This document shows, in pieces, positions 1 to 64,000 of a stretch of 64,000 bases of DNA. The stretch covers positions 434,001 to 498,000 of the forward strand of contig CALJGI010000004.1 in assembly GCA_938074045.1 (NCBI GenBank), in the 5' to 3' direction. How positions within the stretch are numbered: the stretch's first letter is position 1; every line of letters begins with the position of its first letter. The translations under genes and the position numbers were made by a program. The notes under the pieces were generated by a model. That model was not told where the DNA came from and did no database searches. It worked only from the letters and a program-made list of their open reading frames with translations. Origin of the DNA: an uncultured Halieaceae bacterium. GTDB lineage: Bacteria > Pseudomonadota > Gammaproteobacteria > Pseudomonadales > Halieaceae.

Positions 1-915
1 CAGCTTGTGCCAGGCACCGGCCAGGGTCATCATGCCGTTGATCATGCCCCCCCAGGACGGCGCCAGCAGTATGAGAGACATCACCATGCCGAGGCTTTGT
101 GCCCAGTCTGGCAGAGTTGTGTAGTGAAGGTGGTGGGGCCCCGCCCAAATATAGATAGCGACCAAGGCCCAGAAGTGCACAATGCTGAGCCTGTAGGAGT
201 ACACCGGTCGCTCAGCCTGTTTGGGAACGAAGTAATACATGATGCCGAGAAAGCCCGCAGTCAGGAAAAATCCAACCGCATTGTGCCCATACCACCATTG
301 CACCATGGCATCTACTGTGCCTGCGTAGATGGAATACGATTTGAAGGAAGAGACCGGAATGGCCAGGCTGTTCAATATGTGCAGAACGGCGACCGCGATA
401 ATGTAGGCACCAAAGAACCAGTTGGCGACGTAAATATGAGAAGTTTTACGACGGGCAATAGTGCCGAAATAAACGATGGCGTAAAGAACCCAGACAACGG
501 TAATCAACAAATCAATAGGCCACTCCAGTTCGGCGTATTCCTTGCTGCTGGTGAGACCCATAGGCAGCGTTATTGCCGCCAACAGAATTACCAGCTGCCA
601 GCCCCAAAAAACCAGCGCAGCCAGACGGTCAGAGATCAATCTGACCTGACAGGTGCGCTGTACCACATAGAATGAAGTGGTAAACAGCGCGCACCCACCA
701 AAGGCAAAAATCACGGCGTTGGTGTGCAATGGGCGAAGCCTGCCGAAGCTGAGCCAGGGTAGGTCAAAATTCAGTTGCGGCCACACCAACTGTGCGGCAA
801 TCAGGACGCCAACCAGCATTCCTACAATTCCCCACACGACAGTCATCACCGCGAATTGGCGTACAACCTTATAGTTATACACCGGATGTTCCAGGGATTC
901 GTTCAGTTCAGTCAT
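1..915 (-). CDS. ccoN: cbb3-type cytochrome c oxidase subunit I, N-terminal part (truncated by window edge)
   Basis: Catalytic haem-copper subunit of a cbb3 terminal oxidase, an inner-membrane enzyme that reduces oxygen to water at low oxygen tension. Translation starts at the ATG at 915 ([16 protein letters not shown]) and runs off the left edge after about 305 residues, so roughly the last third is missing. Visible motifs are RPLHTNAV (low-spin haem b ligand region), [11 protein letters not shown] (CuB histidine region) and GPHHLHYT (the paired CuB histidines). Several hydrophobic segments alternate with short loops. The GPHHLHYT signature separates it from NorB and from aa3 subunit I. ccoO/ccoP, if present, would lie beyond position 1. 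Confidence 0.93.
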
Positions 916-951
916 GGCCGGTTTCCAGTATCAGTTCGTATCGGGTTTTAG

Positions 952-1563
952 TCAGTCAGTAAATGCGGGGGCAGCGCCAAAGTCCCACAGGATGACGGTG
1001 GTGACCAGAATGACCACGATCATGACCAGCCCAATCGCGACCACGGCGCTGGAAAATAGGAAGCCCCGCTCTTCTGGAATGTCCATGACAATAGGAATGC
1101 CCAGATAGAGCAAATAAACCGCCCAGCTGATGGCCGCTACGCCCACCAGCATATCTATCCATAGAATGGGATAGAAGCCGACACTGCCGGCAAGAAACAG
1201 AGGGGTAGCGGTCAGACCGGCGATCACCATGCCTTTCAGCAGGCTGGAATCTGCGCCGTAGGTCTCTGACATCCAGTGGATGAAATAGCCGATGACACAT
1301 ACAGAGCCGACCATGGCAAAATAAAACAACACACTGATCAGTAATGCGCTATCCGCCGTCAGTTTGATCGGGTCAGGGTTTTTCCCCACCGTCCAGCCGA
1401 CCTGGGATGAGCCGTAATACCAGGCGACGGCGGGTAGCAGCGCGAGAATCCATGGATACAGGGCCAAGTTCCGGAAGGAGGCTGGGGGCAGGGTGGCGAC
1501 AGTTCGCCATTGTGCGCTCGGATTGACCAATAAGCCGACGGCGTGGGGAATCATCTTGTTCAT
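952..1563 (-). CDS. Yip1-family membrane protein
   Basis: Protein of 203 residues with about five hydrophobic segments, resembling bacterial Yip1-domain proteins, whose function is poorly defined. The start is placed at the ATG at 1563 (MNKMIPHAVGLLVNPSAQW), preceded by GGAGAGA; an open frame continues upstream to 1722 but lacks a comparable ribosome site. The PSAQWRTVA stretch followed by an early hydrophobic helix is typical of the family. It lies just upstream of ccoN on the same strand (37-base gap), so the two may be co-transcribed. Family call from motif feel only. Confidence 0.72.
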   Translation of the reverse strand: MNKMIPHAVGLLVNPSAQWRTVATLPPASFRNLALYPWILALLPAVAWYYGSSQVGWTVGKNPDPIKLTADSALLISVLFYFAMVGSVCVIGYFIHWMSETYGADSSLLKGMVIAGLTATPLFLAGSVGFYPILWIDMLVGVAAISWAVYLLYLGIPIVMDIPEERGFLFSSAVVAIGLVMIVVILVTTVILWDFGAAPAFTD

Positions 1564-1708
1564 TCTCTCCGGTTGCTGGGGATTGATAAGAGCGCCGTTT
1601 GCACACCAACGCTGCGCTGTGCACTGTATATCGGTTGGTAGGATCAGGGAATGATATGGGTCAATAGAATTATATCCGGATAGTGGCCTATACTGTCCAA
1701 CACGGGCG

Positions 1709-1722
1709 GTGACCTCGGTCAC
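1709..1722. promoter_or_regulatory. Inverted repeat between Yip1 gene and mscS
   Basis: GTGACC-TC-GGTCAC is a perfect 6-bp inverted repeat with a 2-bp centre, lying between the divergent Yip1 gene and mscS and about 36 bases before the mscS start. A TATACT hexamer sits just upstream at 1689-1694, without a good -35 box. The arrangement would suit an operator for a dimeric regulator, but no regulator can be named. Confidence 0.3.
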
Positions 1723-1757
1723 GCCATATCTTTAGAGGTGGGAACAGGGGAAATGCG

Positions 1758-2561
1758 ATGGACGAATACATAGCGATGGGCACTGATTGGGGTATCAAGA
1801 TATTGATCGCGCTGGTCATTTTTGTTGTTGGTAAATGGGTGGCGCGAAAAGTGTCGGACATGGGTCGCGGCATGATGGAAAATCGTGAAGTTGATGCGAT
1901 GGTAGCGGGCTTTGTTTCCAACATCGCCTACTCGGCGTTGTTGGTTTTCGTCGTTATTGCCGCCCTGGGTCAATTGGGTATTGAGACTACCGGCGCAGTG
2001 GCTATCCTCGGTGCAGCCGGCCTGGCAATAGGCTTTGCGCTGCAGGACTCGCTGTCCAACTTTGCTGCGGGTTTTCTGGTTATTGTCTTCAAACCCTTTA
2101 AAGCGGGTGATTTTGTCGAGGTGGCGGGGACCTCAGGATCGGTAGAAAAGATCGAACTTTTCACAACTACGCTGAAAACCCCCGACAATCGCATCATTAT
2201 TATTCCCAATGGCGCCGTAACCAGCGGCAACATCGTCAACTTCACAGCCACCGGTACCCGTCGTGTAGACATGGTGATCGGCTGTGGTTACAACGACAAC
2301 CTTAAAGATGTTAAAGCGCTTCTGGAAAAACTGGTGGCTGAAGACGATCGAGTGCTGGCAGAGCCAGCTCCAACCATTGGTGTTTCTGAGCTTGGCGATA
2401 ACAGCGTGAACTTTGTTGTGCGTCCGTGGACAGCGACGGGTGACTACTGGGGATTCTTCTTTGACTTTCATCAGCGGGTCAAGGAGAGCTTTGACGAGGC
2501 TGGCTTCTCGATTCCTTATCCCCAGCGCGATGTGTATGTTTACAATGAGAGCAACGACTAG
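1758..2561 (+). CDS. mscS: Small-conductance mechanosensitive channel MscS
   Basis: Homoheptameric inner-membrane channel that opens under membrane tension to release solutes on osmotic downshock. At 267 residues it is close to E. coli MscS (286). Three hydrophobic segments lie in the first ~110 residues; the pore helix with its Gly/Ala-rich face (ILGAAGLAIGFALQDSLSNF) is at about residues 83-102. It is followed by the beta domain (KPFKAGDFVEV, DNRIIIIPNG) and an alpha/beta C-terminus ending IPYPQRDVYV. The ATG at 1758 has AGGGGAAATGCG before it. It is divergent from the Yip1 gene and followed 12 bases later by an enoyl-CoA hydratase gene, probably co-transcribed. Confidence 0.95.
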   Translation: MDEYIAMGTDWGIKILIALVIFVVGKWVARKVSDMGRGMMENREVDAMVAGFVSNIAYSALLVFVVIAALGQLGIETTGAVAILGAAGLAIGFALQDSLSNFAAGFLVIVFKPFKAGDFVEVAGTSGSVEKIELFTTTLKTPDNRIIIIPNGAVTSGNIVNFTATGTRRVDMVIGCGYNDNLKDVKALLEKLVAEDDRVLAEPAPTIGVSELGDNSVNFVVRPWTATGDYWGFFFDFHQRVKESFDEAGFSIPYPQRDVYVYNESND

Positions 2562-2573
2562 GGGCGTCGCATT

Positions 2574-3380
2574 TTGAGTGAGGTTCTGTTTGATCGGATT
2601 GGATATGTCGCCTGGATAACGATCAATCGCCCCGAACACAAAAACACCCTTAACGGCGAGGTATTTGTTGGCCTTGCTGACGCCTGGCAAGAGGTGCGGG
2701 AGGACGGCGATATCCGTGTCGCCGTTGTCACCGCCACCGGTGAGGAAGATTTTTGCTGTGGCGGCGACCTTGCCGGTGTTATTCCACTCTGGACCGGTCA
2801 GAAACAGGCTGAAACAGAAGTCGAGAAACGCCTGGTAAATGACCCGTTGATGGTTGATCGGGTCATGCTCAAGCAGGAGCCCATGGTGAAGCCCGTGGTT
2901 GCCGCTATTAATGGGCGCGCATTGGGTGGTGGCTGTGAATTAGTGCAAGCCACAGATGTACGTATCGCCGCTCGCCACGCTTCCTTCGGCCTCCCTGAGC
3001 CACGCGTAGGCGTGGTCCCGGGTGCTGGCTCCATGGTGCGCTTGACGCGCCAGCTTCCCTATGCCCATGCCATGAAAATTCTCCTCACGGCTGAGGCTGT
3101 GACGGCAGAGGAAGCGTTGCAAATGGGGCTTATCAGTGAAGTCGTGGATGGTGGTCAGTTGCGCGAACGTGCGGAGGAGGTCGCCAACGGAATTGCGCGT
3201 CTGGCGCCGCTCGCTGTTCAGGCAATCAAGCGCACAGCCCTAGAGACTCATACATCTGCATGGTCAGATGCGTTTCGGTTTGAAATGGAGCAGTCTGCTG
3301 CCGTGATGATGAGTGGTGATGCCCGGGAGGGTACCCGGGCTTTCAAAGAAAAAAGACAGCCCGAGTTTAAAGGGGAGTAG
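2574..3380 (+). CDS. Enoyl-CoA hydratase/isomerase (crotonase family)
   Basis: Crotonase-fold protein of 268 residues acting on acyl-CoA thioesters, typically hydrating trans-2-enoyl-CoA in beta-oxidation or a related pathway. The oxyanion-hole segments are visible as CCGGDLAGV (about residues 61-69) and INGRALGGGCELVQATDVR (about 112-130); PEPRVGVVPGAGSMVRL carries the second catalytic acid region. The start is a TTG at 2574, 12 bases after mscS, with a weak AGGGG. The 3' end overlaps the convergent SDR gene by 14 bases. The exact substrate cannot be read from sequence. Confidence 0.88.
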   Translation: MSEVLFDRIGYVAWITINRPEHKNTLNGEVFVGLADAWQEVREDGDIRVAVVTATGEEDFCCGGDLAGVIPLWTGQKQAETEVEKRLVNDPLMVDRVMLKQEPMVKPVVAAINGRALGGGCELVQATDVRIAARHASFGLPEPRVGVVPGAGSMVRLTRQLPYAHAMKILLTAEAVTAEEALQMGLISEVVDGGQLRERAEEVANGIARLAPLAVQAIKRTALETHTSAWSDAFRFEMEQSAAVMMSGDAREGTRAFKEKRQPEFKGE

Positions 3381-4380
3381 GTAAATAGTCCCTGGTCAGA
3401 TCCTCTGACACGGCCCACAGTTGCGCAGCCAATTCTTCATTACGTAGATTATCGGTGCCATCGGCTGGATTGCAGTCGGCAAAATAATGTCCGCTGACCT
3501 TGGCTAAATCCGGGTGAGTCGCCACGTAGCAGGATGTAGCGGCGCCTTCCTCCACAGATTTCATAAACGTCCATCCCACTAGCTTGCCAAGAACTCGCTG
3601 GTACCAGGGCAGATTGCGCCCCAGATTGGTGTTTATCACCCCTGGATGAAGGCTGTTTGAGGTGGTTGCGGTGCCCTGCAGGCGACGGGCCAGCTCCAGT
3701 GAGCACAGGGCGTTGGCTAGTTTACTGTGCCCATAGGCACCCCAGGGTGTATAGTCGCGCTCACCGGAAAGATTGTCGAACTCGATGCCCACTTCCGGTG
3801 CACGCCTGTGCGCCAGGCTGCTCAATATCACAAACCGACCCTGCTCAGCGGCGGCAACCTGCTCCATCAATTGGTTTATCAGCACAAAGTGCCCCAGGTG
3901 ATTCACAGCAAACTGGCGTTCAATACCATTTACCTGCTGCAGTTCTGGCAGTGCCATTATGCCGGCATTGCAGATCAAGCCGTCCAGTGTGACTCCTGAT
4001 GCCCGGATGGCGGCACCGGCATTGGCCACGGAGTCGAGTTCTGCCAGGTCCAGGAAGTAGGGTGTGGTGTCTCCCTGAATAGTGGCGCAGGCCTGTTCTG
4101 CTTTTTCCATGGTGCGCGCAATGGCCAGGACATGTGCACCCCGGGAAGCCAGTACCCGCGTGGTTTCGTACCCCAACCCCGAATTAGCGCCGGTTATTGC
4201 ATAGGTGCGCCCGCTGAGGTCCAACCCTGCTGTTACTTCTTCTGCAGTGGAGTTGGCACCAAACTCGCTCTTGGGAGGGTTGGCGGTAGAGATAGCCGCT
4301 CTTAGGGATGTAGGCAGCAGTGCGAGGGCGACTGCCGCCGAGGTGCCGGATATAAATTCCCGGCGCTTGATATTGCGCAT
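3367..4380 (-). CDS. Short-chain dehydrogenase/reductase with Tat-type signal
   Basis: NAD(P)-dependent SDR of 337 residues. It carries a twin-arginine-like leader (RREFISGTSAAVALALLPTS), odd for an enzyme using soluble NAD(P). The Rossmann motif TGANSGLG is at about residues 62-69, NAG at about 138-140, and the catalytic Ser...YxxxK as SSLAHRR...YGHSK. It resembles retinol-dehydrogenase/WW-oxidoreductase-like SDRs. It is clearly related to the SDR at 42033-42989, sharing AGLD-SGR, ETxRVLA and similar blocks. ATG at 4380 with GGAG upstream. The substrate is unknown. Confidence 0.85.
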   Translation of the reverse strand: MRNIKRREFISGTSAAVALALLPTSLRAAISTANPPKSEFGANSTAEEVTAGLDLSGRTYAITGANSGLGYETTRVLASRGAHVLAIARTMEKAEQACATIQGDTTPYFLDLAELDSVANAGAAIRASGVTLDGLICNAGIMALPELQQVNGIERQFAVNHLGHFVLINQLMEQVAAAEQGRFVILSSLAHRRAPEVGIEFDNLSGERDYTPWGAYGHSKLANALCSLELARRLQGTATTSNSLHPGVINTNLGRNLPWYQRVLGKLVGWTFMKSVEEGAATSCYVATHPDLAKVSGHYFADCNPADGTDNLRNEELAAQLWAVSEDLTRDYLPTPL

Positions 4381-4406
4381 GCTGATTCTCCGAAGATGTT
4401 ATGCAA

Positions 4407-5999
4407 TCAGTTGGCCTGGGCCACGGTGATTGCGGTGAATTTTTCGTCACAACCCAGGGCATTCTGTTCCGCACACACGGCGGCAGCCCGCGCTCGCAGT
4501 TCAGTGGATACTTTTGCGCGTGAGTCTGCTTCTGCCCACTTCGAGAGACCGGTAAATATGCGGTTCAACGATCTGGCATTGCGGCCGTGGAATGCCCTCT
4601 CCATGGTAGCAGTCTCGTCGATGAGGGCATTGCCAACGGCGTTGATGCGTGGCAGGTCATCCGGTGTTAACTCCAGCGCGCCTACCAGATAGTTGGCGCC
4701 CCACTGCAGGCGCGTGGCCGGGCCGAGGGCTTCCGTCCAGGCGCGCTCCAGCCAGCTAAGCGCTTCCTCCGTGCGTCCAGCCACTTTGGCGTTGTGGGCC
4801 AAATCCAGCATAAAGTAATAGGGAAAGCTTGAAGTATCGAGCTCGGCCTGCAACAGGGCGTCAGCGTCCGCTTGCAAACCCGCTGTGTCCAGTACCGCCC
4901 AGGCTACGTTGATAACGGCGCTGCGGGCATACTCCCCGGTGGTGCTTTCGTCGGCGGTCTTGACTGCGTTGCGTGCGGCATCACGCAATGTGTCGCTGAC
5001 CTCATCCGATTGCAGCGTGGCAATGCGCAATTCGCCCAGCCAGGTTCCAAGCCGATCAGCGGCGTTCACGCTGGTGTCTTGCCGCAGGTCTGCGAGCCGG
5101 TTCTGCCAAAGCCCCGCCAGCCTGATTCCAGACTCAGATTCTGGATCAACGATTTTGGGCAGTATGCGTTTGCTGGCGTAGACGACAAAACCCAAATTGG
5201 CGCGACTCAGGTCCGGATCGCTCAGAATGGTTTCCACCTGCTGCCGAAACCCCTCTGCCAGACTCATGTCCCTCTCCTCCAGTTCAGCCCAGGCGCTGAT
5301 AGCCCGACTCCGCAGCTGGCTGCAGGAAAGGTTCAAGTTAGTGGGGCAGTAGCTTGCCATCGTTTGGAATGCCGCAACTTTGTTGTCATCTTCGGCAAAC
5401 ACGCGGCCATTATCCTGTCCCCAGGAGTAAGCTGCGAGTAACCGCCAGTCGCCCGCTGCCAGTGGCTTTCCTGCCAATGCTTCGGCTACCAGGGTCTTCA
5501 CCGGCCGCACTTCGTTCAGTGCCAGTTCCAGTACGTCAAGGTACCGTTCGAGATTCAACCCACCGGGAATACGGGTGATCTCCTCTCCAGCGGGGTTGAA
5601 CATAATGACCGTAGGATAACCCAGTACTCCAAAGCGGTCCCCCTGTTCCTGAGCTCTGGGCGTATCCCCGTCCAGATAGACTGGAACGACGAGATGACTC
5701 TGGGCCACAAACTCAGCGCGCTTGAATACCGTGTCCTTTAATTGGTTACATGGCGGACACCAGACAGCCCCCCAATAGAGGAACACGGGTTTCCCGCTGG
5801 TGCGCGCCGCGGCGAATGCTTCCTCGACGCTGCCGGAAAACCAGGGTATCCCTCCAATGTGATCTGCCTCCGCGACTTTTTCAGTCGCTGGTTCAGCGGT
5901 ATTTTGGGCTTGATCCGGAGCTGGGCCGCTATCGCTGCAACCAGACAGCATCGTGATTGTGACCAGCGCAGCCAAGGTGAACAACATTCCTGGTTTCAC
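4407..5999 (-). CDS. Thioredoxin-fold lipoprotein, large
   Basis: Predicted lipoprotein of 530 residues: a short charged start, hydrophobic core and lipobox LSGC at about residues 18-21. A thioredoxin-like domain follows with the redox motif WCPPCNQLK at about residue 80, then YPTVIMFNP containing the cis-Pro. The C-terminal ~370 residues are mostly helical and have no motif I recognise. Its likely place is the periplasmic face, doing thiol-disulfide exchange. Starts at GTG 5999 with AGGAGAATGAC upstream. It lies 26 bases upstream of the Tat-type SDR on the same strand, so the two may be co-transcribed. Confidence 0.8.
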   Translation of the reverse strand: MKPGMLFTLAALVTITMLSGCSDSGPAPDQAQNTAEPATEKVAEADHIGGIPWFSGSVEEAFAAARTSGKPVFLYWGAVWCPPCNQLKDTVFKRAEFVAQSHLVVPVYLDGDTPRAQEQGDRFGVLGYPTVIMFNPAGEEITRIPGGLNLERYLDVLELALNEVRPVKTLVAEALAGKPLAAGDWRLLAAYSWGQDNGRVFAEDDNKVAAFQTMASYCPTNLNLSCSQLRSRAISAWAELEERDMSLAEGFRQQVETILSDPDLSRANLGFVVYASKRILPKIVDPESESGIRLAGLWQNRLADLRQDTSVNAADRLGTWLGELRIATLQSDEVSDTLRDAARNAVKTADESTTGEYARSAVINVAWAVLDTAGLQADADALLQAELDTSSFPYYFMLDLAHNAKVAGRTEEALSWLERAWTEALGPATRLQWGANYLVGALELTPDDLPRINAVGNALIDETATMERAFHGRNARSLNRIFTGLSKWAEADSRAKVSTELRARAAAVCAEQNALGCDEKFTAITVAQAN

Positions 6000-6128
6000 G
6001 TCATTCTCCTGTCAGGGAAATTGTGGTGTGTAGAGTAGGTTGATTGTAGTACGTCAAAACGCTTACGGGCAGTGCTTTTTGCATATATGCTGCCATACTT
6101 GGGGGATATTGCGGCGCAAGGATAGGGC

Positions 6129-8597
6129 ATGGACCAAGCTGCTGAACACGCCTCCCAGCTTACAGCACTGGTACTCGGCATCATGGTGCTGATGTTGTTT
6201 GCTGCGCTGACAGCGGTATTGTCTTCACGGCTTCCCAAATTACCCTTTACCATCGCATTGGTGCTGCTCGGTATTATTCTGGCCGGTCTGGCGCGCCAGT
6301 TTCCAGCATTCGCCATGTTTGCCCAATTCGAGTTGACCCCTGAACTGGTGCTCTTTGTGTTTTTACCTACCCTGATTTATGAATCAGCATACAGTCTGGA
6401 TGCCCGCCAGTTACAGAGAAACCTGGTACCCGTTCTTACGCTGGCAGTCCCCGGGCTGCTGTTATCGACCGCCATTATCGGGGGCATTTTTCATGCCTTC
6501 ACCGAATACAGTCTTATTGTATCGCTATTGCTTGGCGCAATTCTGAGTGCAACTGACCCCGTGGCTGTTATCGCCTTGTTCAAACAGTTGGGAGTACCCT
6601 CGCGGCTGACTGTGCTGGTGGAAGGGGAGAGCCTCTTCAATGACGCCACCTCGCTGGTGTTGGCCGGGCTACTGCTGGCTATTGCCGTTTCCGGGGATAT
6701 TACTACCGAGACGGTGGCGTCTGGCGTGGGTGAGTTTTTGCTGGTCTTTTTCGGCGGCATTCTGGTGGGTTGGGTGCTGTCCCTGGCCGCCTGTGAGTTA
6801 CTGGGTCTGGTGGACGCGAATCCCGCCGTTGAGATAAGTTTCACCACCATTCTGGCTTACCTGTCATTTATCCTCGCTGAGCATGGCTTCCACGTCAGCG
6901 GAATCATGGCGGTAGTGGCGGCGGGACTCACCGTTGCCAGTTACGGAAGGGCCAAGATTTCCCCCAGTACCGAAGAGTACATGCACCATTTCTGGGACTA
7001 CGCGGCCTGGCTGGCAAACGCCTTCATTTTCCTACTGGTCGGTTTGACTGTTGACACCGGGATGATTATCGCCAATCTGGATCTGGTGATTGTGGTGGTC
7101 ATAGCCATGCTTATTTCCCGTGCGGTAGTCGTATTCGGCGTGGTACCGCTAATCGGCCGCAAACCCGGTGCTGAAGGAGTAAGCCGAGCCTACCAGGCCG
7201 TCATGTATTGGGGCGGATTGCGCGGTGCAATTGCCCTTGCGATCGTGCTTTCGCTTCCTGAATTCAGTTATCGAGACACCCTGGTTGCTGTCGTAACCGG
7301 TGCCGTGCTTTTTACCTTGCTGGTGCAGGGGCTGAGTATGGAGTGGCTGGTAAAGCGCCTGGGACTGGATCAACCGGATCTTGCAGACCAGCTGGCGGAA
7401 TACGAAGGGGAGTTACAAGCCAAGCTGAGAAGCCTGGCGCAGGTGGAAATCCTGGTGACAGATGGCTTTTTTTCCGCAAGTGTAGCTCGTCGCCGCACAG
7501 CGGAGATGGAGGATCGTATTGCGCAATTGCGGGGCAGAATCGGCGAGCGGCGCGGCGATCTGGAAGCATCCACTGAACTGAGGATTCTGTCGCTGCGTGT
7601 ACTGGTGCGCGAGCGCTCCCGCTTTGATGAGTTGTTTCGCCGCGGCTTGATCGGTGAGTCAGCCTATAGGGAGCTCAGTCATCATGTGAGTTGCCAGTTT
7701 GACGACGCCAAGCACAGTCATAAACTCCCTGATCAGCAGTTGTCATTATCGCTGACCCGCTTGTTTGTCCGTAAACTGCTGGGGTATCTGGCACGAACCG
7801 GAATCGGAGAAACCTGGGTGGAACACCGCCTGCACCTACAGATGCTCTGTGACTATGAGATTGCCTGGGCGCGTTTTCGGTCAGCCAATAGCGTATTGAA
7901 AGACCTTGATGAGATTGTAGCTGATGCCGGTCTTGGTGGAGAGGCGGTGGTGCAGATTGCCGATTTGTACCGGCAGCTGAGGGAGACGCGCAAGGGAGAG
8001 GTCGACGAATTTGCCCAGCTGTATCCTGAATTTGTCGACGCCGTGCAAGATCAGCTCGGACACCGGCTGACCCTGATTACCGAACGAACCGAGATTGAAC
8101 GGGTAGCCTCGCATGGCATATTGCCCGCTGGCGTCAGTACTGAACTGCTTAAGGCACAGGACAAGCGCCTGCGCGAACTACGCAATGCGGACTTGTCCAG
8201 CTATCTGGACGTCGCGGTGGAAGAACTGCTTGCCAAGGTGCCCATGTTCTCGGCACTGGAACCATCCCAATTCAGTACCCTGGCGCGTCATCTCCATGAG
8301 CGCAGCATCCCGCGGGATGAATCAATTATCGTGAGGGGAGATATTGGAGACTCCCTGTTTCTCATCGTCAGAGGGGTTGCCGAGGTGGTCACGGAAGACG
8401 GTGAGGTGATTTCACGACTGACCAGCGGTGATTTCTTTGGTGAACGTGCCTTGCTGCAGGGCACCCCGCGCAATAGTACGGTGCGTGCTGCGACTCCCTG
8501 TACCTGCTATGAACTGCATCGCCGGGAATGGCAGGATGTGTGTGCGAACCACGCGGATATCCGGGCGGCGGTGGAGAGTGTCGACCGTGCCCGGTGA
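6129..8597 (+). CDS. CPA1-type Na+/H+ antiporter with cyclic-nucleotide-binding domain
   Basis: Inner-membrane cation/proton exchanger of 822 residues. About twelve hydrophobic segments fill residues 15-415; SATDPVAVIALFK and VEGESLFNDATSLV carry the transport-site acids of the NhaP/NHE family, and WGGLRGAIALAIV the conserved late helix. A charged helical, partly coiled-coil cytosolic region follows (about 420-690). The C-terminus (about 700-815) is a cyclic-nucleotide-type sensor with the phosphate-binding cassette GDFFGERALLQGTPRNSTVR. This suggests regulation of exchange by cAMP or a similar ligand (family inference). ATG at 6129 after AGGATAGGG. Confidence 0.9.
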   Translation: MDQAAEHASQLTALVLGIMVLMLFAALTAVLSSRLPKLPFTIALVLLGIILAGLARQFPAFAMFAQFELTPELVLFVFLPTLIYESAYSLDARQLQRNLVPVLTLAVPGLLLSTAIIGGIFHAFTEYSLIVSLLLGAILSATDPVAVIALFKQLGVPSRLTVLVEGESLFNDATSLVLAGLLLAIAVSGDITTETVASGVGEFLLVFFGGILVGWVLSLAACELLGLVDANPAVEISFTTILAYLSFILAEHGFHVSGIMAVVAAGLTVASYGRAKISPSTEEYMHHFWDYAAWLANAFIFLLVGLTVDTGMIIANLDLVIVVVIAMLISRAVVVFGVVPLIGRKPGAEGVSRAYQAVMYWGGLRGAIALAIVLSLPEFSYRDTLVAVVTGAVLFTLLVQGLSMEWLVKRLGLDQPDLADQLAEYEGELQAKLRSLAQVEILVTDGFFSASVARRRTAEMEDRIAQLRGRIGERRGDLEASTELRILSLRVLVRERSRFDELFRRGLIGESAYRELSHHVSCQFDDAKHSHKLPDQQLSLSLTRLFVRKLLGYLARTGIGETWVEHRLHLQMLCDYEIAWARFRSANSVLKDLDEIVADAGLGGEAVVQIADLYRQLRETRKGEVDEFAQLYPEFVDAVQDQLGHRLTLITERTEIERVASHGILPAGVSTELLKAQDKRLRELRNADLSSYLDVAVEELLAKVPMFSALEPSQFSTLARHLHERSIPRDESIIVRGDIGDSLFLIVRGVAEVVTEDGEVISRLTSGDFFGERALLQGTPRNSTVRAATPCTCYELHRREWQDVCANHADIRAAVESVDRAR

Positions 8598-8655
8598 TGA
8601 CACGCCGCATTGGATTTAGACGACGCTTACACTCATCGGCAACCAAGACCAGCGC

Positions 8656-10575
8656 ATGGATAAACGACAGTATTTCCCCGAAATAGATGGCCTCAGAGCC
8701 ATCTCGGTCCTGCTGATTCTTTACTATCATCTCGATCTTCCGCAACTCTACGGCGGCTTCATCGGCGTCGATGTCTTCTTTGTTATCTCCGGTTTTTTGA
8801 TCACGCGTATTCTGCTGAGCGATCAAGAGCGCGGGGCGTTCAGTCTGGGGGAGTTTTACCGCAGGCGTTTCACGCGCATATTGCCCGCATTGCTAGTAAC
8901 GCTGGGCGCCGTATTTCTGATTAGCCTGATTGTTTATCCGCCGGCAGTGTTGATACATGCCATGAAGCAGGTGATGGCGGCGACATTGTCCGTCAGCAAC
9001 ATATTCTTCTGGACGCAATCCGGATACTGGGCCCCTGATTCACAAAACAGCGTGTTGTTGCACACCTGGTCGTTGGGTGTGGAAGAGCAGTTTTACCTGT
9101 TGTTTCCGCTATTGTTCATGGCTTTGTTCAAATGGTTTGGCAAGACGGGGCTGGTGCTGCTGACCGGGGGCCTGTTTGTCACGAGTCTGCTGTTTGGTGA
9201 GTGGATGCTGGCCCGGGATGGCAGTGCTGCTTATTTTCTGTCCCCGTTTCGGCTTTATGGACTGGCCCTGGGTGCCCTCGCGGTCATTCTGGAGCCATAC
9301 TGGCGAGGACGCCTGGGTGCGATCAGCTCGTCTGGTGTGACCCTGGCGGGGCTGCTCTTGATCGCTTATGCCGCCACCCAGATCAATGTGTTTTCCGGAT
9401 TTCCCGGGTTTGATGCTATCTATCCCAGTGTTGGATCTCTGTTGGTAATCCTGGGAGGAACGTCGACCCTGGCTGCATTGCTTCTAGCCAACTCACCGAT
9501 GCGGTGGATGGGGCGAATTTCATATGCTCTGTACCTGGTGCATTGGCCGTTGATTGTGTTCTATCGCTATCTGTTTGGCCCCGAATTGACGTGGCCTGTG
9601 CAAATCGCCTTGGGGTTAGGTGCCGTGCTGCTGGCGGCCGTGCTGCATTACGGTGTGGAGCAGCGCTTTAGAATGGGCGCAAACCAGGAGATGACACGTT
9701 CCGGGATTGCCACCTCCCGCGTTGTCGCGGGTATGGCGTTGGTCTGCGTGCTTCTGGTGGCTGGCAGTGGACTGGTGATTTACTCAGGGGGTTTGGCTTG
9801 GCGAATACCTCAGAACGCGCACCATCTTGCGGTCGCAAACCCCGTGCAATTTAATCAGGAGGTAAACCGGGAGCTTAATAGCCAGTGTCAGCCCCGGGAA
9901 CGCCATTTTTGTGGAACCCGTGACCCGGCCACGGACAATATCTTCTTGTTGGGTGACTCACGTGGGCCGGACGTATATCTGGCTCTTCGAGAAGCTTATC
10001 CAGACCACAACATCTACGCCTCCTTCGCGCCCGGCTGCGTCCCGGTTTTCAATCGGGCCATTGGGCGGAGTATATTTATTGAAAACTGCCCAGAGTTGAA
10101 TCAACAGCGATTGCAGATGGCGCTGGATGCTCCAGCGGGGGAGATCGTGTTTCTGGGCTTCTCTTTCAATAATTGGCGGGCACAGGCCACTCAGCAGACA
10201 GTGCAGAGACTGTTGGACAGTGGTAAACGCGTTTTCATCCTGGGTGAATCTATTTTCTTGCGGGGCAAGGAGCCCGGGCAGCTGGCAATAGACATGGCCC
10301 GGTTCGATTTGTCGGAAGATTACGTGTCACGCTTTCTGGTAGCCAGACCCTTTGCCCTCGATGCCATGCAGACACCTGTCTTTGAGGGTATGGGAGCTAC
10401 CTACGTCGGGCAAAGAAATTTCTTCTTTCAGGATGGAAAGTATCGTCTGTATACGGCTTCCGGAGATCAGCTCCTGTCGTTTGACGGGGTGCATATGACG
10501 GCTGCTGGGGCGAGGGAGTTGGGAGAGTATTTGCGCGAGCACTATCCCCTTGCGGCCGCTAGAAAAGAGGAATAA
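8656..10575 (+). CDS. OafA/YrhL-type membrane acyltransferase with C-terminal SGNH domain
   Basis: Protein of 639 residues. The first ~375 residues form an acyltransferase-3 membrane domain: EIDGLRAISVLLILYYHL at the start, GVDVFFVISGFLITRIL, then about ten hydrophobic helices and the HTWSLGVEEQFYL block. After the last helix comes a periplasmic SGNH-hydrolase-like domain with GDSRG (about residue 434) and the late DGVHMT pair. Such proteins O-acetylate surface polysaccharide or peptidoglycan, the membrane part passing acetyl across the membrane to the SGNH part. Start at ATG 8656, weak ribosome site. The 3' end overlaps the convergent PhyH remnant by 17 bases. Confidence 0.9.
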   Translation: MDKRQYFPEIDGLRAISVLLILYYHLDLPQLYGGFIGVDVFFVISGFLITRILLSDQERGAFSLGEFYRRRFTRILPALLVTLGAVFLISLIVYPPAVLIHAMKQVMAATLSVSNIFFWTQSGYWAPDSQNSVLLHTWSLGVEEQFYLLFPLLFMALFKWFGKTGLVLLTGGLFVTSLLFGEWMLARDGSAAYFLSPFRLYGLALGALAVILEPYWRGRLGAISSSGVTLAGLLLIAYAATQINVFSGFPGFDAIYPSVGSLLVILGGTSTLAALLLANSPMRWMGRISYALYLVHWPLIVFYRYLFGPELTWPVQIALGLGAVLLAAVLHYGVEQRFRMGANQEMTRSGIATSRVVAGMALVCVLLVAGSGLVIYSGGLAWRIPQNAHHLAVANPVQFNQEVNRELNSQCQPRERHFCGTRDPATDNIFLLGDSRGPDVYLALREAYPDHNIYASFAPGCVPVFNRAIGRSIFIENCPELNQQRLQMALDAPAGEIVFLGFSFNNWRAQATQQTVQRLLDSGKRVFILGESIFLRGKEPGQLAIDMARFDLSEDYVSRFLVARPFALDAMQTPVFEGMGATYVGQRNFFFQDGKYRLYTASGDQLLSFDGVHMTAAGARELGEYLREHYPLAAARKEE

Positions 10576-11639
10576 CCGGTCTGCCACCTGTGGCTGAGCC
10601 GGCATAAAACCAGGACTCCAGGGCGTGTCTATTGCGGGACTGCCCAGGGGCGTGACCGGTGCGGTGCAAACTCAGGTGATCGAAGAACAGTGCGTCACCC
10701 GCCGCAAAGTGAGGCCGCACCATGGGGTGCTCCTGGGCGAGTTCCGCGACAAGGTCCGGGCCAACGGTCCAGTCCAAGCGCGCCCCGGGTGCCGAATTCA
10801 AGCAGTTCTGAGAAACGGCGCGGAATCAATGCAATTCCCGGTGCATCGGTACCATCGCCGCAGGGCGTGAGCGCAATCCATAGGTTAAGTGTGTTAATTC
10901 TTTCGCCCATAAACTGTCCGTCCTGGTGCCAGCCCCCACCGATACCTTCAACAGTGTCCGGTTGAGCGGCGGCCAGACGAAACATCCATTTGCGTGCGGC
11001 GATCACACCCTCTTCGCCGAAGAAGGAGTGAAGCACATCGCCCAGCTCAATCTGGTGGAACACGTCCAGCACGGCGTGACATCCCCGGGGTGAATCGATG
11101 ACCGGCATCGATCCAGTAGCGCTGTACTTGTTGCTGGCATTGCGGTTGGCGTAGGAGACGTGGTTGCCGGGGAAATGTGGTGAAGGATAGTACCAGGGGG
11201 AGTTGTGTTTACTGTTTGCGCCCGGCGCGTGTGCCGCGGCGCGTTGCTGAAGAGACTGGTCAATGGCATTCGTCAGCGCTTCGACGCGCGTAGAATCAAT
11301 CAAACCTCGTACTAGCAAATAGCCATGTTCAGCCATCGACCCTCTTAGAATGTCAGCGTTGAGATCATCTGCACCGATCTCTGGAATGCCCGCTGCACCG
11401 GCTGCCATGGTGGGAAGTTGTGGTTTCGGCGCTGTATGCGCAGGTGGTGTAGCGACAGGGCTTTGGGTCTGCAGCGCCCGCAGCAGAATGTCGACGGCCT
11501 CCCTTTCCAGAGCAGCATCTTCGGGCTGATTTTGCAGCAGGCGAAATGCCTGCTCCCAGTGTCCGGCCTGTTGCAGCTCGCGACTGGAGGACAACAGGTC
11601 AACAGGTTTCTGTATGCGGAATTTACTCAGCCAGGACAC
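10559..11639 (-). pseudogene. Phytanoyl-CoA dioxygenase (PhyH) family gene split by a frameshift
   Basis: The reading frame from the ATG at 11639 gives MSWLSKFRIQK, a helical N-terminal stretch, then a PhyH-type double-stranded beta-helix with the iron motif GGGWHQDGQF. About 20 residues after ALIPRRFSELLEFGTRGA the frame becomes nonsense and stops at 10695. The +1 frame takes over exactly there: LDWTVGPDLV, FAAGDALFFDHLSLHRTGHA and ALESWFYAG, to a stop at 10559. That part holds the second iron-binding His and the 2-oxoglutarate-binding Arg. Restoring the frame needs removal of one base near 10780-10800, possibly in the CCCC/GGG run at 10783-10789. This is either a recent inactivation or a sequencing error. 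Confidence 0.8.
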
Positions 11640-11669
11640 AGCTCACCCATGGGGCTGCTCATCCGCCCC

Positions 11670-12569
11670 TCACTCGCTGGGCATATTGTAATGATGCCCC
11701 CAGGTGTCTCCCTCGGTACTGACGGTGGGTTCGAAATTGTCCCAATCGAGTTGTAAACCATCCCAGCCATACTCCACGATGATGCCGCCCGGGCCGATCA
11801 CATAGAACGACAACATGTTGTCATTACAGTGGCGACCCAACGAAGACATTAGTGGGATCCCGGCGGCATTGATGCGATCCAGCGCTTTGCCGACGGTATC
11901 CAGTTCGTCGACCTCTACCATCATATGAACCAATCCGTTTTCCGCGGGGAAGTTGAATAGTGCCAGGCTGTGGTGGCGTGGATTATCTGCGTGCATAAAC
12001 CGGATTCGCATCGGTGGTACGCCCTCTGCCGGGGCGGGAAGATTCAAGTCGTCGCTGTCGCCAAAGCCCAGCACGCTGGCATAGAAATCATGGGTTTCGT
12101 CCATGTTGGGTGCGGGAACAACAATATGCCCCAGTCCTATGCCTTCGGTGACGAACCGGTTGACGTCAGTGGCCGAGGTAAACGGAGTGGCGTCGCTGGC
12201 ACGTCCATGGAATACCTCTAGGCGATTGCCAGCGGGGTCGTTGGTGTGAACAAATGCCGTCACTGCCCGCACGTCAGATTCTTCGGCGGTGCCCGGAGTA
12301 ACCGTGCAACCCGCCGCCTCCAGCTGCTTTGCGACCGCGGCCAGGGCGTTGGCGTCGGCCACCTCCCAGCCGCCGCAGGCAAAGCGATCATCGCTCGCCG
12401 GTTCAATAATGATGCGGTGGGGTGCCTCGTCCATCTTCAGGAAGCAGTGACCCTCGGCGCCGTTGCCGGGTACCGCCATCATGCCCAACATGTCTGTGCC
12501 AAAGGCCTGCCAGGAGGCGGGGTCCTGCATGGACAGTATAACGTAGCCTAGATTAGACAATTTGATCAT
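11670..12569 (-). CDS. Two-domain glyoxalase/extradiol dioxygenase (BphC/HsaC-like)
   Basis: Vicinal-oxygen-chelate protein of 299 residues with two repeated domains: N-terminal LGYVILSMQDPASWQAFGTD and C-terminal IGLGHIVVPAPNMDETHDFY. Type I extradiol dioxygenases place Fe(II) in the C-terminal domain on His-His-Glu; candidates here are His in GLGHIVV, His in HHSLALF and Glu in IIVEYGWDG. They cleave catechol-like rings next to the two hydroxyls. Start set at the ATG at 12569, with GGAG six bases upstream; the frame is open 13 codons further. Substrate not readable (biaryl, steroid or other catechol). Confidence 0.86.
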   Translation of the reverse strand: MIKLSNLGYVILSMQDPASWQAFGTDMLGMMAVPGNGAEGHCFLKMDEAPHRIIIEPASDDRFACGGWEVADANALAAVAKQLEAAGCTVTPGTAEESDVRAVTAFVHTNDPAGNRLEVFHGRASDATPFTSATDVNRFVTEGIGLGHIVVPAPNMDETHDFYASVLGFGDSDDLNLPAPAEGVPPMRIRFMHADNPRHHSLALFNFPAENGLVHMMVEVDELDTVGKALDRINAAGIPLMSSLGRHCNDNMLSFYVIGPGGIIVEYGWDGLQLDWDNFEPTVSTEGDTWGHHYNMPSE

Positions 12570-12785
12570 TGTGAACTCCGTGCGAGATTGTGGGTGACCC
12601 GCCACCAACAGGTAGTCTGTGAGAGCAGTCTAGCCGAGTGTTGCCCAAAGCGCTGCCCCGCATAAGCCTCGCAGGAGTGGTTGGGGCCTAAAAAGTTAAA
12701 CATTTGGGTGCTTTCTAATAATCCGGCTACACTGCAGCGCAACCTGCCCGCGCCGTGCGCGCCTGATAAACAATGGTAACTGCCC

Positions 12786-13526
12786 ATGATAGACCTACAT
12801 TACTGGCCAACCCCCAATGGCAAAAAGTTGACCGTCCAGCTCGAAGAATGTGGCCTCAAGTACAATATCGTATACGTCAGTATTGGCACTGGGGAGCAGT
12901 TTAGCGAGGAGTTTTTGCGCATCAGCCCCAACAATCGCATGCCGGCCATAGTAGACCACCAGCCGGCGGATGGGGGTGAGCCATTGACGGTATTTGAATC
13001 GGGCGCTTGCATGATGTACCTGGCTGAGAAAACCGGCCAATTCGGGGGCCGCAATGAGCGCGAGCGCTGGGAGGTTTACCAGTGGGTGATGTGGCAGATG
13101 GCCAATCAGGGACCCAAAACCGGTGAACGCGGTCACTTTGCGCGACTGAAGGACCAGGCGGGTGATCAAAGTTACGCGCTGCGTCGATTTGATGATGAAC
13201 TGCACCGTCTATACGGGGTGCTGAATAATCGTTTGTACGACCGGCGTTATCTGGCTGGTGACAGCTATACCATCGCCGATATGGCCTGTTATCCATGGAC
13301 CGTTGGCTGGGCTGCCCAGGGCATAGAGCTGGATGAGTTCAAGTATTTCAAGCGCTGGTTCGAAGAACTGAGCGAACGTCCTGCGCTGCAACGGGGTATG
13401 GATGTGGGCAGTGATCTCAATCAGGATTACTCGAAGTTGTCCGCGGATGATGTTGCCCGAATTCGCAGTCTGCTTTATAACCAGCGAGCAAGACCCGCGC
13501 CGGAAACCGGGGGAATTGAAGACTGA
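12786..13526 (+). CDS. yfcG: Glutathione S-transferase, YfcG/YghU (nu-class) type
   Basis: Soluble GST-fold protein of 246 residues, longer than E. coli YfcG (215). The N-terminal thioredoxin-like domain contains PTPNGKKLTVQLEECGL and SPNNRMPAIVD (cis-Pro), then FESGACMMYLAEKTG, the glutathione gamma-glutamyl contact. The helical domain carries YTIADMACYPW. PTPNG in place of a catalytic Ser/Tyr/Cys motif and the PNN segment are the nu-class pattern; those enzymes bind two glutathiones and reduce disulfides or peroxides. ATG at 12786. Upstream lies a 216-base divergent gap shared with the extradiol gene. Confidence 0.92.
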   Translation: MIDLHYWPTPNGKKLTVQLEECGLKYNIVYVSIGTGEQFSEEFLRISPNNRMPAIVDHQPADGGEPLTVFESGACMMYLAEKTGQFGGRNERERWEVYQWVMWQMANQGPKTGERGHFARLKDQAGDQSYALRRFDDELHRLYGVLNNRLYDRRYLAGDSYTIADMACYPWTVGWAAQGIELDEFKYFKRWFEELSERPALQRGMDVGSDLNQDYSKLSADDVARIRSLLYNQRARPAPETGGIED

Positions 13527-13776
13527 GATCATAACATGAGAAAGACCATGGGCCTGTCAGCAAAACCGCAGCAATAACTGGATTCCGTCTGGGTCTGGTG
13601 GTGTAGTGGCTTGCGGTTTTTCATGCCCCGGCACCGTCTGGCAGCTGAGTATCAAGTGCCGTTCTGGCAGGACCTTGATGGTCCTCAATGGTCCTCAATT
13701 GGAAACAGACTCCGTGCTGACGGTGGGTTGGCAGTTCGCTTTATAGTCGCAGTAGAGCTCTATCCGGTTCTTGTGA

Positions 13777-15531
13777 TCAATACCGTGCGACCCAACCACC
13801 AGGACGCCGTGGATCGGTGGCACCCAACAGGGTGCCGTTCTCCAGGGCCACGGTGCGTACACAGGTTGGGGTGCGCGGTGTAATGGAAGTGTTGTGACCC
13901 ATCGCCTGCAGCAGCCGATCTGTATCGGGACTTATGCCAGGTTCCAGGCGCAGTTGGTCCGGTGACCATTGGTGATGAATGCGAGCTTCCATCCCAGCTG
14001 TGGCAATGTTCATGTCAAAATCAATGGCATTGAGCAGGGTTTGCAGCACCGCTGTGATGATAACGCTGCCGCCTGGGGCGCCGGTAACCATCCAGGGCTT
14101 GCCATCTTTGAACACCATGGTGGGAGTCATTGAGGACAGGGGCCGCTTGCGCGGCTCGATTTTGTTGGTCTCGCCACCCACCATGCCAAAGGCATTGGCG
14201 TATCCAGGCTTGGCCGCAAAATCGCCCATCTCGTTGTTCAGCAGCATACCGGTGCCAGGAACCATAATGCCGGAGCCAAAGCTGAAGTTCAGTGTGTAAG
14301 TATTGCTGACGGCGTTGCCCTGGGCGTCCATGACGCTGTAGTGCGTCGTGTCATGGCTCTCGTAGGGCAGGTGGGCTCCCGGGGCGATGTCGACACTGGG
14401 TCGCGCCCGCTCAAGATCGATGCTTGCCCGCAGTTTGTCGGCATAGACCATGCTGGTGAGCTCTTCCACGGGCACAGGCGTAAAATCTGTGTCTGCCAGG
14501 TATTTACTGCGATCGGCGTAGGCGAGCTTCATTACCTCAGTCAACCGGTGTATATAGGCAGCGCTGTTATGCCCCAGTGAGGCGAGGTCGTAACCGGACA
14601 GGATATTCAACATTTGAATGATATGTACACCACCGGATGACGGCGGTGGTGGAAGCACTACTTCATAGCCGCGGTAGTTTCCCCGCAGTGGTTCACGTTC
14701 TTTTACCTCGTAGCTGGCCAGGTCTTCGAGGGTAATCAGGCCGTCATTGGCCTCCATGTTGTCTACGATTTTGCGTGCGGTCTCGCCGCCATAGAAGCCA
14801 TCGAGACCATCTTCCGCAATCCGTGTCAGGGTATTGCCCAGATCCTGCTGGACCAGGGTGTCGCCCAGGCGATAAAAGCCACCGTCGGGTTTGAAAAATA
14901 TCTTCCGCGCTGCCTCATCGGCACGAAGTCGTTTGCCACGTACTTCCAGCTCATACTCAAGAGCGAAGCTGACTTCAACGCCCTCGAAGGCCATGCGGAT
15001 GCTGGGTTCCAGTACCTCTTTTAGACTCATGGTGCCGTAGTTTTCCAGGGCATAGATAAGGCCAGCTACCGTTCCCGGTACCGCGGCAGATTGGTGACTG
15101 AAAAACTCTCTCTGTCTATCGATCTCGCCCCTGTCATCGAGATAGAGATCCCGGTGTGCCGCCGCTGGTGCGGTTTCGCGATAGTCGATCACGACCTGCT
15201 TATCTTCATCCGCCAGGTGAATCAGCATAAAGCCGCCACCCATCAGGTTGCCGGCGCGGGGGTAGCTGACGGCGAGTGCAAAGCCGGTGGCCACTGCCGC
15301 GTCAACGGCGTTGCCGCCGCGCCTGAGGATATCGACGCCAATTTCGGCGGACAGTTTGTCGGTGGCGGCGATCATGCCGTTGCGGGAAACCTCCGGCAGC
15401 GCGCGGTGCTTGTATTCGATGATTGGAGGTTTATCAATTTCAGCAATCGAGGGAATTCCCGGGCGGCTGGGCGGCTGGGCGCAGGCGGGGAAGACCAGCA
15501 GAATAATGGCTAGGTGAAAAATGGCTCTCAA
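13777..15531 (-). CDS. ggt: Gamma-glutamyltransferase (N-terminal nucleophile hydrolase)
   Basis: Periplasmic enzyme of 584 residues that removes the gamma-glutamyl group of glutathione and related compounds. The N-terminus has a signal with FPACAQ, possibly a lipobox. GMIAATDKLSAEIGVDILRR and RRGGNAVDAAVATGFAL open the large subunit; the self-cleavage site and new N-terminal nucleophile Thr is in ESHDTTHYSVMD (about residues 390-401). PLSSMTPTM and TGAPGGSVI form the small-subunit substrate pocket. The 250-base gap downstream (13527-13776) holds only a doubled 10-bp unit at 13681-13700 and a loose AAAACCGCA/TGCGGTTTT pair. A second family member lies at 36061-37842. Confidence 0.93.
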   Translation of the reverse strand: MRAIFHLAIILLVFPACAQPPSRPGIPSIAEIDKPPIIEYKHRALPEVSRNGMIAATDKLSAEIGVDILRRGGNAVDAAVATGFALAVSYPRAGNLMGGGFMLIHLADEDKQVVIDYRETAPAAAHRDLYLDDRGEIDRQREFFSHQSAAVPGTVAGLIYALENYGTMSLKEVLEPSIRMAFEGVEVSFALEYELEVRGKRLRADEAARKIFFKPDGGFYRLGDTLVQQDLGNTLTRIAEDGLDGFYGGETARKIVDNMEANDGLITLEDLASYEVKEREPLRGNYRGYEVVLPPPPSSGGVHIIQMLNILSGYDLASLGHNSAAYIHRLTEVMKLAYADRSKYLADTDFTPVPVEELTSMVYADKLRASIDLERARPSVDIAPGAHLPYESHDTTHYSVMDAQGNAVSNTYTLNFSFGSGIMVPGTGMLLNNEMGDFAAKPGYANAFGMVGGETNKIEPRKRPLSSMTPTMVFKDGKPWMVTGAPGGSVIITAVLQTLLNAIDFDMNIATAGMEARIHHQWSPDQLRLEPGISPDTDRLLQAMGHNTSITPRTPTCVRTVALENGTLLGATDPRRPGGWVARY

Positions 15532-15603
15532 GGATCTGATTTCCGCGGATGTGTTTTGTGGGGGAATTATGCCACAGACACCGCTATCGCGTGTCCTGGT
15601 GCG

Positions 15604-16368
15604 CTAGTACGGCAGTGTTGCGCCGCCGTCGAGAATCAGGTGTTCACCCGTGACATTAGGCGCGGCATTCACAAAAAACCACACGTTCTCAGCTACCGTC
15701 TCGCAATTCATGACCTGCCCCGTGGATGCTTTACCCTCATAGTGCGCCTTGACGAGGTCGTAGACCTCCTCGCCGAGACCCTCTTGCAGCCATTCTCCTT
15801 CTACCATGCCTGGACAAACCGCGTTAACCCGAATTTCCGGGCCCAGTTCCCGCGCCATGGAGAGGTTAAGCGCCAGCATGGCTGCCTTGGAGCACGCATA
15901 GGCCAGGCTGCTTCCCACCCCGCGCAGACCGGCGATAGATGCGACATTGACGATGGTGCCCCCTTGCTGTTTTAACAATGGCACCGCGGCGCGGATCATC
16001 TGGAAGGCGCCGATGGTATTGACCTGATACAGGCGTTGGAAGTCCTCGGCGTGCAGCCCGTCCAGATCGCTGTGAGGGCAAAACAGCGTGGTACCGGCGT
16101 TATTGACCAGAGAATCCAGACGACCGAAATTGTCCTCTGCCTGCTGCACCAGGTTTCGGCAATCCTGATCCGAGGCAATATCGCCTCTGACGCAAACGGC
16201 TTCGGCACCCAGCTCCCGGCATTGTGCGGCAACTGATTCACCGCCCGCCGCGTTGCTGTTGTAGTTAACCACCACGTTGTAGCCTGCGCTGGCGGCGCGG
16301 AGTGCGAGTGCAGCGCCGATACCGGAGGAAGAGCCGGTAATCAGGATGACTTTACGTGGTTCGGACAT
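15604..16368 (-). CDS. SDR family oxidoreductase, FabG-like
   Basis: Classical NAD(P)-dependent short-chain dehydrogenase of 254 residues. It shows TGSSSGIG (residues ~12-19), a possible NADPH-favouring NYNSNAAGG after beta-2, NNAG (~90), the catalytic Ser in VASIAG and YACSK for Tyr and Lys (~158-162), and CPGMVEGEW in the substrate loop. The length matches FabG/glucose-dehydrogenase-type enzymes. ATG at 16368 with AGGTCC upstream. The reaction is unknown; 3-oxoacyl reduction is one possibility. Confidence 0.9.
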   Translation of the reverse strand: MSEPRKVILITGSSSGIGAALALRAASAGYNVVVNYNSNAAGGESVAAQCRELGAEAVCVRGDIASDQDCRNLVQQAEDNFGRLDSLVNNAGTTLFCPHSDLDGLHAEDFQRLYQVNTIGAFQMIRAAVPLLKQQGGTIVNVASIAGLRGVGSSLAYACSKAAMLALNLSMARELGPEIRVNAVCPGMVEGEWLQEGLGEEVYDLVKAHYEGKASTGQVMNCETVAENVWFFVNAAPNVTGEHLILDGGATLPY

Positions 16369-16524
16369 AATAGGACCTGTGAGGTAGCGTTCATTGTAGT
16401 TTCCAGATAGCGTGGGATTATGCCAGAAGTTGTGGCGCCCATCTCGGGTGGCAACAGGCGCGGCTGGCGGCGAAAGCGGCGTGGTGGTTTAATCCTTCAA
16501 GGCTGATAGCGAGGGTTGAAAATC

Positions 16525-16833
16525 GTGCTGGCAGAAAATGCACTGCTGAATGAGATTGATTGGCGACTGCGGCAGTTCTTTGCCGGGCAGCGAGACGGTC
16601 GCAACAGTAGTCCGGCGTCCCGCTATCAGATAGAGGGCTTGCTGGAGGCGGCGGTTTTGACCGGATCGGCCTCAGAACCAGAGCTGTGGCTGCGCCTCAG
16701 CACGGTTTACACAGAAATTTTCGGTGCCGCTCCGGAGCAGCAGTTCGGCAGCCCCTGGGAAAATGGAGAATTTCCCGCTATACCGGTGTGTGGTGTGCGC
16801 GCGCCGGTTTACCCGACCACCCGGGATGATTAA
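16525..16833 (+). CDS. Hypothetical protein upstream of moxR
   Basis: Small soluble acidic protein of 102 residues (ENALLNEIDWRLRQFFAGQR...), with no signal, membrane helix or motif I recognise. The start is uncertain: GTG 16525 has GAGGG at a normal spacing, while TTG 16516 in the same frame has none. The stop is 14 bases before the MoxR gene, so it is probably the first cistron of the MoxR/Bat operon. Even composition and codon use argue that it is real. Confidence 0.6.
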   Translation: MLAENALLNEIDWRLRQFFAGQRDGRNSSPASRYQIEGLLEAAVLTGSASEPELWLRLSTVYTEIFGAAPEQQFGSPWENGEFPAIPVCGVRAPVYPTTRDD

Positions 16834-16847
16834 CAGGACCAGACATT

Positions 16848-17816
16848 ATGAGTGAATCACGAGAAGCCATTGCTAATCTGCAGCGCATGGTGCGGCAGTC
16901 TGTTATCGGACAGGAGGCAGTGATCGACAAGCTGTTGGTATGCTTAATCTGTGACGGGCATGTATTGTTGGAGGGTTTGCCCGGAACCGCCAAGACCCGG
17001 GCGGTGAAGTGCCTGGCCGAAGCCCTGGACGTGAAATTGGGTCGCATCCAGTTTACGCCTGATTTGCTGCCCTCGGACGTGACGGGAACCGAGGTCTATC
17101 ACGTACACGGTGACCAGGAAAAACTGACTTTTGAGCCGGGACCGATTTTTGCCAACCTGATTTTGGGTGACGAGATAAATCGCGCTCCGGCCAAGGTACA
17201 GTCTGCACTGCTGGAGGCCATGGCAGAACGGCAGGTGACGGTGGCGGGGCAGAGCTACCCCCTGCCGCCACTATTTATGGTGCTGGCAACCCAGAACCCC
17301 ATCGAGCAGGAGGGCACCTACCCACTGCCGGAAGCACAGATGGACCGCTTTATGATGAAGCTGGCGGTGGAATATCCCGGGGAAGAGGCGGAGATTGAAA
17401 TTATCCGTCTGGTGCGTACCGAGGAGCTGGTGGATGATCGCAGCCAGGAAAAAGTAGACCCTGCGGCGATTATGGCGGCGCGGGGCGAAGTGCACAGCCA
17501 CTATGTATCGGAGAACATTGAGCGCTATATCGCCGCGCTGGTCATGGGCACCCGGGAAACTGATCGCTACCCGGCGTCTAGCTTGTCACAGTGGATAGAG
17601 GTGGGGTCCAGTCCGCGCGCCAGCATTAATCTTGATCGCGCTGCCCGGGCCTGGTCCTGGATGCAGGGTAAGGAGTATGTTGATCCCGATGACGTGAGGG
17701 CCGTCGCCGAGGCCGTGCTGGGGCATAGGCTTATTCTGAGCTACGAGGCATTGGCAGAAGGGATTGCACCGCGGGATGTGGTGGCAGAATTGCTGAAGCA
17801 GGTTGCCGTTGCCTGA
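16848..17816 (+). CDS. MoxR-family AAA+ ATPase
   Basis: AAA+ ATPase of 322 residues, a chaperone-like partner of von Willebrand A (VWA) proteins. Walker A GLPGTAKT (about residues 44-51), Walker B LILGDEINRAP (about 105-115), sensor 1 ATQNPIEQEGTYPLPEAQMDRF (about 147-168), and the conserved SPRASI at sensor 2 (about 251-256) are all present. Starts at ATG 16848 and abuts the DUF58 gene (stop 17816, next ATG 17818). In the family, MoxR proteins act with DUF58 and VWA proteins encoded beside them, as here, to assemble or mature other complexes. Confidence 0.94.
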   Translation: MSESREAIANLQRMVRQSVIGQEAVIDKLLVCLICDGHVLLEGLPGTAKTRAVKCLAEALDVKLGRIQFTPDLLPSDVTGTEVYHVHGDQEKLTFEPGPIFANLILGDEINRAPAKVQSALLEAMAERQVTVAGQSYPLPPLFMVLATQNPIEQEGTYPLPEAQMDRFMMKLAVEYPGEEAEIEIIRLVRTEELVDDRSQEKVDPAAIMAARGEVHSHYVSENIERYIAALVMGTRETDRYPASSLSQWIEVGSSPRASINLDRAARAWSWMQGKEYVDPDDVRAVAEAVLGHRLILSYEALAEGIAPRDVVAELLKQVAVA

Positions 17817-17817
17817 G

Positions 17818-18741
17818 ATGGCCGCCGTGGATAACCGGATATACGCCCAGCTATCCGACCTGGTGCGGTTGCAACACGAGGCACGAGGTTTCAGTTTTTT
17901 GCCACAGCAGCCCATATCCAGCGTGCTGGCGGGGCGGCACAACAGTCGCTTGCGGGGACGGGGGCTCAATTTCGAAGAGCTGCGTCACTATCGCACCGGG
18001 GATGATATTCGTACGCTGGACTGGAAGGTCACCCACCGCACCCGCAAGCCCCATGTGAGGGTGTACACCGAGGAGCGGGAGCGGTCAGTTATTATGCTGA
18101 TCGACCAGAGACGCGCGATGTTCTTTGGCTCAAAAGAAAAAATGAAATCGGTCGTTGCGGCTGAGTTGGCCGCGATTTCCGGGTGGCGCACGCTTGGGGT
18201 AGGGGATCGCATCGGCGCCGTGGTGTTCAACGACGAGCGGATAGTGCAGATAAAACCCCAGCGTAACCGGAATACCCTGTTGCGGATATTGCGGCAGGTA
18301 CTGGAGTTCAATCACGCGCTGGGCAGCGAACAGCGAGAGGGATTCAACGAAGGACAGCTTGATCTGGCGCTCAAGGAGGTGGAGAAACTCATGGGCCACG
18401 ATAACTTGCTGACACTGATCAGTGATTTGAGTGGGTGGGGTGAGGGCACCATTGCTTCCATAACGAGGATAGCGCGGCACAACGATGTGATCAGCTCGCT
18501 GATATACGACCCAATGGAGCGCGACCTGCCGGATGCGCGACCCTGGGTAGTGAGTGATGGCGCGCTGCAGATACAAGTGCGACCGGAGACCGCATTGCTG
18601 GATCAATTCAGTGCCAATTTTCAGAATCGTGTCGACTACCTGCAGACAGAACTGCACAAGCACAAGGTTCCTGTACTGCCGCTGGACACGGTTTTGCCGG
18701 TACAGCAGCAGCTGCGTAGCATGATTGGTTCGCATCGCTGA
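17818..18741 (+). CDS. DUF58 domain protein
   Basis: Protein of 307 residues with the DUF58 hallmark RGRGLNFEELRHYRTGDD followed by DWKVTHRTRKPHVRVYTEERER (about residues 45-85). A VWA-like fold follows, with MLIDQRRAMFFGS in place of a full MIDAS. No membrane helix is seen. DUF58 proteins accompany MoxR ATPases in Bat-type operons. ATG 17818 is chosen over an in-frame TTG at 17803 that lies inside the moxR end. The stop overlaps the next start as TGATG. Confidence 0.9.
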   Translation: MAAVDNRIYAQLSDLVRLQHEARGFSFLPQQPISSVLAGRHNSRLRGRGLNFEELRHYRTGDDIRTLDWKVTHRTRKPHVRVYTEERERSVIMLIDQRRAMFFGSKEKMKSVVAAELAAISGWRTLGVGDRIGAVVFNDERIVQIKPQRNRNTLLRILRQVLEFNHALGSEQREGFNEGQLDLALKEVEKLMGHDNLLTLISDLSGWGEGTIASITRIARHNDVISSLIYDPMERDLPDARPWVVSDGALQIQVRPETALLDQFSANFQNRVDYLQTELHKHKVPVLPLDTVLPVQQQLRSMIGSHR

Positions 18742-19247
18742 TGGCCGCGCCTCTGCCTGACATATTTGGCAACTATGCGCTGCGTGGTATTGAAGAAATA
18801 ACGCTGCCAGCAACTATTTCCTGGCTACCACAGACTCCTGCCTCCGGCGTTTTACTCGCAACAATCGCCCTGATTGCAGTGATGATCGCTATGCGATTCT
18901 GGCGGCGTTACAGGAGTAATCGTTATCGACGCGAAGCACTGCAGCTTGTAGATCAGTGGCAGCGCAATCTTGGTCTGTTGGAAACCGTGCACCGTCTACC
19001 GGCCTTGATAAGAGGAGTCGCGCTGAAAGCTTATGCAAGAGAGGAGGTTGCTTCCCTCAGCGGATCGGCATGGCTGGATTTCTTAAACGGTCGATGTGGT
19101 GAGACAGTATTCGATGAGACCCAAGGGCAGATATTGTTGAGCGCTGCTTATCAGGCCCCAGAGCAATTGGGCGCGGATGAGGCCTCAGTTCAAGCGCTGA
19201 TCGATGATTGTAAGCGCTGGATAAGGCAACACCGGAGTACTGGTTGA
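18741..19247 (+). CDS. DUF4381 domain membrane protein
   Basis: Protein of 168 residues with a single membrane helix at about residues 31-50 (VLLATIALIAVMIAMRFW) followed by a basic, helical cytoplasmic domain (RRYRSNRYRREAL..). The ALKAYAREEVASLSGSAWLDFLNG stretch is the conserved core of DUF4381, usually encoded between DUF58 and VWA genes in gammaproteobacterial Bat operons. Start and stop overlap both neighbours as TGATG, indicating translational coupling. No enzymatic motif. Confidence 0.85.
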   Translation: MAAPLPDIFGNYALRGIEEITLPATISWLPQTPASGVLLATIALIAVMIAMRFWRRYRSNRYRREALQLVDQWQRNLGLLETVHRLPALIRGVALKAYAREEVASLSGSAWLDFLNGRCGETVFDETQGQILLSAAYQAPEQLGADEASVQALIDDCKRWIRQHRSTG

Positions 19248-20239
19248 TGCTGGAGTTTGCCTACCCATGGATGTTCCTGTTACTCGTGCTGCCGTTTGTG
19301 GTGTTTCGCATCGCCCCACCTTACCGTGAACGCAGAGACTCATTGCGGGTGCCTTTCTTCCGGGAGTTGGTCACCCTGAGTGGAGAAACACCGCAACGCG
19401 GCGCGGTGGAACTGCAGCGCACTCATTGGCAGCGGGTGGCACTGGCTTTCGGCTGGGTGTTACTGGTTACCTCGCTGGCGCGACCGGAATGGGTTTCAGA
19501 CCCGATCGTCCGGGAGAAATCCGCACGGGATGTGATGATAGCCGTGGATCTCTCGGGCTCTATGGCAGCCACAGATTTTGTTGATAGCAGCGGCCTGCAG
19601 GTCGATCGTTTGACTGCCCTGAAACAGGTATTGGTGGGATTTGTCGCGGGCCGTGGGCGGGACCGGCTGGGCTTGATTGTCTTCGGCGATGCGCCCTACC
19701 TGCAGGCGCCGTTTACCGAGGACCACGACACCTGGTTGACGCTCCTGCGCGAAACTGACATCGGTATGGCCGGTCAGCGCACGGTGCTGGGGGACGCCAT
19801 TGGTCTGGCGATAAAACTGTTTGAGGACAGCGCCACCGAAAACCGCGTTCTGGTGGTGTTGACGGATGGCAATGACACGGGGTCCCGCGTGCCTCCGGTT
19901 GATGCCGCCAAGGTGGCAGCGGCCAGAGGTCTGACCATCTACACTGTGGCGATTGGCGACCCGGCGACACAGGGAGAAGAGGCGCTGGATTTCGAAGTCA
20001 TAGCGCGATTGGCAGAGCTGACTGATGGCGACTATTACGTGGCGCTGGATAGAGAGCAGCTCAGCGCCGCCTCGGACGCTATCGCTGCGCGGGAGCCTGA
20101 GCTGTATGACAGCGTCAGCTTCAGACCCCGAATCAACATTTACTATCTGCCGTTGCTCCTGTTCATCGCCATGTTTGCCCTGTTTCACACAACCTTGATG
20201 GTGCTGGCGGCGCAAGCGCGGAGACGGGTCGATGCTTGA
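19247..20239 (+). CDS. batA: VWA domain membrane protein, BatA-like
   Basis: Protein of 330 residues. A short membrane segment near the N-terminus (YPWMFLLLVLPFVVF) and a second at about 60-75 precede a von Willebrand A domain with a complete MIDAS: VDLSGSM (DxSxS), threonine loop near GMAGQRTVLGD, and LTDGNDTGS. A C-terminal helix (YYLPLLLFIAMFALFHTTLM) anchors the domain facing the periplasm. Start at ATG 19247, overlapping the DUF4381 stop; its own stop overlaps the next gene by 8 bases. Bat proteins are linked to stress or oxygen tolerance, but that role is poorly proven. Confidence 0.9.
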   Translation: MLEFAYPWMFLLLVLPFVVFRIAPPYRERRDSLRVPFFRELVTLSGETPQRGAVELQRTHWQRVALAFGWVLLVTSLARPEWVSDPIVREKSARDVMIAVDLSGSMAATDFVDSSGLQVDRLTALKQVLVGFVAGRGRDRLGLIVFGDAPYLQAPFTEDHDTWLTLLRETDIGMAGQRTVLGDAIGLAIKLFEDSATENRVLVVLTDGNDTGSRVPPVDAAKVAAARGLTIYTVAIGDPATQGEEALDFEVIARLAELTDGDYYVALDREQLSAASDAIAAREPELYDSVSFRPRINIYYLPLLLFIAMFALFHTTLMVLAAQARRRVDA

Positions 20240-21836
20240 CTCGCTGTGGTGGCAGAATTTTCACTTTCTCAGGCCCTGGTGTTTGCTGTTTTTGCTGACC
20301 TCTGTGCTTTATGTGTGGTGGATATGGCGTGACAATGCACGGAGTCTGGGTTGGAAGCAGTTGTTGTCGCCGCATTTGTATCGAGTGCTGTTGGTGCGCG
20401 ACCGCAAATCCGTTTGGGTGAGCCCGCGAAGTCTGGTTACGGTCTTGTCGGTGCTGATCAGTTTGGCTTTGGCTGGCCCGACCTGGGAGAGAACGCCGTC
20501 ACCCTTTGCGGAGGACAAAGCGGCCCTGGTGATTTGCCTGGACGTGTCCAACTCCATGAATCAGCGGGATGTGCAGCCCACGCGACTTGACCGCGCGCGC
20601 ATGAAAATCCGGGATTTGTTGGCGTTGCGTGGGGACAGTCGAACCGGGTTGGTTGTATACAGTGGTTCCGCGCACACAGTGATTCCACTGACCAGTGACC
20701 GCGATATCCTGGAAAATTTCGTCGACTCGCTGAATACCGGCATGATGCCGCGACCCGGGAAATTCCCGGATCGGGCGTTGGGACTCGCCGATCGCATGCT
20801 CGCGGCCGAACCCGTTCCCGGGACCATCCTTTTTTTGACCGACGGAGCCAGCACCGACAGCCTCGCTACCTTTGAGCAGTATTTTGCCGAGAGCCGCCAT
20901 CAATTGTTGGTGCTGGGTGTTGGCGCTGCCGCTGAAGAAGAACTGGAAGACAGCTATTTACCTTTGCAGGAACAGCTGCTGCAGGACCTTTCCTCTGCCT
21001 CTGGTGGGCACTACGTGGGCCTGAGTCTGGATCGCGGTGACGTGCAAAACCTGAATCGCCGCATCAACTACCACTTGCAATTGATGCAGGGCGAAGAGGG
21101 GACCGTTCCCTGGGAGGACGCAGGTTATTATCTCGTTTTTATTATTGCCGCATTGGTGCTTACCTGGTTTCGGCGCGGATGGACGCTGCAATTCTCTGTG
21201 CTGCTCGTGGTCTCGAGCACTTTTCTCACGCCGGGCACCGCACAGGCGTCTGATGATTGGCTGCAACTGTGGCTGACGCCGGATCAGATGGGACGTTATC
21301 ACTTCGAGCGCGGTGATTACGAAACAGCCGCCAGTCATTTTGTCGATACCCGGTGGCGAGCATCCGCCTATTACTATGCTGAGCAATTCGACGCTGCGGC
21401 AGACCTGTACCTGCAATTGGACAGTGCCGCGGGGTACTTTCACGCCGCCAACGCGATGGCGCACAGTCAGCGCTATCTCGACGCCGTGGGTGCCTATGAT
21501 GAAACCTTGCGGCGGCAACCCGGACACAAGGGAGCGCTGAAGAATCGAGCCCTGGTGCAGGTGCTGATTGATGACATTAACCGCACCAGCGAATCCCAGA
21601 AGGCTGAACCCGGGGAGCGCAGCGATGAGCTGGGTGATGAACCGCGTCGCGCTGAGGGTGCTGACCGGGAAACCTGGCAGCAGCAGGAGCAAACCCTGAG
21701 CGCGGAGGATATTCTGGCCAGCCAGGCTATTAATGACCTGTGGATGCGGGAGGTGCAGCCCAGTCCAGCGCGCTTTCTCGCCATCAAATTTCGCATGCAG
21801 CTGGACAAAAACCTGGGTACCGCGGCCGATGAGTAG
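20232..21836 (+). CDS. VWA-TPR membrane protein, fused BatB/BatC-like
   Basis: Protein of 534 residues combining a VWA domain and tetratricopeptide repeats, which in many bacteria are separate genes (BatB and BatC). Membrane helices lie near residues 10-30 and 60-78; MIDAS VICLDVSNSMNQRD is at about 96-109 with FLTDGAS at about 198. A helix at about 300-340 is followed by TPR-type repeats rich in Tyr/Ala (HFERGDYETAASHF, SQRYLDAVGAYDETLRRQPG) to about 430. The charged tail includes EPGERSDELGDEPR. Start at ATG 20232 inside the end of batA; its end overlaps the BatD-like gene by 8 bases. Confidence 0.88.
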   Translation: MLDSLWWQNFHFLRPWCLLFLLTSVLYVWWIWRDNARSLGWKQLLSPHLYRVLLVRDRKSVWVSPRSLVTVLSVLISLALAGPTWERTPSPFAEDKAALVICLDVSNSMNQRDVQPTRLDRARMKIRDLLALRGDSRTGLVVYSGSAHTVIPLTSDRDILENFVDSLNTGMMPRPGKFPDRALGLADRMLAAEPVPGTILFLTDGASTDSLATFEQYFAESRHQLLVLGVGAAAEEELEDSYLPLQEQLLQDLSSASGGHYVGLSLDRGDVQNLNRRINYHLQLMQGEEGTVPWEDAGYYLVFIIAALVLTWFRRGWTLQFSVLLVVSSTFLTPGTAQASDDWLQLWLTPDQMGRYHFERGDYETAASHFVDTRWRASAYYYAEQFDAAADLYLQLDSAAGYFHAANAMAHSQRYLDAVGAYDETLRRQPGHKGALKNRALVQVLIDDINRTSESQKAEPGERSDELGDEPRRAEGADRETWQQQEQTLSAEDILASQAINDLWMREVQPSPARFLAIKFRMQLDKNLGTAADE

Positions 21837-23166
21837 GCATTTACTGTTTACCCGTGCCAGTTGGTTGCTGGTATTGGCATGGCTCTTGTGCCCAGCATGG
21901 TCAGTTGCGCAACCCGCGGTAACACTGGAAGAATTGCTGCAGGAGGGTCGGCTGCAGATTGAAACAACATTGATACCAGCAGAGCCCGCCGTTCCGACAC
22001 AGCAGGTTGAGCTCGTCATCGAAATTGCAACTGATCGCTGGTTTGCTGCGGGCACCCGGATTGGATTGTTTGAGGTAGAGGGTGCGCTGTTACTGCGTCG
22101 GAATTCATTTGCCACGAATCTGACCCGCCGTATTCGCGGGCAAACCTGGACGGTTCAGTTGTGGACCATGCACCTGCACCCGCAGCGAAATGGTGAGATA
22201 CAGGTTCCGGCAATCAATCTGGACATCACCGTCGCCGGGGATGATGGACGGCCGGTTGTTGGCCGCGTGCAAACCAACCCTGTCACCCTGTCTGTGTCCA
22301 CACCGGGGGATCTGGCTCCGCCCGGGGCTTCTGCCAAAACCGGCTGGGTGGCAACGGACTCGTTCCTGGTCGAGGAGAAGTTCAGCCGCTCACTGGAAAA
22401 CCTGAAACCCGGTGATGCCGTCACCCACACCGTCTCATTCGAGGCCAACAATCTGCCGGCTTTGTTATTGCCCACATTGTCACACACCACCATTGATGGT
22501 CTTGGTGTGTATCCACAGCAGCCAAAGTTTTCCGACAGCAATAACCGCGGCGTGGTTACCGGCCGCCGTATTGAGGCTGTAACGTATGTGCTAGAAAAAC
22601 CCGGGAGCTTTGTGCTGCCGCAACAGGAATTTGTCTGGTGGCACACCGGATTCCGGGAGCGGCGCATTGTTGTCTTGCCAGAGTTCAAGTTAGAGACAAT
22701 TGATTATGTCGCGCCGGTGGAGTCGGAGGTTTCTTCACCAGTTCCGGAGAGGGTTGACTGGACCTCTATGGCGACCGCTGCAGTCGTTTTTGTACTCTTG
22801 CTATTCTTACTGGTGCGAAGACGGTCGCAAGCGCTGCGAGAAGCTGAAGCGCCTGTACAGCCTGTTTCCCTTGCGCAATTGGAGCGCCAGTTCGCCGCAC
22901 ATTGCCGGCGTGACGATCCGCAGCAGGCCATCGCCGTGCTCTATCGGTGGTTGGATTATTCGGGCAGCCAGCCTGACACGATTGGTTTCCGCCAGCGACT
23001 GGAGGTTTCCGGCGAGACACAGCTTGTTAGGGATTTTGATGTATTACTGTCCCGGGTATACAGTGGGGAACCCGCTACTGCCCGGATATCGCCGATTCCG
23101 CTGCGGCGATTAAGAAAATCCCTCGCAAACAAGCGCGTGGTAAGTAGCGATTTTTCATTAAACTGA
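21829..23166 (+). CDS. batD: BatD-like exported membrane protein
   Basis: Protein of 445 residues with a signal peptide (SWLLVLAWLLCPAWSVAQ) and a large beta-rich periplasmic region containing GDAVTHTVSFEANNLPALLLP, close in style to BatD. One transmembrane helix at about 310-330 (ATAAVVFVLLLFLLVRR) and a cytoplasmic helical tail follow. ATG 21829 is used because the signal peptide starts there and it overlaps the previous stop; the frame is open upstream inside the preceding gene. Last gene of the coupled MoxR/Bat run; the next gene starts 35 bases on. Confidence 0.85.
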   Translation: MSRHLLFTRASWLLVLAWLLCPAWSVAQPAVTLEELLQEGRLQIETTLIPAEPAVPTQQVELVIEIATDRWFAAGTRIGLFEVEGALLLRRNSFATNLTRRIRGQTWTVQLWTMHLHPQRNGEIQVPAINLDITVAGDDGRPVVGRVQTNPVTLSVSTPGDLAPPGASAKTGWVATDSFLVEEKFSRSLENLKPGDAVTHTVSFEANNLPALLLPTLSHTTIDGLGVYPQQPKFSDSNNRGVVTGRRIEAVTYVLEKPGSFVLPQQEFVWWHTGFRERRIVVLPEFKLETIDYVAPVESEVSSPVPERVDWTSMATAAVVFVLLLFLLVRRRSQALREAEAPVQPVSLAQLERQFAAHCRRDDPQQAIAVLYRWLDYSGSQPDTIGFRQRLEVSGETQLVRDFDVLLSRVYSGEPATARISPIPLRRLRKSLANKRVVSSDFSLN

Positions 23167-23201
23167 GTCTTCTTTGAGACCGCCTCACCCAGGACGTAGC
23201 C

Positions 23202-24296
23202 ATGATCACACGACGAACGACATTACAGGCCGCACTCGCGAGTGCCGCGTTGGCCAGTATATCTCCAGTATTGGCAGCTGAGCGCTTAAACCAACGGGTT
23301 CTGCTGGCGTCCAGACCCAAGGGCATGCCTACCCTGGAGAATTTCCGTTTTGATTCTGTTCCGGTGCCGGGGATCGGTGATGGACAGGTCTTGCTCAAGA
23401 CCTTGTACCTTTCGCTGGACCCGTATATGCGTGGCCGGATGAATGCGGGCAAGAGCTATGCAGATCGCTGGGAGCTGGGTGCAGCCATGGGTGGTGGCAC
23501 TGTGTCACGCGTTGAGGAATCAAATAATCCTGCATACCAGGCAGGCGATCTGGTGATGTCATTTTCCGGATGGCAGTCCTATGAGGTTTCTGGTGGGCAG
23601 GGCCTGACTAAACTCGACCCAAGAATTACCAGACCTTCCTATGCCCTGGGTGTGCTCGGGATGCCGGGATTGACGGCCTATGTTGGCCTGCTGGATATTG
23701 GCCAACCCAAACCCGGAGAGACCGTGGTGCTGGCTGCCGCGACCGGTGCTGTCGGTTCGGTGGTCGGACAAATCGCCAAGTTAAAGGGTTGTCGCGTGGT
23801 GGGGATTGCCGGTGCCCAGGAGAAGCTCGATTATGCAGTAGATGAACTGGGCTATGACGCCTGTATCAGCCACCGTGACCCGGATATGTCAACTAAACTG
23901 GCGGCGGCATGCCCCGACGGTATCGATGTGTATTTTGAAAATGTGGGTGGCTCTTCCTGGGAGGCCGTGATGCCCCTGTTGAATACCTTCGCCCGGATAC
24001 CGGTATGTGGATTGATTGCTCACTATAACCAGACCAGCTTACCGGAAGGGCCAGATCGCATGTCGATGCTACAAAGTATGATCCTCAGTCGGCGTATCAA
24101 AATGCAGGGTTTTATTATCAGTGACCACACAGATCGTGTGGGCGACTTTACCCGTGATATGTCGACATGGTTGATGCAGGGTAAAGTAAAGTATCGCGAG
24201 CATATGGTGGATGGATTGGAGAATGCACCAGAGGCATTCCTCGGCCTGTTCAGCGGAACGAACTTCGGCAAGTTGGTGGTCAATGTAGGCTCGTGA
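23202..24296 (+). CDS. NADP-dependent oxidoreductase, CurA/LTB4-dehydrogenase type, with export-like leader
   Basis: Zinc-free medium-chain reductase of 364 residues that reduces activated double bonds with NADPH. Family blocks: SLDPYMRGRM (about residues 70-80), nucleotide site AAATGAVGSVVGQIAKLKG (about 178-196), and FENVGGSSWEAVMPLLN. The family normally starts around NQRVLLASRP; here an additional 25 residues, ITRRTTLQAALASAALASI, form a twin-arginine-like leader ending in VLAAE. Export of an NADPH enzyme would be unexpected, so the leader may be vestigial or misread. No alternative start after the leader is obvious. Confidence 0.87.
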   Translation: MITRRTTLQAALASAALASISPVLAAERLNQRVLLASRPKGMPTLENFRFDSVPVPGIGDGQVLLKTLYLSLDPYMRGRMNAGKSYADRWELGAAMGGGTVSRVEESNNPAYQAGDLVMSFSGWQSYEVSGGQGLTKLDPRITRPSYALGVLGMPGLTAYVGLLDIGQPKPGETVVLAAATGAVGSVVGQIAKLKGCRVVGIAGAQEKLDYAVDELGYDACISHRDPDMSTKLAAACPDGIDVYFENVGGSSWEAVMPLLNTFARIPVCGLIAHYNQTSLPEGPDRMSMLQSMILSRRIKMQGFIISDHTDRVGDFTRDMSTWLMQGKVKYREHMVDGLENAPEAFLGLFSGTNFGKLVVNVGS

Positions 24297-24363
24297 AATT
24301 TTGCTGATTTGCATCTACACTGGGGGAGTCTAAAATTTAGTGACGCATGCAAAGGAGACAATA

Positions 24364-25563
24364 ATGAAAACCTACAGCATGGAACATCCGGAGCTCGGCA
24401 TAATCAGTTACACAGATAAGAAACGCTATCTCTGGCTGGCCTCGTTTTTTATGCCCCTTTTTCCCATGATGGGCGTATTCGCCTATTACGCCAGCGGCAG
24501 TGAGTGGGCGCTGGGTATTCCGCTGTTTTTCTCATACGTGGTCATTCCCTTTCTCGATTGGGGGCTGGGCTCAGATGAAAACAACCCGCCCGAAGAGCTG
24601 GTGCCACAGCTGGAGGCTGACAGTTATTATCGCATTCTCACCTACGTCACTGTTCCCATGCACTTTGTCGTTCTCATTGCCATCGCCTGGTTTGTGGGTA
24701 CACATGAACTGACTATATGGTCGGTAATTGCGCTGGCCATCACCGCCGGCTCCTACAGTGGATTGGGTATTAATACCGGACATGAGCTGGGACACAAGAA
24801 AACCGAACTGGAACGTTGGCTGGCGAAAGTTGTACTGGCGGTTCCTACTTATGGCCATTTCTGTATTGAGCACAATCGTGGGCATCACACGCATGTAGCT
24901 ACGGCGGAAGATCCGGCCAGTTCCCGCATGGGTGAATCCATTTACAAATTTCTACTGCGGGAGATACCCGGCGCCTGGCGCCGTGGCTGGGCTGTGGAGC
25001 GCGAGCGGTTGGCGCGTAAAGGAAAGAGCCCATGGTCACTGGAGAATGACATCCTGCAATCCTACGCCATCAGCGCAGTGCTGCAGGGCGGACTTCTCTT
25101 CGTCTTTGGCTGGATCATGGTTCCCTTCCTGGCCATTCACAATTTTTGGGCCTGGTATCAATTGACCAGCGCTAACTACATTGAGCATTATGGCCTGCTG
25201 CGCCAGAAGGAGGAGAGTGGCCGCTATGAGCGCTGCCAGCCTCACCATTCATGGAATGCGAATTATATTTTCAGCAATCTGGTGTTGTTTCATCTGGAGC
25301 GGCACTCAGATCACCACGCCAACCCCACCCGGCGTTACCAGAGTTTGCGCAACTTTGAAAATCTTCCAGAACTTCCCAACGGCTACTATGGCATGTACAT
25401 CCTCGCCTATATTCCCTGGCTTTGGTACAAGGTGATGGATAAGCGGTTACTCGAATTGCCGCATATCAACGGGGATCTGTCCCGGGTAAATATCGATCCG
25501 GACGCCAGGGAATCGATTTACCAACGTTACGGGCAGGGTCAGATGCCTGCTGCCGCAGGCTGA
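24364..25563 (+). CDS. alkB: Alkane 1-monooxygenase
   Basis: Integral-membrane non-haem di-iron hydroxylase of 399 residues that converts n-alkanes to 1-alkanols using electrons from rubredoxin. Six hydrophobic segments surround the eight-histidine set: NTGHELGHKK, HNRGHHTHVATAEDPASSR, and LERHSDHHANP; NYIEHYGLLR is the alkane-hydroxylase signature. Start at ATG 24364 with AAAGGAGACAATA upstream; the frame is open to a GTG at 24340 but that lacks such a site. Followed after 13 bases by rubredoxin, its expected electron donor. Confidence 0.96.
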   Translation: MKTYSMEHPELGIISYTDKKRYLWLASFFMPLFPMMGVFAYYASGSEWALGIPLFFSYVVIPFLDWGLGSDENNPPEELVPQLEADSYYRILTYVTVPMHFVVLIAIAWFVGTHELTIWSVIALAITAGSYSGLGINTGHELGHKKTELERWLAKVVLAVPTYGHFCIEHNRGHHTHVATAEDPASSRMGESIYKFLLREIPGAWRRGWAVERERLARKGKSPWSLENDILQSYAISAVLQGGLLFVFGWIMVPFLAIHNFWAWYQLTSANYIEHYGLLRQKEESGRYERCQPHHSWNANYIFSNLVLFHLERHSDHHANPTRRYQSLRNFENLPELPNGYYGMYILAYIPWLWYKVMDKRLLELPHINGDLSRVNIDPDARESIYQRYGQGQMPAAAG

Positions 25564-25576
25564 TAGGGTAGGCATC

Positions 25577-25744
25577 ATGGCGACTTTCAAGTGTCCGGGT
25601 TGTGACTATTTGTTCGTGGAAGAGCGTGGCGATGACCACGAGGGATATCCGCCGGGAACCGCCTTTGAATCTTTGCCTAAGGAGTTTACCTGCCCCGACT
25701 GCGGGGTACGTTACAAAGAGGATTTTGAGCAGGTAGAGGACTAG
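25577..25744 (+). CDS. Rubredoxin (AlkG-like), electron donor to AlkB
   Basis: Iron protein of 55 residues with two CxxC knuckles: CPGCDYLF (residues ~6-13) and CPDCGVRY (~39-46), which bind one Fe, plus GYPPGTAFESLPKEF between them. The usual Trp residues of this loop are Phe here (AFESLPKEF rather than W..IP.DW), a mild departure. It begins 13 bases after alkB and is surely co-transcribed. Its stop codon overlaps the ancestral stop of the opposing gene in a CTAG palindrome (25741-25744). Confidence 0.93.
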   Translation: MATFKCPGCDYLFVEERGDDHEGYPPGTAFESLPKEFTCPDCGVRYKEDFEQVED

Positions 25745-26225
25745 ACGGGACCCGGACCCTGCCGGAAGGTCTGCAGGTCTGCATCACAATTTCCCGGTCC
25801 TCATCATCAGCTATATCGTCAATTGCCACATTAGCCACCTGATACTTGTCAGCGCGTGATGTGCCATCCCCGCTCGCATTCGCAGCGTGAGCGTGAATAG
25901 TGCACACAAAGGCCATCTCCCAATCGTCCGTTTTGCGGCTCTCAAAAAAATCACTGCCCTCTTTGGCCGGTGCCAGGGCAGTATTGCCCATGCTCAATAA
26001 TGCGTGAACTTCTGCCAACAACATCTTCGCACGCATTACATTCAGGTCAGTGACTACGCTGGGCCAGTTTAAGGACGCTGTGTGGGCAGCATCCAGTATC
26101 TCGGCGGATTCCTCGGCGGTGCGATCTGGTTGCGATGCGAGCTCCCAGGTCTGATTGTTACAATCCACCGCAAGCTAGCTGTGCCACTTATCGATTTCCT
26201 TTTTACTGGGCAGATCCTTGTTCAT
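25741..26225 (-). pseudogene. Decayed gene of a small conserved helical (TPR-like) protein
   Basis: From an ATG at 26225 the frame reads MNKDLPSKKEIDKWHS, then an in-frame TAG (26177-26175), then LAVDCNNQTWELASQ, AAHTASLNWPSVVTDLNVMR, LLAEVHALLSMGNTAL and IADDEDREIVMQT. Right after that a perfect 8-bp tandem duplication (25767-25782) shifts the frame; removing one copy gives IVMQTFRQGPGPV and a stop exactly at 25743-25741. As it stands the frame would run on to 25686 inside rubredoxin. The sequence resembles a conserved uncharacterised soluble family as I remember it. Two independent lesions make it a pseudogene; internal re-initiation at GTG 26168 is possible. Confidence 0.75.
25767..25782. 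repeat. 8-bp tandem duplication AGGTCTGC x2
   Basis: Two perfect head-to-tail copies of AGGTCTGC, the second followed by A as is the first. The duplication lies in the 3' end of the decayed gene and is not a multiple of three, so it shifts the frame. Its removal restores a natural C-terminus and stop. Confidence 0.9.
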
Positions 26226-26365
26226 GCTTAGTTCCACGTATGTTAGTCGGTTTGTAAGTGAACAGGTCGGCTTCTGTGCATCTTCTGCATCATAATATTG
26301 TTATCGCAGGATCGAAACCTCGCAGCCAAATGCTTTCTCCAGCGCATGACCATAAAGTGTGTTGC

Positions 26366-27550
26366 CTATAGCTCTGAAAACTTCACAAGCCGTAGGTCAG
26401 GTTTTTCAGTATCCTGACTTAACTGATAGCGAACAGATATCAAACCCTCTTTTCTCCCTCCGGTATCCAGCCAGTTACCCGATGGTGGGCGTTGGTGAGA
26501 CACCACTATCCGATAGCGACCGTTTTCTGTAGCTATGTCATGATCGTTCAAAGCCACCTGATAATTTTTGTAGTCCAGCGATTGCATCCAGCGGTTTTGT
26601 AGTGATACTGCCCAATAGGGTGCATTGGGAACTGGCCCTTCGATAATCAAGGCTTCATCTTCCTCTAGATGAAACCAGCCGCCGTAGTACTCGTTGTCCA
26701 GCGTTGGATAAAACACACCACCAAAATCCGAACTGTAACTGCTGGGGGGATCAAAGCTGTTGGGGGCTGTTGCCAACATATTGGTCAGGGCAATAGCCCC
26801 ATCCACGGTCTCAATCAAAAATTGTGCGGCAGTGCGAAGAGCGACGGCTATCTCGGTATCTGTGGATGGTTGATATTGAGGTTCGTCGAGGTTTCGTATG
26901 GCTAAGTTCGCCTCGGTCTTCCCCGTTCTACCATGATAATACTGGCGCACCATAATCATATGGATATCACTCTCCAGATTGAGCCAGTTCTCGGCTGGAT
27001 CATCTGGAGCTGCACTGCTCAATAGTATGCTGAAGTTACCCGCCTCATCGAAATGCATTTCTTCGCTGGATACGTTAGCAGCTGCGCGGTTCCAGCCGTT
27101 GACCTGCCGGCCGTACAGCATGAATCCCAGATACTCGGCGTCACCCCGATTACCAGTTACCTCGTACCGATACTCTGCAGACAGCTGGGCTGTGTGATAC
27201 ACCGCATCCGGGCTATCCCCAAGGAATTTACGATAGCCGCCCATCCAATTTGTGAGCTGCGGTCTGCTCTCACTGCCCTTGGCCAATTTCATCTCCAGCG
27301 CCGCTGCCGAAAGTTGCGCCAGGAACTGCACACTTTCAGCACGCTCTGTCGAATCAATCGCAGCTGCCATCAGTTTTGCCCCGGAGGCTTCCTGACTAAC
27401 AGTGAACTCGCGCCAGGCCCGGGCCGCCTGGCTGGCCGCTGCCCACTCTGCCGGTGGAACCGAAATGGTCTTGCTGGCATTGAAGGTGCCGAAAGTGTAA
27501 ACCCCAGCGACCATAATCAGTGCTGCTAAACCGAACACGAGTTTCTTCAT
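26366..27550 (-). CDS. DUF1214 domain protein, exported or anchored
   Basis: Protein of 394 residues with an N-terminal hydrophobic segment (LVFGLAALIMVAGVYTFGTF), either a signal or an anchor. The C-terminal third shows the DUF1214 block: PYWAVSLQNRWMQSLDY, NGRYRIVVSHQRP and NWLDTGGRKEGLISVRY. Function is not established; the domain is often found with DUF1254. ATG 27550 has GGAA upstream. Seventeen bases downstream of the flavoprotein gene on the same strand, so probably one transcript. The 140 bases after it to the decayed gene hold nothing I recognise. Confidence 0.82.
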   Translation of the reverse strand: MKKLVFGLAALIMVAGVYTFGTFNASKTISVPPAEWAAASQAARAWREFTVSQEASGAKLMAAAIDSTERAESVQFLAQLSAAALEMKLAKGSESRPQLTNWMGGYRKFLGDSPDAVYHTAQLSAEYRYEVTGNRGDAEYLGFMLYGRQVNGWNRAAANVSSEEMHFDEAGNFSILLSSAAPDDPAENWLNLESDIHMIMVRQYYHGRTGKTEANLAIRNLDEPQYQPSTDTEIAVALRTAAQFLIETVDGAIALTNMLATAPNSFDPPSSYSSDFGGVFYPTLDNEYYGGWFHLEEDEALIIEGPVPNAPYWAVSLQNRWMQSLDYKNYQVALNDHDIATENGRYRIVVSHQRPPSGNWLDTGGRKEGLISVRYQLSQDTEKPDLRLVKFSEL

Positions 27551-27567
27551 TTGCTGTTCCGCACGTG

Positions 27568-28788
27568 CTAGTAACCTTTGACACGTTTAAAGGGTCGGGT
27601 GGGACGATACAGTTCCAGACCCGCAATGGCAGTATTGTTCACTATTTCATGCGCTGCCAATTGCCCGATAATGGGAGCCAAGGAAACACCGCTGTGCATG
27701 ATGGCGATATAGACATCTTTTCTATTGGGGTTAGTTCCCAATACGGGATGACCATCCAGTGGCAGCGGTCGCCATCCGATATAGGTCTTGTCGATGGCAG
27801 CCGCGGCTGCCTCAGGAACGAAACGCGTGGCGATTTTCAACATTCTTTGACCGTGTTTTTGTGCAATAGCCGGCGATGGGAAATCGTTCGGTCTTTTCAT
27901 TAAGCGATCAGCATGCGCCTTGGTTTGAGGTGCGCCATCCTGCTCGCCAAGAACCAGGCAGCCGTCATCGCGCTGATGCATATGAATGCCGGGTGCGACA
28001 ATGACGCGGTTGATCACGCGAGACATGGGTTTGCTGATGGCGATAATACCGGGGGTGGATCGTTGTGGTACGTCGATATCGGCAATGCGCTGGGGAAGGT
28101 CACTCGCTGCGCCTGTGGCCAGTACGAGTCGATCAGCCCTGATGCTGCCGGTTGTTGTTTCCACCGACACCAACCGCCCGCCAGACATGGAAACATCAAC
28201 TAGTTCGGAGGGATGGAGGACAATTGCACCAAACTTTTTGGCCGCGCTCAATAGAGTATTCGTGGCCAGAACCGGATCTACCGCACCGTCGTTTGGTGAA
28301 AAGGCAGCAACGGCATCTGCTGCAAACTCAAGATTGGGTTCCAGTGCGGCGACCTCGGCAGCGGAGATCATTCGTGCCGGCTCTCCCCAGTCACGTTGTT
28401 CAGCGATCCTCGCTGCCAATTTTTTTTGTTTCTCTGCGCCGTCAAACCATTCCAAAGACCCGCCCCACCTGATGGGTATATTCAGTGACTGTTGCAGCTC
28501 TCCCCAGTCAGACACGCTATCCTGGTTCAATCGGTGATAGTGTTGAGGTTGTTTTGCCCAGGTCGCATTAATCCACGCAAAGGTTCCCCGGCTGGCGTGA
28601 GTCGCTGGCCCCTGTTTGTCGATGACGGTGACAGAAGCGCCCGACTTTGCCAGGAGATAGGCAATAGACGCACCTATGATACCAGCCCCCGCGACGACTA
28701 CCTTTAGTCCACGGTTGCTTTCCTGGGCGTGACCACAGCCAGCGAGAGTCGCAGCAGCCAATAATTTTAAGAGGGTTCGTCGATCCAT
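27568..28788 (-). CDS. FAD-dependent DAO-type oxidoreductase, Tat-like lipoprotein
   Basis: Protein of 406 residues of the D-amino-acid/glycine oxidase (DAO) fold. The N-terminus DRRTLLKLLAAATLAGCGH joins a twin-arginine motif to a lipobox LAGC, so the enzyme may be exported folded and lipid-anchored. FAD-binding VVVAGAGIIGASIAYLLAKSG (GxGxxG) is at about residues 31-50; the C-terminal YIGWRPLPLDGHPVLG and HSGVSLAP close the flavin site. Substrate unknown (amino acid or amine). Its stop lies 17 bases before the DUF1214 gene. Confidence 0.87.
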   Translation of the reverse strand: MDRRTLLKLLAAATLAGCGHAQESNRGLKVVVAGAGIIGASIAYLLAKSGASVTVIDKQGPATHASRGTFAWINATWAKQPQHYHRLNQDSVSDWGELQQSLNIPIRWGGSLEWFDGAEKQKKLAARIAEQRDWGEPARMISAAEVAALEPNLEFAADAVAAFSPNDGAVDPVLATNTLLSAAKKFGAIVLHPSELVDVSMSGGRLVSVETTTGSIRADRLVLATGAASDLPQRIADIDVPQRSTPGIIAISKPMSRVINRVIVAPGIHMHQRDDGCLVLGEQDGAPQTKAHADRLMKRPNDFPSPAIAQKHGQRMLKIATRFVPEAAAAAIDKTYIGWRPLPLDGHPVLGTNPNRKDVYIAIMHSGVSLAPIIGQLAAHEIVNNTAIAGLELYRPTRPFKRVKGY

Positions 28789-28820
28789 TTAACTCCGCGC
28801 AGCTTCAGTGCAGCTGACTA

Positions 28821-29333
28821 TTAACGTTGGTCGACAAAAATCAGTCCTGCTGGGTTGTAGCCGGCTTGCAGCACCATGGTGAGAAATTTTTCTTTCAACT
28901 GGTCGCTGATTTCAGGAGTGCGGGACAAAAGCCAGAGTGTGCTCAGGCCTCCCGTAACGAAAGCGTGACCATAGTGCTCTTTGTCCAGGTCAAATATTAC
29001 ATATGAGCCGTAGAAAGGTTCGAAAAAGGAAACCTCCAGGTGCCCGGTGCTCTCGTCGCCGGCAAATCTGGCTTTCCCAATTGCATCGCTCCATTTCTGC
29101 TTGCTGGTCGAGTAGCCCCTGTTTTCTACTCGCACACTGCCATCGCTGTTTAGAGAGTAGGTGGCTGTTACTTTCTCCAGACCGCGTTCAAAGCGATGAT
29201 CCAATCGCGCAATTTCATACCACTTCCCTGCATATCTATTGATGTCAAAATCATCGACCGGTTTGATGTTTTCCGGAATCTCTGCACAAGAGGCGGATAG
29301 AAGACAAAGAATAGCAAGCCCGATTTTTCTCAT
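28821..29333 (-). CDS. blc: Bacterial lipocalin (outer-membrane lipoprotein Blc)
   Basis: Lipocalin of 170 residues with a lipobox (LSASC at about 12-16), thus anchored to a membrane, probably the outer one. The lipocalin first block is NRYAGKWYEIARLDHRFERG (about 32-51); YGSYVIFDLDKEHYGHAFV and LWLLSRTPEIS follow as in Blc, with a C-terminal GLIFVDQ. It binds fatty acids or lysophospholipids in the family. Its start lies just beyond the tRNA-Gly terminator. Confidence 0.94.
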   Translation of the reverse strand: MRKIGLAILCLLSASCAEIPENIKPVDDFDINRYAGKWYEIARLDHRFERGLEKVTATYSLNSDGSVRVENRGYSTSKQKWSDAIGKARFAGDESTGHLEVSFFEPFYGSYVIFDLDKEHYGHAFVTGGLSTLWLLSRTPEISDQLKEKFLTMVLQAGYNPAGLIFVDQR

Positions 29334-29359
29334 GGTGCTCTTCTACCTCAGTCTGGACG

Positions 29360-29381
29360 AAAAGAGGTTAGCCCCTCTTTT
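29360..29381 (-). terminator. Intrinsic terminator after tRNA-Gly
   Basis: AAAAGAGG-GGCTAA-CCTCTTTT forms an 8-bp stem with its own T-run on the minus strand, seven bases after the mature tRNA 3' end. It separates the tRNA from the lipocalin gene downstream. Confidence 0.8.
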
Positions 29382-29387
29382 GGAATT

Positions 29388-29461
29388 TGGAGCGGGTAAC
29401 GGGAGTCGAACCCGTCTCACAAGCTTGGGAAGCTTGGGTAATACCGATATACGATACCCGC
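29388..29461 (-). tRNA. glyU: tRNA-Gly(CCC)
   Basis: 74 nucleotides on the minus strand, from GCGGGTA (acceptor 5' strand) to TACCCGC-T-CCA with CCA encoded. The anticodon arm is CAAGC-TTCCCAA-GCTTG, placing CCC at positions 34-36, so it reads GGG glycine codons. The T arm is ACGGG-TTCGACT-CCCGT. The acceptor stem pairs without mismatch. It stands as a single-gene unit with a promoter upstream and a hairpin terminator downstream. The symbol is by analogy with the E. coli CCC isoacceptor. Confidence 0.95.
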
Positions 29462-29469
29462 GTGCTTTG

Positions 29470-29498
29470 ATTATCACACCCGTGAGCGGCCCCCTCAA
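29470..29498 (-). promoter_or_regulatory. Promoter of tRNA-Gly
   Basis: TTGAGG (29498-29493), a 17-bp spacer and GATAAT (29475-29470), eight bases before the tRNA 5' end; a good sigma-70 match. The following GC-rich start resembles stable-RNA promoters. The -35 box overlaps the last codons of the upstream zinc-ribbon gene. Confidence 0.75.
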
Positions 29499-29707
29499 GC
29501 GTCGCGTTTTCGTTCGGGTAGAATGACCTGAGTCCCCCGATTGCGAACAAATACGTCTTTGGCAATGGTGTTGTACACGTGGCCGCACTCATTGCAGTGA
29601 ATCACGTGAAACCATGGCGACTTGTGTTTGCTCCGCTCCGCACTCTCGGCAGATACAATGTGGTCTATGCCGCGCACGCCGCAATCGGGGCACTTGGGTT
29701 CGCTCAT
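29495..29707 (-). CDS. Small zinc-ribbon protein
   Basis: Protein of 70 residues with two CxxC pairs, CPDCG (about 6-10) and CNECG (about 38-42), the pattern of a zinc ribbon, and a basic tail (PERKRDA). The middle (SKHKSPWFHVIHC) is hydrophilic. No function is evident. ATG 29707; its 3' end overlaps the tRNA-Gly promoter. The convergent/divergent arrangement suggests its own short transcript. Confidence 0.68.
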   Translation of the reverse strand: MSEPKCPDCGVRGIDHIVSAESAERSKHKSPWFHVIHCNECGHVYNTIAKDVFVRNRGTQVILPERKRDA

Positions 29708-29823
29708 GGGTGATACTCCTCAGACAGAGGCTCTTATTGAACGCAATGCAGCGGCAAAGTTCCAGCTTTACCCGAAACCCCGCACACAGGACAATACCAC
29801 CATCTGGCATTGGGGGAACGTGA

Positions 29824-30462
29824 GTGGATATTGAACAATTTCGCAGAGAGTATCTTTTCGGGGGCTTGCGTCGCGCTGATCTCGATGATAATCCGCTGAC
29901 GCAATTCCAGAACTGGTTGCAGCAGGCTGTGACTGCTGGCGTTCAGGATCCCACCGCCATGACGGTGGCTACCGTCGATAAGAGAGGCTTTCCCTGGCAG
30001 CGCGCAGTGTTGTTGAAAGATCTGGATGACGAAGGGTTTGTGTTCTATACCAACCTTTCCAGCCGCAAAGCCCGGGAGATTGAGGACAACAATGCCGTGT
30101 CCCTGCACTTCCCCTGGATGGTTTTGGACCGCCAGGTCATTGTATCGGGGCGTGCGACCCGGCTTGATCGCGGTCAGGTGGCCCGCTACTTCACGAGCCG
30201 ACCCCGCGAAAGCCAGTTGGCGGCCTGGGCATCAAAGCAGAGTCGACCGCTAAGTGCGCGTCAGGTGCTGGAAGCACAATTTTCTGCGATGAAGGATAAG
30301 TTCTCCAGGGGTGAGGTACCGTTGCCGGATTTCTGGGGCGGTTATCGCGTGATCCCTGAGGCGGTTGAGTTTTGGCAGGGTGGGGCAAATCGCCTACACG
30401 ACCGCTTCTACTACACCCGACAGGGCGCTTACGGGTGGGCCATCGAGCGGCTGGCGCCCTAG
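29824..30462 (+). CDS. pdxH: Pyridoxamine 5'-phosphate oxidase
   Basis: FMN flavoenzyme of 212 residues that oxidises pyridoxine or pyridoxamine phosphate to pyridoxal phosphate, the last step of vitamin B6 synthesis or salvage. It shows [43 protein letters not shown] (FMN and substrate contacts), [16 protein letters not shown], and the C-terminal [15 protein letters not shown]. Length and order match E. coli PdxH (218). GTG start at 29824 with GGGGGAACG before it. Its stop overlaps the convergent cinA stop by 4 bases. Confidence 0.96.
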
Positions 30463-31754
30463 TTCGAAGCGGGTAGGTTGGTTTTGCGCTCGATAAAGTA
30501 TCGAGGTGTTTGTGCGATCCCCAGCAACTGACGGCGAATAAGATCCAGACCAACCGCCGCCACCATGGTTTGAAACAGCTTGCGGTTGGTGTTGTAGCGC
30601 AGACATCGGCTTTGAATTGCACCGGTCTGGCCCCAGGCTATCCATACCGTTCCCACCGGTTTTTCTTCGGTTCCCCCATCGGGGCCGGCTACACCCGAGA
30701 CGGCAATGGCATAGTCGGCGCCGCTGGCGCGCAGCGCTCCCTCAGCCATTTGTAGTACCACAGGTTCACTGACGGCGCCATGTACTTCCAGGGTGTCTGT
30801 TGAGACGCCCAGCTCCAGCGCTTTGATTCGATTGGAATAGGTGACGTAGCCGGCTTCAAATGCCTCCGAAGAACCCGGAACCTCGGTTATAAGGCTGGCA
30901 ATCAAGCCGCCGGTGCAGGATTCCGCGGTGGTGATTGTCTGCTTTTTCTCGCGCAGCAATTGCAGCACGGCTTCCGCGAGACGCGTATCGCCCTCACCAA
31001 TAATGTGATCACCAAATATCTCATGCAGCTGGTCTCTACACTGGTCACGTGCCGCTGCATGCGCGAGATCGCGAATCGTAAGCTTTACTTCCAACTGAGG
31101 TGCCCCCGCGCGAAACCCCAGTTCAACGGTATCAGGCCAATTGCTGGTGTGGTCGGATATCAACTGTTGGAACGCGGACTCGCCCATACCGAAACATTGC
31201 AGGCGCAGGACATCGGTAGCCTGCGCGCCGGGAAAACGCTGTCGCAGTGTGTTTAAGATGTGATCCATCATGGCGCGCAATTCGCTGGGTACACCGGGCG
31301 TGCAGATCACGATGCATTCGTTCAACTCCAGCTGAAAGCCTACTGCACTGCCCACGGGATTGGGGATGATTTCAGCGCCGACTGGCAAATCTGCCTGTTT
31401 CAGATTAGCGGCGTTGAGGGCTGCTCCGCGGGCTGCACACCAGGTTTCCAGGTGTTGGATGGCGTTCTGGCTCACCTCCAGCCCGATGCCGGCGGCCTGG
31501 GCCAATACCTGGGCGGTGAGGTCATCAACGGTGGGTCCCAGCCCGCCATTGACGATAAGTACATCGGCGCGTCTGCTCTGGTCCTGTAGCTCCTCAATCA
31601 GCAGGGCGGGCTCGTCGCCCACAGTCACCTTGCGTCTGATGCTGAAGCCCAACTCTGCCAGGCGATGGGCGATCATGGAGGAATTTGAATCCACAGTATC
31701 GCCGGCCATGACTTCATTGCCGGTCAGGAGTAGTTCAACAATTGGTGCTGCCAT
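30459..31754 (-). CDS. cinA: CinA family: MoCF-like domain plus nicotinamide-nucleotide amidase
   Basis: Two-domain protein of 431 residues. The N-terminal MoaB/MogA-like domain starts [20 protein letters not shown] with [12 protein letters not shown] at about residue 69, and in the family hydrolyses ADP-ribose-type pyrophosphates. The C-terminal domain (about 268-420) carries [20 protein letters not shown] and [21 protein letters not shown], the PncC-type amidase that deamidates nicotinamide mononucleotide to nicotinate mononucleotide. Together they serve pyridine-nucleotide salvage. ATG 31754, preceded by AAGGG. The divergent gap to the NUDIX gene is 77 bases. Confidence 0.93.
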
Positions 31755-31801
31755 ATGGTGACCCTTGTTTTTGTTGTCGCTAAGGATAGCGGAATTAGTG
31801 A

Positions 31802-32907
<1,106 letters not shown>

Positions 32908-32921
32908 TGTGGTTCTCCTCG

Positions 32922-33530
32922 CTAAAAGCCGCCGTGGCTGGCCAGATGCTCCAGTTCCGCCGGTGTTGATTCCCGCCCCAGAATGTCGTTCCGGTGCGGG
33001 AAGCGGCCAAATTTGCTGATAACGTCGCGGTGTGCCACCGAGTACTGCCGATAGCCCGCTACGACTTTTAAGACGTCTGGTGTCGCTTTTTTCTCATTAG
33101 CTGTCAGCAGTTCATCGAACAACTTTACACCACGGTTTTGCACCGCCAGGTCTTCGCTATGCTCAAAAGGGATGTACAGGAACACGCGGTGGATGAGCGG
33201 CACGGCGAGGTGGCGACCGCTTTCGACGGCCAGCTCAGCGGCTGTCAGGGCAGCATTGTCGCCGGCGAATGCACTGGGAGAGCCGCGGTAGATGTTGCGG
33301 GTGAACTGGTCCAGCAAAATGACATACGCCACCAGACTATGATCGTCCTCCAGCCAGGATTGGAGTTCACCAGCGAGGGCGTTTTTGACCAGCGATCCAA
33401 AACTGTCCTGGATGATGGCATCGGTTTCCTCCGAGTAGCCGAACCACAGCTTATTGTGGTCAGACGCCGGCAGACCATCGACTCCCAGCTCGCCAAACCA
33501 GAAATCCAGAATTTTATGTTGCTGTGTCAC
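32922..33530 (-). CDS. DUF924 family protein
   Basis: Soluble helical protein of 202 residues with the family start ILDFWFGELG, WFG(Y)SEETDAIIQDSFG, and LLDQFTRNIYRGSPSAFAGD; C-terminal KFGRFPHRNDILGRESTPAE. The fold is TPR-like and function is unknown. GTG 33530 is preferred (GAGGCGG upstream, and the family starts right there) over a TTG at 33551. Probably co-transcribed with the DUF1579-like gene. Confidence 0.87.
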   Translation of the reverse strand: MTQQHKILDFWFGELGVDGLPASDHNKLWFGYSEETDAIIQDSFGSLVKNALAGELQSWLEDDHSLVAYVILLDQFTRNIYRGSPSAFAGDNAALTAAELAVESGRHLAVPLIHRVFLYIPFEHSEDLAVQNRGVKLFDELLTANEKKATPDVLKVVAGYRQYSVAHRDVISKFGRFPHRNDILGRESTPAELEHLASHGGF

Positions 33531-33680
33531 TGCGTCGCCGCCTCGGTTCAATTGCCAGAACCTTGAGTGTAGAACGGACCGAAATATTCCACCAATGAGT
33601 CATAATTCCGCTGCTTACGCTTACATTGAAATCGGTGATTGATTAGAATTCATAGCTCTTACATTTTCGGAGACGTGGCG

Positions 33681-34490
33681 ATGCGGCGCGTGGTATTCAA
33701 CCAGAAAGGTGGTGTTGGCAAGACCAGTATCGCCTGTAACCTGGCAGCGATTTCTGCCGCCGAGGGTTATCGCACCCTGATTGTTGATCTCGATGTTCAG
33801 GGTAATACCACCCAGTATCTCGCTGGTGAAATCGATGCCGAAGCCTACCCGGCTGAAGCCCAGGGTGTGGCGGGGCTGTTCAAACAGACGGTGGGGTCGC
33901 GTCGTACCAAACGCGACCCGTCCACTTATGTGTGGGAAACGCCCTACGAAAACCTCGATCTGATGCCATCCAGCCCGGTGCTGGGCCCCATGGAGAAAGA
34001 GCTGGAGTCACGCTACAAAATCTACAAAATGCGCGACGCATTGGAAAAGCTGGATGATGATTACGATCGCATCTATATCGATACACCGCCGCGTTTTGAT
34101 TTCTACAGCAAGTCAGCGCTGATTGCGGCGGATTCTCTGATCATCCCCTTTGATTGTGACAGCTTTGCGCTGCATGCGCTGGTCACACTGATGGAAAATA
34201 TTGCCGAGCTGCAGGAAGATCACAATCCTGGCCTCGTGGTGGAAGGCATTGTAATCAATCAGTTTAATGCCCAGGCTCGGTTGCCCTCGGAGCTGGTGGA
34301 TGAGCTGGATAAAGATGGTCTTCCCGTGTTTGCTACCTATCTGAGTTCCTCGGTGAAGATGAAGGAGTCCCACCGGGAGCGGCGTCCATTGATCGATCTG
34401 GCTCCCAGTCATAAGCTTACAGGTCAGTTTTTGGAGCTGCACGGCGAGCTGGAAGGGTCTGAAGCGCTTGCGTCGGTCAATGCCGCGTAA
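33681..34490 (+). CDS. Solitary ParA-type ATPase
   Basis: MinD/ParA-fold ATPase of 269 residues. A deviant Walker A, NQKGGVGKTS (about residues 6-15), switch DLDVQGNTT and Walker B YIDTPPRFDFYSKSAL are present, as is the ESHRERRPLIDLAPSHK C-terminus of ParA proteins. No ParB gene lies nearby and the neighbours are metabolic, so a chromosome-segregation role is doubtful; positioning of another cargo is a possible alternative. Start at ATG 33681 with GGAGACGTGGCG upstream; the frame opens upstream at 33639 without a site. Confidence 0.88.
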   Translation: MRRVVFNQKGGVGKTSIACNLAAISAAEGYRTLIVDLDVQGNTTQYLAGEIDAEAYPAEAQGVAGLFKQTVGSRRTKRDPSTYVWETPYENLDLMPSSPVLGPMEKELESRYKIYKMRDALEKLDDDYDRIYIDTPPRFDFYSKSALIAADSLIIPFDCDSFALHALVTLMENIAELQEDHNPGLVVEGIVINQFNAQARLPSELVDELDKDGLPVFATYLSSSVKMKESHRERRPLIDLAPSHKLTGQFLELHGELEGSEALASVNAA

Positions 34491-34603
34491 GGAAATGCCC
34501 ATATAGCTTTTTCAGAGGAAGCTAACCACTCGCTATAACTTTAGCACATAAGATTATTTGTCAAACCGGGGTCCGGTCGATAGAGTTTTGGTCCTCTTAT
34601 ACC

Positions 34604-35254
34604 GTGGGACGAGACCCCGTGAAAACCCTGGAGCTGGACATCGAACAACTTAATCGTTCGCTGCGTGATGCGTCAGCGGAAGATATTGTGCGTTGGTCTG
34701 TCTCGCTGGACCGATCCATCATGACCTCGACCAGCTTCGGCACCAACGCCGCGGTGATGTTGCACCTGGTCAGCAATATTGCGCCCGGACTTCCTACGGT
34801 ATGGGTTGATACTGGCTACAATCTTCGCGACACCTATGTTGTAGCTGAGCGGCTGATCAAACAACTTGATCTCAACGTGCATGTGTTCAGCCCTGAGATG
34901 ACATCGGAGCGCCGCAACGCCTTGATGGGAGGTATTCCAACTATTGAAGATGAGAAATTGCATGAGGAGTTTACTCGCCAGGTTAAATTGGAGCCCTTTA
35001 ACCGAGCTTTGCAGGCGATTAAACCAGAAATCTGGTTGACGGGCATACGGCGCGAAGAAACCGAGTTTCGTCAGGAGCTGGATATCGTCAGCGTGGATGC
35101 CCGGGGGATTCTCAAAGTGGCACCACTGTTCCACTGGACAGAGGATGATGTCGAAGCCTATATGCTCGAGCATTCACTGCCATCTGCCAGGCACTATTTT
35201 GATCCAACCAAGGTTCACGATGGTCGCGAGTGCGGCCTGCATACCGCCGCCTGA
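34604..35254 (+). CDS. cysH: Phosphoadenylyl-sulfate (PAPS) reductase
   Basis: Protein of 216 residues that reduces PAPS to sulfite with thioredoxin in assimilatory sulfate reduction. TSFGTNAAVMLHLVSNI binds the nucleotide; VDTGYNLRDTY, TGIRREETEFR and the C-terminal RECGLH with the single catalytic Cys are visible. The four Fe-S cysteines of APS reductases are absent: this Cys is the only one in the protein, so PAPS is the likelier substrate. GTG 34604 is used; GTG 34619 (KTLELDIEQ) is an equally plausible start. Confidence 0.93.
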   Translation: MGRDPVKTLELDIEQLNRSLRDASAEDIVRWSVSLDRSIMTSTSFGTNAAVMLHLVSNIAPGLPTVWVDTGYNLRDTYVVAERLIKQLDLNVHVFSPEMTSERRNALMGGIPTIEDEKLHEEFTRQVKLEPFNRALQAIKPEIWLTGIRREETEFRQELDIVSVDARGILKVAPLFHWTEDDVEAYMLEHSLPSARHYFDPTKVHDGRECGLHTAA

Positions 35255-35284
35255 AATACCCTCAATATCTGGAGTTGGTTGGAT

Positions 35285-35320
35285 ACAAACAAAATGACCG
35301 CCGATAGTAACTACCGGCGG
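35285..35320 (-). terminator. Terminator of the 38-residue peptide gene (minus strand)
   Basis: On the minus strand CCGCCGGTA-GTTAC-TATCGGCGG (35320-35298) forms a 9-bp GC-rich stem with one G-T pair, followed by TCATTTTGTTTG (35297-35286). It begins 24 bases after the stop of the small gene. On the plus strand there is no T-run, so it points to the minus-strand gene. Confidence 0.7.
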
Positions 35321-35343
35321 CCCAAGGTTTGGCCCATGATTGT

Positions 35344-35460
35344 CTAAGAGGCCAGCAGACCTACAGTCACAGCCATTACGGCGGTGAACACCATGAAGAC
35401 AGCAATAACATTGCGTAGACTCTTCATGATCGTTTCGTCACTAATCGTATGTTCAGTCAT
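35344..35460 (-). CDS. 38-residue single-helix membrane peptide
   Basis: MTEHTISDETIMKSLRNVIA followed by VFMVFTAVMAVTVGLLAS: a short polar, partly acidic head, two basic residues, then one strong membrane helix to the C-terminus. The gene has its own downstream hairpin terminator, which argues for expression. I cannot assign a family. The 347-base stretch between cysH and ytoQ contains only this gene and two terminator hairpins. Its size recalls membrane-subunit stabilisers or type I toxins; both readings are speculative. Confidence 0.55.
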   Translation of the reverse strand: MTEHTISDETIMKSLRNVIAVFMVFTAVMAVTVGLLAS

Positions 35461-35532
35461 GACAACGTCTCTATCGGGTGCTTGTCTCTTTCGACGTTCA
35501 CAGGATAGGGATAGTGTTAAACTAATGAATTG

Positions 35533-35557
35533 ACCTGAATCAATCCTTCAGGTTTTT
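35533..35557 (+). terminator. Intrinsic terminator, plus strand, no gene immediately upstream
   Basis: ACCTGAA-TCAATCC-TTCAGGT followed by TTTT gives a 7-bp perfect stem and T-run on the plus strand. The nearest plus-strand gene upstream is cysH, 279 bases away, and between them is the oppositely oriented peptide gene. A transcript ending here would be antisense to that gene. Confidence 0.7.
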
Positions 35558-35601
35558 CTGATCAGACGGCTTGTTTAAAGCCATATTTTGAGGGGCGAGA
35601 C

Positions 35602-36045
35602 GTGACCTGGACTGTTTATTTATCGGGTGAAATTCACAGCGATTGGCGGGAGCAAATCAGACAGGGCTGCGCTGACGCAGACCTGGATGTATATTTCACG
35701 GCCCCGGTGACCGATCACAGTGCCAGCGATGATGCGGGCGATGTTCTGGGCGCTGAAGACAAGCCTTTCTGGAAGGACCATAAATCCGCCAGCATCAATG
35801 CGATTCGAATTCAGAGGTCCATTCAGGAAGCAGATTTGGTCATTGTGCGTTTTGGCGACAAGTACAAGCAATGGAACGCGGCCTTTGACGCGGGCTACGC
35901 CGCAGCGCTGGGCATACCCTACATTACCCTGCACGGCGCTGATATTGTGCACGCGCTCAAGGAAGTAGATGCGGGTGCCCAAGCCTGGGCAGAGAGCCCG
36001 GCGCAGATTGTTGAAATACTGCACTATCTAATCGATCAGAACTGA
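35602..36045 (+). CDS. ytoQ: YtoQ family protein
   Basis: Soluble protein of 147 residues of the YtoQ family, related in fold to nucleoside 2-deoxyribosyltransferases; function is not established. Family blocks: VYLSGEIHSDWREQI at the start, DDAGDVLGAEDKPFWKDHKSA, VIVRFGDKYKQWNAAFDAGYA with the conserved Gln-Trp-Asn-Ala, and ITLHGADIVHALKEVD. GTG 35602 with GAGGGGCG before it. It precedes the second gamma-glutamyltransferase-like gene by 15 bases. Confidence 0.9.
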   Translation: MTWTVYLSGEIHSDWREQIRQGCADADLDVYFTAPVTDHSASDDAGDVLGAEDKPFWKDHKSASINAIRIQRSIQEADLVIVRFGDKYKQWNAAFDAGYAAALGIPYITLHGADIVHALKEVDAGAQAWAESPAQIVEILHYLIDQN

Positions 36046-36060
36046 TGACGGGAGACATGT

Positions 36061-37842
36061 ATGCGATACGTTTATACAGCTTTGTTGGGGTTGCTACTGA
36101 TGTTTGGTGATGAGACCGAAGTGGCTGTCGCGGCGGAAAAAGTAGGTCGCGGTGACAGGCTGTCCGGAATGGAACACGCTTCCCGGAGCCCAGTGCTGGC
36201 CGTAAATGGCGTGGCCGCGACGGCGCAGCCGCTGGCCACCCAGGTTGCGGTAGACGTGTTGAAAAAAGGTGGGTCGGCAGTGGATGCTGCGATCGCGGCG
36301 AATGCGGCACTGGGCTTGATGGAGCCCGTGGCCAATGGCATTGGAGGTGATATTTTCGCGCTGGTATGGGACCCCAAAACCAAAAAACTTTACGGTCTGA
36401 ATGGCAGCGGTCGCAGCCCTGCAGGGCGCAGCTATGATCAATTGCTGCAGAAACTGGATGGTCGAAAACATATCCCCACCCTTGGAAGCCTGCCGGTAAC
36501 GGTTCCCGGTACGGTTGATGGTTGGTTCGAGCTACACGAGAAATTCGGTCGATTGAACATGACAGAGGTGCTGGCACCAGCGGTGGAATATGCCCGGACA
36601 GGATTCCCGGTCAGTCAGGGCATTGCAGCGGGCTGGGCACGTAACATGGCTTATTTCGCCAGGGACAAGGGCGACCTGGAAGAATTCGATAATGCCAAAG
36701 CCACCTACCTGGTGGATGGCAAAACGCCGGTGGAGGGAGAGATTTTCCGTAACCCGGATCTGGCCAATACGTTGGAGAAGATTGGCCGTGGCGGGCGCGA
36801 TGTCTTCTACAAGGGAGAAATTGCTCATGTCGTCGACCGCTACATGAAACGAATTGGTGGCGATCTGCGCAAGGAGGACCTGGCCGCACACCGCAGCCAG
36901 TGGGTCGAGCCTATGTGCACCAATTACCGTGGCTACGATATGTGCCAGTTGCCACCCAATACCCAGGGTTTGGCGGTGTTACAGATGCTGAATATTCTGG
37001 AGGGATATGATCTGGCGGCCATGGGACCCGGCAGCGCGGACGCCCTGCATGTGCAGATTGAGGCAAAGCGGCTGGCCTTCGAAGACCGCGCCCGCTATTA
37101 CAGCGACCCGGATCACGCCAGCATTCCTTTCTCGGCTCTTAACTCCAAGGCCTATGCGGCAGAACGGCGCAAGCTTATTGATATGAGCCGCGTGATGCCC
37201 GAGGCGGTTGCCGGTGATCCCGTGCTTGAGCACAACGACACCACCTATCTCACGGTGGCGGATGGCGATGGCATGATGGTGTCTCTGATACAGAGTAACT
37301 ATGCCGGTATGGGGGCTGGGCTGGTGGCAGATGGATTGGGTTTTATGTTCCAGGATCGAGGTGAACTGTTCTCATTGGATAAAGACCATCCCAATGTCTA
37401 TGCCCCAGGCAAACTGCCTTTTCACACCATTATTCCCGGATTCATCCTCAAGGGTGGGACGCCCTGGTTCAGCTTTGGTGTCATGGGTGGAGCCATGCAG
37501 CCCCAGGGACATGTGCTGGTAGCCACCAACTTAATTGACTTCGGGATGAATGTGCAGGAGGCGGGCGACGCTGCCCGTTACCGGCATGAGGGGTCCAGCC
37601 AGCCTACAGATGATGCCGGCCAGGTTGGTGGTCTTGGTAAGGTTCGGGTTGAGAGTGGTATCTCCCAGGAGGTGTTTGATGAGCTGAAGCGACGGGGTCA
37701 CAACGTTGAATGGGGGACTAATCCCAAGACCGGCAGGAAGGTTCATTTCGGCAGCTACCAGGGGATTATGAGGGACCCTGCAACGGGTGTTTACAGCGCC
37801 GGTTCAGAATCGAGAATAGATGGTGCCGCTATCGGTTACTGA
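36061..37842 (+). CDS. Gamma-glutamyltransferase family protein, exported
   Basis: N-terminal-nucleophile hydrolase of 593 residues with a signal peptide (ALLGLLLMFGDETEVAVA). GVAATAQPLATQVAVDVLKKGG and GSAVDAAIAANAALGLMEP open the large subunit; the predicted self-cleavage and nucleophile Thr lie in EHNDTTYLTVADG (about residues 395-407). The small subunit has PGKLPFHTIIPGFI in place of the usual RPLSSM block and MGGAMQPQGH in place of GGSxI, so its substrate may differ from glutathione (it resembles the YwrD-like branch). ATG 36061 with GGGAG. Not a close copy of the gene at 13777-15531. Confidence 0.9.
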   Translation: MRYVYTALLGLLLMFGDETEVAVAAEKVGRGDRLSGMEHASRSPVLAVNGVAATAQPLATQVAVDVLKKGGSAVDAAIAANAALGLMEPVANGIGGDIFALVWDPKTKKLYGLNGSGRSPAGRSYDQLLQKLDGRKHIPTLGSLPVTVPGTVDGWFELHEKFGRLNMTEVLAPAVEYARTGFPVSQGIAAGWARNMAYFARDKGDLEEFDNAKATYLVDGKTPVEGEIFRNPDLANTLEKIGRGGRDVFYKGEIAHVVDRYMKRIGGDLRKEDLAAHRSQWVEPMCTNYRGYDMCQLPPNTQGLAVLQMLNILEGYDLAAMGPGSADALHVQIEAKRLAFEDRARYYSDPDHASIPFSALNSKAYAAERRKLIDMSRVMPEAVAGDPVLEHNDTTYLTVADGDGMMVSLIQSNYAGMGAGLVADGLGFMFQDRGELFSLDKDHPNVYAPGKLPFHTIIPGFILKGGTPWFSFGVMGGAMQPQGHVLVATNLIDFGMNVQEAGDAARYRHEGSSQPTDDAGQVGGLGKVRVESGISQEVFDELKRRGHNVEWGTNPKTGRKVHFGSYQGIMRDPATGVYSAGSESRIDGAAIGY

Positions 37843-37850
37843 TCGGGTGC

Positions 37851-38468
37851 TCAGTCCAGTATGACCAGGTGATCCGGTAGCTCGTTGCGGTCGTGGGTGG
37901 CCGGAGCATGGGTGATCATGATGTCGCCACAGGCGCGGATGCACTCGATAAAGCCCGCCGCCGTGTCACCACGTTTAACGGCGCTGATCAAATTGTCGAC
38001 AATGGTCTGCCATTCGTCCTGGCTGACGTGTTGATCGATGCCGCGATCAGCAATGATTTCCACATAGTGTTCTGCTTCAGATACAAAGATCAGCACACCG
38101 GTTTCGCCTTCGGTGTGATGCAGGTTGTTGTCCAGAAACTGCCGTCTCGCCAGATTCCCCGCCCGCCACTGGCGCACGCTGGCTGGAATCAAACGCAGTA
38201 GCAATGGTGGCCAGCGAAACACAATGGCAGCGATCACGAACACAGCAAATTGAGCGAGGATAATATCCGAGAGCTCAAGCCACAGGCTGCTTAAAGACAG
38301 CGTGACAGGTGTCAGCAGGGCCAGCAGGGCAGCCCACAGCGTTGGAATATAGTGGTAGTCGTCACTTTGCGCGGCGAGTACAGTCACCAGTTCGGCGTCA
38401 GTCCTTTTCTCAACCTCGGCAATAGCCGCGCTGATTGCCGCGTAGTCCTGCTCGTTAATCAAAGCCAT
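37851..38468 (-). CDS. TPM domain membrane protein (second of pair)
   Basis: Protein of 205 residues. Helix-rich N-terminus ALINEQDYAAISAAIAEVEKRTDAELVTVLA, two membrane helices (about 47-100), then a TPM-type segment TGVLIFVSEAEHYVEIIADRGIDQHVSQDEW. Short TPM proteins of this type accompany a longer YgcG-like TPM and LemA. ATG 38468 overlaps the previous stop as TAATG and has AGGGGG upstream. Its end leaves 8 bases to the convergent gamma-glutamyltransferase-like gene. Confidence 0.82.
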   Translation of the reverse strand: MALINEQDYAAISAAIAEVEKRTDAELVTVLAAQSDDYHYIPTLWAALLALLTPVTLSLSSLWLELSDIILAQFAVFVIAAIVFRWPPLLLRLIPASVRQWRAGNLARRQFLDNNLHHTEGETGVLIFVSEAEHYVEIIADRGIDQHVSQDEWQTIVDNLISAVKRGDTAAGFIECIRACGDIMITHAPATHDRNELPDHLVILD

Positions 38469-39211
38469 TACCATCCCCCTGAGGCGCCACCGCCCCCGAA
38501 GCTGCCGCCACCGCCACTGAAGCCGCCGCCGAAACCGCCGCCGCTTCTGCTACTTCCCATGCCGAGGGGCAGAAAAAACAATCCGCGGCGACGGCGGCGT
38601 CCACCGCCCATGCCACCAAAAAACTGGATTAACATGATAACTATAAAGAGAGCAAAGCCACCTAGATCGCTGCGAGAAGTGCTACTGCTACGACCACCGC
38701 TGCGCATTTTGTACTCCCCACCCAGGGCCTGAACAATAGACTGTGTACCCGCCAGCATGCCCTCTTCGAACTGGCCCTTGCGGAACTGTGGCAGCATGAC
38801 AGCGTTGACAATATTGGAGCTGATGGCGTCGGTCAGCTGGCCTTCCAGACCATAGCCCACCTCGACACGGACTTTGCGCTCACTTTTAGCCAATAACAGA
38901 AGCACGCCATTATTCTTGTCTTTTTGCCCAATCTGCCAGTGGCGCCCCAACTGGTAGCCATAGTCGGCGATGTCGTAGCCCTGAAGATCTTTTACCGTTG
39001 CCACGACAATCTGGTTGCCGGTGGCCTGTTCGTGCCCCTGAGCGAGGGCGTCGATTTTAGCTTCTGTCGTTTTCGACAGCATGCCTGCGGTATCCACAAC
39101 ACGGCCGGACAACTTCGGAAAGCTGGGTGCAGCGGTGGTGGTCGTGGATACGATTGGCAATATCAGGCCGATCAACAACGCAGCGATGGGCCTGGATAGG
39201 TACGTAATCAA
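38468..39211 (-). CDS. YgcG-like TPM domain protein with Gly-rich tail
   Basis: Protein of 247 residues: signal peptide (LIGLILPIVSTTTTAAP), a TPM domain (LSGRVVDTAGMLSKTTEAKIDALAQ, KVRVEVGYGLEGQLTDAISSNI), a membrane helix at about 180-200 (FALFIVIMLIQFFGGMG), a basic patch (GGGRRRRRG) and a tail almost wholly Gly/Ser/Phe, where the DNA is a run of GCC-type triplets. TPM proteins bind calcium or act with LemA in envelope upkeep. Start at ATG 39211; 20 bases after the lemA stop. Confidence 0.88.
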   Translation of the reverse strand: MITYLSRPIAALLIGLILPIVSTTTTAAPSFPKLSGRVVDTAGMLSKTTEAKIDALAQGHEQATGNQIVVATVKDLQGYDIADYGYQLGRHWQIGQKDKNNGVLLLLAKSERKVRVEVGYGLEGQLTDAISSNIVNAVMLPQFRKGQFEEGMLAGTQSIVQALGGEYKMRSGGRSSSTSRSDLGGFALFIVIMLIQFFGGMGGGRRRRRGLFFLPLGMGSSRSGGGFGGGFSGGGGSFGGGGASGGW

Positions 39212-39231
39212 GAGAAGTTGTCCGCTGTTCC

Positions 39232-39828
39232 CTAGAATTCCACGCTGGGTGCCTGCTCGGCTCCGGCAGTGGTTGCAGAATACGAGTCACGAACCTGCAT
39301 ATCACTGTACATAATCATGTGCCAGATGCGTCCGGGGAAGGTCCGAATTTCGGTGTTGTAGCGTCCCACCGCACCAATGTAGTCCTTACGCGCCACGCTG
39401 ATGCGGTTTTCCGTTCCCTCCAGCTGCGATTGCAGGGTGAGAAAGTTCTGATTCGCTTTGAGATCCGGATAGCGCTCGGCGACCACCATAAGGCGACGCA
39501 GGGCTGACGACAGTTCGCCTTGTGCCTGGTCAAATTGAGCCATGGCCTGCGGGTTGTCCAACAGGTTGTTGCCCAGCTGTATGGTTCCGACTTTGGCCCG
39601 GGCCTCGGTAACTGCAGTGAGAGTTGTACTTTCGTGGGCGGCGTATCCTTTTACCGTGGACACCAGATTGGGAATAAGGTCGGCGCGTCGCTGGTATTGA
39701 TTTTCAACCTGGGCCCAGTTCGACTTGACCTGCTCGTCCAGTGTTGGAATTGTATTGATGCCACACCCGGCAAGGGTGGTAATAAGCGCTGTGCAGAATA
39801 GAGCGCGCAAGCTGGAATACTTGGTCAT
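39232..39828 (-). CDS. lemA: LemA family lipoprotein
   Basis: Lipoprotein of 198 residues with lipobox LAGC (about 21-24) and the LemA core: LDEQVKSNWAQVENQYQRRADLIPNLVSTVKGYA, then a long helical hairpin and PGRIWHMIMYSD. ATG 39828 with AGGAGGACCACC. First gene of a three-gene LemA-TPM-TPM operon read leftward. The family is envelope-associated; function unclear. Confidence 0.93.
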   Translation of the reverse strand: MTKYSSLRALFCTALITTLAGCGINTIPTLDEQVKSNWAQVENQYQRRADLIPNLVSTVKGYAAHESTTLTAVTEARAKVGTIQLGNNLLDNPQAMAQFDQAQGELSSALRRLMVVAERYPDLKANQNFLTLQSQLEGTENRISVARKDYIGAVGRYNTEIRTFPGRIWHMIMYSDMQVRDSYSATTAGAEQAPSVEF

Positions 39829-39885
39829 GGTGGTCCTCCTTGAAGGCCTATAGTATGACATATTTGAACGCACCAGTTGGATGAG

Positions 39886-40362
39886 ATGACCGAACAGATT
39901 CACAGTAGCACCATGCGACCTGAAGATCTTCGCGATAGTCTGAAGGGTTTGTTGTCCGGCGAATACAACTGGCTGGCAAATTGTGCCAACTTTTGTGCAC
40001 TGCTATACCAGGAATTGCCTGGACTGAATTGGGCCGGATTCTATTATCCGGACGAGGATGGTCTCGTGCTCGGGCCCTTTCAGGGCAAACCGGCCTGCGT
40101 GCGCATCGGCGCCGGCCGCGGCGTCTGCGGTGCGGCGGCGAAGAATTTACAGACCCAGCGGGTTGCCGATGTACACGCATTTCCCGGACATATCGCCTGC
40201 GATATTGCATCGCGCTCGGAACTGGTTGTGCCACTGCTGGTCGGCGGGGAGTTCAGGGGTGTGCTTGATCTCGACAGCCCAGAGCTTAATCGCTTTACCG
40301 CGGAAGACCAGGCCGTTATCGAACATTTGTGCCGGGAATTTTGCGAGCATCACGCGGTCTAA
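39886..40362 (+). CDS. msrC: GAF-domain free methionine-(R)-sulfoxide reductase
   Basis: Single GAF-domain enzyme of 158 residues that reduces free Met-R-sulfoxide. NWAGFYYPDEDGLVLGPFQGKPACVRI has the first conserved Cys, GAGRGVCG the second and FPGHIACD the third, the three cysteines of fRMsr; SELVVPLLVGGEFRGVLDLDSP completes the site. Start at ATG 39886; a TTG at 39877 in the same frame is less likely. Divergent from lemA with a 57-base gap. Confidence 0.92.
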   Translation: MTEQIHSSTMRPEDLRDSLKGLLSGEYNWLANCANFCALLYQELPGLNWAGFYYPDEDGLVLGPFQGKPACVRIGAGRGVCGAAAKNLQTQRVADVHAFPGHIACDIASRSELVVPLLVGGEFRGVLDLDSPELNRFTAEDQAVIEHLCREFCEHHAV

Positions 40363-40400
40363 TTTTTGGCTATACTTCGCTCAGGGGGTCTCTGTTTGTC

Positions 40401-41564
40401 ATGAAGCTGCATCGCTGCCTCATTCCCCGCACAACTATTGTGTGTACGGTGGTGCTGCTTGTTGCCTGCGCAACTCAGGTAGAGAACAATGACTGGCAAC
40501 AATTGCCCGCGCTAAAGGTAGACAGTGGCGAGATTAGCGCCGTGAATGCCGCGGCTGAGCTTCCCCTCGAGGATCTGCTGGAACTGGACGAGGAAATGGA
40601 GGCCTTCCTCGACCGCTATGTCCGCAAATCCAGAGGGCAGCGCACCCGCCTGCTTCTCTTGCACCAGGCACTGCGATCCCTTGGCATTGTGGGTGTTGAA
40701 TACGATCCTGCCGCCAATGGTACAGCCCGCGAAGCGTTTCACGAGCGGCGCGCCAATTGCCTTTCCTATGCCAATCTTTTTGTCGCCCTGGCCCGCGCTG
40801 TGGGACTTCGCGCGGGTTATCAAGTCGTTGAAACCAAACCTGAATGGGATAAACGGGGAACAAGGTTGGCGGTTGCCATCCATGTGAATGCGGTCGTGGA
40901 CCTGAAAAACCAGGAGCGATTTGAGGTGGATATTGACCCCTTGTCACGAGCGCGCATCATGGGTACGCGGCGAATAAGTGATCGAGAGGCTGAAGCGCTG
41001 CACTATAACAATATCGGGATGGAGTTGTTTTTAGAGGGGGATACTCCCGATGCATACCGCCATCTGGCCCGAGCGTTGCAGATCGAGCCCAGGCTGCATA
41101 TGTTATGGGCCAATATCGGTGCCATATACCGGTCTGCCGGGCAGCATGTAGCGGCTGAGCATAGTTATCAGACCGCATTAGCATACGACTCGCGCTCGCG
41201 TACGGCCATGAACAACCTGGCTGTGCTATATCAAACACAAGGTTACGAAAGACGAGCGCAGGATATGCTCGATCAGATAAAGCGCCACCGCGAGAGCAAC
41301 CCCTATTATCATTTTCAGCTGGCTGAGGCTGCTGAGTTTGATGGTGACTACGAACTTGCGATAGACCACCTGAAGGAAGCCATCGACAGAAAGGATTCAG
41401 ACGCCGAATTCTATTATCTGCTGGGTCGCGCGTTGCATAAGGCTGAGCGGATCGAGGAAAGCATTGAAAGCCTCGAACTTGGCATGAAGAAGGCGGGTCT
41501 GTTCACCCAGCGGGAGCGTATCCGCCATTATCTTCAGGAGGTAATGGGCGAAGCGGCGATGTAG
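40401..41564 (+). CDS. Transglutaminase-like/TPR lipoprotein
   Basis: Protein of 387 residues with a lipobox (LLVACA, about 17-22). Residues ~80-170 are a transglutaminase-like thiol domain: FHERRANCLSYANLFVALARAVG holds the Cys, AIHVNAVVD the His, and an Asp follows. From about residue 220 on there are five or so TPR-like repeats (YNNIGMELFLEGDTPDAYRHL, WANIGAIYRSAGQH, AMNNLAVLYQTQGY, FYYLLGRALHKAERIEESI). It is probably a periplasmic protein-interaction scaffold. ATG 40401; AGGGGG lies somewhat far upstream. Tail-to-tail overlap of 31 bases with the PPOX gene. Confidence 0.85.
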   Translation: MKLHRCLIPRTTIVCTVVLLVACATQVENNDWQQLPALKVDSGEISAVNAAAELPLEDLLELDEEMEAFLDRYVRKSRGQRTRLLLLHQALRSLGIVGVEYDPAANGTAREAFHERRANCLSYANLFVALARAVGLRAGYQVVETKPEWDKRGTRLAVAIHVNAVVDLKNQERFEVDIDPLSRARIMGTRRISDREAEALHYNNIGMELFLEGDTPDAYRHLARALQIEPRLHMLWANIGAIYRSAGQHVAAEHSYQTALAYDSRSRTAMNNLAVLYQTQGYERRAQDMLDQIKRHRESNPYYHFQLAEAAEFDGDYELAIDHLKEAIDRKDSDAEFYYLLGRALHKAERIEESIESLELGMKKAGLFTQRERIRHYLQEVMGEAAM

Positions 41565-41914
41565 GCGCGACGATTGAATTTGCCGGTTAGTTTTGAACCT
41601 ATATCTGCGATTCGCATCTGGATTCCATACTTGCGCCGCAGGGCTGAAAGCGCCAGGTGCGCTTCTTCAGGTGGCAGGATTCGCGCTTCGCTGTCCACCC
41701 AGTCGCCCCGCAGCGCACCGGTAACCGTGCAGGCGGCCATGCGGGAGCGACCTGAGTTTCGCAGGCGTTTGATCTTCCCGGCTTCCCCAGCGGAAAAAAT
41801 ATAGTAAACACCGTTTTCTTCGGCGAACCAGACCGGAGTTGCTACCGCTTCCCCAGACTTGCGAAATGTGGCAAAGCTCAGGTAGTCGGCTTTATCGAGT
41901 GCTTGCAGGCCCAT
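41534..41914 (-). CDS. PPOX-class FMN/F420-binding split-barrel protein
   Basis: Protein of 126 residues with the split-barrel fold of pyridoxamine-phosphate-oxidase-like flavoproteins: YLSFATFRKSGEAVATPVWFA, VYYIFSAGEAGKIKRLRNSGR. It ends KFNRRAYIAAS. The closest group is the PPOX class F420-dependent oxidoreductases (TIGR03666-like), though many such proteins use FMN. ATG 41914 with TGGGAG six bases before; ATG 41920 is an alternative. Substrate unknown. Confidence 0.8.
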   Translation of the reverse strand: MGLQALDKADYLSFATFRKSGEAVATPVWFAEENGVYYIFSAGEAGKIKRLRNSGRSRMAACTVTGALRGDWVDSEARILPPEEAHLALSALRRKYGIQMRIADIGSKLTGKFNRRAYIAASPITS

Positions 41915-42032
41915 ATTCATCTCCCAGATGCACAACATTTGTTTAGGTGACGATAGTATAACCGCTGTGTGCTTTGCCAAGCCTGTATGAATCTGAAAGA
42001 ATGCCGGAAGGGAAAAATGGCAGGTGAAACCT

Positions 42033-42989
42033 ATGGCAGATCGAGAATTTGGCTTTTCTTCAACCACAGATGATGTCATTGCAGGGTTGGACCAAAGCGG
42101 ACGGCGAGTAATTGTAACAGGCGCTTCAGCAGGGCTTGGGGTGGAAACCGCCCGGGTGCTGGCTGCCCAGGGTGCGCTGGTTACCATGGCGGTCCGGAAT
42201 CTGAAGAAAGGTCAGGCTGCTGCCGACCAGATCCTCGAGGATAACCCAGTGGCCAGACTGGAGTTGCTGCAGCTGGATTTGTCGGATCAGGCCAGCGTGC
42301 GTCGGGCCGCAGCTGAATATCTGGAGAACCACGATACGCTCGATTTACTGATTAACAACGCTGGCGTGATGGCATGTCCGCTAGCGCGCAACGCAGATGG
42401 ATGCGAACATCAGTTCGGCACCAACCATATCGGTCATTTTTTGTTCACGTGCCTGTTGGTTCCGGCACTGGCGTCATCAAGCGCTGCCCGGGTGGTCAAC
42501 CTCAGCAGTGCTGGACACCGTTTGGCGGGCGTGGATTTTGCCGATCCACATTTTCAGCGTCGCGAGTATGACAAGTGGGTGGCTTATGGCCAGGCCAAGT
42601 CAGCCAACATACTTTTCACCGTAGCGCTGCAACAGCGTTTGCGAGAGCGAGGGATAGATGTGTTCGCCGTGCATCCCGGTGTTATTCAAACTGAATTGAG
42701 CCGGCATCTGGAGCATGCAGACTTTATAGAATTGGGTAAGCGGGCGGAGGAAAGTGGCGCGCCGATGGTTTTTAAAACCATTCCTCAGGGTGCCGCGACT
42801 TCGGTGTGGGCCGCAACCGCTCCTGAGCTGAAAAACCGTGGTGGCATCTATCTGGAAGACTGTCAGGTGGCTGTATTGCAGGAAGGTGATTCGACCGGTG
42901 GCTACCATCGCCACGCTGTGGATGAGGCTATTGCGGAACAATTGTGGTCACTATCGGAAAACATCGTGGGTCAAAGCTTTACGCTATGA
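42033..42989 (+). CDS. Short-chain dehydrogenase/reductase (paralogue of the Tat-type SDR)
   Basis: NAD(P)-dependent SDR of 318 residues: VTGASAGLG (about residues 27-35), NNAGVMA (about 109-115), LSSAGHRL and YGQAKSAN for the catalytic Ser, Tyr and Lys (about 160-195). No leader is present, unlike its relative at 3367-4380, with which it shares AGLDxSGR, ETxRVLAxxGA and the C-terminal YxxDC/L-E-D-C region. It resembles retinol-dehydrogenase-like SDRs. ATG 42033 with AGGTGA upstream. Ten bases before the SYLF gene. Confidence 0.88.
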   Translation: MADREFGFSSTTDDVIAGLDQSGRRVIVTGASAGLGVETARVLAAQGALVTMAVRNLKKGQAAADQILEDNPVARLELLQLDLSDQASVRRAAAEYLENHDTLDLLINNAGVMACPLARNADGCEHQFGTNHIGHFLFTCLLVPALASSSAARVVNLSSAGHRLAGVDFADPHFQRREYDKWVAYGQAKSANILFTVALQQRLRERGIDVFAVHPGVIQTELSRHLEHADFIELGKRAEESGAPMVFKTIPQGAATSVWAATAPELKNRGGIYLEDCQVAVLQEGDSTGGYHRHAVDEAIAEQLWSLSENIVGQSFTL

Positions 42990-42999
42990 GGAGTCAAAA

Positions 43000-43560
43000 A
43001 TGACAATGCAATATGGTGCGAGGCAAGCCAAGACCTGGTTGATATTTGGATTGTTTGCGATGGTGCTAGCGACGCCAGCGATCGCTGCTTCGAAGGCAGA
43101 AATCGATGCCCGGGTGGAAGCGGCGTTGGAAGAATTCCACCAAAAATCCCGCGCCGGATCGAACCTCATGAAACGGGCAGCCGGTGCGCTAATATTTCCA
43201 CGGGTTATCAAGGGCGGTATCGGTATTGGTGGCGAGTACGGAGAGGGCGCGCTCCAGGTCGGCGGTAAAACTGTTGCCTATTACTCAACGGCTGCTGCCA
43301 GTATCGGTTTCCAGTTGGGGGGTCAGGTTAAGACTCAGATAATCCTCTTTATGGATGCGGCATCGCTGCAGGCCTTCCGTCAAAGTGATGGCTGGGAAGC
43401 CGGGGTGGATGGCAGTGTCGCCATTGCCGAGTTCGGTGCCGGAGGCGAGTTGGATACCAAAACCATCAAGTCACCCATTATCGGGTTTGTATTCTCTAAC
43501 AAGGGCCTCATGTACAACCTGACGCTGGAAGGGTCAAAAATGTCCCGGTTGGAACGCTAG
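43000..43560 (+). CDS. SYLF-domain (YSC84/DUF500) lipid-binding protein
   Basis: Exported protein of 186 residues: signal peptide LIFGLFAMVLATPAIAASK and a SYLF domain (SNLMKRAAGALIFPRVIKGG, GIGGEYGEGAL, AASIGFQLGGQVKTQIILFM, GSVAIAEFGAGGELDT, PIIGFVFSNKGLMYNLTLEG). SYLF proteins bind phosphoinositides or other lipids in eukaryotes; bacterial roles are open. ATG 43000 has GAGGAGTCAAAA. The SDR gene is directly upstream and probably co-transcribed. Confidence 0.9.
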   Translation: MTMQYGARQAKTWLIFGLFAMVLATPAIAASKAEIDARVEAALEEFHQKSRAGSNLMKRAAGALIFPRVIKGGIGIGGEYGEGALQVGGKTVAYYSTAAASIGFQLGGQVKTQIILFMDAASLQAFRQSDGWEAGVDGSVAIAEFGAGGELDTKTIKSPIIGFVFSNKGLMYNLTLEGSKMSRLER

Positions 43561-43615
43561 CGGCCGTGCAGGAAGCCGCGCCTGATCTTGCACCACTGAT
43601 TTTTATGTCGTCCTG

Positions 43616-45856
43616 GTGAGGCCGTACATATTTTTCCTGGCTCTGCTGGCACTGCCGGCAGCGGCCGCGGAGTACGTAGGTAGTGATACCTGTGCCGGGT
43701 GCCACAGCAAGGAGGCCGCTCTCTGGCAGGACTCACATCATCACGATGCGATGCTGCCCGCCACCGATGCAACCGTGGCGGGTGACTTTGCCGATGCCGA
43801 ATACACTCACTTTGAAGTTACCAGCCGATTTTTTCGCCGCGGCGATGACTTTTTGGTCAACACTGAGGATAGCGCGGGCAAGCGCCAGGATTTCACCGTG
43901 CGCTATACCTTTGGTGTACACCCGCTGCAGCAATATCTGGTGGAATTTCCCGGGGGCCGGTTACAGGCGCTGAGTGTGGCCTGGGACAATCGGGCTGTCG
44001 GGGAGGGCGGGCAACGCTGGTTTCATCTCTATCCGGACGAGCCGGTTCCCGCCGGGGACGTGCTGCACTGGAGTCGACACTTTCACAATTGGAATCTGCG
44101 TTGCGCGGAATGTCATTCCACCGGTCTGCAGAAAAATTACTCGCCGGTGACAGACACCTACCAGGCTGCCTGGTCAGAGGTAAATGTAGCCTGCGAAGCC
44201 TGCCATGGGCCGGGTAGCGGCCATGCTGAATGGGCGGCTGAGCCAGAGAAACATGCCGCTGATACTGCTATTGGAAAGAATCGAGGTTTTGATGTCGACC
44301 TTGGCGGCGGCGGACAATGGCAGCCTGTGCCGGGGTCGACAGCGCAATTGTCCGGGGCGCCGGGTAGTCGACAGCAGTTGGACGTCTGTGCGCCCTGCCA
44401 TTCACGTCGCTCTGTGGTTGAAACACCTGTGGTGGGTGACGTGTTTCTGGATAACTACCGCTTGGCGCTACTCACGCCGGACCTCTACCACCCTGACGGC
44501 CAGATTCTGGACGAAGTGTATGTCTATGGGTCCTTCGTGCAGAGCAAGATGTATGCCGAAGGCGTAGTGTGCACAGATTGCCACAACCCTCACAGTGCCG
44601 AGGTATACGTAGAGGACAATGGCTTGTGTGTGCGCTGTCATAGTGCAGAGACCTTCGATACTCCTTCCCACCATCATCATGCGGAGGGAAGTGCAGGGGC
44701 TCAATGCGTCGAGTGTCATATGCCAGAGACGACCTATATGGTAGTGGATCCCCGGCGTGACCATAGCCTGCGAATACCCAACCCATTGGTGACCGAAATA
44801 ACGGGAGCCCCGAATGCCTGCAGCGCTTGTCACAGCGATCAACCCCTTTCCTGGGTGCTGGAAAACTACCGTAAACGCCATGGCAATGTGGCTGTTCCCG
44901 CACATGCAATTAGTTTTCATCGAGCCCAGCGGGGCGCCAGTGACAGCGGTGCGCGCCTGGCGGCCACAGCCATGGATGTAGATCTGCCGGCGTTCATTCG
45001 AGCGAGCGCCGTCGAGTTACTGGCAGGTTTTCCAGGCAGGGAGGCCACGATGGTGGCGGCTCAACTGGTGTACGATGACGAAGCGCTGATACGACGCGCC
45101 GGGGCGACTCTGGTCGCCAATCTGGCACCCGGGCAACGCGTGGCGATTCTTGCACCGCTGCTGGAAGATGACTACGCATCGGTGCGGGCAGAGGCGGCAC
45201 GAGTACTTGCCTCCATGCCTACAGAAGACAGAGATCCGACGCAGGCTGCTGTATTCCAGCGAGCAGAGAAGGCATATTTGGACAGCCTGCAATACAACCT
45301 GGATGCGCCGGGTGTGCACTTGAATCTGGGCGCCACCTATAGTCAACGGGGTGATCGAGTGCGAGCAGAAGCCGCGTACCGGCAAGCCCTGAAGCTGGAC
45401 GACAGATTCTTGCCAGCGTTGCTGAATCTGGCTGATGTTTATCGTGCTGGCGGGGAGGACTGGCGCTCCCGGCCGCTGCTGAAAAAAGCCATTCAAATTG
45501 AGCCCTCCTACGCCGATGCCCACTATGCAATGGGTTTGTTGCTGGTGCGTCAGAAACGCTATGAGCAGGCCCGTGAGTACCTGAGTCAGGCCGTGGAACT
45601 GCGGCCCGATGAATCCCGTTATACCTATGTATACGCCGTGGCACTGCACAGCAACGACGAGGTACCCCAGGCCGTGGCGGTGCTTGAGCGCGGTTTGCAC
45701 CATCGTCCGGAAGATCTACAGCTGCTGGTGACGCTGGCACAGTTTCATGCCCAGGCGGGTGATATCTTCAGAGCACGCGCGGTTGCTGAGCGGGCACTTT
45801 CCCTTGCGCCAGGTGATCAGCAAATTCGCCAGCTGGTGTCCAGTCTGTCCCGATGA
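43616..45856 (+). CDS. Octahaem cytochrome c with HEAT-like and TPR repeats
   Basis: Exported protein of 746 residues. A signal peptide (IFFLALLALPAAAAEY) is followed by a cytochrome region with eight CxxCH haem sites: CAGCH (~27), CAECH (~162), CEACH (~192), CAPCH, CTDCH, CVRCH, CVECH and CSACH (~400). HEAT-like helices (AVELLAGFPGREATMVAAQL, LAPLLEDDYASVRAEAARVL) cover about 455-540, then TPR repeats (VHLNLGATYSQRGDRVRAEAAYRQAL, ALLNLADVYRAGG, AHYAMGLLLVRQKRYEQA) to the end. Histidine clusters (SHHHDAM, SHHHHAEG) could supply distal haem ligands. Probably a periplasmic redox/electron-transfer enzyme; substrate unknown. GTG start at 43616 with a weak site. Confidence 0.87.
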   Translation: MRPYIFFLALLALPAAAAEYVGSDTCAGCHSKEAALWQDSHHHDAMLPATDATVAGDFADAEYTHFEVTSRFFRRGDDFLVNTEDSAGKRQDFTVRYTFGVHPLQQYLVEFPGGRLQALSVAWDNRAVGEGGQRWFHLYPDEPVPAGDVLHWSRHFHNWNLRCAECHSTGLQKNYSPVTDTYQAAWSEVNVACEACHGPGSGHAEWAAEPEKHAADTAIGKNRGFDVDLGGGGQWQPVPGSTAQLSGAPGSRQQLDVCAPCHSRRSVVETPVVGDVFLDNYRLALLTPDLYHPDGQILDEVYVYGSFVQSKMYAEGVVCTDCHNPHSAEVYVEDNGLCVRCHSAETFDTPSHHHHAEGSAGAQCVECHMPETTYMVVDPRRDHSLRIPNPLVTEITGAPNACSACHSDQPLSWVLENYRKRHGNVAVPAHAISFHRAQRGASDSGARLAATAMDVDLPAFIRASAVELLAGFPGREATMVAAQLVYDDEALIRRAGATLVANLAPGQRVAILAPLLEDDYASVRAEAARVLASMPTEDRDPTQAAVFQRAEKAYLDSLQYNLDAPGVHLNLGATYSQRGDRVRAEAAYRQALKLDDRFLPALLNLADVYRAGGEDWRSRPLLKKAIQIEPSYADAHYAMGLLLVRQKRYEQAREYLSQAVELRPDESRYTYVYAVALHSNDEVPQAVAVLERGLHHRPEDLQLLVTLAQFHAQAGDIFRARAVAERALSLAPGDQQIRQLVSSLSR

Positions 45857-45946
45857 ATTCCAGCGTCTTGAACAGATTGCGTAATAGCGGGGAGGGGTCG
45901 CTATTGGCGAGAGGGCAAACGGCATGCCTGGACCACTCGCAGAATT

Positions 45947-46291
45947 GTGGCGGGGAAAATCAAGGCCTATATCACGGTACCTTTTTTCAGCACAATTTCC
46001 CCGGCTGCACAGGAATCGACCATCAATGACGTCCAGGAAACCGAAGCCCTGGAACACCTGGAGCTTATGCGCCTGTTTCGCGAGTCGCTGTACGCGGATG
46101 CCGACGTGGGAGGGTTGCAACCGGAAATTACTGAGCGCGCGGGGTTACACGAATACAATCCCCGGCTGGATATATTTACCTCCCTGCTACGACACCACCT
46201 GAGCTATATTGATAGTGAGATACCGAGCACACGGGTGCGGAAAAGTCACTGGATAACTGAGGGGGTTCCCTCTCATTTCGTTAGACTGTAG
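45947..46291 (+). CDS. Hypothetical protein
   Basis: Soluble protein of 114 residues (VAGKIKAYITV..., then ETEALEHLELMRLFRESLYADA, RLDIFTSLLRHHLSYIDSEI). No motif, signal or membrane helix. The start is uncertain (GTG 45947 used). The frame is open between the cytochrome gene and asnS, and codon use looks normal in its second half. Its stop is 36 bases before asnS. Confidence 0.42.
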   Translation: MAGKIKAYITVPFFSTISPAAQESTINDVQETEALEHLELMRLFRESLYADADVGGLQPEITERAGLHEYNPRLDIFTSLLRHHLSYIDSEIPSTRVRKSHWITEGVPSHFVRL

Positions 46292-46327
46292 CCCAATACT
46301 AAATACCTGCTAGAGGAAATAGAGACC

Positions 46328-47725
46328 ATGAGTTACCAGACCATAAAAGCCCTGCTTGACCAACAGATCGCGGTTGGTAGTAAAGTGGAGGTAAGGGGAT
46401 GGATTCGCAGCAAGCGTGATTCCAAGGCCGGCTTTTCGTTTCTGGCAATCCACGATGGTACCTGCTTCGACCCCATTCAGGCGGTGGTCGATCAGGAGCT
46501 TGGCAATTACCAGTCCGAGGTGCTGCGCATCACCACCGGTTGCTCGGTTGTTGTTCGCGGCGAGTTGGTGGCGTCACAGGGTAAAGGGCAGTCGGTGGAG
46601 ATTCAGGCTTCCGCGATCGAAGTTTGTGGTTGGGTGGAGGACCCAGACACCTATCCTATTGCCAAGAAACGCCATAGCTTTGAATACCTGCGAACAGTCG
46701 CCCACTTGCGGCCGCGCACTAATAGTTTCGGTGCCATTACACGGGTGCGTACGGCGCTGGCCAATGCCATGCACAGTTATTTTTACGAGCGCGATTTCAA
46801 CTGGATTAATACGCCTATCATCACAGCCAGTGACTGCGAAGGGGCGGGTGAGCTGTTCCGGGTATCCACGTTGGATATGGCCAATATGCCGCGTACTACC
46901 GGAGGCGCAGTGGACTTTGAGCGTGACTTCTTTCACGCAGAGAGTTTTCTGACCGTGTCGGGGCAGCTGAATGTGGAGTCCTACTGCCTGGCCATGTCCC
47001 GGGTGTATACCTTTGGCCCGACTTTCAGAGCTGAAAATTCCAACACGAGTCGCCACCTTGCAGAGTTCTGGATGGTTGAACCCGAGATAGCCTTTGCAGA
47101 TCTGGCGGACGATGCGGATCTGGCCGAGGACTTTTTGAAGAGTGTTATTCGTGCTGTTCTGGAGGAGAGGGAGGACGACATAGCCTTCTTTGCTCAACGA
47201 ATTGATGACACCATTCTCGACCGACTGACTGGACTCGTAAACGCCTCCTTTGAACGCCTGGACTACACGGAGGCAATCAGCATCCTCGAAAACTGTGGTG
47301 AGAATTTTGATTTCCCGGTGCAGTGGGGCAGCGACCTGCAATCAGAACATGAGCGATTCCTGGCCGAGAAGCATATCGGCAGACCGGTCATTGTGACCAA
47401 CTATCCAAAGGACATTAAGGCTTTCTACATGCGTCTGAATGATGACGAGCGCACTGTCGCGGCCATGGATGTGCTGGCGCCTGGTATCGGTGAGATTATC
47501 GGCGGCAGTCAGAGAGAGGAGCGTCTTGATGTTCTGGACGCCCGTATGGCCGAACACGGTCTGGCCGCCGATTTGTGGTGGTATCGTGATCTGCGCCGCT
47601 ACGGTACCGTACCCCATGCAGGTTTCGGGCTGGGTTTTGAGCGGCTGTTGAGTTATATCACCGGGATGGAAAATATCCGGGATGTCATTCCCTTCCCGCG
47701 GGTGCCGGGATCAGCGCCGTTTTAG
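46328..47725 (+). CDS. asnS: Asparaginyl-tRNA synthetase
   Basis: Class II aminoacyl-tRNA synthetase of 465 residues (E. coli AsnS 466), charging tRNA-Asn. An OB-fold anticodon domain opens ([19 protein letters not shown]), [16 protein letters not shown] follows; motif 2 is [27 protein letters not shown] at about 222-248, and motif 3 [27 protein letters not shown] is near the C-terminus. ATG 46328 with AGAGGAAATAGAGACC. Confidence 0.97.
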
Positions 47726-47779
47726 CAGACGGACGGTGTCTCATTCCTCCAGCGCACACCGCTGAACCGAGCTTCCCCA

Positions 47780-49315
47780 ATGCCCTTTGATGGCCCTACA
47801 CTGGCAGACCTCATTTTTGAGCAGTGCGAACAGCGGGCAACTCATCCCGCGTTGGAATTCGAGGGCGAAGTTTGGAGTTACGCTGAACTGGCTGCTGCTG
47901 TCTCGCAACTGGCGCTATGCATTGCCGGCGTCGGTAAGCCTGGGGATCGGGTTGCAGTGCTGGCCAGAAACCGCCTGGAATACGTTGCGCTGCTCTATGC
48001 GGTTCCCGCTGCGGGACGCATTCTGGTATCTCTCAATGCGAGATTGTCTGCGGTTGAATTGCGTGACCAGCTGGAGCGTTCGGGGTCCTCGCTGATATTC
48101 GGCGAAACCACCCTGCTAGATAGCCTGGGAATAGATCCAGATCTGAAAGCACGCTGCGAGATTGTTGATTTTGACGAAGGCTACGTTGACTGGCTGTCCA
48201 GGCCAACCGGCGCAGAGCTGCCGGAACTCGATGGAACAGAACCCGCCTGGCTGCTGTTTACCTCGGGAACCACCGGCAAACCGAAGGGGGCCATACTCAC
48301 TCATCGCTCTTTGTTAGCCGGCCTGGTATCGGCTCAGCAGGGGCGTCCCGTGCTGGCAGAGGATCGATATCTTTACTGTTTTCCACTGTTCCATGTCTCA
48401 GCGCATAACGTGCTGTTGCAGCACGGTCAGGGCGCGACTGTCCTGTTAGTGCCTGGATTCGAGGCAGGGGAGGTGCTTGAGGCCTGCCGCCGGAGGGGCG
48501 TGTCGACCCTCAGTCTGGCGCCCACTATGTTGGCGATGTTGTTGGAGCACCCGGAATATGCCCCGGCTGATCTGTCTGGATTGCGAACTATTGGTTATGG
48601 GGCGTCGGCCATGCCTGTGGATTTGCTGCTGCGCACTGCCCGGGATACTGAGGTGGGATTTTCCGGGGGTTACGGCATGACGGAGTTATCAGGGAGTATC
48701 AGTTTTCTCGATGTGGAAGCCCACCACAAGGCCCTGGAGGGCGATGCTGAGCTGTTGGCTTCAGTCGGAAAACCGGTCAGTGGTGTCGAGATTGTACTTG
48801 TGGATGACGAAGGTAATGTTGTTGTCAGTGGCGACAGGGGGGAGATTCTGGTTCGGGGTAATCAGGTAATGAAGGGATATTGGGATGATCCCGTCGCAAC
48901 CGCCTCCGCCATGCAGCGAGGTTGGTTGCGAACCGGAGATATAGGCAGTTTCGATGCTTCCGGACATCTGTATATCGTGGACCGCAAAAAAGATATGATT
49001 CTCACTGGCGGGGAAAATGTTGCCTCCAGAGAAGTAGAAGAAGTTCTTGCCAAGCACCCGCATGTCAATACTGCGGCGGTCGTGGGACTACCGGATCAGC
49101 GGTGGGGAGAAAAAGTGTGTGCCCTGGTTGTGCCCTCGCAGGGAGTGGTGCCTGATGTTGAGGCGCTACTCGAGTTTTGTCGTGAACGGCTGGCCCGGTT
49201 TAAATCGCCAAAAATAATAGCGGTCGCCGAGATTATGCCCGTTAATGCTAACGGTAAAATCGATAAACGTCAGGTGCGCGAGTACCTGTTAAAGGATCTC
49301 ACAGGGCTGGAGTAG
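47780..49315 (+). CDS. AMP-dependent acyl-CoA synthetase/ligase
   Basis: ANL-superfamily enzyme of 511 residues that activates a carboxylic acid with ATP and joins it to CoA. Adenylation motifs: LLFTSGTTGKPKGAILTH (about 157-174), GYGMTELSG (~297), LRTGDIGSFDASGHLYIVDRKKDMI (~375-400) and PVNANGKIDKRQVREYL with the catalytic Lys near the C-terminus. The length fits medium- to long-chain fatty acyl-CoA ligases; the exact acid is not readable. ATG 47780 with a weak site. Nine bases after its stop the YeiH gene starts. Confidence 0.92.
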   Translation: MPFDGPTLADLIFEQCEQRATHPALEFEGEVWSYAELAAAVSQLALCIAGVGKPGDRVAVLARNRLEYVALLYAVPAAGRILVSLNARLSAVELRDQLERSGSSLIFGETTLLDSLGIDPDLKARCEIVDFDEGYVDWLSRPTGAELPELDGTEPAWLLFTSGTTGKPKGAILTHRSLLAGLVSAQQGRPVLAEDRYLYCFPLFHVSAHNVLLQHGQGATVLLVPGFEAGEVLEACRRRGVSTLSLAPTMLAMLLEHPEYAPADLSGLRTIGYGASAMPVDLLLRTARDTEVGFSGGYGMTELSGSISFLDVEAHHKALEGDAELLASVGKPVSGVEIVLVDDEGNVVVSGDRGEILVRGNQVMKGYWDDPVATASAMQRGWLRTGDIGSFDASGHLYIVDRKKDMILTGGENVASREVEEVLAKHPHVNTAAVVGLPDQRWGEKVCALVVPSQGVVPDVEALLEFCRERLARFKSPKIIAVAEIMPVNANGKIDKRQVREYLLKDLTGLE

Positions 49316-49324
49316 TGTTATTCC

Positions 49325-50242
49325 ATGGAAAAGTTACCGCTGTGGCTCGCCACTATCGCTCTGCCGTTGTTGATCTGGCAAGGCAATCCAGCTGTGGCTC
49401 TTCTGGTTGGTGCCGCGCTGACGCTGGTATTTAATCGCAGCCCCGTTCCCGGTTCATCCGCCGCGGGAAAATATGCGCTACAGACGGCCATCGTGCTGTT
49501 GGGTTTTAAATTGAATCCGGGACAGCTCATGCAGATTAGTGCCGATTACAGCGCACTGGTCAGTGTCTACGTGCTGGGTACACTGGCGCTCGGCCTGGCC
49601 GTTGGAAAAATACTCAAAACAGAGACGAAGTCGGCGCAGTTACTTGCTTCCGGCACAGCTATCTGTGGCGGTACGACAATTGCCAGCCTGTCTCCTGTGA
49701 TCCAGGCACGGGCGGACCAGACCGCGGTGGCGCTCAGCCTGGTTTTTCTGCTCAATGCCGCCGCGATGTTTACTTTTCCGGCGATCGGGCATTATTTCGA
49801 GCTCACTCAGCACCAGTTTGGGGTGTGGGCGGCGCTGGCTATTCACGACACTTCATCCGTTATTGCCACGAGCACACTTTACGGCGACGAGGCGGCCATG
49901 GTCGCCACCACAGTCAAACTGGGTCGCACCCTGTGGCTGATACCGCTGATACTGGTGTTCAGCGTGCTGCAGGGGGCCTCGAAAGCCAGTCTTCGTGTGC
50001 CCTTGTTTATTGTCGGGTTTATAGCTGCCGCCATGCTCAGCCCCTTTCTTGCCGAGACGCCGGTGATCGGACTGGCCTCGGTGCTGGCCAAAGTCCTGCT
50101 GTCAATTGCGCTGTTTTGTATCGGCATGGATATCAGTCGAGAAACACTGCGGCAGTTGCGCGGTGCGGCACTCCTGCAAGGGCTCATTCTCTGGGCTTTG
50201 GTGGTGCCGGCGACCTTGTTTTTGGCCCTGCGGCTGGGATGA
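49325..50242 (+). CDS. yeiH: YeiH-family putative sulfate exporter
   Basis: Integral membrane protein of 305 residues with about ten hydrophobic helices. Family blocks: NPAVALLVGAALTLVF, AVALSLVFLLNAAAMFTFPAIGHYF, GVWAALAIHDTSSVIATS and FCIGMDISRETLRQL. UPF0324/YeiH proteins are annotated as sulfate exporters, but transport has rarely been shown. ATG 49325. Confidence 0.9.
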   Translation: MEKLPLWLATIALPLLIWQGNPAVALLVGAALTLVFNRSPVPGSSAAGKYALQTAIVLLGFKLNPGQLMQISADYSALVSVYVLGTLALGLAVGKILKTETKSAQLLASGTAICGGTTIASLSPVIQARADQTAVALSLVFLLNAAAMFTFPAIGHYFELTQHQFGVWAALAIHDTSSVIATSTLYGDEAAMVATTVKLGRTLWLIPLILVFSVLQGASKASLRVPLFIVGFIAAAMLSPFLAETPVIGLASVLAKVLLSIALFCIGMDISRETLRQLRGAALLQGLILWALVVPATLFLALRLG

Positions 50243-50341
50243 GGGCTGACTCAAAATGACCTGTCTCTGCGTCAAAATCGGCATAAGGATAGAATAATTC
50301 CGTATTTCACCTTCTGCCGGCGCGATGATTTAATCCTCTCC

Positions 50342-50437
50342 ATGACGATCAAACGCGTATACATAGACCTTCCCAGCATTGTCGCCCTAGGCGTCTTTGC
50401 CGTGTATGTGCTCGCGCCTTTGTTGGGTTCGAACTGA
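50342..50437 (+). CDS. Possible 31-residue membrane peptide
   Basis: Encodes MTIKRVYIDLPSIVALGVFA followed by VYVLAPLLGSN, one hydrophobic stretch in a 279-base gap between yeiH and the convergent methyltransferase gene. There is no good ribosome site. A small CCGG-CTCCTG-CCGG hairpin with a T-rich tail lies just after it (about 50460-50484), which could terminate this gene or yeiH. Low confidence. Confidence 0.25.
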   Translation: MTIKRVYIDLPSIVALGVFAVYVLAPLLGSN

Positions 50438-50521
50438 TCTCTAATGTAGTGTATTGACCCGGCTCCTGCCGGATCCTTTGTTTTGGCCTCCCCCGTTTTG
50501 TGACAGAGCCAGCTTGCTGGC

Positions 50522-51163
50522 TTAGCTGGCTGTTGCAGCTGCACCATTCTCCTGCGCTCTGTGGGCATGAATGGTCTTCACGACATCGAGAAAAATATGA
50601 TTCACAGCGTCCAGCTGGAAGCCTGCGGAACGCACGTTCTCTGTGGTTGGCCGGTTCATATCCGGGCCCAGTCGGCTGGTCAGGGGGGTCATGATGTTGA
50701 GCATCAGATTGAATGGAAACCAGCGACTGCGCGTGTGCTCAAACATGTGTAGTTCACCGCCTGGTTTCAGCACCTTATGCAGGCATTCCAGTCCGGCCAC
50801 CGGGCGTGGCACAGAGCAGAATGTGCAGGATGTAAAAATCTGGTCGAAATGATCGTCGGGGTAATCCATATCGAATACATCGAGCTCGCGGATATCCATG
50901 TTACCGTTGTACGCTGCTACCCTTGGTTTGGCGAACTCAAGCATCCGTGGGCTGATATCGATGCCGGTAATATTTTTCCCGTCCGGAAACGAGGGTATAT
51001 CGAGGCCCGTGCCAACAGCCAGAAATAGAATTTTTCCATCACCCATACGTGAGAAGAATTCGTGTTTCGCGGGAGCCCAGCGCTTTTCGGGTCCCTCCGC
51101 GCTCATCAAATCAAAGGTGCTGGCTGCCCGGTCCCACTTGGCCCTGGTCGCTGAATCGCTCAT
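50522..51163 (-). CDS. Class I SAM-dependent methyltransferase
   Basis: Rossmann-fold methyltransferase of 213 residues: KILFLAVGTGLDIPSFP (motif I, about 41-57), ITGIDISPRMLEFAK (~62-76), FDQIFTSCTFCSVPRPVAGLE (~105-125) and VLKPGGELHMFEHTRSR (~130-146), the layout of UbiE/phospholipid-type methyltransferases. The sentence-like core matches phosphatidylethanolamine or quinone methylases without proof. ATG 51163 with GGGAGTG upstream. Directly follows the small membrane protein gene (3-base gap). Confidence 0.86.
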   Translation of the reverse strand: MSDSATRAKWDRAASTFDLMSAEGPEKRWAPAKHEFFSRMGDGKILFLAVGTGLDIPSFPDGKNITGIDISPRMLEFAKPRVAAYNGNMDIRELDVFDMDYPDDHFDQIFTSCTFCSVPRPVAGLECLHKVLKPGGELHMFEHTRSRWFPFNLMLNIMTPLTSRLGPDMNRPTTENVRSAGFQLDAVNHIFLDVVKTIHAHRAQENGAAATAS

Positions 51164-51166
51164 TTT

Positions 51167-51550
51167 TCACTCCCTTCCCATAGTTTGCGGGCCGCTGATA
51201 GCGGCGTTCAGTAACCAGATCAGTACAAATACAACAATTCCCACGTGACTGCCCATCATCGCGGCCCGCCACAGCTCGCTTCCTCCATGGGGGACGTACA
51301 TCACGGCCAGCATGCCGGCAAACATACCTGTCGTCATCGTTTGCAGCATCGGCTCCATAGCGCCAAAAAGGCGGAGAAACAGGGCGTACAGCAATACCAT
51401 GCCAATCGCCATGCCGATAAGCATGCTCACTGGCATACTCAACCACATGGGTAAATCACTCAGCAACCAGGCGCAGACGGCGGCAGCGAGCGCTCCGGTG
51501 CTTATATTAGCCGTGAGATCTCCCAGTAAAAAATAGATCCGCTGTTCCAT
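51167..51550 (-). CDS. Small multi-helix membrane protein
   Basis: Protein of 127 residues with four hydrophobic segments (ANISTGALAAAVCAWLL, MPVSMLIGMAIGMVLLYALFL, MTTGMFAGMLAVMYVP, VGIVVFVLIWLLNAAIS) and almost no polar domain; Met-rich. Family not recognised. It starts at ATG 51550 with AGGAGTAATC upstream and abuts the methyltransferase gene, which suggests one transcript and perhaps a lipid-membrane role. Confidence 0.68.
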   Translation of the reverse strand: MEQRIYFLLGDLTANISTGALAAAVCAWLLSDLPMWLSMPVSMLIGMAIGMVLLYALFLRLFGAMEPMLQTMTTGMFAGMLAVMYVPHGGSELWRAAMMGSHVGIVVFVLIWLLNAAISGPQTMGRE

Positions 51551-51731
51551 GATTACTCCTCTAAAACTGCCTGAATTTCCTGTTCAGAAGCCAAAATTGT
51601 GAAGTATTACAGCAAATTAGCAACAATACATGCTGTTTTTTCCTCCATACTGTCAGTAAGCGTCCCAATTATTCAGTGCAATCAGTGGGTTAGCTTACAT
51701 GTTCAACAATGCTTGCGAAGCGGAGGTGGCC

Positions 51732-51980
51732 ATGACCAGCATGACGGCAGAGGCACAATCGAGCATCAGTGAGTTGAGTATAGTCGACACCTGCACCCGA
51801 TTGGTATTTGGTGACGGGCCTTTGTTGTCAGAAACAGACGAGTTGATTGTCGCTGCCCTCGAACGGGATGACCAGCTCACCGGGGCACAGTCGCTGGGCG
51901 ACCAGATCCGTGAAATGGGTGTTAACGAAATGATTGCGCTGGTTGGGCGGACCAAACGGTTCCTGGATGATGAGGTGTGA
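51732..51980 (+). CDS. Hypothetical acidic protein
   Basis: Soluble acidic protein of 82 residues (ISELSIVDTCTRLVFGDG, LSETDELIVAALERDDQL, GVNEMIALVGRTKRFLDDEV), mainly helical. ATG 51732 has GGAGGT upstream; a further ATG at 51699 is in frame but without a site. No motif. Single-gene unit, convergent with rnb (25-base gap). Confidence 0.62.
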   Translation: MTSMTAEAQSSISELSIVDTCTRLVFGDGPLLSETDELIVAALERDDQLTGAQSLGDQIREMGVNEMIALVGRTKRFLDDEV

Positions 51981-52005
51981 TTGGTAAGTCTCCGCTGCCG
52001 GCGGT

Positions 52006-53943
52006 CTACTCCTCCTGCGGCACTAATTCGAAAGTAACGTCCCGGGTATCCACGTCCACTTTGTCCACGCGAATCGTCACTTCCTGTTCCAGCTGAAATT
52101 GTTGATTCATTGATTTGAGCGTGGCTGTCAGCGCATCAAAACTGAATTTGTCCGGGTGCTTTCGCAGATCCAGGGTCCCTTCAATACTATTGTCTATTAT
52201 CCGCGCCGTAAATCCACTGCTGTTGATGTGGCAGATCCGCGCTGTAAATTCCTGCCCCACCAGGCCCTGGGCGAAATAACATTTCAGCCAGGTGTCCACC
52301 TCCTTGTTTGCCTCGCGACTGGCCCCAATTCGCTCCATCAGTCGTCCGGCAGCGCCGGGTTGATCTTCGCTTGCCGATTCTTTGCGCAGTACCGCCTTGA
52401 TTCGCCTGTGTACCAGAAAATCTGTGTATTTACGGAGTGGCGAAGTGGCATTGGTATAGGCCGGCAGAGACATGCCCATGTGCGGTCGGGCTTGCTCGCT
52501 GATCTCGGCGCGGGCCAGCAGCCGATTGATGATACTGCGGAATGGCATGGCCAGTTCAGGTCTCTGTAAGTGTTTGAGCAGGTCGCGGTAGCCCTCGAGT
52601 GTGTCAATACTCAGTTCAGCACAGTCCGGAAGGTGCTCACTGAGCAACTTACGCGCTTGCTTGAGACGATCTTCCCGGAATCCCCGGTGAGCCACAAAGG
52701 GCCCGGGACATTTGTTAGCGGCGAGAAAATCAGCGGCGCAGCGATTGGCTGCAATCATACATTCCTCAACCAGTCGCTGGGACTGCAGTTTTTCCTGGGC
52801 TTCGATGCGCTCGATTTTGCGGTTGTCACCGAGACTGATTCGATAGTCGACGCGGTCCTCCATAACCAATTCATGCTCTTCGCGATGCGCCCGCAGTGCG
52901 CGGAATATCTGATAGAGCGCTTCCAGCGGTGAAGAGTGAGCCATCAAATCGTCATTGCTGCCCGACAGATAGCGGTCCACGGCCATGTAGTTCAGCTTGC
53001 CGCCAGATTTCACGAAGGCCTCAAAAAACTCGTAGCTCTCTATGGCGCCGTTGTCGCCCAAAGCGATGCGGCACACCAAAGCCGGTCTTGGCTCTCCTTC
53101 TGACAATGCACACACGCTGTGTGTCAGTTCAGCTGGAATCATCGGTACGACATCACCGGGCAGATACAGGGACACGGAGCGTTCCAGTAGGGCGGAGTCG
53201 AGCTCTGAGCCGGCTGGAATCAGTTCTGTGGGGTCGGCAATGGCTACATACAAATGCCAGCCGGATTCAGTGGCCTCGGCAAACAAGGCATCATCGATGT
53301 CCATGGTTCGGGTTGAATCGATGGTGATGAAGGGTAGATCGGACAGATCCCTCCGATCGCCGGACACTTCACCACCGGCGGTTGCAACGATGGCGTCCAA
53401 TTGAGACTGGGCAGCCGCATTCAGCGGTTTGTCAAAGCCGTATTTTGAGATGGCGTAATCGCATTCGACCCCCGGCTGGTCCTTGTTTCCAAAAACCTTT
53501 AATACTTTTGCCTGCGGTTTGCCGTCGCGAATGGGGTGGCGCATGATGGCTGCACGCACGTAGTCACCCTCCCGGATGCCGTTGCGTGCATGTGGGGGTA
53601 TAAACAGCCAGCGTGACAGGCGGGGCAGGTCGGGTTCCACAAAGACAGCCTTGCCTTTAGTCACACAGCGACCATTGAACTCGGTTAAGGGCGAGTTGAT
53701 AAGTTTCAGAACTTCAGCGACGGGCTTGTCGTTCCGGTCCGGCTGTATACACACCCGTATGCGGTCGTCGGCAAACACTTTTAACATCTCGTCTGGAGGC
53801 AGGAATACTTCTCTGCCATCGTCCAGTACGGCGAAACCGTAACGGGCCTGTGTACCTTTAACGCGAGCTTCTGCGAATTCCTTGGTGGCCTCGATCTGCG
53901 TCTTGAGTTCTTTTAGCTGGGATAAAGCATTCTTGTCTAGCAT
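52006..53943 (-). CDS. rnb: Exoribonuclease II (RNB family)
   Basis: 3'-to-5' exoribonuclease of 645 residues, the same size as E. coli RNase II (644). N-terminal cold-shock domains (QARYGFAVLDDGREVFLPPDEML), the RNB catalytic domain starting LPFITIDSTRTMDIDDALFA with the Asp cluster that binds Mg2+ (about residues 207-218), GPHMGMSLPAYTNATSPLRKYTDFLVHRRI near 470-500, and a C-terminal S1 domain. Degrades mRNA. ATG 53943. The gene is divergent from phoH. Confidence 0.93.
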   Translation of the reverse strand: MLDKNALSQLKELKTQIEATKEFAEARVKGTQARYGFAVLDDGREVFLPPDEMLKVFADDRIRVCIQPDRNDKPVAEVLKLINSPLTEFNGRCVTKGKAVFVEPDLPRLSRWLFIPPHARNGIREGDYVRAAIMRHPIRDGKPQAKVLKVFGNKDQPGVECDYAISKYGFDKPLNAAAQSQLDAIVATAGGEVSGDRRDLSDLPFITIDSTRTMDIDDALFAEATESGWHLYVAIADPTELIPAGSELDSALLERSVSLYLPGDVVPMIPAELTHSVCALSEGEPRPALVCRIALGDNGAIESYEFFEAFVKSGGKLNYMAVDRYLSGSNDDLMAHSSPLEALYQIFRALRAHREEHELVMEDRVDYRISLGDNRKIERIEAQEKLQSQRLVEECMIAANRCAADFLAANKCPGPFVAHRGFREDRLKQARKLLSEHLPDCAELSIDTLEGYRDLLKHLQRPELAMPFRSIINRLLARAEISEQARPHMGMSLPAYTNATSPLRKYTDFLVHRRIKAVLRKESASEDQPGAAGRLMERIGASREANKEVDTWLKCYFAQGLVGQEFTARICHINSSGFTARIIDNSIEGTLDLRKHPDKFSFDALTATLKSMNQQFQLEQEVTIRVDKVDVDTRDVTFELVPQEE

Positions 53944-54026
53944 TGATTTATGGGGAGAAAGATCAGACCAACAATGCTACTCGATTAACCGTGAGGTGTC
54001 AGCGAGTAATTCTGGCGATTTCCCAA

Positions 54027-54056
54027 TTGACAAGCACCGCTTTGGCTGACAATAAT
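54027..54056 (+). promoter_or_regulatory. Sigma-70 promoter of phoH
   Basis: TTGACA (54027-54032), an 18-bp spacer and AATAAT (54051-54056): six of six and five of six matches to consensus. Transcription would start near 54063, leaving a leader of about 230 nucleotides before the phoH start at 54293. Confidence 0.75.
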
Positions 54057-54122
54057 CAAGAGTGTTTGGCATTCAAAAGAGGGTCCGACGTATTGAGTGA
54101 CTTTAGTGCTCCGCCAGGCTGC

Positions 54123-54142
54123 AACTCCACCACTGGAGTTTT
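54123..54142 (+). terminator. Terminator-like hairpin in the phoH leader
   Basis: AACTCCA-CCAC-TGGAGTT followed by TT makes a 7-bp stem with a short T-run, about 60 nucleotides into the leader. A second GGAGT at 54158-54162 could pair with the same ACTCC, giving a rival structure. This would suit attenuation; a chance hairpin is the alternative. Confidence 0.45.
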
Positions 54143-54292
54143 GATCGCTCCCGAACAGGAGTCTTGATGACGCCTCCAGACGACGGTTTTACCAAGCTAT
54201 CCCAATCGCGCGCTTCGCGCACTTCCAGTCCCAGACAAGCATGTACGTTGTCCACAGAAAGTGACTCTAATATTGAGCGGAGCAATTCGATC

Positions 54293-55675
54293 ATGAAAAC
54301 CTACGTGCTCGATACCAATGTGTTACTGCACGATCCTATGGCGTTGACCGCATTTAATGAGCACCACGTCGTGGTACCGATGACGGTGTTGGAGGAGCTT
54401 GACGCCATCAAGGACAGGCGCGACAAGGCGGTAAGCCGGGAAGCCCGGATTGCGATTCAGGCGATTGACAGAGTCGTTGCGGACGCCAGCCCGGCGGCGT
54501 TACAAGCGGGAGTCGAAATAGAGGGCAGTGTGTTAAAGGGGGAGTGTGGCCGACTCTCAATTTATCCCGATCAGTGCCTTGAGCATAGTGGAGACGTGCC
54601 CTACCTGAACGACACCGAAGCCAAGGCTAACGACAATCGCATCATTAATGTGGCGCTGCGGCTCAAGGCGCAGTTTCCGGATCGCTTTGTCGCTCTGGTT
54701 ACCAAAGATATCAATATGCGTATCAAGGCCAAGGGTTCTGGCCTCGATCGGGTTGAGGATTATCGAAAAGACCGGGTGCTGGATGACATCGATTTGCTGG
54801 CACGCGGTCATTGTCATGTGCCGGGAGATTTTTGGGCCGGAATAAGTGGTGTGGAGACCTTGCGCGAGCATGGGCACACGCTTCACCGGGTCGAGCGCAG
54901 CGAGCTGCCAGACTGTTATCCCAATATGTATTTGCATGACGACGGCGACTTCTTTGCCCATGTGGACCGTATACACGACAGCCACGCCCTGCTGCGGTTG
55001 GTCAGCCGCGAAGCGCTTTTGAACCAGCACTATTGGGGCCTGGAGCCGCGCAATATTGAGCAGGCTATGGCGCTGGCACTGTTGGCGAACGATGAGGTAG
55101 ACATGACCGTACTCACCGGCCCCGCGGGCTCGGGGAAAACGTTGATGGCGCTTGCCTACGGTTTGCACGCTATCCTGGAGGAGAAACGCTACAGCAAACT
55201 GATTGTGGCCCGTTCGACACCGCCGATTGCGGAAGATATCGGATTTTTACCCGGTACTGAAGAAGAGAAGATGGCGCCCTGGCTGGCGGCGTTTGATGAC
55301 AATCTGGAAATTCTGCACGGCGCTGATGAATCCAGCTACGGGAGTATTGATTACGTGAAAGAGCGCGCCAATATCCAATTTAAATCCCTCAACTTTATGC
55401 GGGGGCGCTCCTTTAACAATGCCTATATCATTATCGACGAGAGTCAGGGTTTAACCCAGTTTCAGCTCAAGTCGATCATCACACGGGTGGGAGCGGACTC
55501 CAAAATTGTGGTGCTTGGAAACCTCGCGCAGATCGATAACAAATATATTAATCCCCTGACTTCAGGGCTTACCTACCTGGTAGAGAAGTGTAAGTCTTAT
55601 GCCCACGCGGGGGTTATGCATATAAACGGTATCGAGCGCAGCCGGCTGGCGGCGTTTGCGGAGGAGAATCTGTAA
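54293..55675 (+). CDS. phoH: PIN-PhoH ATPase
   Basis: Protein of 460 residues. The N-terminal PIN nuclease-like domain (YVLDTNVLLHDPMAL with Asp acids; VVPMTVLEELDAIKDRRDK, VALVTKDINMRIKA) occupies residues ~3-145. A PhoH P-loop ATPase/helicase-like domain follows: Walker A TGPAGSGKTLMALAYG (about 276-291), Walker B YIIIDESQGLTQFQ (~380-393), LGNLAQID. PIN-PhoH proteins are thought to unwind and cut RNA. ATG 54293 is chosen since the family begins MKTYVLDTNVL; the frame is open upstream to 54164. PhoH proteins are often stress- or phosphate-linked. Confidence 0.92.
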   Translation: MKTYVLDTNVLLHDPMALTAFNEHHVVVPMTVLEELDAIKDRRDKAVSREARIAIQAIDRVVADASPAALQAGVEIEGSVLKGECGRLSIYPDQCLEHSGDVPYLNDTEAKANDNRIINVALRLKAQFPDRFVALVTKDINMRIKAKGSGLDRVEDYRKDRVLDDIDLLARGHCHVPGDFWAGISGVETLREHGHTLHRVERSELPDCYPNMYLHDDGDFFAHVDRIHDSHALLRLVSREALLNQHYWGLEPRNIEQAMALALLANDEVDMTVLTGPAGSGKTLMALAYGLHAILEEKRYSKLIVARSTPPIAEDIGFLPGTEEEKMAPWLAAFDDNLEILHGADESSYGSIDYVKERANIQFKSLNFMRGRSFNNAYIIIDESQGLTQFQLKSIITRVGADSKIVVLGNLAQIDNKYINPLTSGLTYLVEKCKSYAHAGVMHINGIERSRLAAFAEENL

Positions 55676-55691
55676 CAGCTGGTTGTGAAGT

Positions 55692-56564
55692 TTAGCAGAT
55701 GGTACCCATTGCAGAGCCGACCTTCACGGCTGAGCCGGCTTCCAGTTCGGAATTGAAACTCACCGCATCTCTCGGGAATAGCAGTATGACGGTTGACCCC
55801 AGCATGAACCTGCCCAGCTCATCTCCCCGCGCAAGTTTTACCGTGTCAGGCGCGCCGCCGTAGAGGCGATTGACCGGTGTGCGTGGCGGCGGGGCAATCT
55901 GCCCGCCCCACACTGTTTCGATGCCTGCGACAATCATCGCTCCTACCATAACCAGTGCCATCGGACCTGCAGGTGTGTCAAAGTGACAGACCAGCCGTTC
56001 ATTGCGGGCGAATAATCGAGGAACCCGGGCCGCAGTCGCCGTATTGACAGAGAAGAGTTTCCCAGGGATATAAGTCGTGGCTGTCAGCTCGCCATCTATG
56101 GGCATATGAACCCGGTGATAGTCCCTTGGTGACAGGTATATCGTCGCAAAGTGTCCGTGTTCAAAAACCTGGTCTCGCCGACTGCTGCCACCGAGCAGTT
56201 CGGCGACATCAAAATGCTGTCCCTTCGCCTGAAAAACACGGCCAGAGCTGATATCTCCGATCTGGCTGACCGCGCCATCGGCGGGGTTTAGCAGTGCGCG
56301 GGAGTCCTCTGGCAGCGGTCGTGCGCCCTCTGCGAGGGCTCGTGTAAAGAAGCTGTTGAAACAGTCATAAGCCCGGGGCTCTGACTCAAGAGCCTCTGTC
56401 ATATCCACGTCAAATTGGCGGATAAACAGGCTTATCAGTCCGTTTTTCAGCCACGTAAGCTGTGATGCCGCCAACCATCCAGTCAATCTGGAGAGCGGGT
56501 GTTGTGGCAGCAAGTACTGACTGAGAACAAACAGCCGGGAGGTGATTTCCTGGAGATCAGGCAT
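55692..56564 (-). CDS. psd: Phosphatidylserine decarboxylase
   Basis: Inner-membrane proenzyme of 290 residues that makes phosphatidylethanolamine. Maturation cuts inside LGST (in FMLGSTVILLF, about residues 254-264), turning the Ser into the pyruvoyl cofactor. NPADGAVSQIG (Asp), YHRVHMPIDG (His) and FSVNTATAARVPRLFARNER are the conserved blocks. Slightly short compared with E. coli Psd (322). Lies 38 bases downstream of the rhodanese gene on the same strand; the pair may be co-transcribed. Confidence 0.95.
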   Translation of the reverse strand: MPDLQEITSRLFVLSQYLLPQHPLSRLTGWLAASQLTWLKNGLISLFIRQFDVDMTEALESEPRAYDCFNSFFTRALAEGARPLPEDSRALLNPADGAVSQIGDISSGRVFQAKGQHFDVAELLGGSSRRDQVFEHGHFATIYLSPRDYHRVHMPIDGELTATTYIPGKLFSVNTATAARVPRLFARNERLVCHFDTPAGPMALVMVGAMIVAGIETVWGGQIAPPPRTPVNRLYGGAPDTVKLARGDELGRFMLGSTVILLFPRDAVSFNSELEAGSAVKVGSAMGTIC

Positions 56565-56602
56565 GACAATACTGGTCCGGTATCTTTTGCTGGGCGCGCT
56601 CG

Positions 56603-57436
56603 TTATGGTTTGGCAACAGGTGTGTCCTCTCGGTTACCCCATTCTGCCCATGAGCCATCATAGCCCTTTATAGTGGGATAGCCGAGGAGTTTCATCACCA
56701 GGTAGGCAAGGCTCGAACGATGATGTGTATGGCAGTGTGTGATAATTTCCTTGTCTGGGGTCAGGCCCAGCGCCTTCAGTTTTTCCCGCAGGACTTCCAG
56801 GTCTACCAGGCGAGAGTCACGATCACGATCTATCAGTTCAAGCCAGTCTAGGTTTACTGCTCCGGGTATGTGACCGGATCGCTGAGCAATCATTTTTTCT
56901 CCGCGGTATTCTTCCGCTGATCTGGCATCCCAGATGGCGAGGTCTGGTTCCCCAAGCTTAGCCATCAGGTCAGCGATTTGCATGATTGGCTGCTGCACGA
57001 TGGGTGGACAGTATTCGGTTATGGTAATTTCCGGACTGCGCTTGCTGGATACAAGGCCGGCAGCGGACCACGCCGAGTAGCCGCCGTTAAGGAAGGAATA
57101 CTGGCTGTGCCCAATGGCGTCCAGAGTCCATATCAGGCGAGCAGCCCAGCCACCGCCCTCATGATCCATGGCGATAACGTGTTGATCCGCGCTAAGACCC
57201 ACTGCCGAGAAAAGCGTGTAAAGGTGTTCTGCCTCCGGCAGTTTTCCTACAGCCGGTGCCTGACCGCCCTGCAGGCTGCTCGGCTGAATTCTGATGGCGC
57301 CGGGCACGTGCCCGTGGGCGTACTCCTCTTCACTGCAAACATCCAGTATCAGAATTCTGTTCTTTGCAGCTTGAAGCACTGCTTCCAGTTGCTCCACCTC
57401 AAGGAGTAGTGGCAGGACAGCATCGGTCATGTTCAT
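56603..57436 (-). CDS. Tandem-rhodanese sulfurtransferase
   Basis: Protein of 277 residues with two rhodanese domains. The N-terminal domain (ILDVCSEEEYAHGHVPGAIR) has AMDHEGGGWAARL where an active Cys would be, so it is inactive as usual. The C-terminal domain has IWDARSAEEYRG, HIPGAVNLDWLEL and the catalytic loop THCHTHHRSS with Cys at about 233. It transfers sulfur from thiosulfate or mercaptopyruvate to thiols. The loop HTHHRSS is richer in His than the common CRxGxR/T type. ATG 57436. Confidence 0.9.
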   Translation of the reverse strand: MNMTDAVLPLLLEVEQLEAVLQAAKNRILILDVCSEEEYAHGHVPGAIRIQPSSLQGGQAPAVGKLPEAEHLYTLFSAVGLSADQHVIAMDHEGGGWAARLIWTLDAIGHSQYSFLNGGYSAWSAAGLVSSKRSPEITITEYCPPIVQQPIMQIADLMAKLGEPDLAIWDARSAEEYRGEKMIAQRSGHIPGAVNLDWLELIDRDRDSRLVDLEVLREKLKALGLTPDKEIITHCHTHHRSSLAYLVMKLLGYPTIKGYDGSWAEWGNREDTPVAKP

Positions 57437-57492
57437 TGTCTCGCAGTACAGGGGTGGGGTGTCAAAATGGGGAGACAGTTTAGCCGATCAGT

Positions 57493-58503
57493 TCACGGAG
57501 ATGCCAATGAACTAATGATATGGCGATAGGAGTCAATTCGTTCTGGTTGAATAGCTCCTTCCTGTACAGCCTGCATCAACGCGCAGCCTGGATCCTGCTC
57601 GTGGCGACAGTCACGGAAGCGGCAGTGGCCGAGATAAGGCCTGAATTCTATAAATCCCGCCTCGACGGTTTGGCGGTCCATATGCCAGAGACCGAATTCG
57701 CGTATGCCCGGCGAGTCGATCACATCGCCACCTTCTGGCACGTGAAATAGTCTGGCGGTTGTGGTTGTGTGTACACCCTTGTCTGCGGCGGTGGAAAGTT
57801 CCCGCACTACCTGATCAACGCCGGGAAGCAAAACATTGACCAGCGAGGATTTCCCCACGCCTGATTGACCCACGAAGACACTGATGCGGTCGCGCAGTGC
57901 ACTGTACACAGCGTCCAAACCAGATTCCGATACAGTAGAAGCCTGGATCAGGGGATAACCCAGAGCGGCATATTGTTCCAGCATCTGTAACATTTCCCTA
58001 CCGTCCTCTGTCGTGAGCAGATCGGTTTTATTCAACAGGATCAGCGGTTCAATACCGGTGGCATATGCGGCTACCAAATAGCGGTCAATGAGTTGTCGGT
58101 GGGGTTCCGGGCGCGGCGCAATGACAATGATTATCTGGTCAATATTGGCGGCTACGGGTCGCAGCTCGCCGGCGCTGTTCGGCCTGTTAAGCTCGCTACT
58201 GCGCTCTACCCTCGCCTCGATGACCCCGGTGGGAGCGCCTTCACGCCAGGCCACCCGATCACCTGTCACCAGCGTGTCCAGGTTGGCCCTCAGATGGCAG
58301 CGATGGCAGTTGCCGTCAGCCCCTTCAACGTCCACTTGAACACCATAGTGAGCGATCACGAGACCTTCCTGCTCTGGTCCCAGTTCTCCGTTTTCAACGC
58401 GCTCGGCATAATCCTCGTCACGACGCTGGGCACGGTCTACGCGTTCTTGCTGAACCTTTTGTACCCGCCAGGCCTGACGGCGGGTGAGCTTTCTTTTTGC
58501 CAT
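57493..58503 (-). CDS. rsgA: Ribosome small-subunit-dependent GTPase A
   Basis: Circularly permuted GTPase of 336 residues that helps mature the 30S subunit. An OB domain (about 45-110) precedes the G domain with permuted order: LNKTD (G4, ~163), VGQSGVGKSSLVN (G1, ~218), DSPGIREFG (G3, ~267). A C-terminal zinc-binding Cys/His set (GHCRFRDCRHEQDPGC) closes. The basic start AKRKLTRRQAWRVQKVQ matches E. coli RsgA. ATG 58503 is used; the frame opens at 58563 but that start lacks support. Divergent from orn. Confidence 0.95.
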   Translation of the reverse strand: MAKRKLTRRQAWRVQKVQQERVDRAQRRDEDYAERVENGELGPEQEGLVIAHYGVQVDVEGADGNCHRCHLRANLDTLVTGDRVAWREGAPTGVIEARVERSSELNRPNSAGELRPVAANIDQIIIVIAPRPEPHRQLIDRYLVAAYATGIEPLILLNKTDLLTTEDGREMLQMLEQYAALGYPLIQASTVSESGLDAVYSALRDRISVFVGQSGVGKSSLVNVLLPGVDQVVRELSTAADKGVHTTTTARLFHVPEGGDVIDSPGIREFGLWHMDRQTVEAGFIEFRPYLGHCRFRDCRHEQDPGCALMQAVQEGAIQPERIDSYRHIISSLASP

Positions 58504-58623
58504 ACCGACACGGGTTGCTGTTCCAGCCTGCATAGTAACTGAAGAGCGCAACAAATGTTGCACGGAGACTCACCCGGAGTTTGCTACACTGGAATCATCT
58601 CGACCAAAAGCAAGGATTGTCCG

Positions 58624-59166
58624 ATGAAAAACGATACCAACCTGATATGGGTCGATCTTGAGATGACGGGGCTGGAGCCCGACAGGGACGTTGTTATCGA
58701 GATTGCCACCATTGTGACCGATAGTGAGTTAAATACCCTCGCCGAAGGTCCGGTAATTGCCATCCATCAGGAAGATGCTGTTCTCGGTGGTATGGACGAG
58801 TGGAATACCACGCATCACAACGCCTCGGGATTGGTAGATCGAGTGCGTAAGAGCACCTTCGATGAAGCCATGGCCGCACGCGTCACCATGGATTTTCTTA
58901 CCGGGTTTGTTGACCCGGGGCAATCGCCGATGTGTGGTAATAGCATCTGCCAGGACCGGCGGTTTATGGCCCGTCATCTACCCGAACTGGAGTCGTATTT
59001 CCATTATCGCAATCTGGATGTCAGTACGCTCAAGATTCTGATGCAGCGGTGGCGCCCCGACCTAAATGACGGTTTCAAAAAGAAAGCCGTACATCTGGCA
59101 CTGGACGATATTCGGGAATCCATCGATGAGTTACGTTATTACCGCCACTGCTTTTTGAATACCTGA
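58624..59166 (+). CDS. orn: Oligoribonuclease
   Basis: DEDD-family 3'-to-5' exonuclease of 180 residues that degrades dinucleotides and short RNAs, essential in many gammaproteobacteria. Motif [22 protein letters not shown] holds the first Asp and Glu; [21 protein letters not shown] is motif [17 protein letters not shown] is motif III with its His and Asp. ATG 58624 with AAGGA upstream. Divergent from rsgA; its end lies 3 bases from the convergent queG stop. Confidence 0.96.
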
Positions 59167-59169
59167 GTG

Positions 59170-60273
59170 TTAGCCGCGTCGACCCAGTTGTTGATCAAGG
59201 GCCCACTGCACGTGCTCTGTAACCAGTTCAGCGGGGTGCTCAAGGCGCCGCTGGAGGCTGCTCACAATGTCAATGGAATAGGGGGCGTTACCCAGGGCGA
59301 TGGCTACATTGCGCAGCCAGCGTTCGTGACCTATTCGCCGTAGCGCTGAACCCTCGGTGTGCCGCAGATATTCCTCCTCGCTCCAGTTAAACAGGGTCAG
59401 CAAATCCTGTGACTCTAGATTATGCCGGGGATGAAAATCTGTTTCTGCGGTGGGTTGTGCAAATTTGTTCCAGGGACAGATCAGCTGACAGTCATCGCAG
59501 CCGAAAATCCGATTGCCCATCAAGGGGCGCAATTCAAGCGGGATGGGGGCGCGGCTCTCGATGGTCAGATAGGAAATACAGCGGCGTGCGTCCAGCTCAA
59601 ATGGCCCGGTAAAAGCATTTGTGGGGCAAATCTCGAGACAGGCGGTGCAGGATCCGCAGTGCAGATCATCCGGTACCTCGTGTATCGGCAGTGGGATATT
59701 TGTATAAATCTCGCCAAGGAAAAACCAGGAACCAGCTTTGCTGTTGATCAGCATCGTATTCTTGCCGATCCACCCTAACCCTGCCTGCTCTGCGAAGGCC
59801 CGCTCCAGGACAGGTGCACTGTCTACAAATGCACGGTACTGCCCGCCATCGGATTCCTGTTCGATTCTTGCTGCCAGCTGAGCTAGCCGCTTGCGAATCA
59901 ACTTGTGGTAGTCGCGGCCCAGGGTGTACCTGGCAATATAGGCCTTCGATGGATCTCCGAGCACAAGAATAGGGTCTGTATCCGGCGGGAGGTAATCCAT
60001 TCGGACTGATATCACACGCAGCGTTCCGGGAATCAGCTCAGCCGGTTGTGAGCGTCGTGTGCCGTGCTTTTCCATGTAGTGCATTTCGCCGTGGTTGCCA
60101 GCTGCCAGCCAGTTATTCAGGTGCTCCTCGTGTAAGCCTGGATCCACGCCGGCAATGCCGACCTCCTGAAAACCCAGCTCCGCTGCCCAGCATTCGATTT
60201 TTGTCCACAGCGCGAGCATCTGACGTTGCCGGGCATCGGTTGAGGGTATGGACTGATCGCTTTTGTCACTCAT
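59170..60273 (-). CDS. queG: Epoxyqueuosine reductase
   Basis: Cobalamin- and Fe-S-dependent enzyme of 367 residues that makes queuosine in tRNA from epoxyqueuosine. GRDYHKLIRKRLAQLA and RAFVDSAPVLERAFAEQAGLGWIGKNT bind substrate and cofactor. Two 4Fe-4S sets are visible: CGSCTACLEICP and CDDCQLICPWN. ATG 60273 chosen (MSDKSDQSI); the long open stretch before it is antisense to nnr. Divergent from nnr, which starts 81 bases on. Confidence 0.95.
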   Translation of the reverse strand: MSDKSDQSIPSTDARQRQMLALWTKIECWAAELGFQEVGIAGVDPGLHEEHLNNWLAAGNHGEMHYMEKHGTRRSQPAELIPGTLRVISVRMDYLPPDTDPILVLGDPSKAYIARYTLGRDYHKLIRKRLAQLAARIEQESDGGQYRAFVDSAPVLERAFAEQAGLGWIGKNTMLINSKAGSWFFLGEIYTNIPLPIHEVPDDLHCGSCTACLEICPTNAFTGPFELDARRCISYLTIESRAPIPLELRPLMGNRIFGCDDCQLICPWNKFAQPTAETDFHPRHNLESQDLLTLFNWSEEEYLRHTEGSALRRIGHERWLRNVAIALGNAPYSIDIVSSLQRRLEHPAELVTEHVQWALDQQLGRRG

Positions 60274-60316
60274 TGATGCATTATGCCACCGCGGGGCTTG
60301 TGATGGAGTAATCACG

Positions 60317-60322
60317 TATAAT
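60317..60322 (+). promoter_or_regulatory. -10 box of the nnr promoter
   Basis: A perfect TATAAT, 31 bases before the nnr start at 60354, in the divergent queG-nnr gap. The -35 region (GGGCTT at 17 bp spacing) is poor, so activity may need help or be low. Confidence 0.5.
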
Positions 60323-60353
60323 CGGCGTTTCAAGTCGCTCCGCGGGAGGCGGG

Positions 60354-61901
60354 ATGAACCAAGTAATCGAGCAATCGGGAGACGCTGGTCTCGACATGGT
60401 TGGTAATGAGCATGCAGATGCGCTGTATCGCGCCGCCGAGGTGCGCGAGCTTGATCGCCTCGCGATTGAGGAGCACCAGATTCCAGGCATAAGATTGATG
60501 AGCCGAGCGGCGCGGGCGGCATTCGACGTTATTGTGGCGCAGTGGCCAAACGTCAGATCCCTGCTGGTTTGCTGTGGCACCGGCAACAATGGCGGCGATG
60601 GTTTTATTGTCGCGGCGTTGGCGCAGCAACGTGGTATTGCGACCCGCATATGCCAGATTGGGGACGTGGCAAGAATAGTGGGAGATGCAGCCACGGCGCG
60701 TGAAGAAGCAATGGCTGCTGGTGTGGACTGTGTGAATCCCGCGCAATTGGTCGCGGCGTTGGCTGAAGCAGATGTCGTAGTGGACGCATTACTCGGTACT
60801 GGTCTCACTGGACCCGTGAGGGAGGCTTATGCAAACGCAATCGTTGCCATCAATGAGAGTGGGCGACCTGCTCTGGCAATTGATATCCCTTCCGGTCTTT
60901 GCGCCGATAGCGGCGCCGAGCTCGGCGTGACAATCAACGCTCAACATACCGTGAGTTTTATCGGCAATAAACGTGGTTTGTTCACCGCCTCCGGTCCTGC
61001 CCGAACAGGCACCGTTCACTTCGCTGATCTCGGCGTGCCAGCTGATATATATGTGCGGCAGGCGGCGGGCTGCCGCAGGTTGCAATTGAACCGATTGCAT
61101 CAATTGTTGCCGCCGCGTTCGATTCTGGCCCACAAGGGGGACTGTGGGCATCTGCTGGCAATTGGTGGGGACGCGGGTACAGCAGGGGCGGTCAGCATGG
61201 CAGCCGAAGCTGCCGCTCGGGTGGGTGCCGGGCTGGTATCCGTAGCAACCCGATACGAACATGTTGCAATTATTGTCGCACGCACGCCGGAGGTGATGGC
61301 ACACGGCATAAATAGTGGCAATGAACTGGCTGAGCTTCTGGATCGCCCCGGTGTCTTCGCTATCGGTCCTGGTCTGGGCCAGGGGGGTTGGGCTGAACAG
61401 TTGCTGCAAACGCTGGACGGTGCCCATGGCATTCGAGTTTTGGACGCGGATGCCCTCAATATGTTGTCCATGGGGCCAGCTTATATGAAATTACAAAGGG
61501 ATGATTGGATACTGACACCGCATCCTGGTGAGGCGGCCAGGCTTTTGGACACCGACACGGCGAGCATACAGGCAGATCGATTCGCGGCGGCCACTGCCCT
61601 GCAAAAGCGCTATGGGGGAGTCGTCGTACTTAAGGGCCCCGGGACAATCATTGTTGATGAAAAGACTGCATTCCTGTCTACCTATGGCTGCCCTGGTATG
61701 GCCAGCGGCGGTATGGGCGATGTGCTGACGGGGGTTATAGCCGGGCTTTGTGCTCAGGGTCTGTCGGCGGTACAGGCTGCATGTTATGGCGTGTGTCTGC
61801 ATGGTGCTGCAGCTGAGTTGGCAGCGGCTGAGGGTGGCGAGCGCGGGACGCTTGCCAGCGATTTGTATCCTCACCTGCGGACGTTGGTAAACCGTGTCTG
61901 A
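60354..61901 (+). CDS. nnr: Bifunctional NAD(P)H-hydrate epimerase/dehydratase
   Basis: Two-domain repair enzyme of 515 residues. The N-terminal YjeF-N epimerase domain has GTGNNGGDGFIVAALA (about 65-80) and DALLGTGLTGPVREAY; the C-terminal ribokinase-like ADP-dependent dehydratase domain has GHLLAIGGDAGTAGAVSMAA (~263-282), LTPHPGEAARLL, VVLKGPGTII and GMASGGMGDVLTGVIAGL (~450-467). It repairs damaged hydrated NAD(P)H. ATG 60354; its stop overlaps the tsaE start by 8 bases. First of the tsaE-amidase-mutL run. Confidence 0.95.
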   Translation: MNQVIEQSGDAGLDMVGNEHADALYRAAEVRELDRLAIEEHQIPGIRLMSRAARAAFDVIVAQWPNVRSLLVCCGTGNNGGDGFIVAALAQQRGIATRICQIGDVARIVGDAATAREEAMAAGVDCVNPAQLVAALAEADVVVDALLGTGLTGPVREAYANAIVAINESGRPALAIDIPSGLCADSGAELGVTINAQHTVSFIGNKRGLFTASGPARTGTVHFADLGVPADIYVRQAAGCRRLQLNRLHQLLPPRSILAHKGDCGHLLAIGGDAGTAGAVSMAAEAAARVGAGLVSVATRYEHVAIIVARTPEVMAHGINSGNELAELLDRPGVFAIGPGLGQGGWAEQLLQTLDGAHGIRVLDADALNMLSMGPAYMKLQRDDWILTPHPGEAARLLDTDTASIQADRFAAATALQKRYGGVVVLKGPGTIIVDEKTAFLSTYGCPGMASGGMGDVLTGVIAGLCAQGLSAVQAACYGVCLHGAAAELAAAEGGERGTLASDLYPHLRTLVNRV

Positions 61902-62385
61902 TAAGGCTGTTTCTTTGGCAGATGTTGAGTTGGTAGTCGATGGTGAGTTGGCCATGCTTGAGCTCGGCAAGCAACTGGCGGTCGCTATCCTGCCGGCTAC
62001 TACGGTGTATCTTGAAGGTGATCTGGGTGCTGGAAAAACAACATTGTGCCGGGGCCTGCTGCGCGGTTTTGGTCATGATGCGGCAGTGAAAAGCCCGACC
62101 TATACACTTGTTGAGCCATACCAGCTTCAAGACCAATCGATTTATCACTTTGATCTTTACCGCCTGGCTGATCCCTCCGAACTTGAATACGTGGGGATAA
62201 GGGACTATTTCGAAGGGGGTGCCATATGCATCATTGAGTGGCCTGAGCGCGGTCTGGGATTTTTGCCCCCGGCGGACTTAGTGGTTACGATAGAGGTCAA
62301 AGGCAGTGGTCGTCTACTGACTCTGACTGCGGCCACTGTTACAGGTGGCCGTGTAGTCGAGCATTTGATTGGGATGAAAGATTGA
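61894..62385 (+). CDS. tsaE: tRNA t6A biosynthesis ATPase TsaE
   Basis: P-loop ATPase of 163 residues needed with TsaB/TsaC/TsaD for threonylcarbamoyladenosine at position 37 of ANN-reading tRNAs. Walker A is GDLGAGKTTLCRGLL (about residues 47-61), then KSPTYTLVEPY, HFDLYRLADPSELEYVGIRDYF and IIEWPERG. GTG start overlapping nnr; stop overlaps the amidase start as TTGA. Slightly longer than E. coli TsaE (153). Confidence 0.95.
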   Translation: MSDKAVSLADVELVVDGELAMLELGKQLAVAILPATTVYLEGDLGAGKTTLCRGLLRGFGHDAAVKSPTYTLVEPYQLQDQSIYHFDLYRLADPSELEYVGIRDYFEGGAICIIEWPERGLGFLPPADLVVTIEVKGSGRLLTLTAATVTGGRVVEHLIGMKD

Positions 62386-63725
62386 ACAATACGTCCGCTG
62401 ACACATCGCGCCCGAGCTGGTCTCTACTGCGGTGTGGTCTGGTGATAATGCTTGCGCTTCCGCTTCACGCGGCCGCTGTGAATATTGAGGAGGTGCGCCT
62501 GTGGCGTGCGCCTGATCATACTCGGGTGGTGTTGGACCTTACCGGACCGGTGGAGCACCGACTGATTTCCCTCGCTAATCCCGATCGCATCGTGGTTGAT
62601 ATCGAAAAGACTAAACTCGAGGCTGACACATCTATGCTGGCACTAGCTGACACACCGATCAGCCAGATTCGCAGCGGAGTGAGAGATGGCGATAACCTGC
62701 GCCTGGTACTGGATCTGAAATCCAGCGTGAAACCTCGCAGTTTTCTCCTTAAGGCCAACGAATCCAAGGGCGACCGTCTGGTATTGGACCTATATGACGC
62801 TGTAGTGGACAGCAACAAACCCCGGGTCAGTAAGAGCGTGGACGATGCCGGGAAGAAAAGAGACATTGTGGTAGCAATTGACGCCGGTCATGGCGGTGAG
62901 GACCCGGGAGCACTCGGACCGGGGAAAGCGCAAGAGAAAAAAGTGGTGCTAGCCATCGCCAAAGCCCTGGAAAAGAGGCTGGATGCCGCCAGAGGCTACC
63001 GTGCGGAACTGATCCGCAAAGGCGATTACTATGTTGGGTTGAAGAAACGGCGATCCCTGGCTCGGGAATTACAGGCGGATTTGTTTGTATCCATACACGC
63101 CGATGCCTTCAAGAGCCCCAAGGCCCGGGGAAGTTCGGTCTATATTCTGTCCCAGCGGGGAGCGTCCAGTACCTTTGCCAGTTTTCTGGCACAACGGGAG
63201 AACGCTGCGGACCTGGTGGGTGGGACCAGTCTTACCGATAAGGATGACCTGCTGGCCGAGGTGTTGTACGACATGTCGCTGGACAGCAGCAGGGTGATGA
63301 GCCGCGAAGCCGGTGCTCGTGTTCTGGAGCGTATGGGTGGAATTTCGAAGTTGCACAGCAAAAATGTGGAACAGGCCGCTTTTGCGGTACTCAAGTCTCC
63401 GGATATCCCGTCTATCCTGGTTGAGACAGGCTTTATATCCAACCCTGAGGAGGCCCGTTTGTTGCGCAGCAGCGCCTACCAGCAAAAGATGGCGAAAGCT
63501 TTGTTTGAAGGTATAACCAACTACTTCTCTGCGACAACGCCGCCCGGAACGCTATTAGCCTGGGATAAACGCGGAACTGGAACGGAATATGTAATCAGCC
63601 GCGGCGATACCCTGTCCCATATTTCGCGCCGCTTCAACGTAACGATAGCGGCGCTTCGAGAGCGTAATGACCTGAGCGGGAATACTATCCGTGTGGGGCA
63701 GAAGCTAATCATTCCCGCCACCTGA
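62382..63725 (+). CDS. amiB: N-acetylmuramoyl-L-alanine amidase (AmiB/AmiC type)
   Basis: Exported cell-wall amidase of 447 residues that cuts septal peptidoglycan. A signal peptide (LLRCGLVIMLALPLHAAA), an AMIN domain (VNIEEVRLWRAPDHTRVVLDL, about 30-135), the Zn amidase_3 domain with VAIDAGHGGEDPGA (~162-175), VSIHADAF (~229-236) and VETGFISNPEEARLL (~346-360), and a C-terminal LysM motif YVISRGDTLSHISRRFNVTI. The TTG start at 62382 overlaps the tsaE stop. Located right before mutL, as in other gammaproteobacteria. Confidence 0.94.
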   Translation: MNNTSADTSRPSWSLLRCGLVIMLALPLHAAAVNIEEVRLWRAPDHTRVVLDLTGPVEHRLISLANPDRIVVDIEKTKLEADTSMLALADTPISQIRSGVRDGDNLRLVLDLKSSVKPRSFLLKANESKGDRLVLDLYDAVVDSNKPRVSKSVDDAGKKRDIVVAIDAGHGGEDPGALGPGKAQEKKVVLAIAKALEKRLDAARGYRAELIRKGDYYVGLKKRRSLARELQADLFVSIHADAFKSPKARGSSVYILSQRGASSTFASFLAQRENAADLVGGTSLTDKDDLLAEVLYDMSLDSSRVMSREAGARVLERMGGISKLHSKNVEQAAFAVLKSPDIPSILVETGFISNPEEARLLRSSAYQQKMAKALFEGITNYFSATTPPGTLLAWDKRGTGTEYVISRGDTLSHISRRFNVTIAALRERNDLSGNTIRVGQKLIIPAT

Positions 63726-63737
63726 GAGTCGTTCAAA

Positions 63738-64000
63738 ATGCCCCGTATTCAGCTGCTGGATCAGCGGCTAGCTAACCAGATTGCCGCTGGCGAAGTTGTC
63801 GAAAGACCGGCTTCAGTGGTCAAGGAGCTGCTTGAGAACAGCCTCGACAGCAAGGCTTCGCGGATCGACATTGACGTGGAAGAGGGCGGCGTAAGACTGA
63901 TCCGGGTTAGAGACAATGGTGGCGGGATTCCAGCGGAAGATTTGCCGTTGGCATTGAGTCGCCACGCGACCAGCAAGATCAGTTGCCTGGAGGACCTGGA
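63738..64000 (+). CDS. mutL: DNA mismatch repair protein MutL, N-terminal part (truncated by window edge)
   Basis: First 87 residues of Mut[22 protein letters not shown], the GHL ATPase motif [13 protein letters not shown], and [25 protein letters not shown], the nucleotide-binding region. Runs off the right edge. ATG 63738. MutL links MutS to downstream mismatch-repair factors. It follows the amidase gene by 12 bases. Confidence 0.96.

Follow-up and report, generated by a model that had tools for sequence, protein, structure and literature searches.

An octahaem cytochrome c with a HEAT-like and TPR arm from a Halieaceae bacterium as a candidate redox partner of arylsulfatases

The stretch of contig CALJGI010000004.1 analysed here (64,000 nucleotides of an uncultured Halieaceae bacterium, hereafter the window) encodes an octahaem cytochrome c/HEAT-like/TPR protein (OCC; 43616..45856, + strand) of 746 aa, read from a GTG start codon to a stop. 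The joining of eight CxxCH motifs, HEAT-like helices and TPRs in a single polypeptide, which the initial annotation had described, is confirmed by translation, Pfam and a structure model (pLDDT 93.6, pTM 0.91), and the same architecture is found in at least six phyla, i.e. it is not a lone fusion. From its predicted fold, its invariant residues and the genes that accompany it, we tentatively propose that OCC would serve as a periplasmic redox partner of sulfatases that carries its own docking arm, a reading that we place just short of evenly balanced.

The haem domain and its structural relatives

All eight CxxCH motifs lie inside the first 406 residues of OCC: CAGCH (residue 26, 43691..43705), CAECH (residue 163, 44102..44116), CEACH (residue 193, 44192..44206), CAPCH followed by SRR (residue 258, 44387..44401, with Arg265 invariant), CTDCH (residue 319, 44570..44584), CVRCH (residue 338, 44627..44641), CVECH (residue 364, 44705..44719) and CSACH (residue 402, 44819..44833), all on the + strand. 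The 16 cysteines of the protein all sit in these motifs. The maximum reached in 2000 shuffles of the protein was one CxxCH, and among the other stop-to-stop frames of the window longer than 80 aa, three hold one motif and none holds more. The N-terminus, MRPYIFFLALLALPAAAAEYVG, resembles a Sec signal peptide when read by eye (probable, residues 1-18, 43616..43669, +), and OCC is apparently a periplasmic or otherwise exported protein.

The octahaem domain (residues 18-425, 43667..44890, +) is single copy in its own genome, where the other eight matches to OCC cover residues 502-742 only. Pfam Cytochrome_C554 scores above its cut-off. As fold searches with the whole model were filled by TPR proteins and were uninformative on the haem domain, the latter was modelled alone. 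A profile search with the domain gave as first match OcwA (6i5b, E 1.4e-20), the nonahaem surface reductase of Thermincola potens, with the haem sites in the same order. Foldseek ranked OmhA (6qvm) and MccA, with 6i5b not among the best 50, and VIA fold comparison (model 1..408), run on Foldseek candidates, ranked 6i5b top (Z 19.4, rmsd 3.2, 326/408 residues aligned), 6qvm second (Z 13.5, rmsd 3.3, 268 aligned) and MccA at Z 8.7 (rmsd 4.4, 282 aligned). The cytochrome c554 and NrfA families, with four and five haems, respectively, are distant fold relatives (Z about 5), as are the multihaem nitrite reductases of Thioalkalivibrio (Z about 5.0). HAO and OTR are absent from the VIA list, an absence that excludes neither. 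The haem domain very probably belongs to the OcwA/OmhA-MccA structural branch.

Residue conservation was read from alignments of 67 rows, i.e. 66 of 98 candidate ORFs of 600-900 aa plus the OCC of the window. Copies with fewer than eight motifs (L037, L038, L060, L102 and L113, in truncated, split or N-terminally incomplete frames, and L099, with seven motifs in a 692-aa frame) are absent from these alignments, so that a count of 67/67 holds for the chosen rows; at five loci (L077, L085, L087, L093 and L098) OCC was skipped by the greedy ORF caller and is positive by tblastn. Haem site 1 is invariant (67/67), as are six histidines outside the motifs (residues 42, 203, 326, 352, 355 and 383) and three methionines (residues 312, 369 and 375). 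This set would fit six bis-His haems, one His-Met haem (haem 8, predicted by homology) and one open haem (haem 2, predicted to be of catalytic type by homology to haem 2 of OcwA), which matches the coordination of OcwA minus its haem 5; the fit to one open haem is one of counts.

OcwA and OCC share the fold of the haem domain, the order of sites and a beta insert, and their ligand counts are compatible. In OCC the insert is beta-rich and lies between haems 1 and 2 (residues 44-140, 43745..44035, +; strands in the models, filled in 67/67 rows); the initial annotation had made no mention of it. OcwA has nine haems to the eight of OCC, its haem 5 being apparently the one absent. In OcwA, haems 2 and 5 are open and a His-His pocket belongs to each; for haem 2 of OCC, Tyr291-His292 (44486..44491, +) are candidate distal-pocket residues, by comparison with HH281/282 of OcwA. 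The tyrosine is found in 67/67 rows and the histidine in 47/67. OmhA of Carboxydothermus ferrireducens is an undecahaem cytochrome by its PDB title, against eight haems in OCC. The octahaem sulfite reductase MccA/SirA (4rkm/4rkn) equals OCC in haem number and falls in the same predicted branch, and haems 1-4 and 6-9 of OcwA, the set proposed for OCC, superpose on those of MccA. Copper in MccA is bound by cysteines, and since every cysteine of OCC is taken up by a haem motif, a site of this type is absent. The copper of MccA, noted in PMC6703420, lies at the active haem. SirA is credited in an abstract with one atypical haem-binding motif, in contrast to the eight plain CxxCH of OCC. In the pentahaem NrfA, most members bind the catalytic haem through CxxCK, a motif that OCC does not have.

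The initial annotation had held that a close characterised homologue of known substrate, or a haem number or packing identical to that of a named family, would end the novelty of the protein. No such homologue was found in PDB, Pfam, NCBIfam or literature searches. The haem domain does match a named structural branch, with one haem fewer than OcwA and no cysteine for the MccA copper site.

The HEAT-like and TPR arm

The haem domain is followed by HEAT-like helical repeats (residues 425-535, 44888..45220, +) and a TPR superhelix (residues 541-746, 45236..45853, +). The TPR matches are well over Pfam cut-offs (TPR_2, E 1.1e-18), and this part of the model superposes on MamA (3vty; Z 21.5, rmsd 2.8, 174 aligned). 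The HEAT_2 match is weak (residues 461-532, E 0.0015, 19.2 bits against a cut-off of 27.7), but the model places successive helices at 411-531, ahead of the TPRs, so the label 'HEAT-like' is fair. OcwA carries a three-helix bundle C-terminal to its haem domain; in the OCC model the haem domain is followed by the solenoid.

Of the 67 aligned rows, all have the HEAT part filled to 80% or more, 63 the whole TPR part and 57 its second half. The second half is missing in three Roseobacter-type relatives (L083, L097 and L103), and also in L112, which stops at a contig edge; on plasmids of Alphaproteobacteria, the frames of several copies are just 650-690 aa long. That the repeats offer a surface for partners, as the initial annotation suggested, is plausible in view of the filling of both parts in most rows.

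Sulfatase and MoxR-Bat genes at OCC loci

The genomic association that stands out is with arylsulfatases, a gene for which lies within 3 kb of OCC in 13 of 14 plasmid loci (two unannotated loci by tblastn), L178 being the one locus without. These 14, several of them rhizobial, come from the best and spread lists of 146 matching records. In Methylosinus trichosporium the sulfatase gene and OCC overlap by 4 bases, and in Methylocystis the sulfatase gene lies 106 bp upstream of OCC. A Cys-type motif is present in all 15 sulfatases compared (12 from plasmid loci, one from Colwellia and two from the own genome), which sort into three groups, CTAGR, CTPGR and CSPTR, that are about 20-40% identical to one another; the sulfatases of L175 and L177 show CTAGR too.

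Of 80 genome loci, 13 have a CTAGR-type sulfatase (tblastn, E 1e-60); sulfatase clusters of whatever kind touch 20 loci. Among 51 loci whose flanks reach 6 kb or more on each side, 33 have neither Bat genes nor a CTAGR-type sulfatase. The own genome has a CTAGR sulfatase copy on the same contig that starts 60 kb from OCC. Five of 30 OCC genomes, a non-random choice made up of the own genome and 29 from the 80 loci (mostly named isolates), lack a CTAGR sulfatase at E 1e-100. Among relatives, the CTAGR sulfatase occurs in 26/29 OCC-positive against 1/9 OCC-negative genomes, and in 23/26 against 1/5 (p 0.005) when those at least 90% complete are taken and the own genome is excluded; the class sample without the own genome gives 3/10 against 5/173. 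These tests ignore phylogeny, and two genomes, G022 (a match to query residues 360-524 only) and G024 (split in two), were both scored as OCC-positive. On the OCC tree, in which support is below 80 at 30 of 64 inner branches, the linkage states require at least six changes for Bat and seven for the sulfatase. We consider it probable that sulfatases are a true functional partner of OCC.

MoxR-Bat operons form a second association; the initial annotation had named neither these nor the sulfatases. The window carries one 20 kb upstream of OCC, with genes on the + strand for a MoxR AAA+ ATPase (16848..17816), a DUF58 protein (17803..18741), a DUF4381 protein (18741..19247), a BatA-type VWA protein (19244..20239), a BatB-type VWA protein with a weak TPR match (20232..21836) and a BatD-type protein (21733..23166; PF13584, with a score equal to the cut-off). 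The same set, i.e. MoxR, DUF58, DUF4381, two VWA proteins and BatD, is found beside OCC elsewhere, and the MoxR and BatA of the window are closer to the OCC-linked types than are those of the second Bat copy of the genome. At least two Bat genes occur at 16 of 80 OCC loci, upstream or downstream, and they adjoin OCC or lie a few genes away in Pseudomonas, Halomonas, Aestuariicella, Pseudomaricurvus, Pseudoteredinibacter, Colwellia, Parasedimentitalea and a Sulfurovaceae MAG. One of eight plasmid loci searched (L177) has a MoxR/BatA match, and neither is named in the annotation of six further plasmid loci. As a presence/absence correlate of OCC, BatA was discarded, with no association in the class sample (5/10 OCC genomes against 74/173). 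Literature searches aimed at a link of Bat with a multihaem cytochrome or a sulfatase returned no paper that ties them. A direct action of Bat on OCC or the sulfatase is possible, to our minds somewhat less probable than its opposite.

Of the nearer neighbours singled out in the initial annotation, the SYLF and SDR proteins of the window match no ORF of the other loci L011-L119, and asnS likewise has no match there, in flanks of about 1.5 kb (L011-L039) or up to 8 kb (L040-L119) at loci other than the plasmid ones. Separately, an SDR gene adjoins OCC at the plasmid locus L178.

A cysteine pair serves as the criterion for the formylglycine-generating enzyme (FGE). Of 33 OCC-positive genomes, one (G232) has anSME (TIGR03942) above the cut-off and two (G229 and G247) have the FGE cysteine pair in their best PF03781 match; by these criteria, 25 of the 28 genomes with both OCC and a CTAGR sulfatase show neither maturase. 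In the own genome, nothing matches anSME at 1e-30, and the pair is missing from both PF03781 matches. Best PF03781 matches were read in 36 of 38 genomes (G240 and G245 had none), and weaker ones, one each, for G000, G184, G226, G229, G046, G141 and G113 only. In eight OCC-positive genomes, anSME-like matches stay below the threshold (112-120 bits against 349) and may represent a different kind of maturase. FGE and anSME families are absent from the best 25 Pfam and best 25 NCBIfam matches of OCC itself. An FGE acting as co-operonic maturase was considered and set aside: in Colwellia the PF03781 protein between the sulfatases and OCC lacks the cysteine pair, and just 14 of 30 OCC genomes hold a match to this protein at E 1e-10. 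Three of the five genomes with a CTAGR sulfatase and no OCC (G046, G113 and G141) show no anSME over the cut-off and no cysteine pair in the matches read, so that yet another maturation route must exist. OCC as a simple replacement of FGE or anSME is weakened by these three, and by the two genomes that hold OCC together with an FGE-like pair.

Proposed role and alternatives

We propose that OCC, located in the periplasm or exported elsewhere, would act as a multihaem oxidoreductase and belong to the OcwA/OmhA-MccA branch. By homology, haem 2 would be its single open haem, and the seven others, of which six would be bis-His and one His-Met, would form an electron wire. The HEAT-like and TPR alpha-solenoid would dock a protein partner, for which an exported-looking Cys-type (formylglycine-motif) arylsulfatase has the best genomic backing. 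In some lineages, assembly or activation of the complex would fall to a membrane machine of MoxR AAA+ and BatA-BatB-BatD. The redox step may consist in forming the active-site cysteine/formylglycine of the sulfatase, supplying electrons for it, or protecting it; the presence of three divergent sulfatase groups beside OCC points to a step common to such sulfatases in an oxidising periplasm. That this step concerns sulfatase activation is conceivable, and we hold it a little below an even balance. The further proposition that OCC, with or without MoxR-Bat, forms a previously unrecognised activation system, which would dock unmodified Cys-type sulfatases through the solenoid and convert their active-site cysteine to formylglycine, or supply electrons for this conversion, in bacteria without FGE or anSME, is unlikely.

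The strongest competing explanation, in our judgement improbable at about one part in four of our belief, is that OCC serves respiration or detoxification by reducing a small oxyanion or N-compound (e.g. nitrite or hydroxylamine) or, like OcwA, reduces shuttles or metals, with sulfatases co-travelling through a shared habitat. One Ensifer OCC locus near nitrous-oxide reductase genes speaks for it, as do the Dethiobacter OcwA/OmhA homologues which, according to PMC10376724, lie in clusters also encoding separate NHL- and TPR-repeat proteins. That sulfatases of three divergent groups repeatedly lie close to OCC is, however, hardly explained by habitat alone, and the protein has neither cysteines for a MccA-type copper site nor a NrfA-like CxxCK haem.

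OCC might instead make formylglycine itself, the solenoid docking the unfolded sulfatase and the active-site cysteine being oxidised with electrons passing down the haem wire. The adjacency of divergent Cys-type sulfatases and the scarcity of maturases over the criteria agree with this, and an unidentified prokaryotic maturation route is given as an open question in PMC6189696. Against it, that scarcity is no proof of complementarity, given the three genomes with neither OCC nor maturase seen; eight genomes have the sub-threshold anSME-like matches and two combine OCC with an FGE-like pair. The unexplained maturation in E. coli would moreover require an OCC there, and we know of none. We judge this version improbable. 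Less probable still is OCC as a MoxR-Bat client in envelope stress or oxygen tolerance, with the sulfatase link secondary: MoxR/VWA pairs activate metalloenzymes in other systems and Bat genes lie near OCC in several genera and the Sulfurovaceae MAG, but the plasmid loci largely lack named or matching MoxR/BatA and BatA presence does not follow OCC. The idea of the initial annotation that the repeats build a self-assembling redox complex or wire is very improbable, since, although TPR and HEAT solenoids can mediate assembly and the TPR part resembles MamA, the second half of that part is dispensed with in the three Roseobacter-type relatives and several plasmid frames are short.

Unlike OcwA, OCC is found in Gram-negative bacteria beside sulfatase and Bat genes, and the literature searched (titles and abstract starts, open-licence PMC papers) contained neither a TPR/HEAT octahaem cytochrome nor a sulfatase-Bat-cytochrome cluster. 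Formylglycine is required by type I sulfatases, and OCC is a concrete candidate for the redox partner that may be missing; its homologues occur in rhizobia, methanotrophs and Pseudomonas, which are amenable to genetics. Should the sulfatase role not hold, the joining of an OcwA-type haem domain to a HEAT/TPR arm in Gram-negatives such as Pseudomonas and rhizobia would still extend this branch beyond extracellular electron transfer.

Octahaem core and solenoid arm

The gene for the octahaem cytochrome c (OCC; 43616–45856, + strand) starts with GTG and encodes 746 residues, of which 1–18 look by eye like a Sec signal, and the protein is apparently exported. The initial annotation, an octahaem protein fused to HEAT-like and TPR repeats, was right: the translation contains exactly eight CxxCH motifs and no cysteine outside them, Pfam gives Cytochrome_C7 and Cytochrome_C554 above their cut-offs, strong TPR matches and a sub-threshold HEAT_2 match, and the AlphaFold model from a 67-row alignment (mean pLDDT 93.6, pTM 0.91) exhibits a beta-rich insert at ~44–140 and, from residue 411 onward, helix after helix. 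The haem domain alone (residues 18–425, model pLDDT 91) is likest to OcwA (6i5b; Z 19.4, rmsd 3.2, 326 residues), also the top match by sequence profile, followed by OmhA (6qvm, Z 13.5), MccA (Z 8.7), and NrfA and c554 (Z ~5). It is thus established that OCC belongs to the OcwA–MccA branch and joins eight haems to a solenoid arm, and the family is a further variant of a multihaem cytochrome type already known.

PMC6703420 describes OcwA haems 1, 3, 4, 6, 7 and 8 as bis-His, haem 9 as His-Met and haems 2 and 5 as open, superposes MccA with haems 1–4 and 6–9, and gives both proteins a beta-sheet domain that other NrfA-family members lack. In the profile alignment, the eight motifs line up with OcwA haems 1–4 and 6–9, with motif 4 assigned to haem 4 rather than 5 via weak local alignments; OCC would then need six distal His and one Met, haem 2 being open. 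Exactly six non-motif His and three Met besides the start are invariant, counts that, as a consistency argument from sequence, would agree with six bis-His haems, one His-Met haem and an open haem 2. Tyr291 (invariant) and His292 (common, 47/67 rows) would occupy the place expected for the haem-2 His-His pair of OcwA, and with no cysteine to spare, OCC cannot hold a copper site of the MccA type. A further hint comes from Dethiobacter, where gene clusters with OcwA/OmhA homologues hold TPR-repeat proteins as separate genes; PMC10376724 proposes that these may help to secrete or orient multihaems at the surface, whereas in OCC the repeats lie within the same chain.

Distribution and gene neighbourhoods

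Of 38 relatives, 29 carry the haem-HEAT region (E 1e-20), as do 11 of 184 genomes sampled from the class (E 1e-40), the window's own genome included in both. Scanning a single genome for each species gave at least 181 confirmed relatives, and titles among the best 80 of 181 include Pseudomonas, Halomonas, Colwellia, Roseobacter-type bacteria and Sulfurovum, as well as Planctomycetota, Verrucomicrobia, Acidobacteria and Bacteroidota-type bacteria. Plasmid records with OCC number 146 (Rhizobium or Sinorhizobium, 124), annotated, where a name is given, as ‘multiheme c-type cytochrome’, ‘tetratricopeptide repeat protein’, ‘cytochrome c3 family protein’ or hypothetical; databases already carry the family, by generic names. 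The eight motifs never vary across the 67 aligned rows and are all kept in 14/14 plasmid copies (one copy outside the alignment, at locus L099, has seven), the HEAT part is filled in 67/67 rows and the entire TPR part in 63/67, and several alphaproteobacterial copies have a shorter C-terminus. This spread and conservation make the haem-HEAT-TPR fusion an established, widespread architecture rather than an oddity of one genome. In a quick tree, the window's OCC forms a single branch (length 0.78) without a starred sister group. One relative (G033) carries two paralogues, at C1:220175 and C2:533781, the second of which directly follows a CTAGR sulfatase gene and has MoxR in its fetched flank.

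The SYLF, SDR and asnS neighbours stressed initially proved uninformative, as none matched in the other loci compared (L011–L119); the leads that count are the sulfatase and Bat linkages. In 16/80 loci the fetched flanks include at least two genes from a MoxR-DUF58-DUF4381-BatA-BatB-BatD operon, often immediately before or after OCC (Pseudomonas, Halomonas, Aestuariicella, Pseudomaricurvus, Pseudoteredinibacter, Colwellia, Parasedimentitalea and a Sulfurovaceae MAG). A complete copy is present in the window at 16848–23166 (+), 20 kb upstream of OCC on the same strand, and its MoxR and BatA are nearer the OCC-linked types than those of a second, more divergent operon on contig C20 of the own genome. 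BatA presence showed no association with OCC. Other genes of the window are a membrane protein near the Bat operon resembling AlkB-type alkane monooxygenase (24340–25563, +; histidine boxes by eye), a LemA-like gene followed by two that look TPM/YgcG-type, one with a glycine-rich tail (37851–39903, −; all judged by eye), and, upstream of the SDR gene, a transglutaminase-core/TPR protein (40329–41564, +) without a match in the other loci compared.

A CTAGR-type sulfatase is present in 13/80 OCC loci, and 13 of the 14 plasmid loci read have a sulfatase within 3 kb of OCC (two, L175 and L177, via tblastn): Vibrio (two), Rhizobium (two), Sinorhizobium/Ensifer (three), Methylosinus, Methylocystis, Roseibium, Alisedimentitalea, Rhodobacteraceae SC52 and Pseudoalteromonas, Qingshengfaniella being the sole locus without. 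The order sulfatase, HAD hydrolase, OCC recurs in S. meliloti, R. johnstonii, E. canadensis, Roseibium and SC52, and in Methylosinus the sulfatase and OCC genes overlap by 4 bases. Each of the 15 sulfatases read carries a Cys-type motif, and together they form three groups (CTAGR, CTPGR, CSPTR). On the OCC tree, sulfatase adjacency requires at least seven changes and Bat adjacency at least six, a pattern better explained by linkage gained or lost more than once than by one inherited block. On three rhizobial plasmids (Sinorhizobium, Rhizobium, Ensifer; L179, L180, L182) the sulfatase-HAD-OCC run is oriented divergently to sensor-kinase and response-regulator genes, suggesting regulated expression.

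Co-occurrence with sulfatases and a possible link to formylglycine maturation

A functional tie of OCC to Cys-type sulfatases is well supported. Among relatives, a CTAGR sulfatase (E 1e-100 or better) occurs in 26/29 genomes with OCC versus 1/9 without (Fisher p 2.8e-5, phylogeny ignored); with the own genome left out, the counts are 23/26 versus 1/5 for relatives at least 90% complete (p 0.005) and 3/10 versus 5/173 in the class sample (p 0.006), phylogeny again ignored in both. Of 30 chosen OCC genomes, 25 have a CTAGR sulfatase, and every one of the 30 has at least one sulfatase match (1e-10). The own genome encodes two CTAGR-motif sulfatases with signal-like N-termini outside the window (L130:7565–9109 and L128:9040–10602); the L128 gene follows one resembling, by eye, a TonB-dependent receptor, a pair that suggests uptake of a sulfated compound.

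To our knowledge, cysteine-to-formylglycine chemistry is the sole redox step common to divergent sulfatases. The OCC–sulfatase tie may concern such a common step, which would then be this chemistry (PMC6189696). We surveyed the known maturases anSME and FGE (PF03781) in 38 genomes, i.e. 33 with OCC and five without OCC that have a CTAGR sulfatase. Only G232 has anSME above the cut-off, and eight more reach 112–120 bits versus 349. The FGE cysteine pair, our criterion for an FGE among PF03781 matches, is observed in 4/38, two with OCC (G229, G247) and two without (G184, G214). The distance from the FGE gene to a CTAGR sulfatase is 1.5 kb in G214, and G184 has a second pair-bearing FGE ~170 bases away from such a sulfatase. 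Neither anSME nor the FGE pair was found in 30/33 OCC genomes, including 25/28 with a CTAGR sulfatase, nor in three of the five without OCC (G046, G113, G141); these three weaken the contrast and mean that there must be a further route. Given this weak contrast, direct formylglycine formation by OCC is improbable, and a role of any kind in sulfatase activation is a tentative proposal with somewhat better prospects. In Colwellia, an FGE-domain protein without the cysteine pair (L072:6996–7877) lies between sulfatases and OCC, and a similar gene adjoins a sulfatase in G232; these look like inactive FGE paralogues. The sulfatase link of OCC would surprise specialists and is directly testable.
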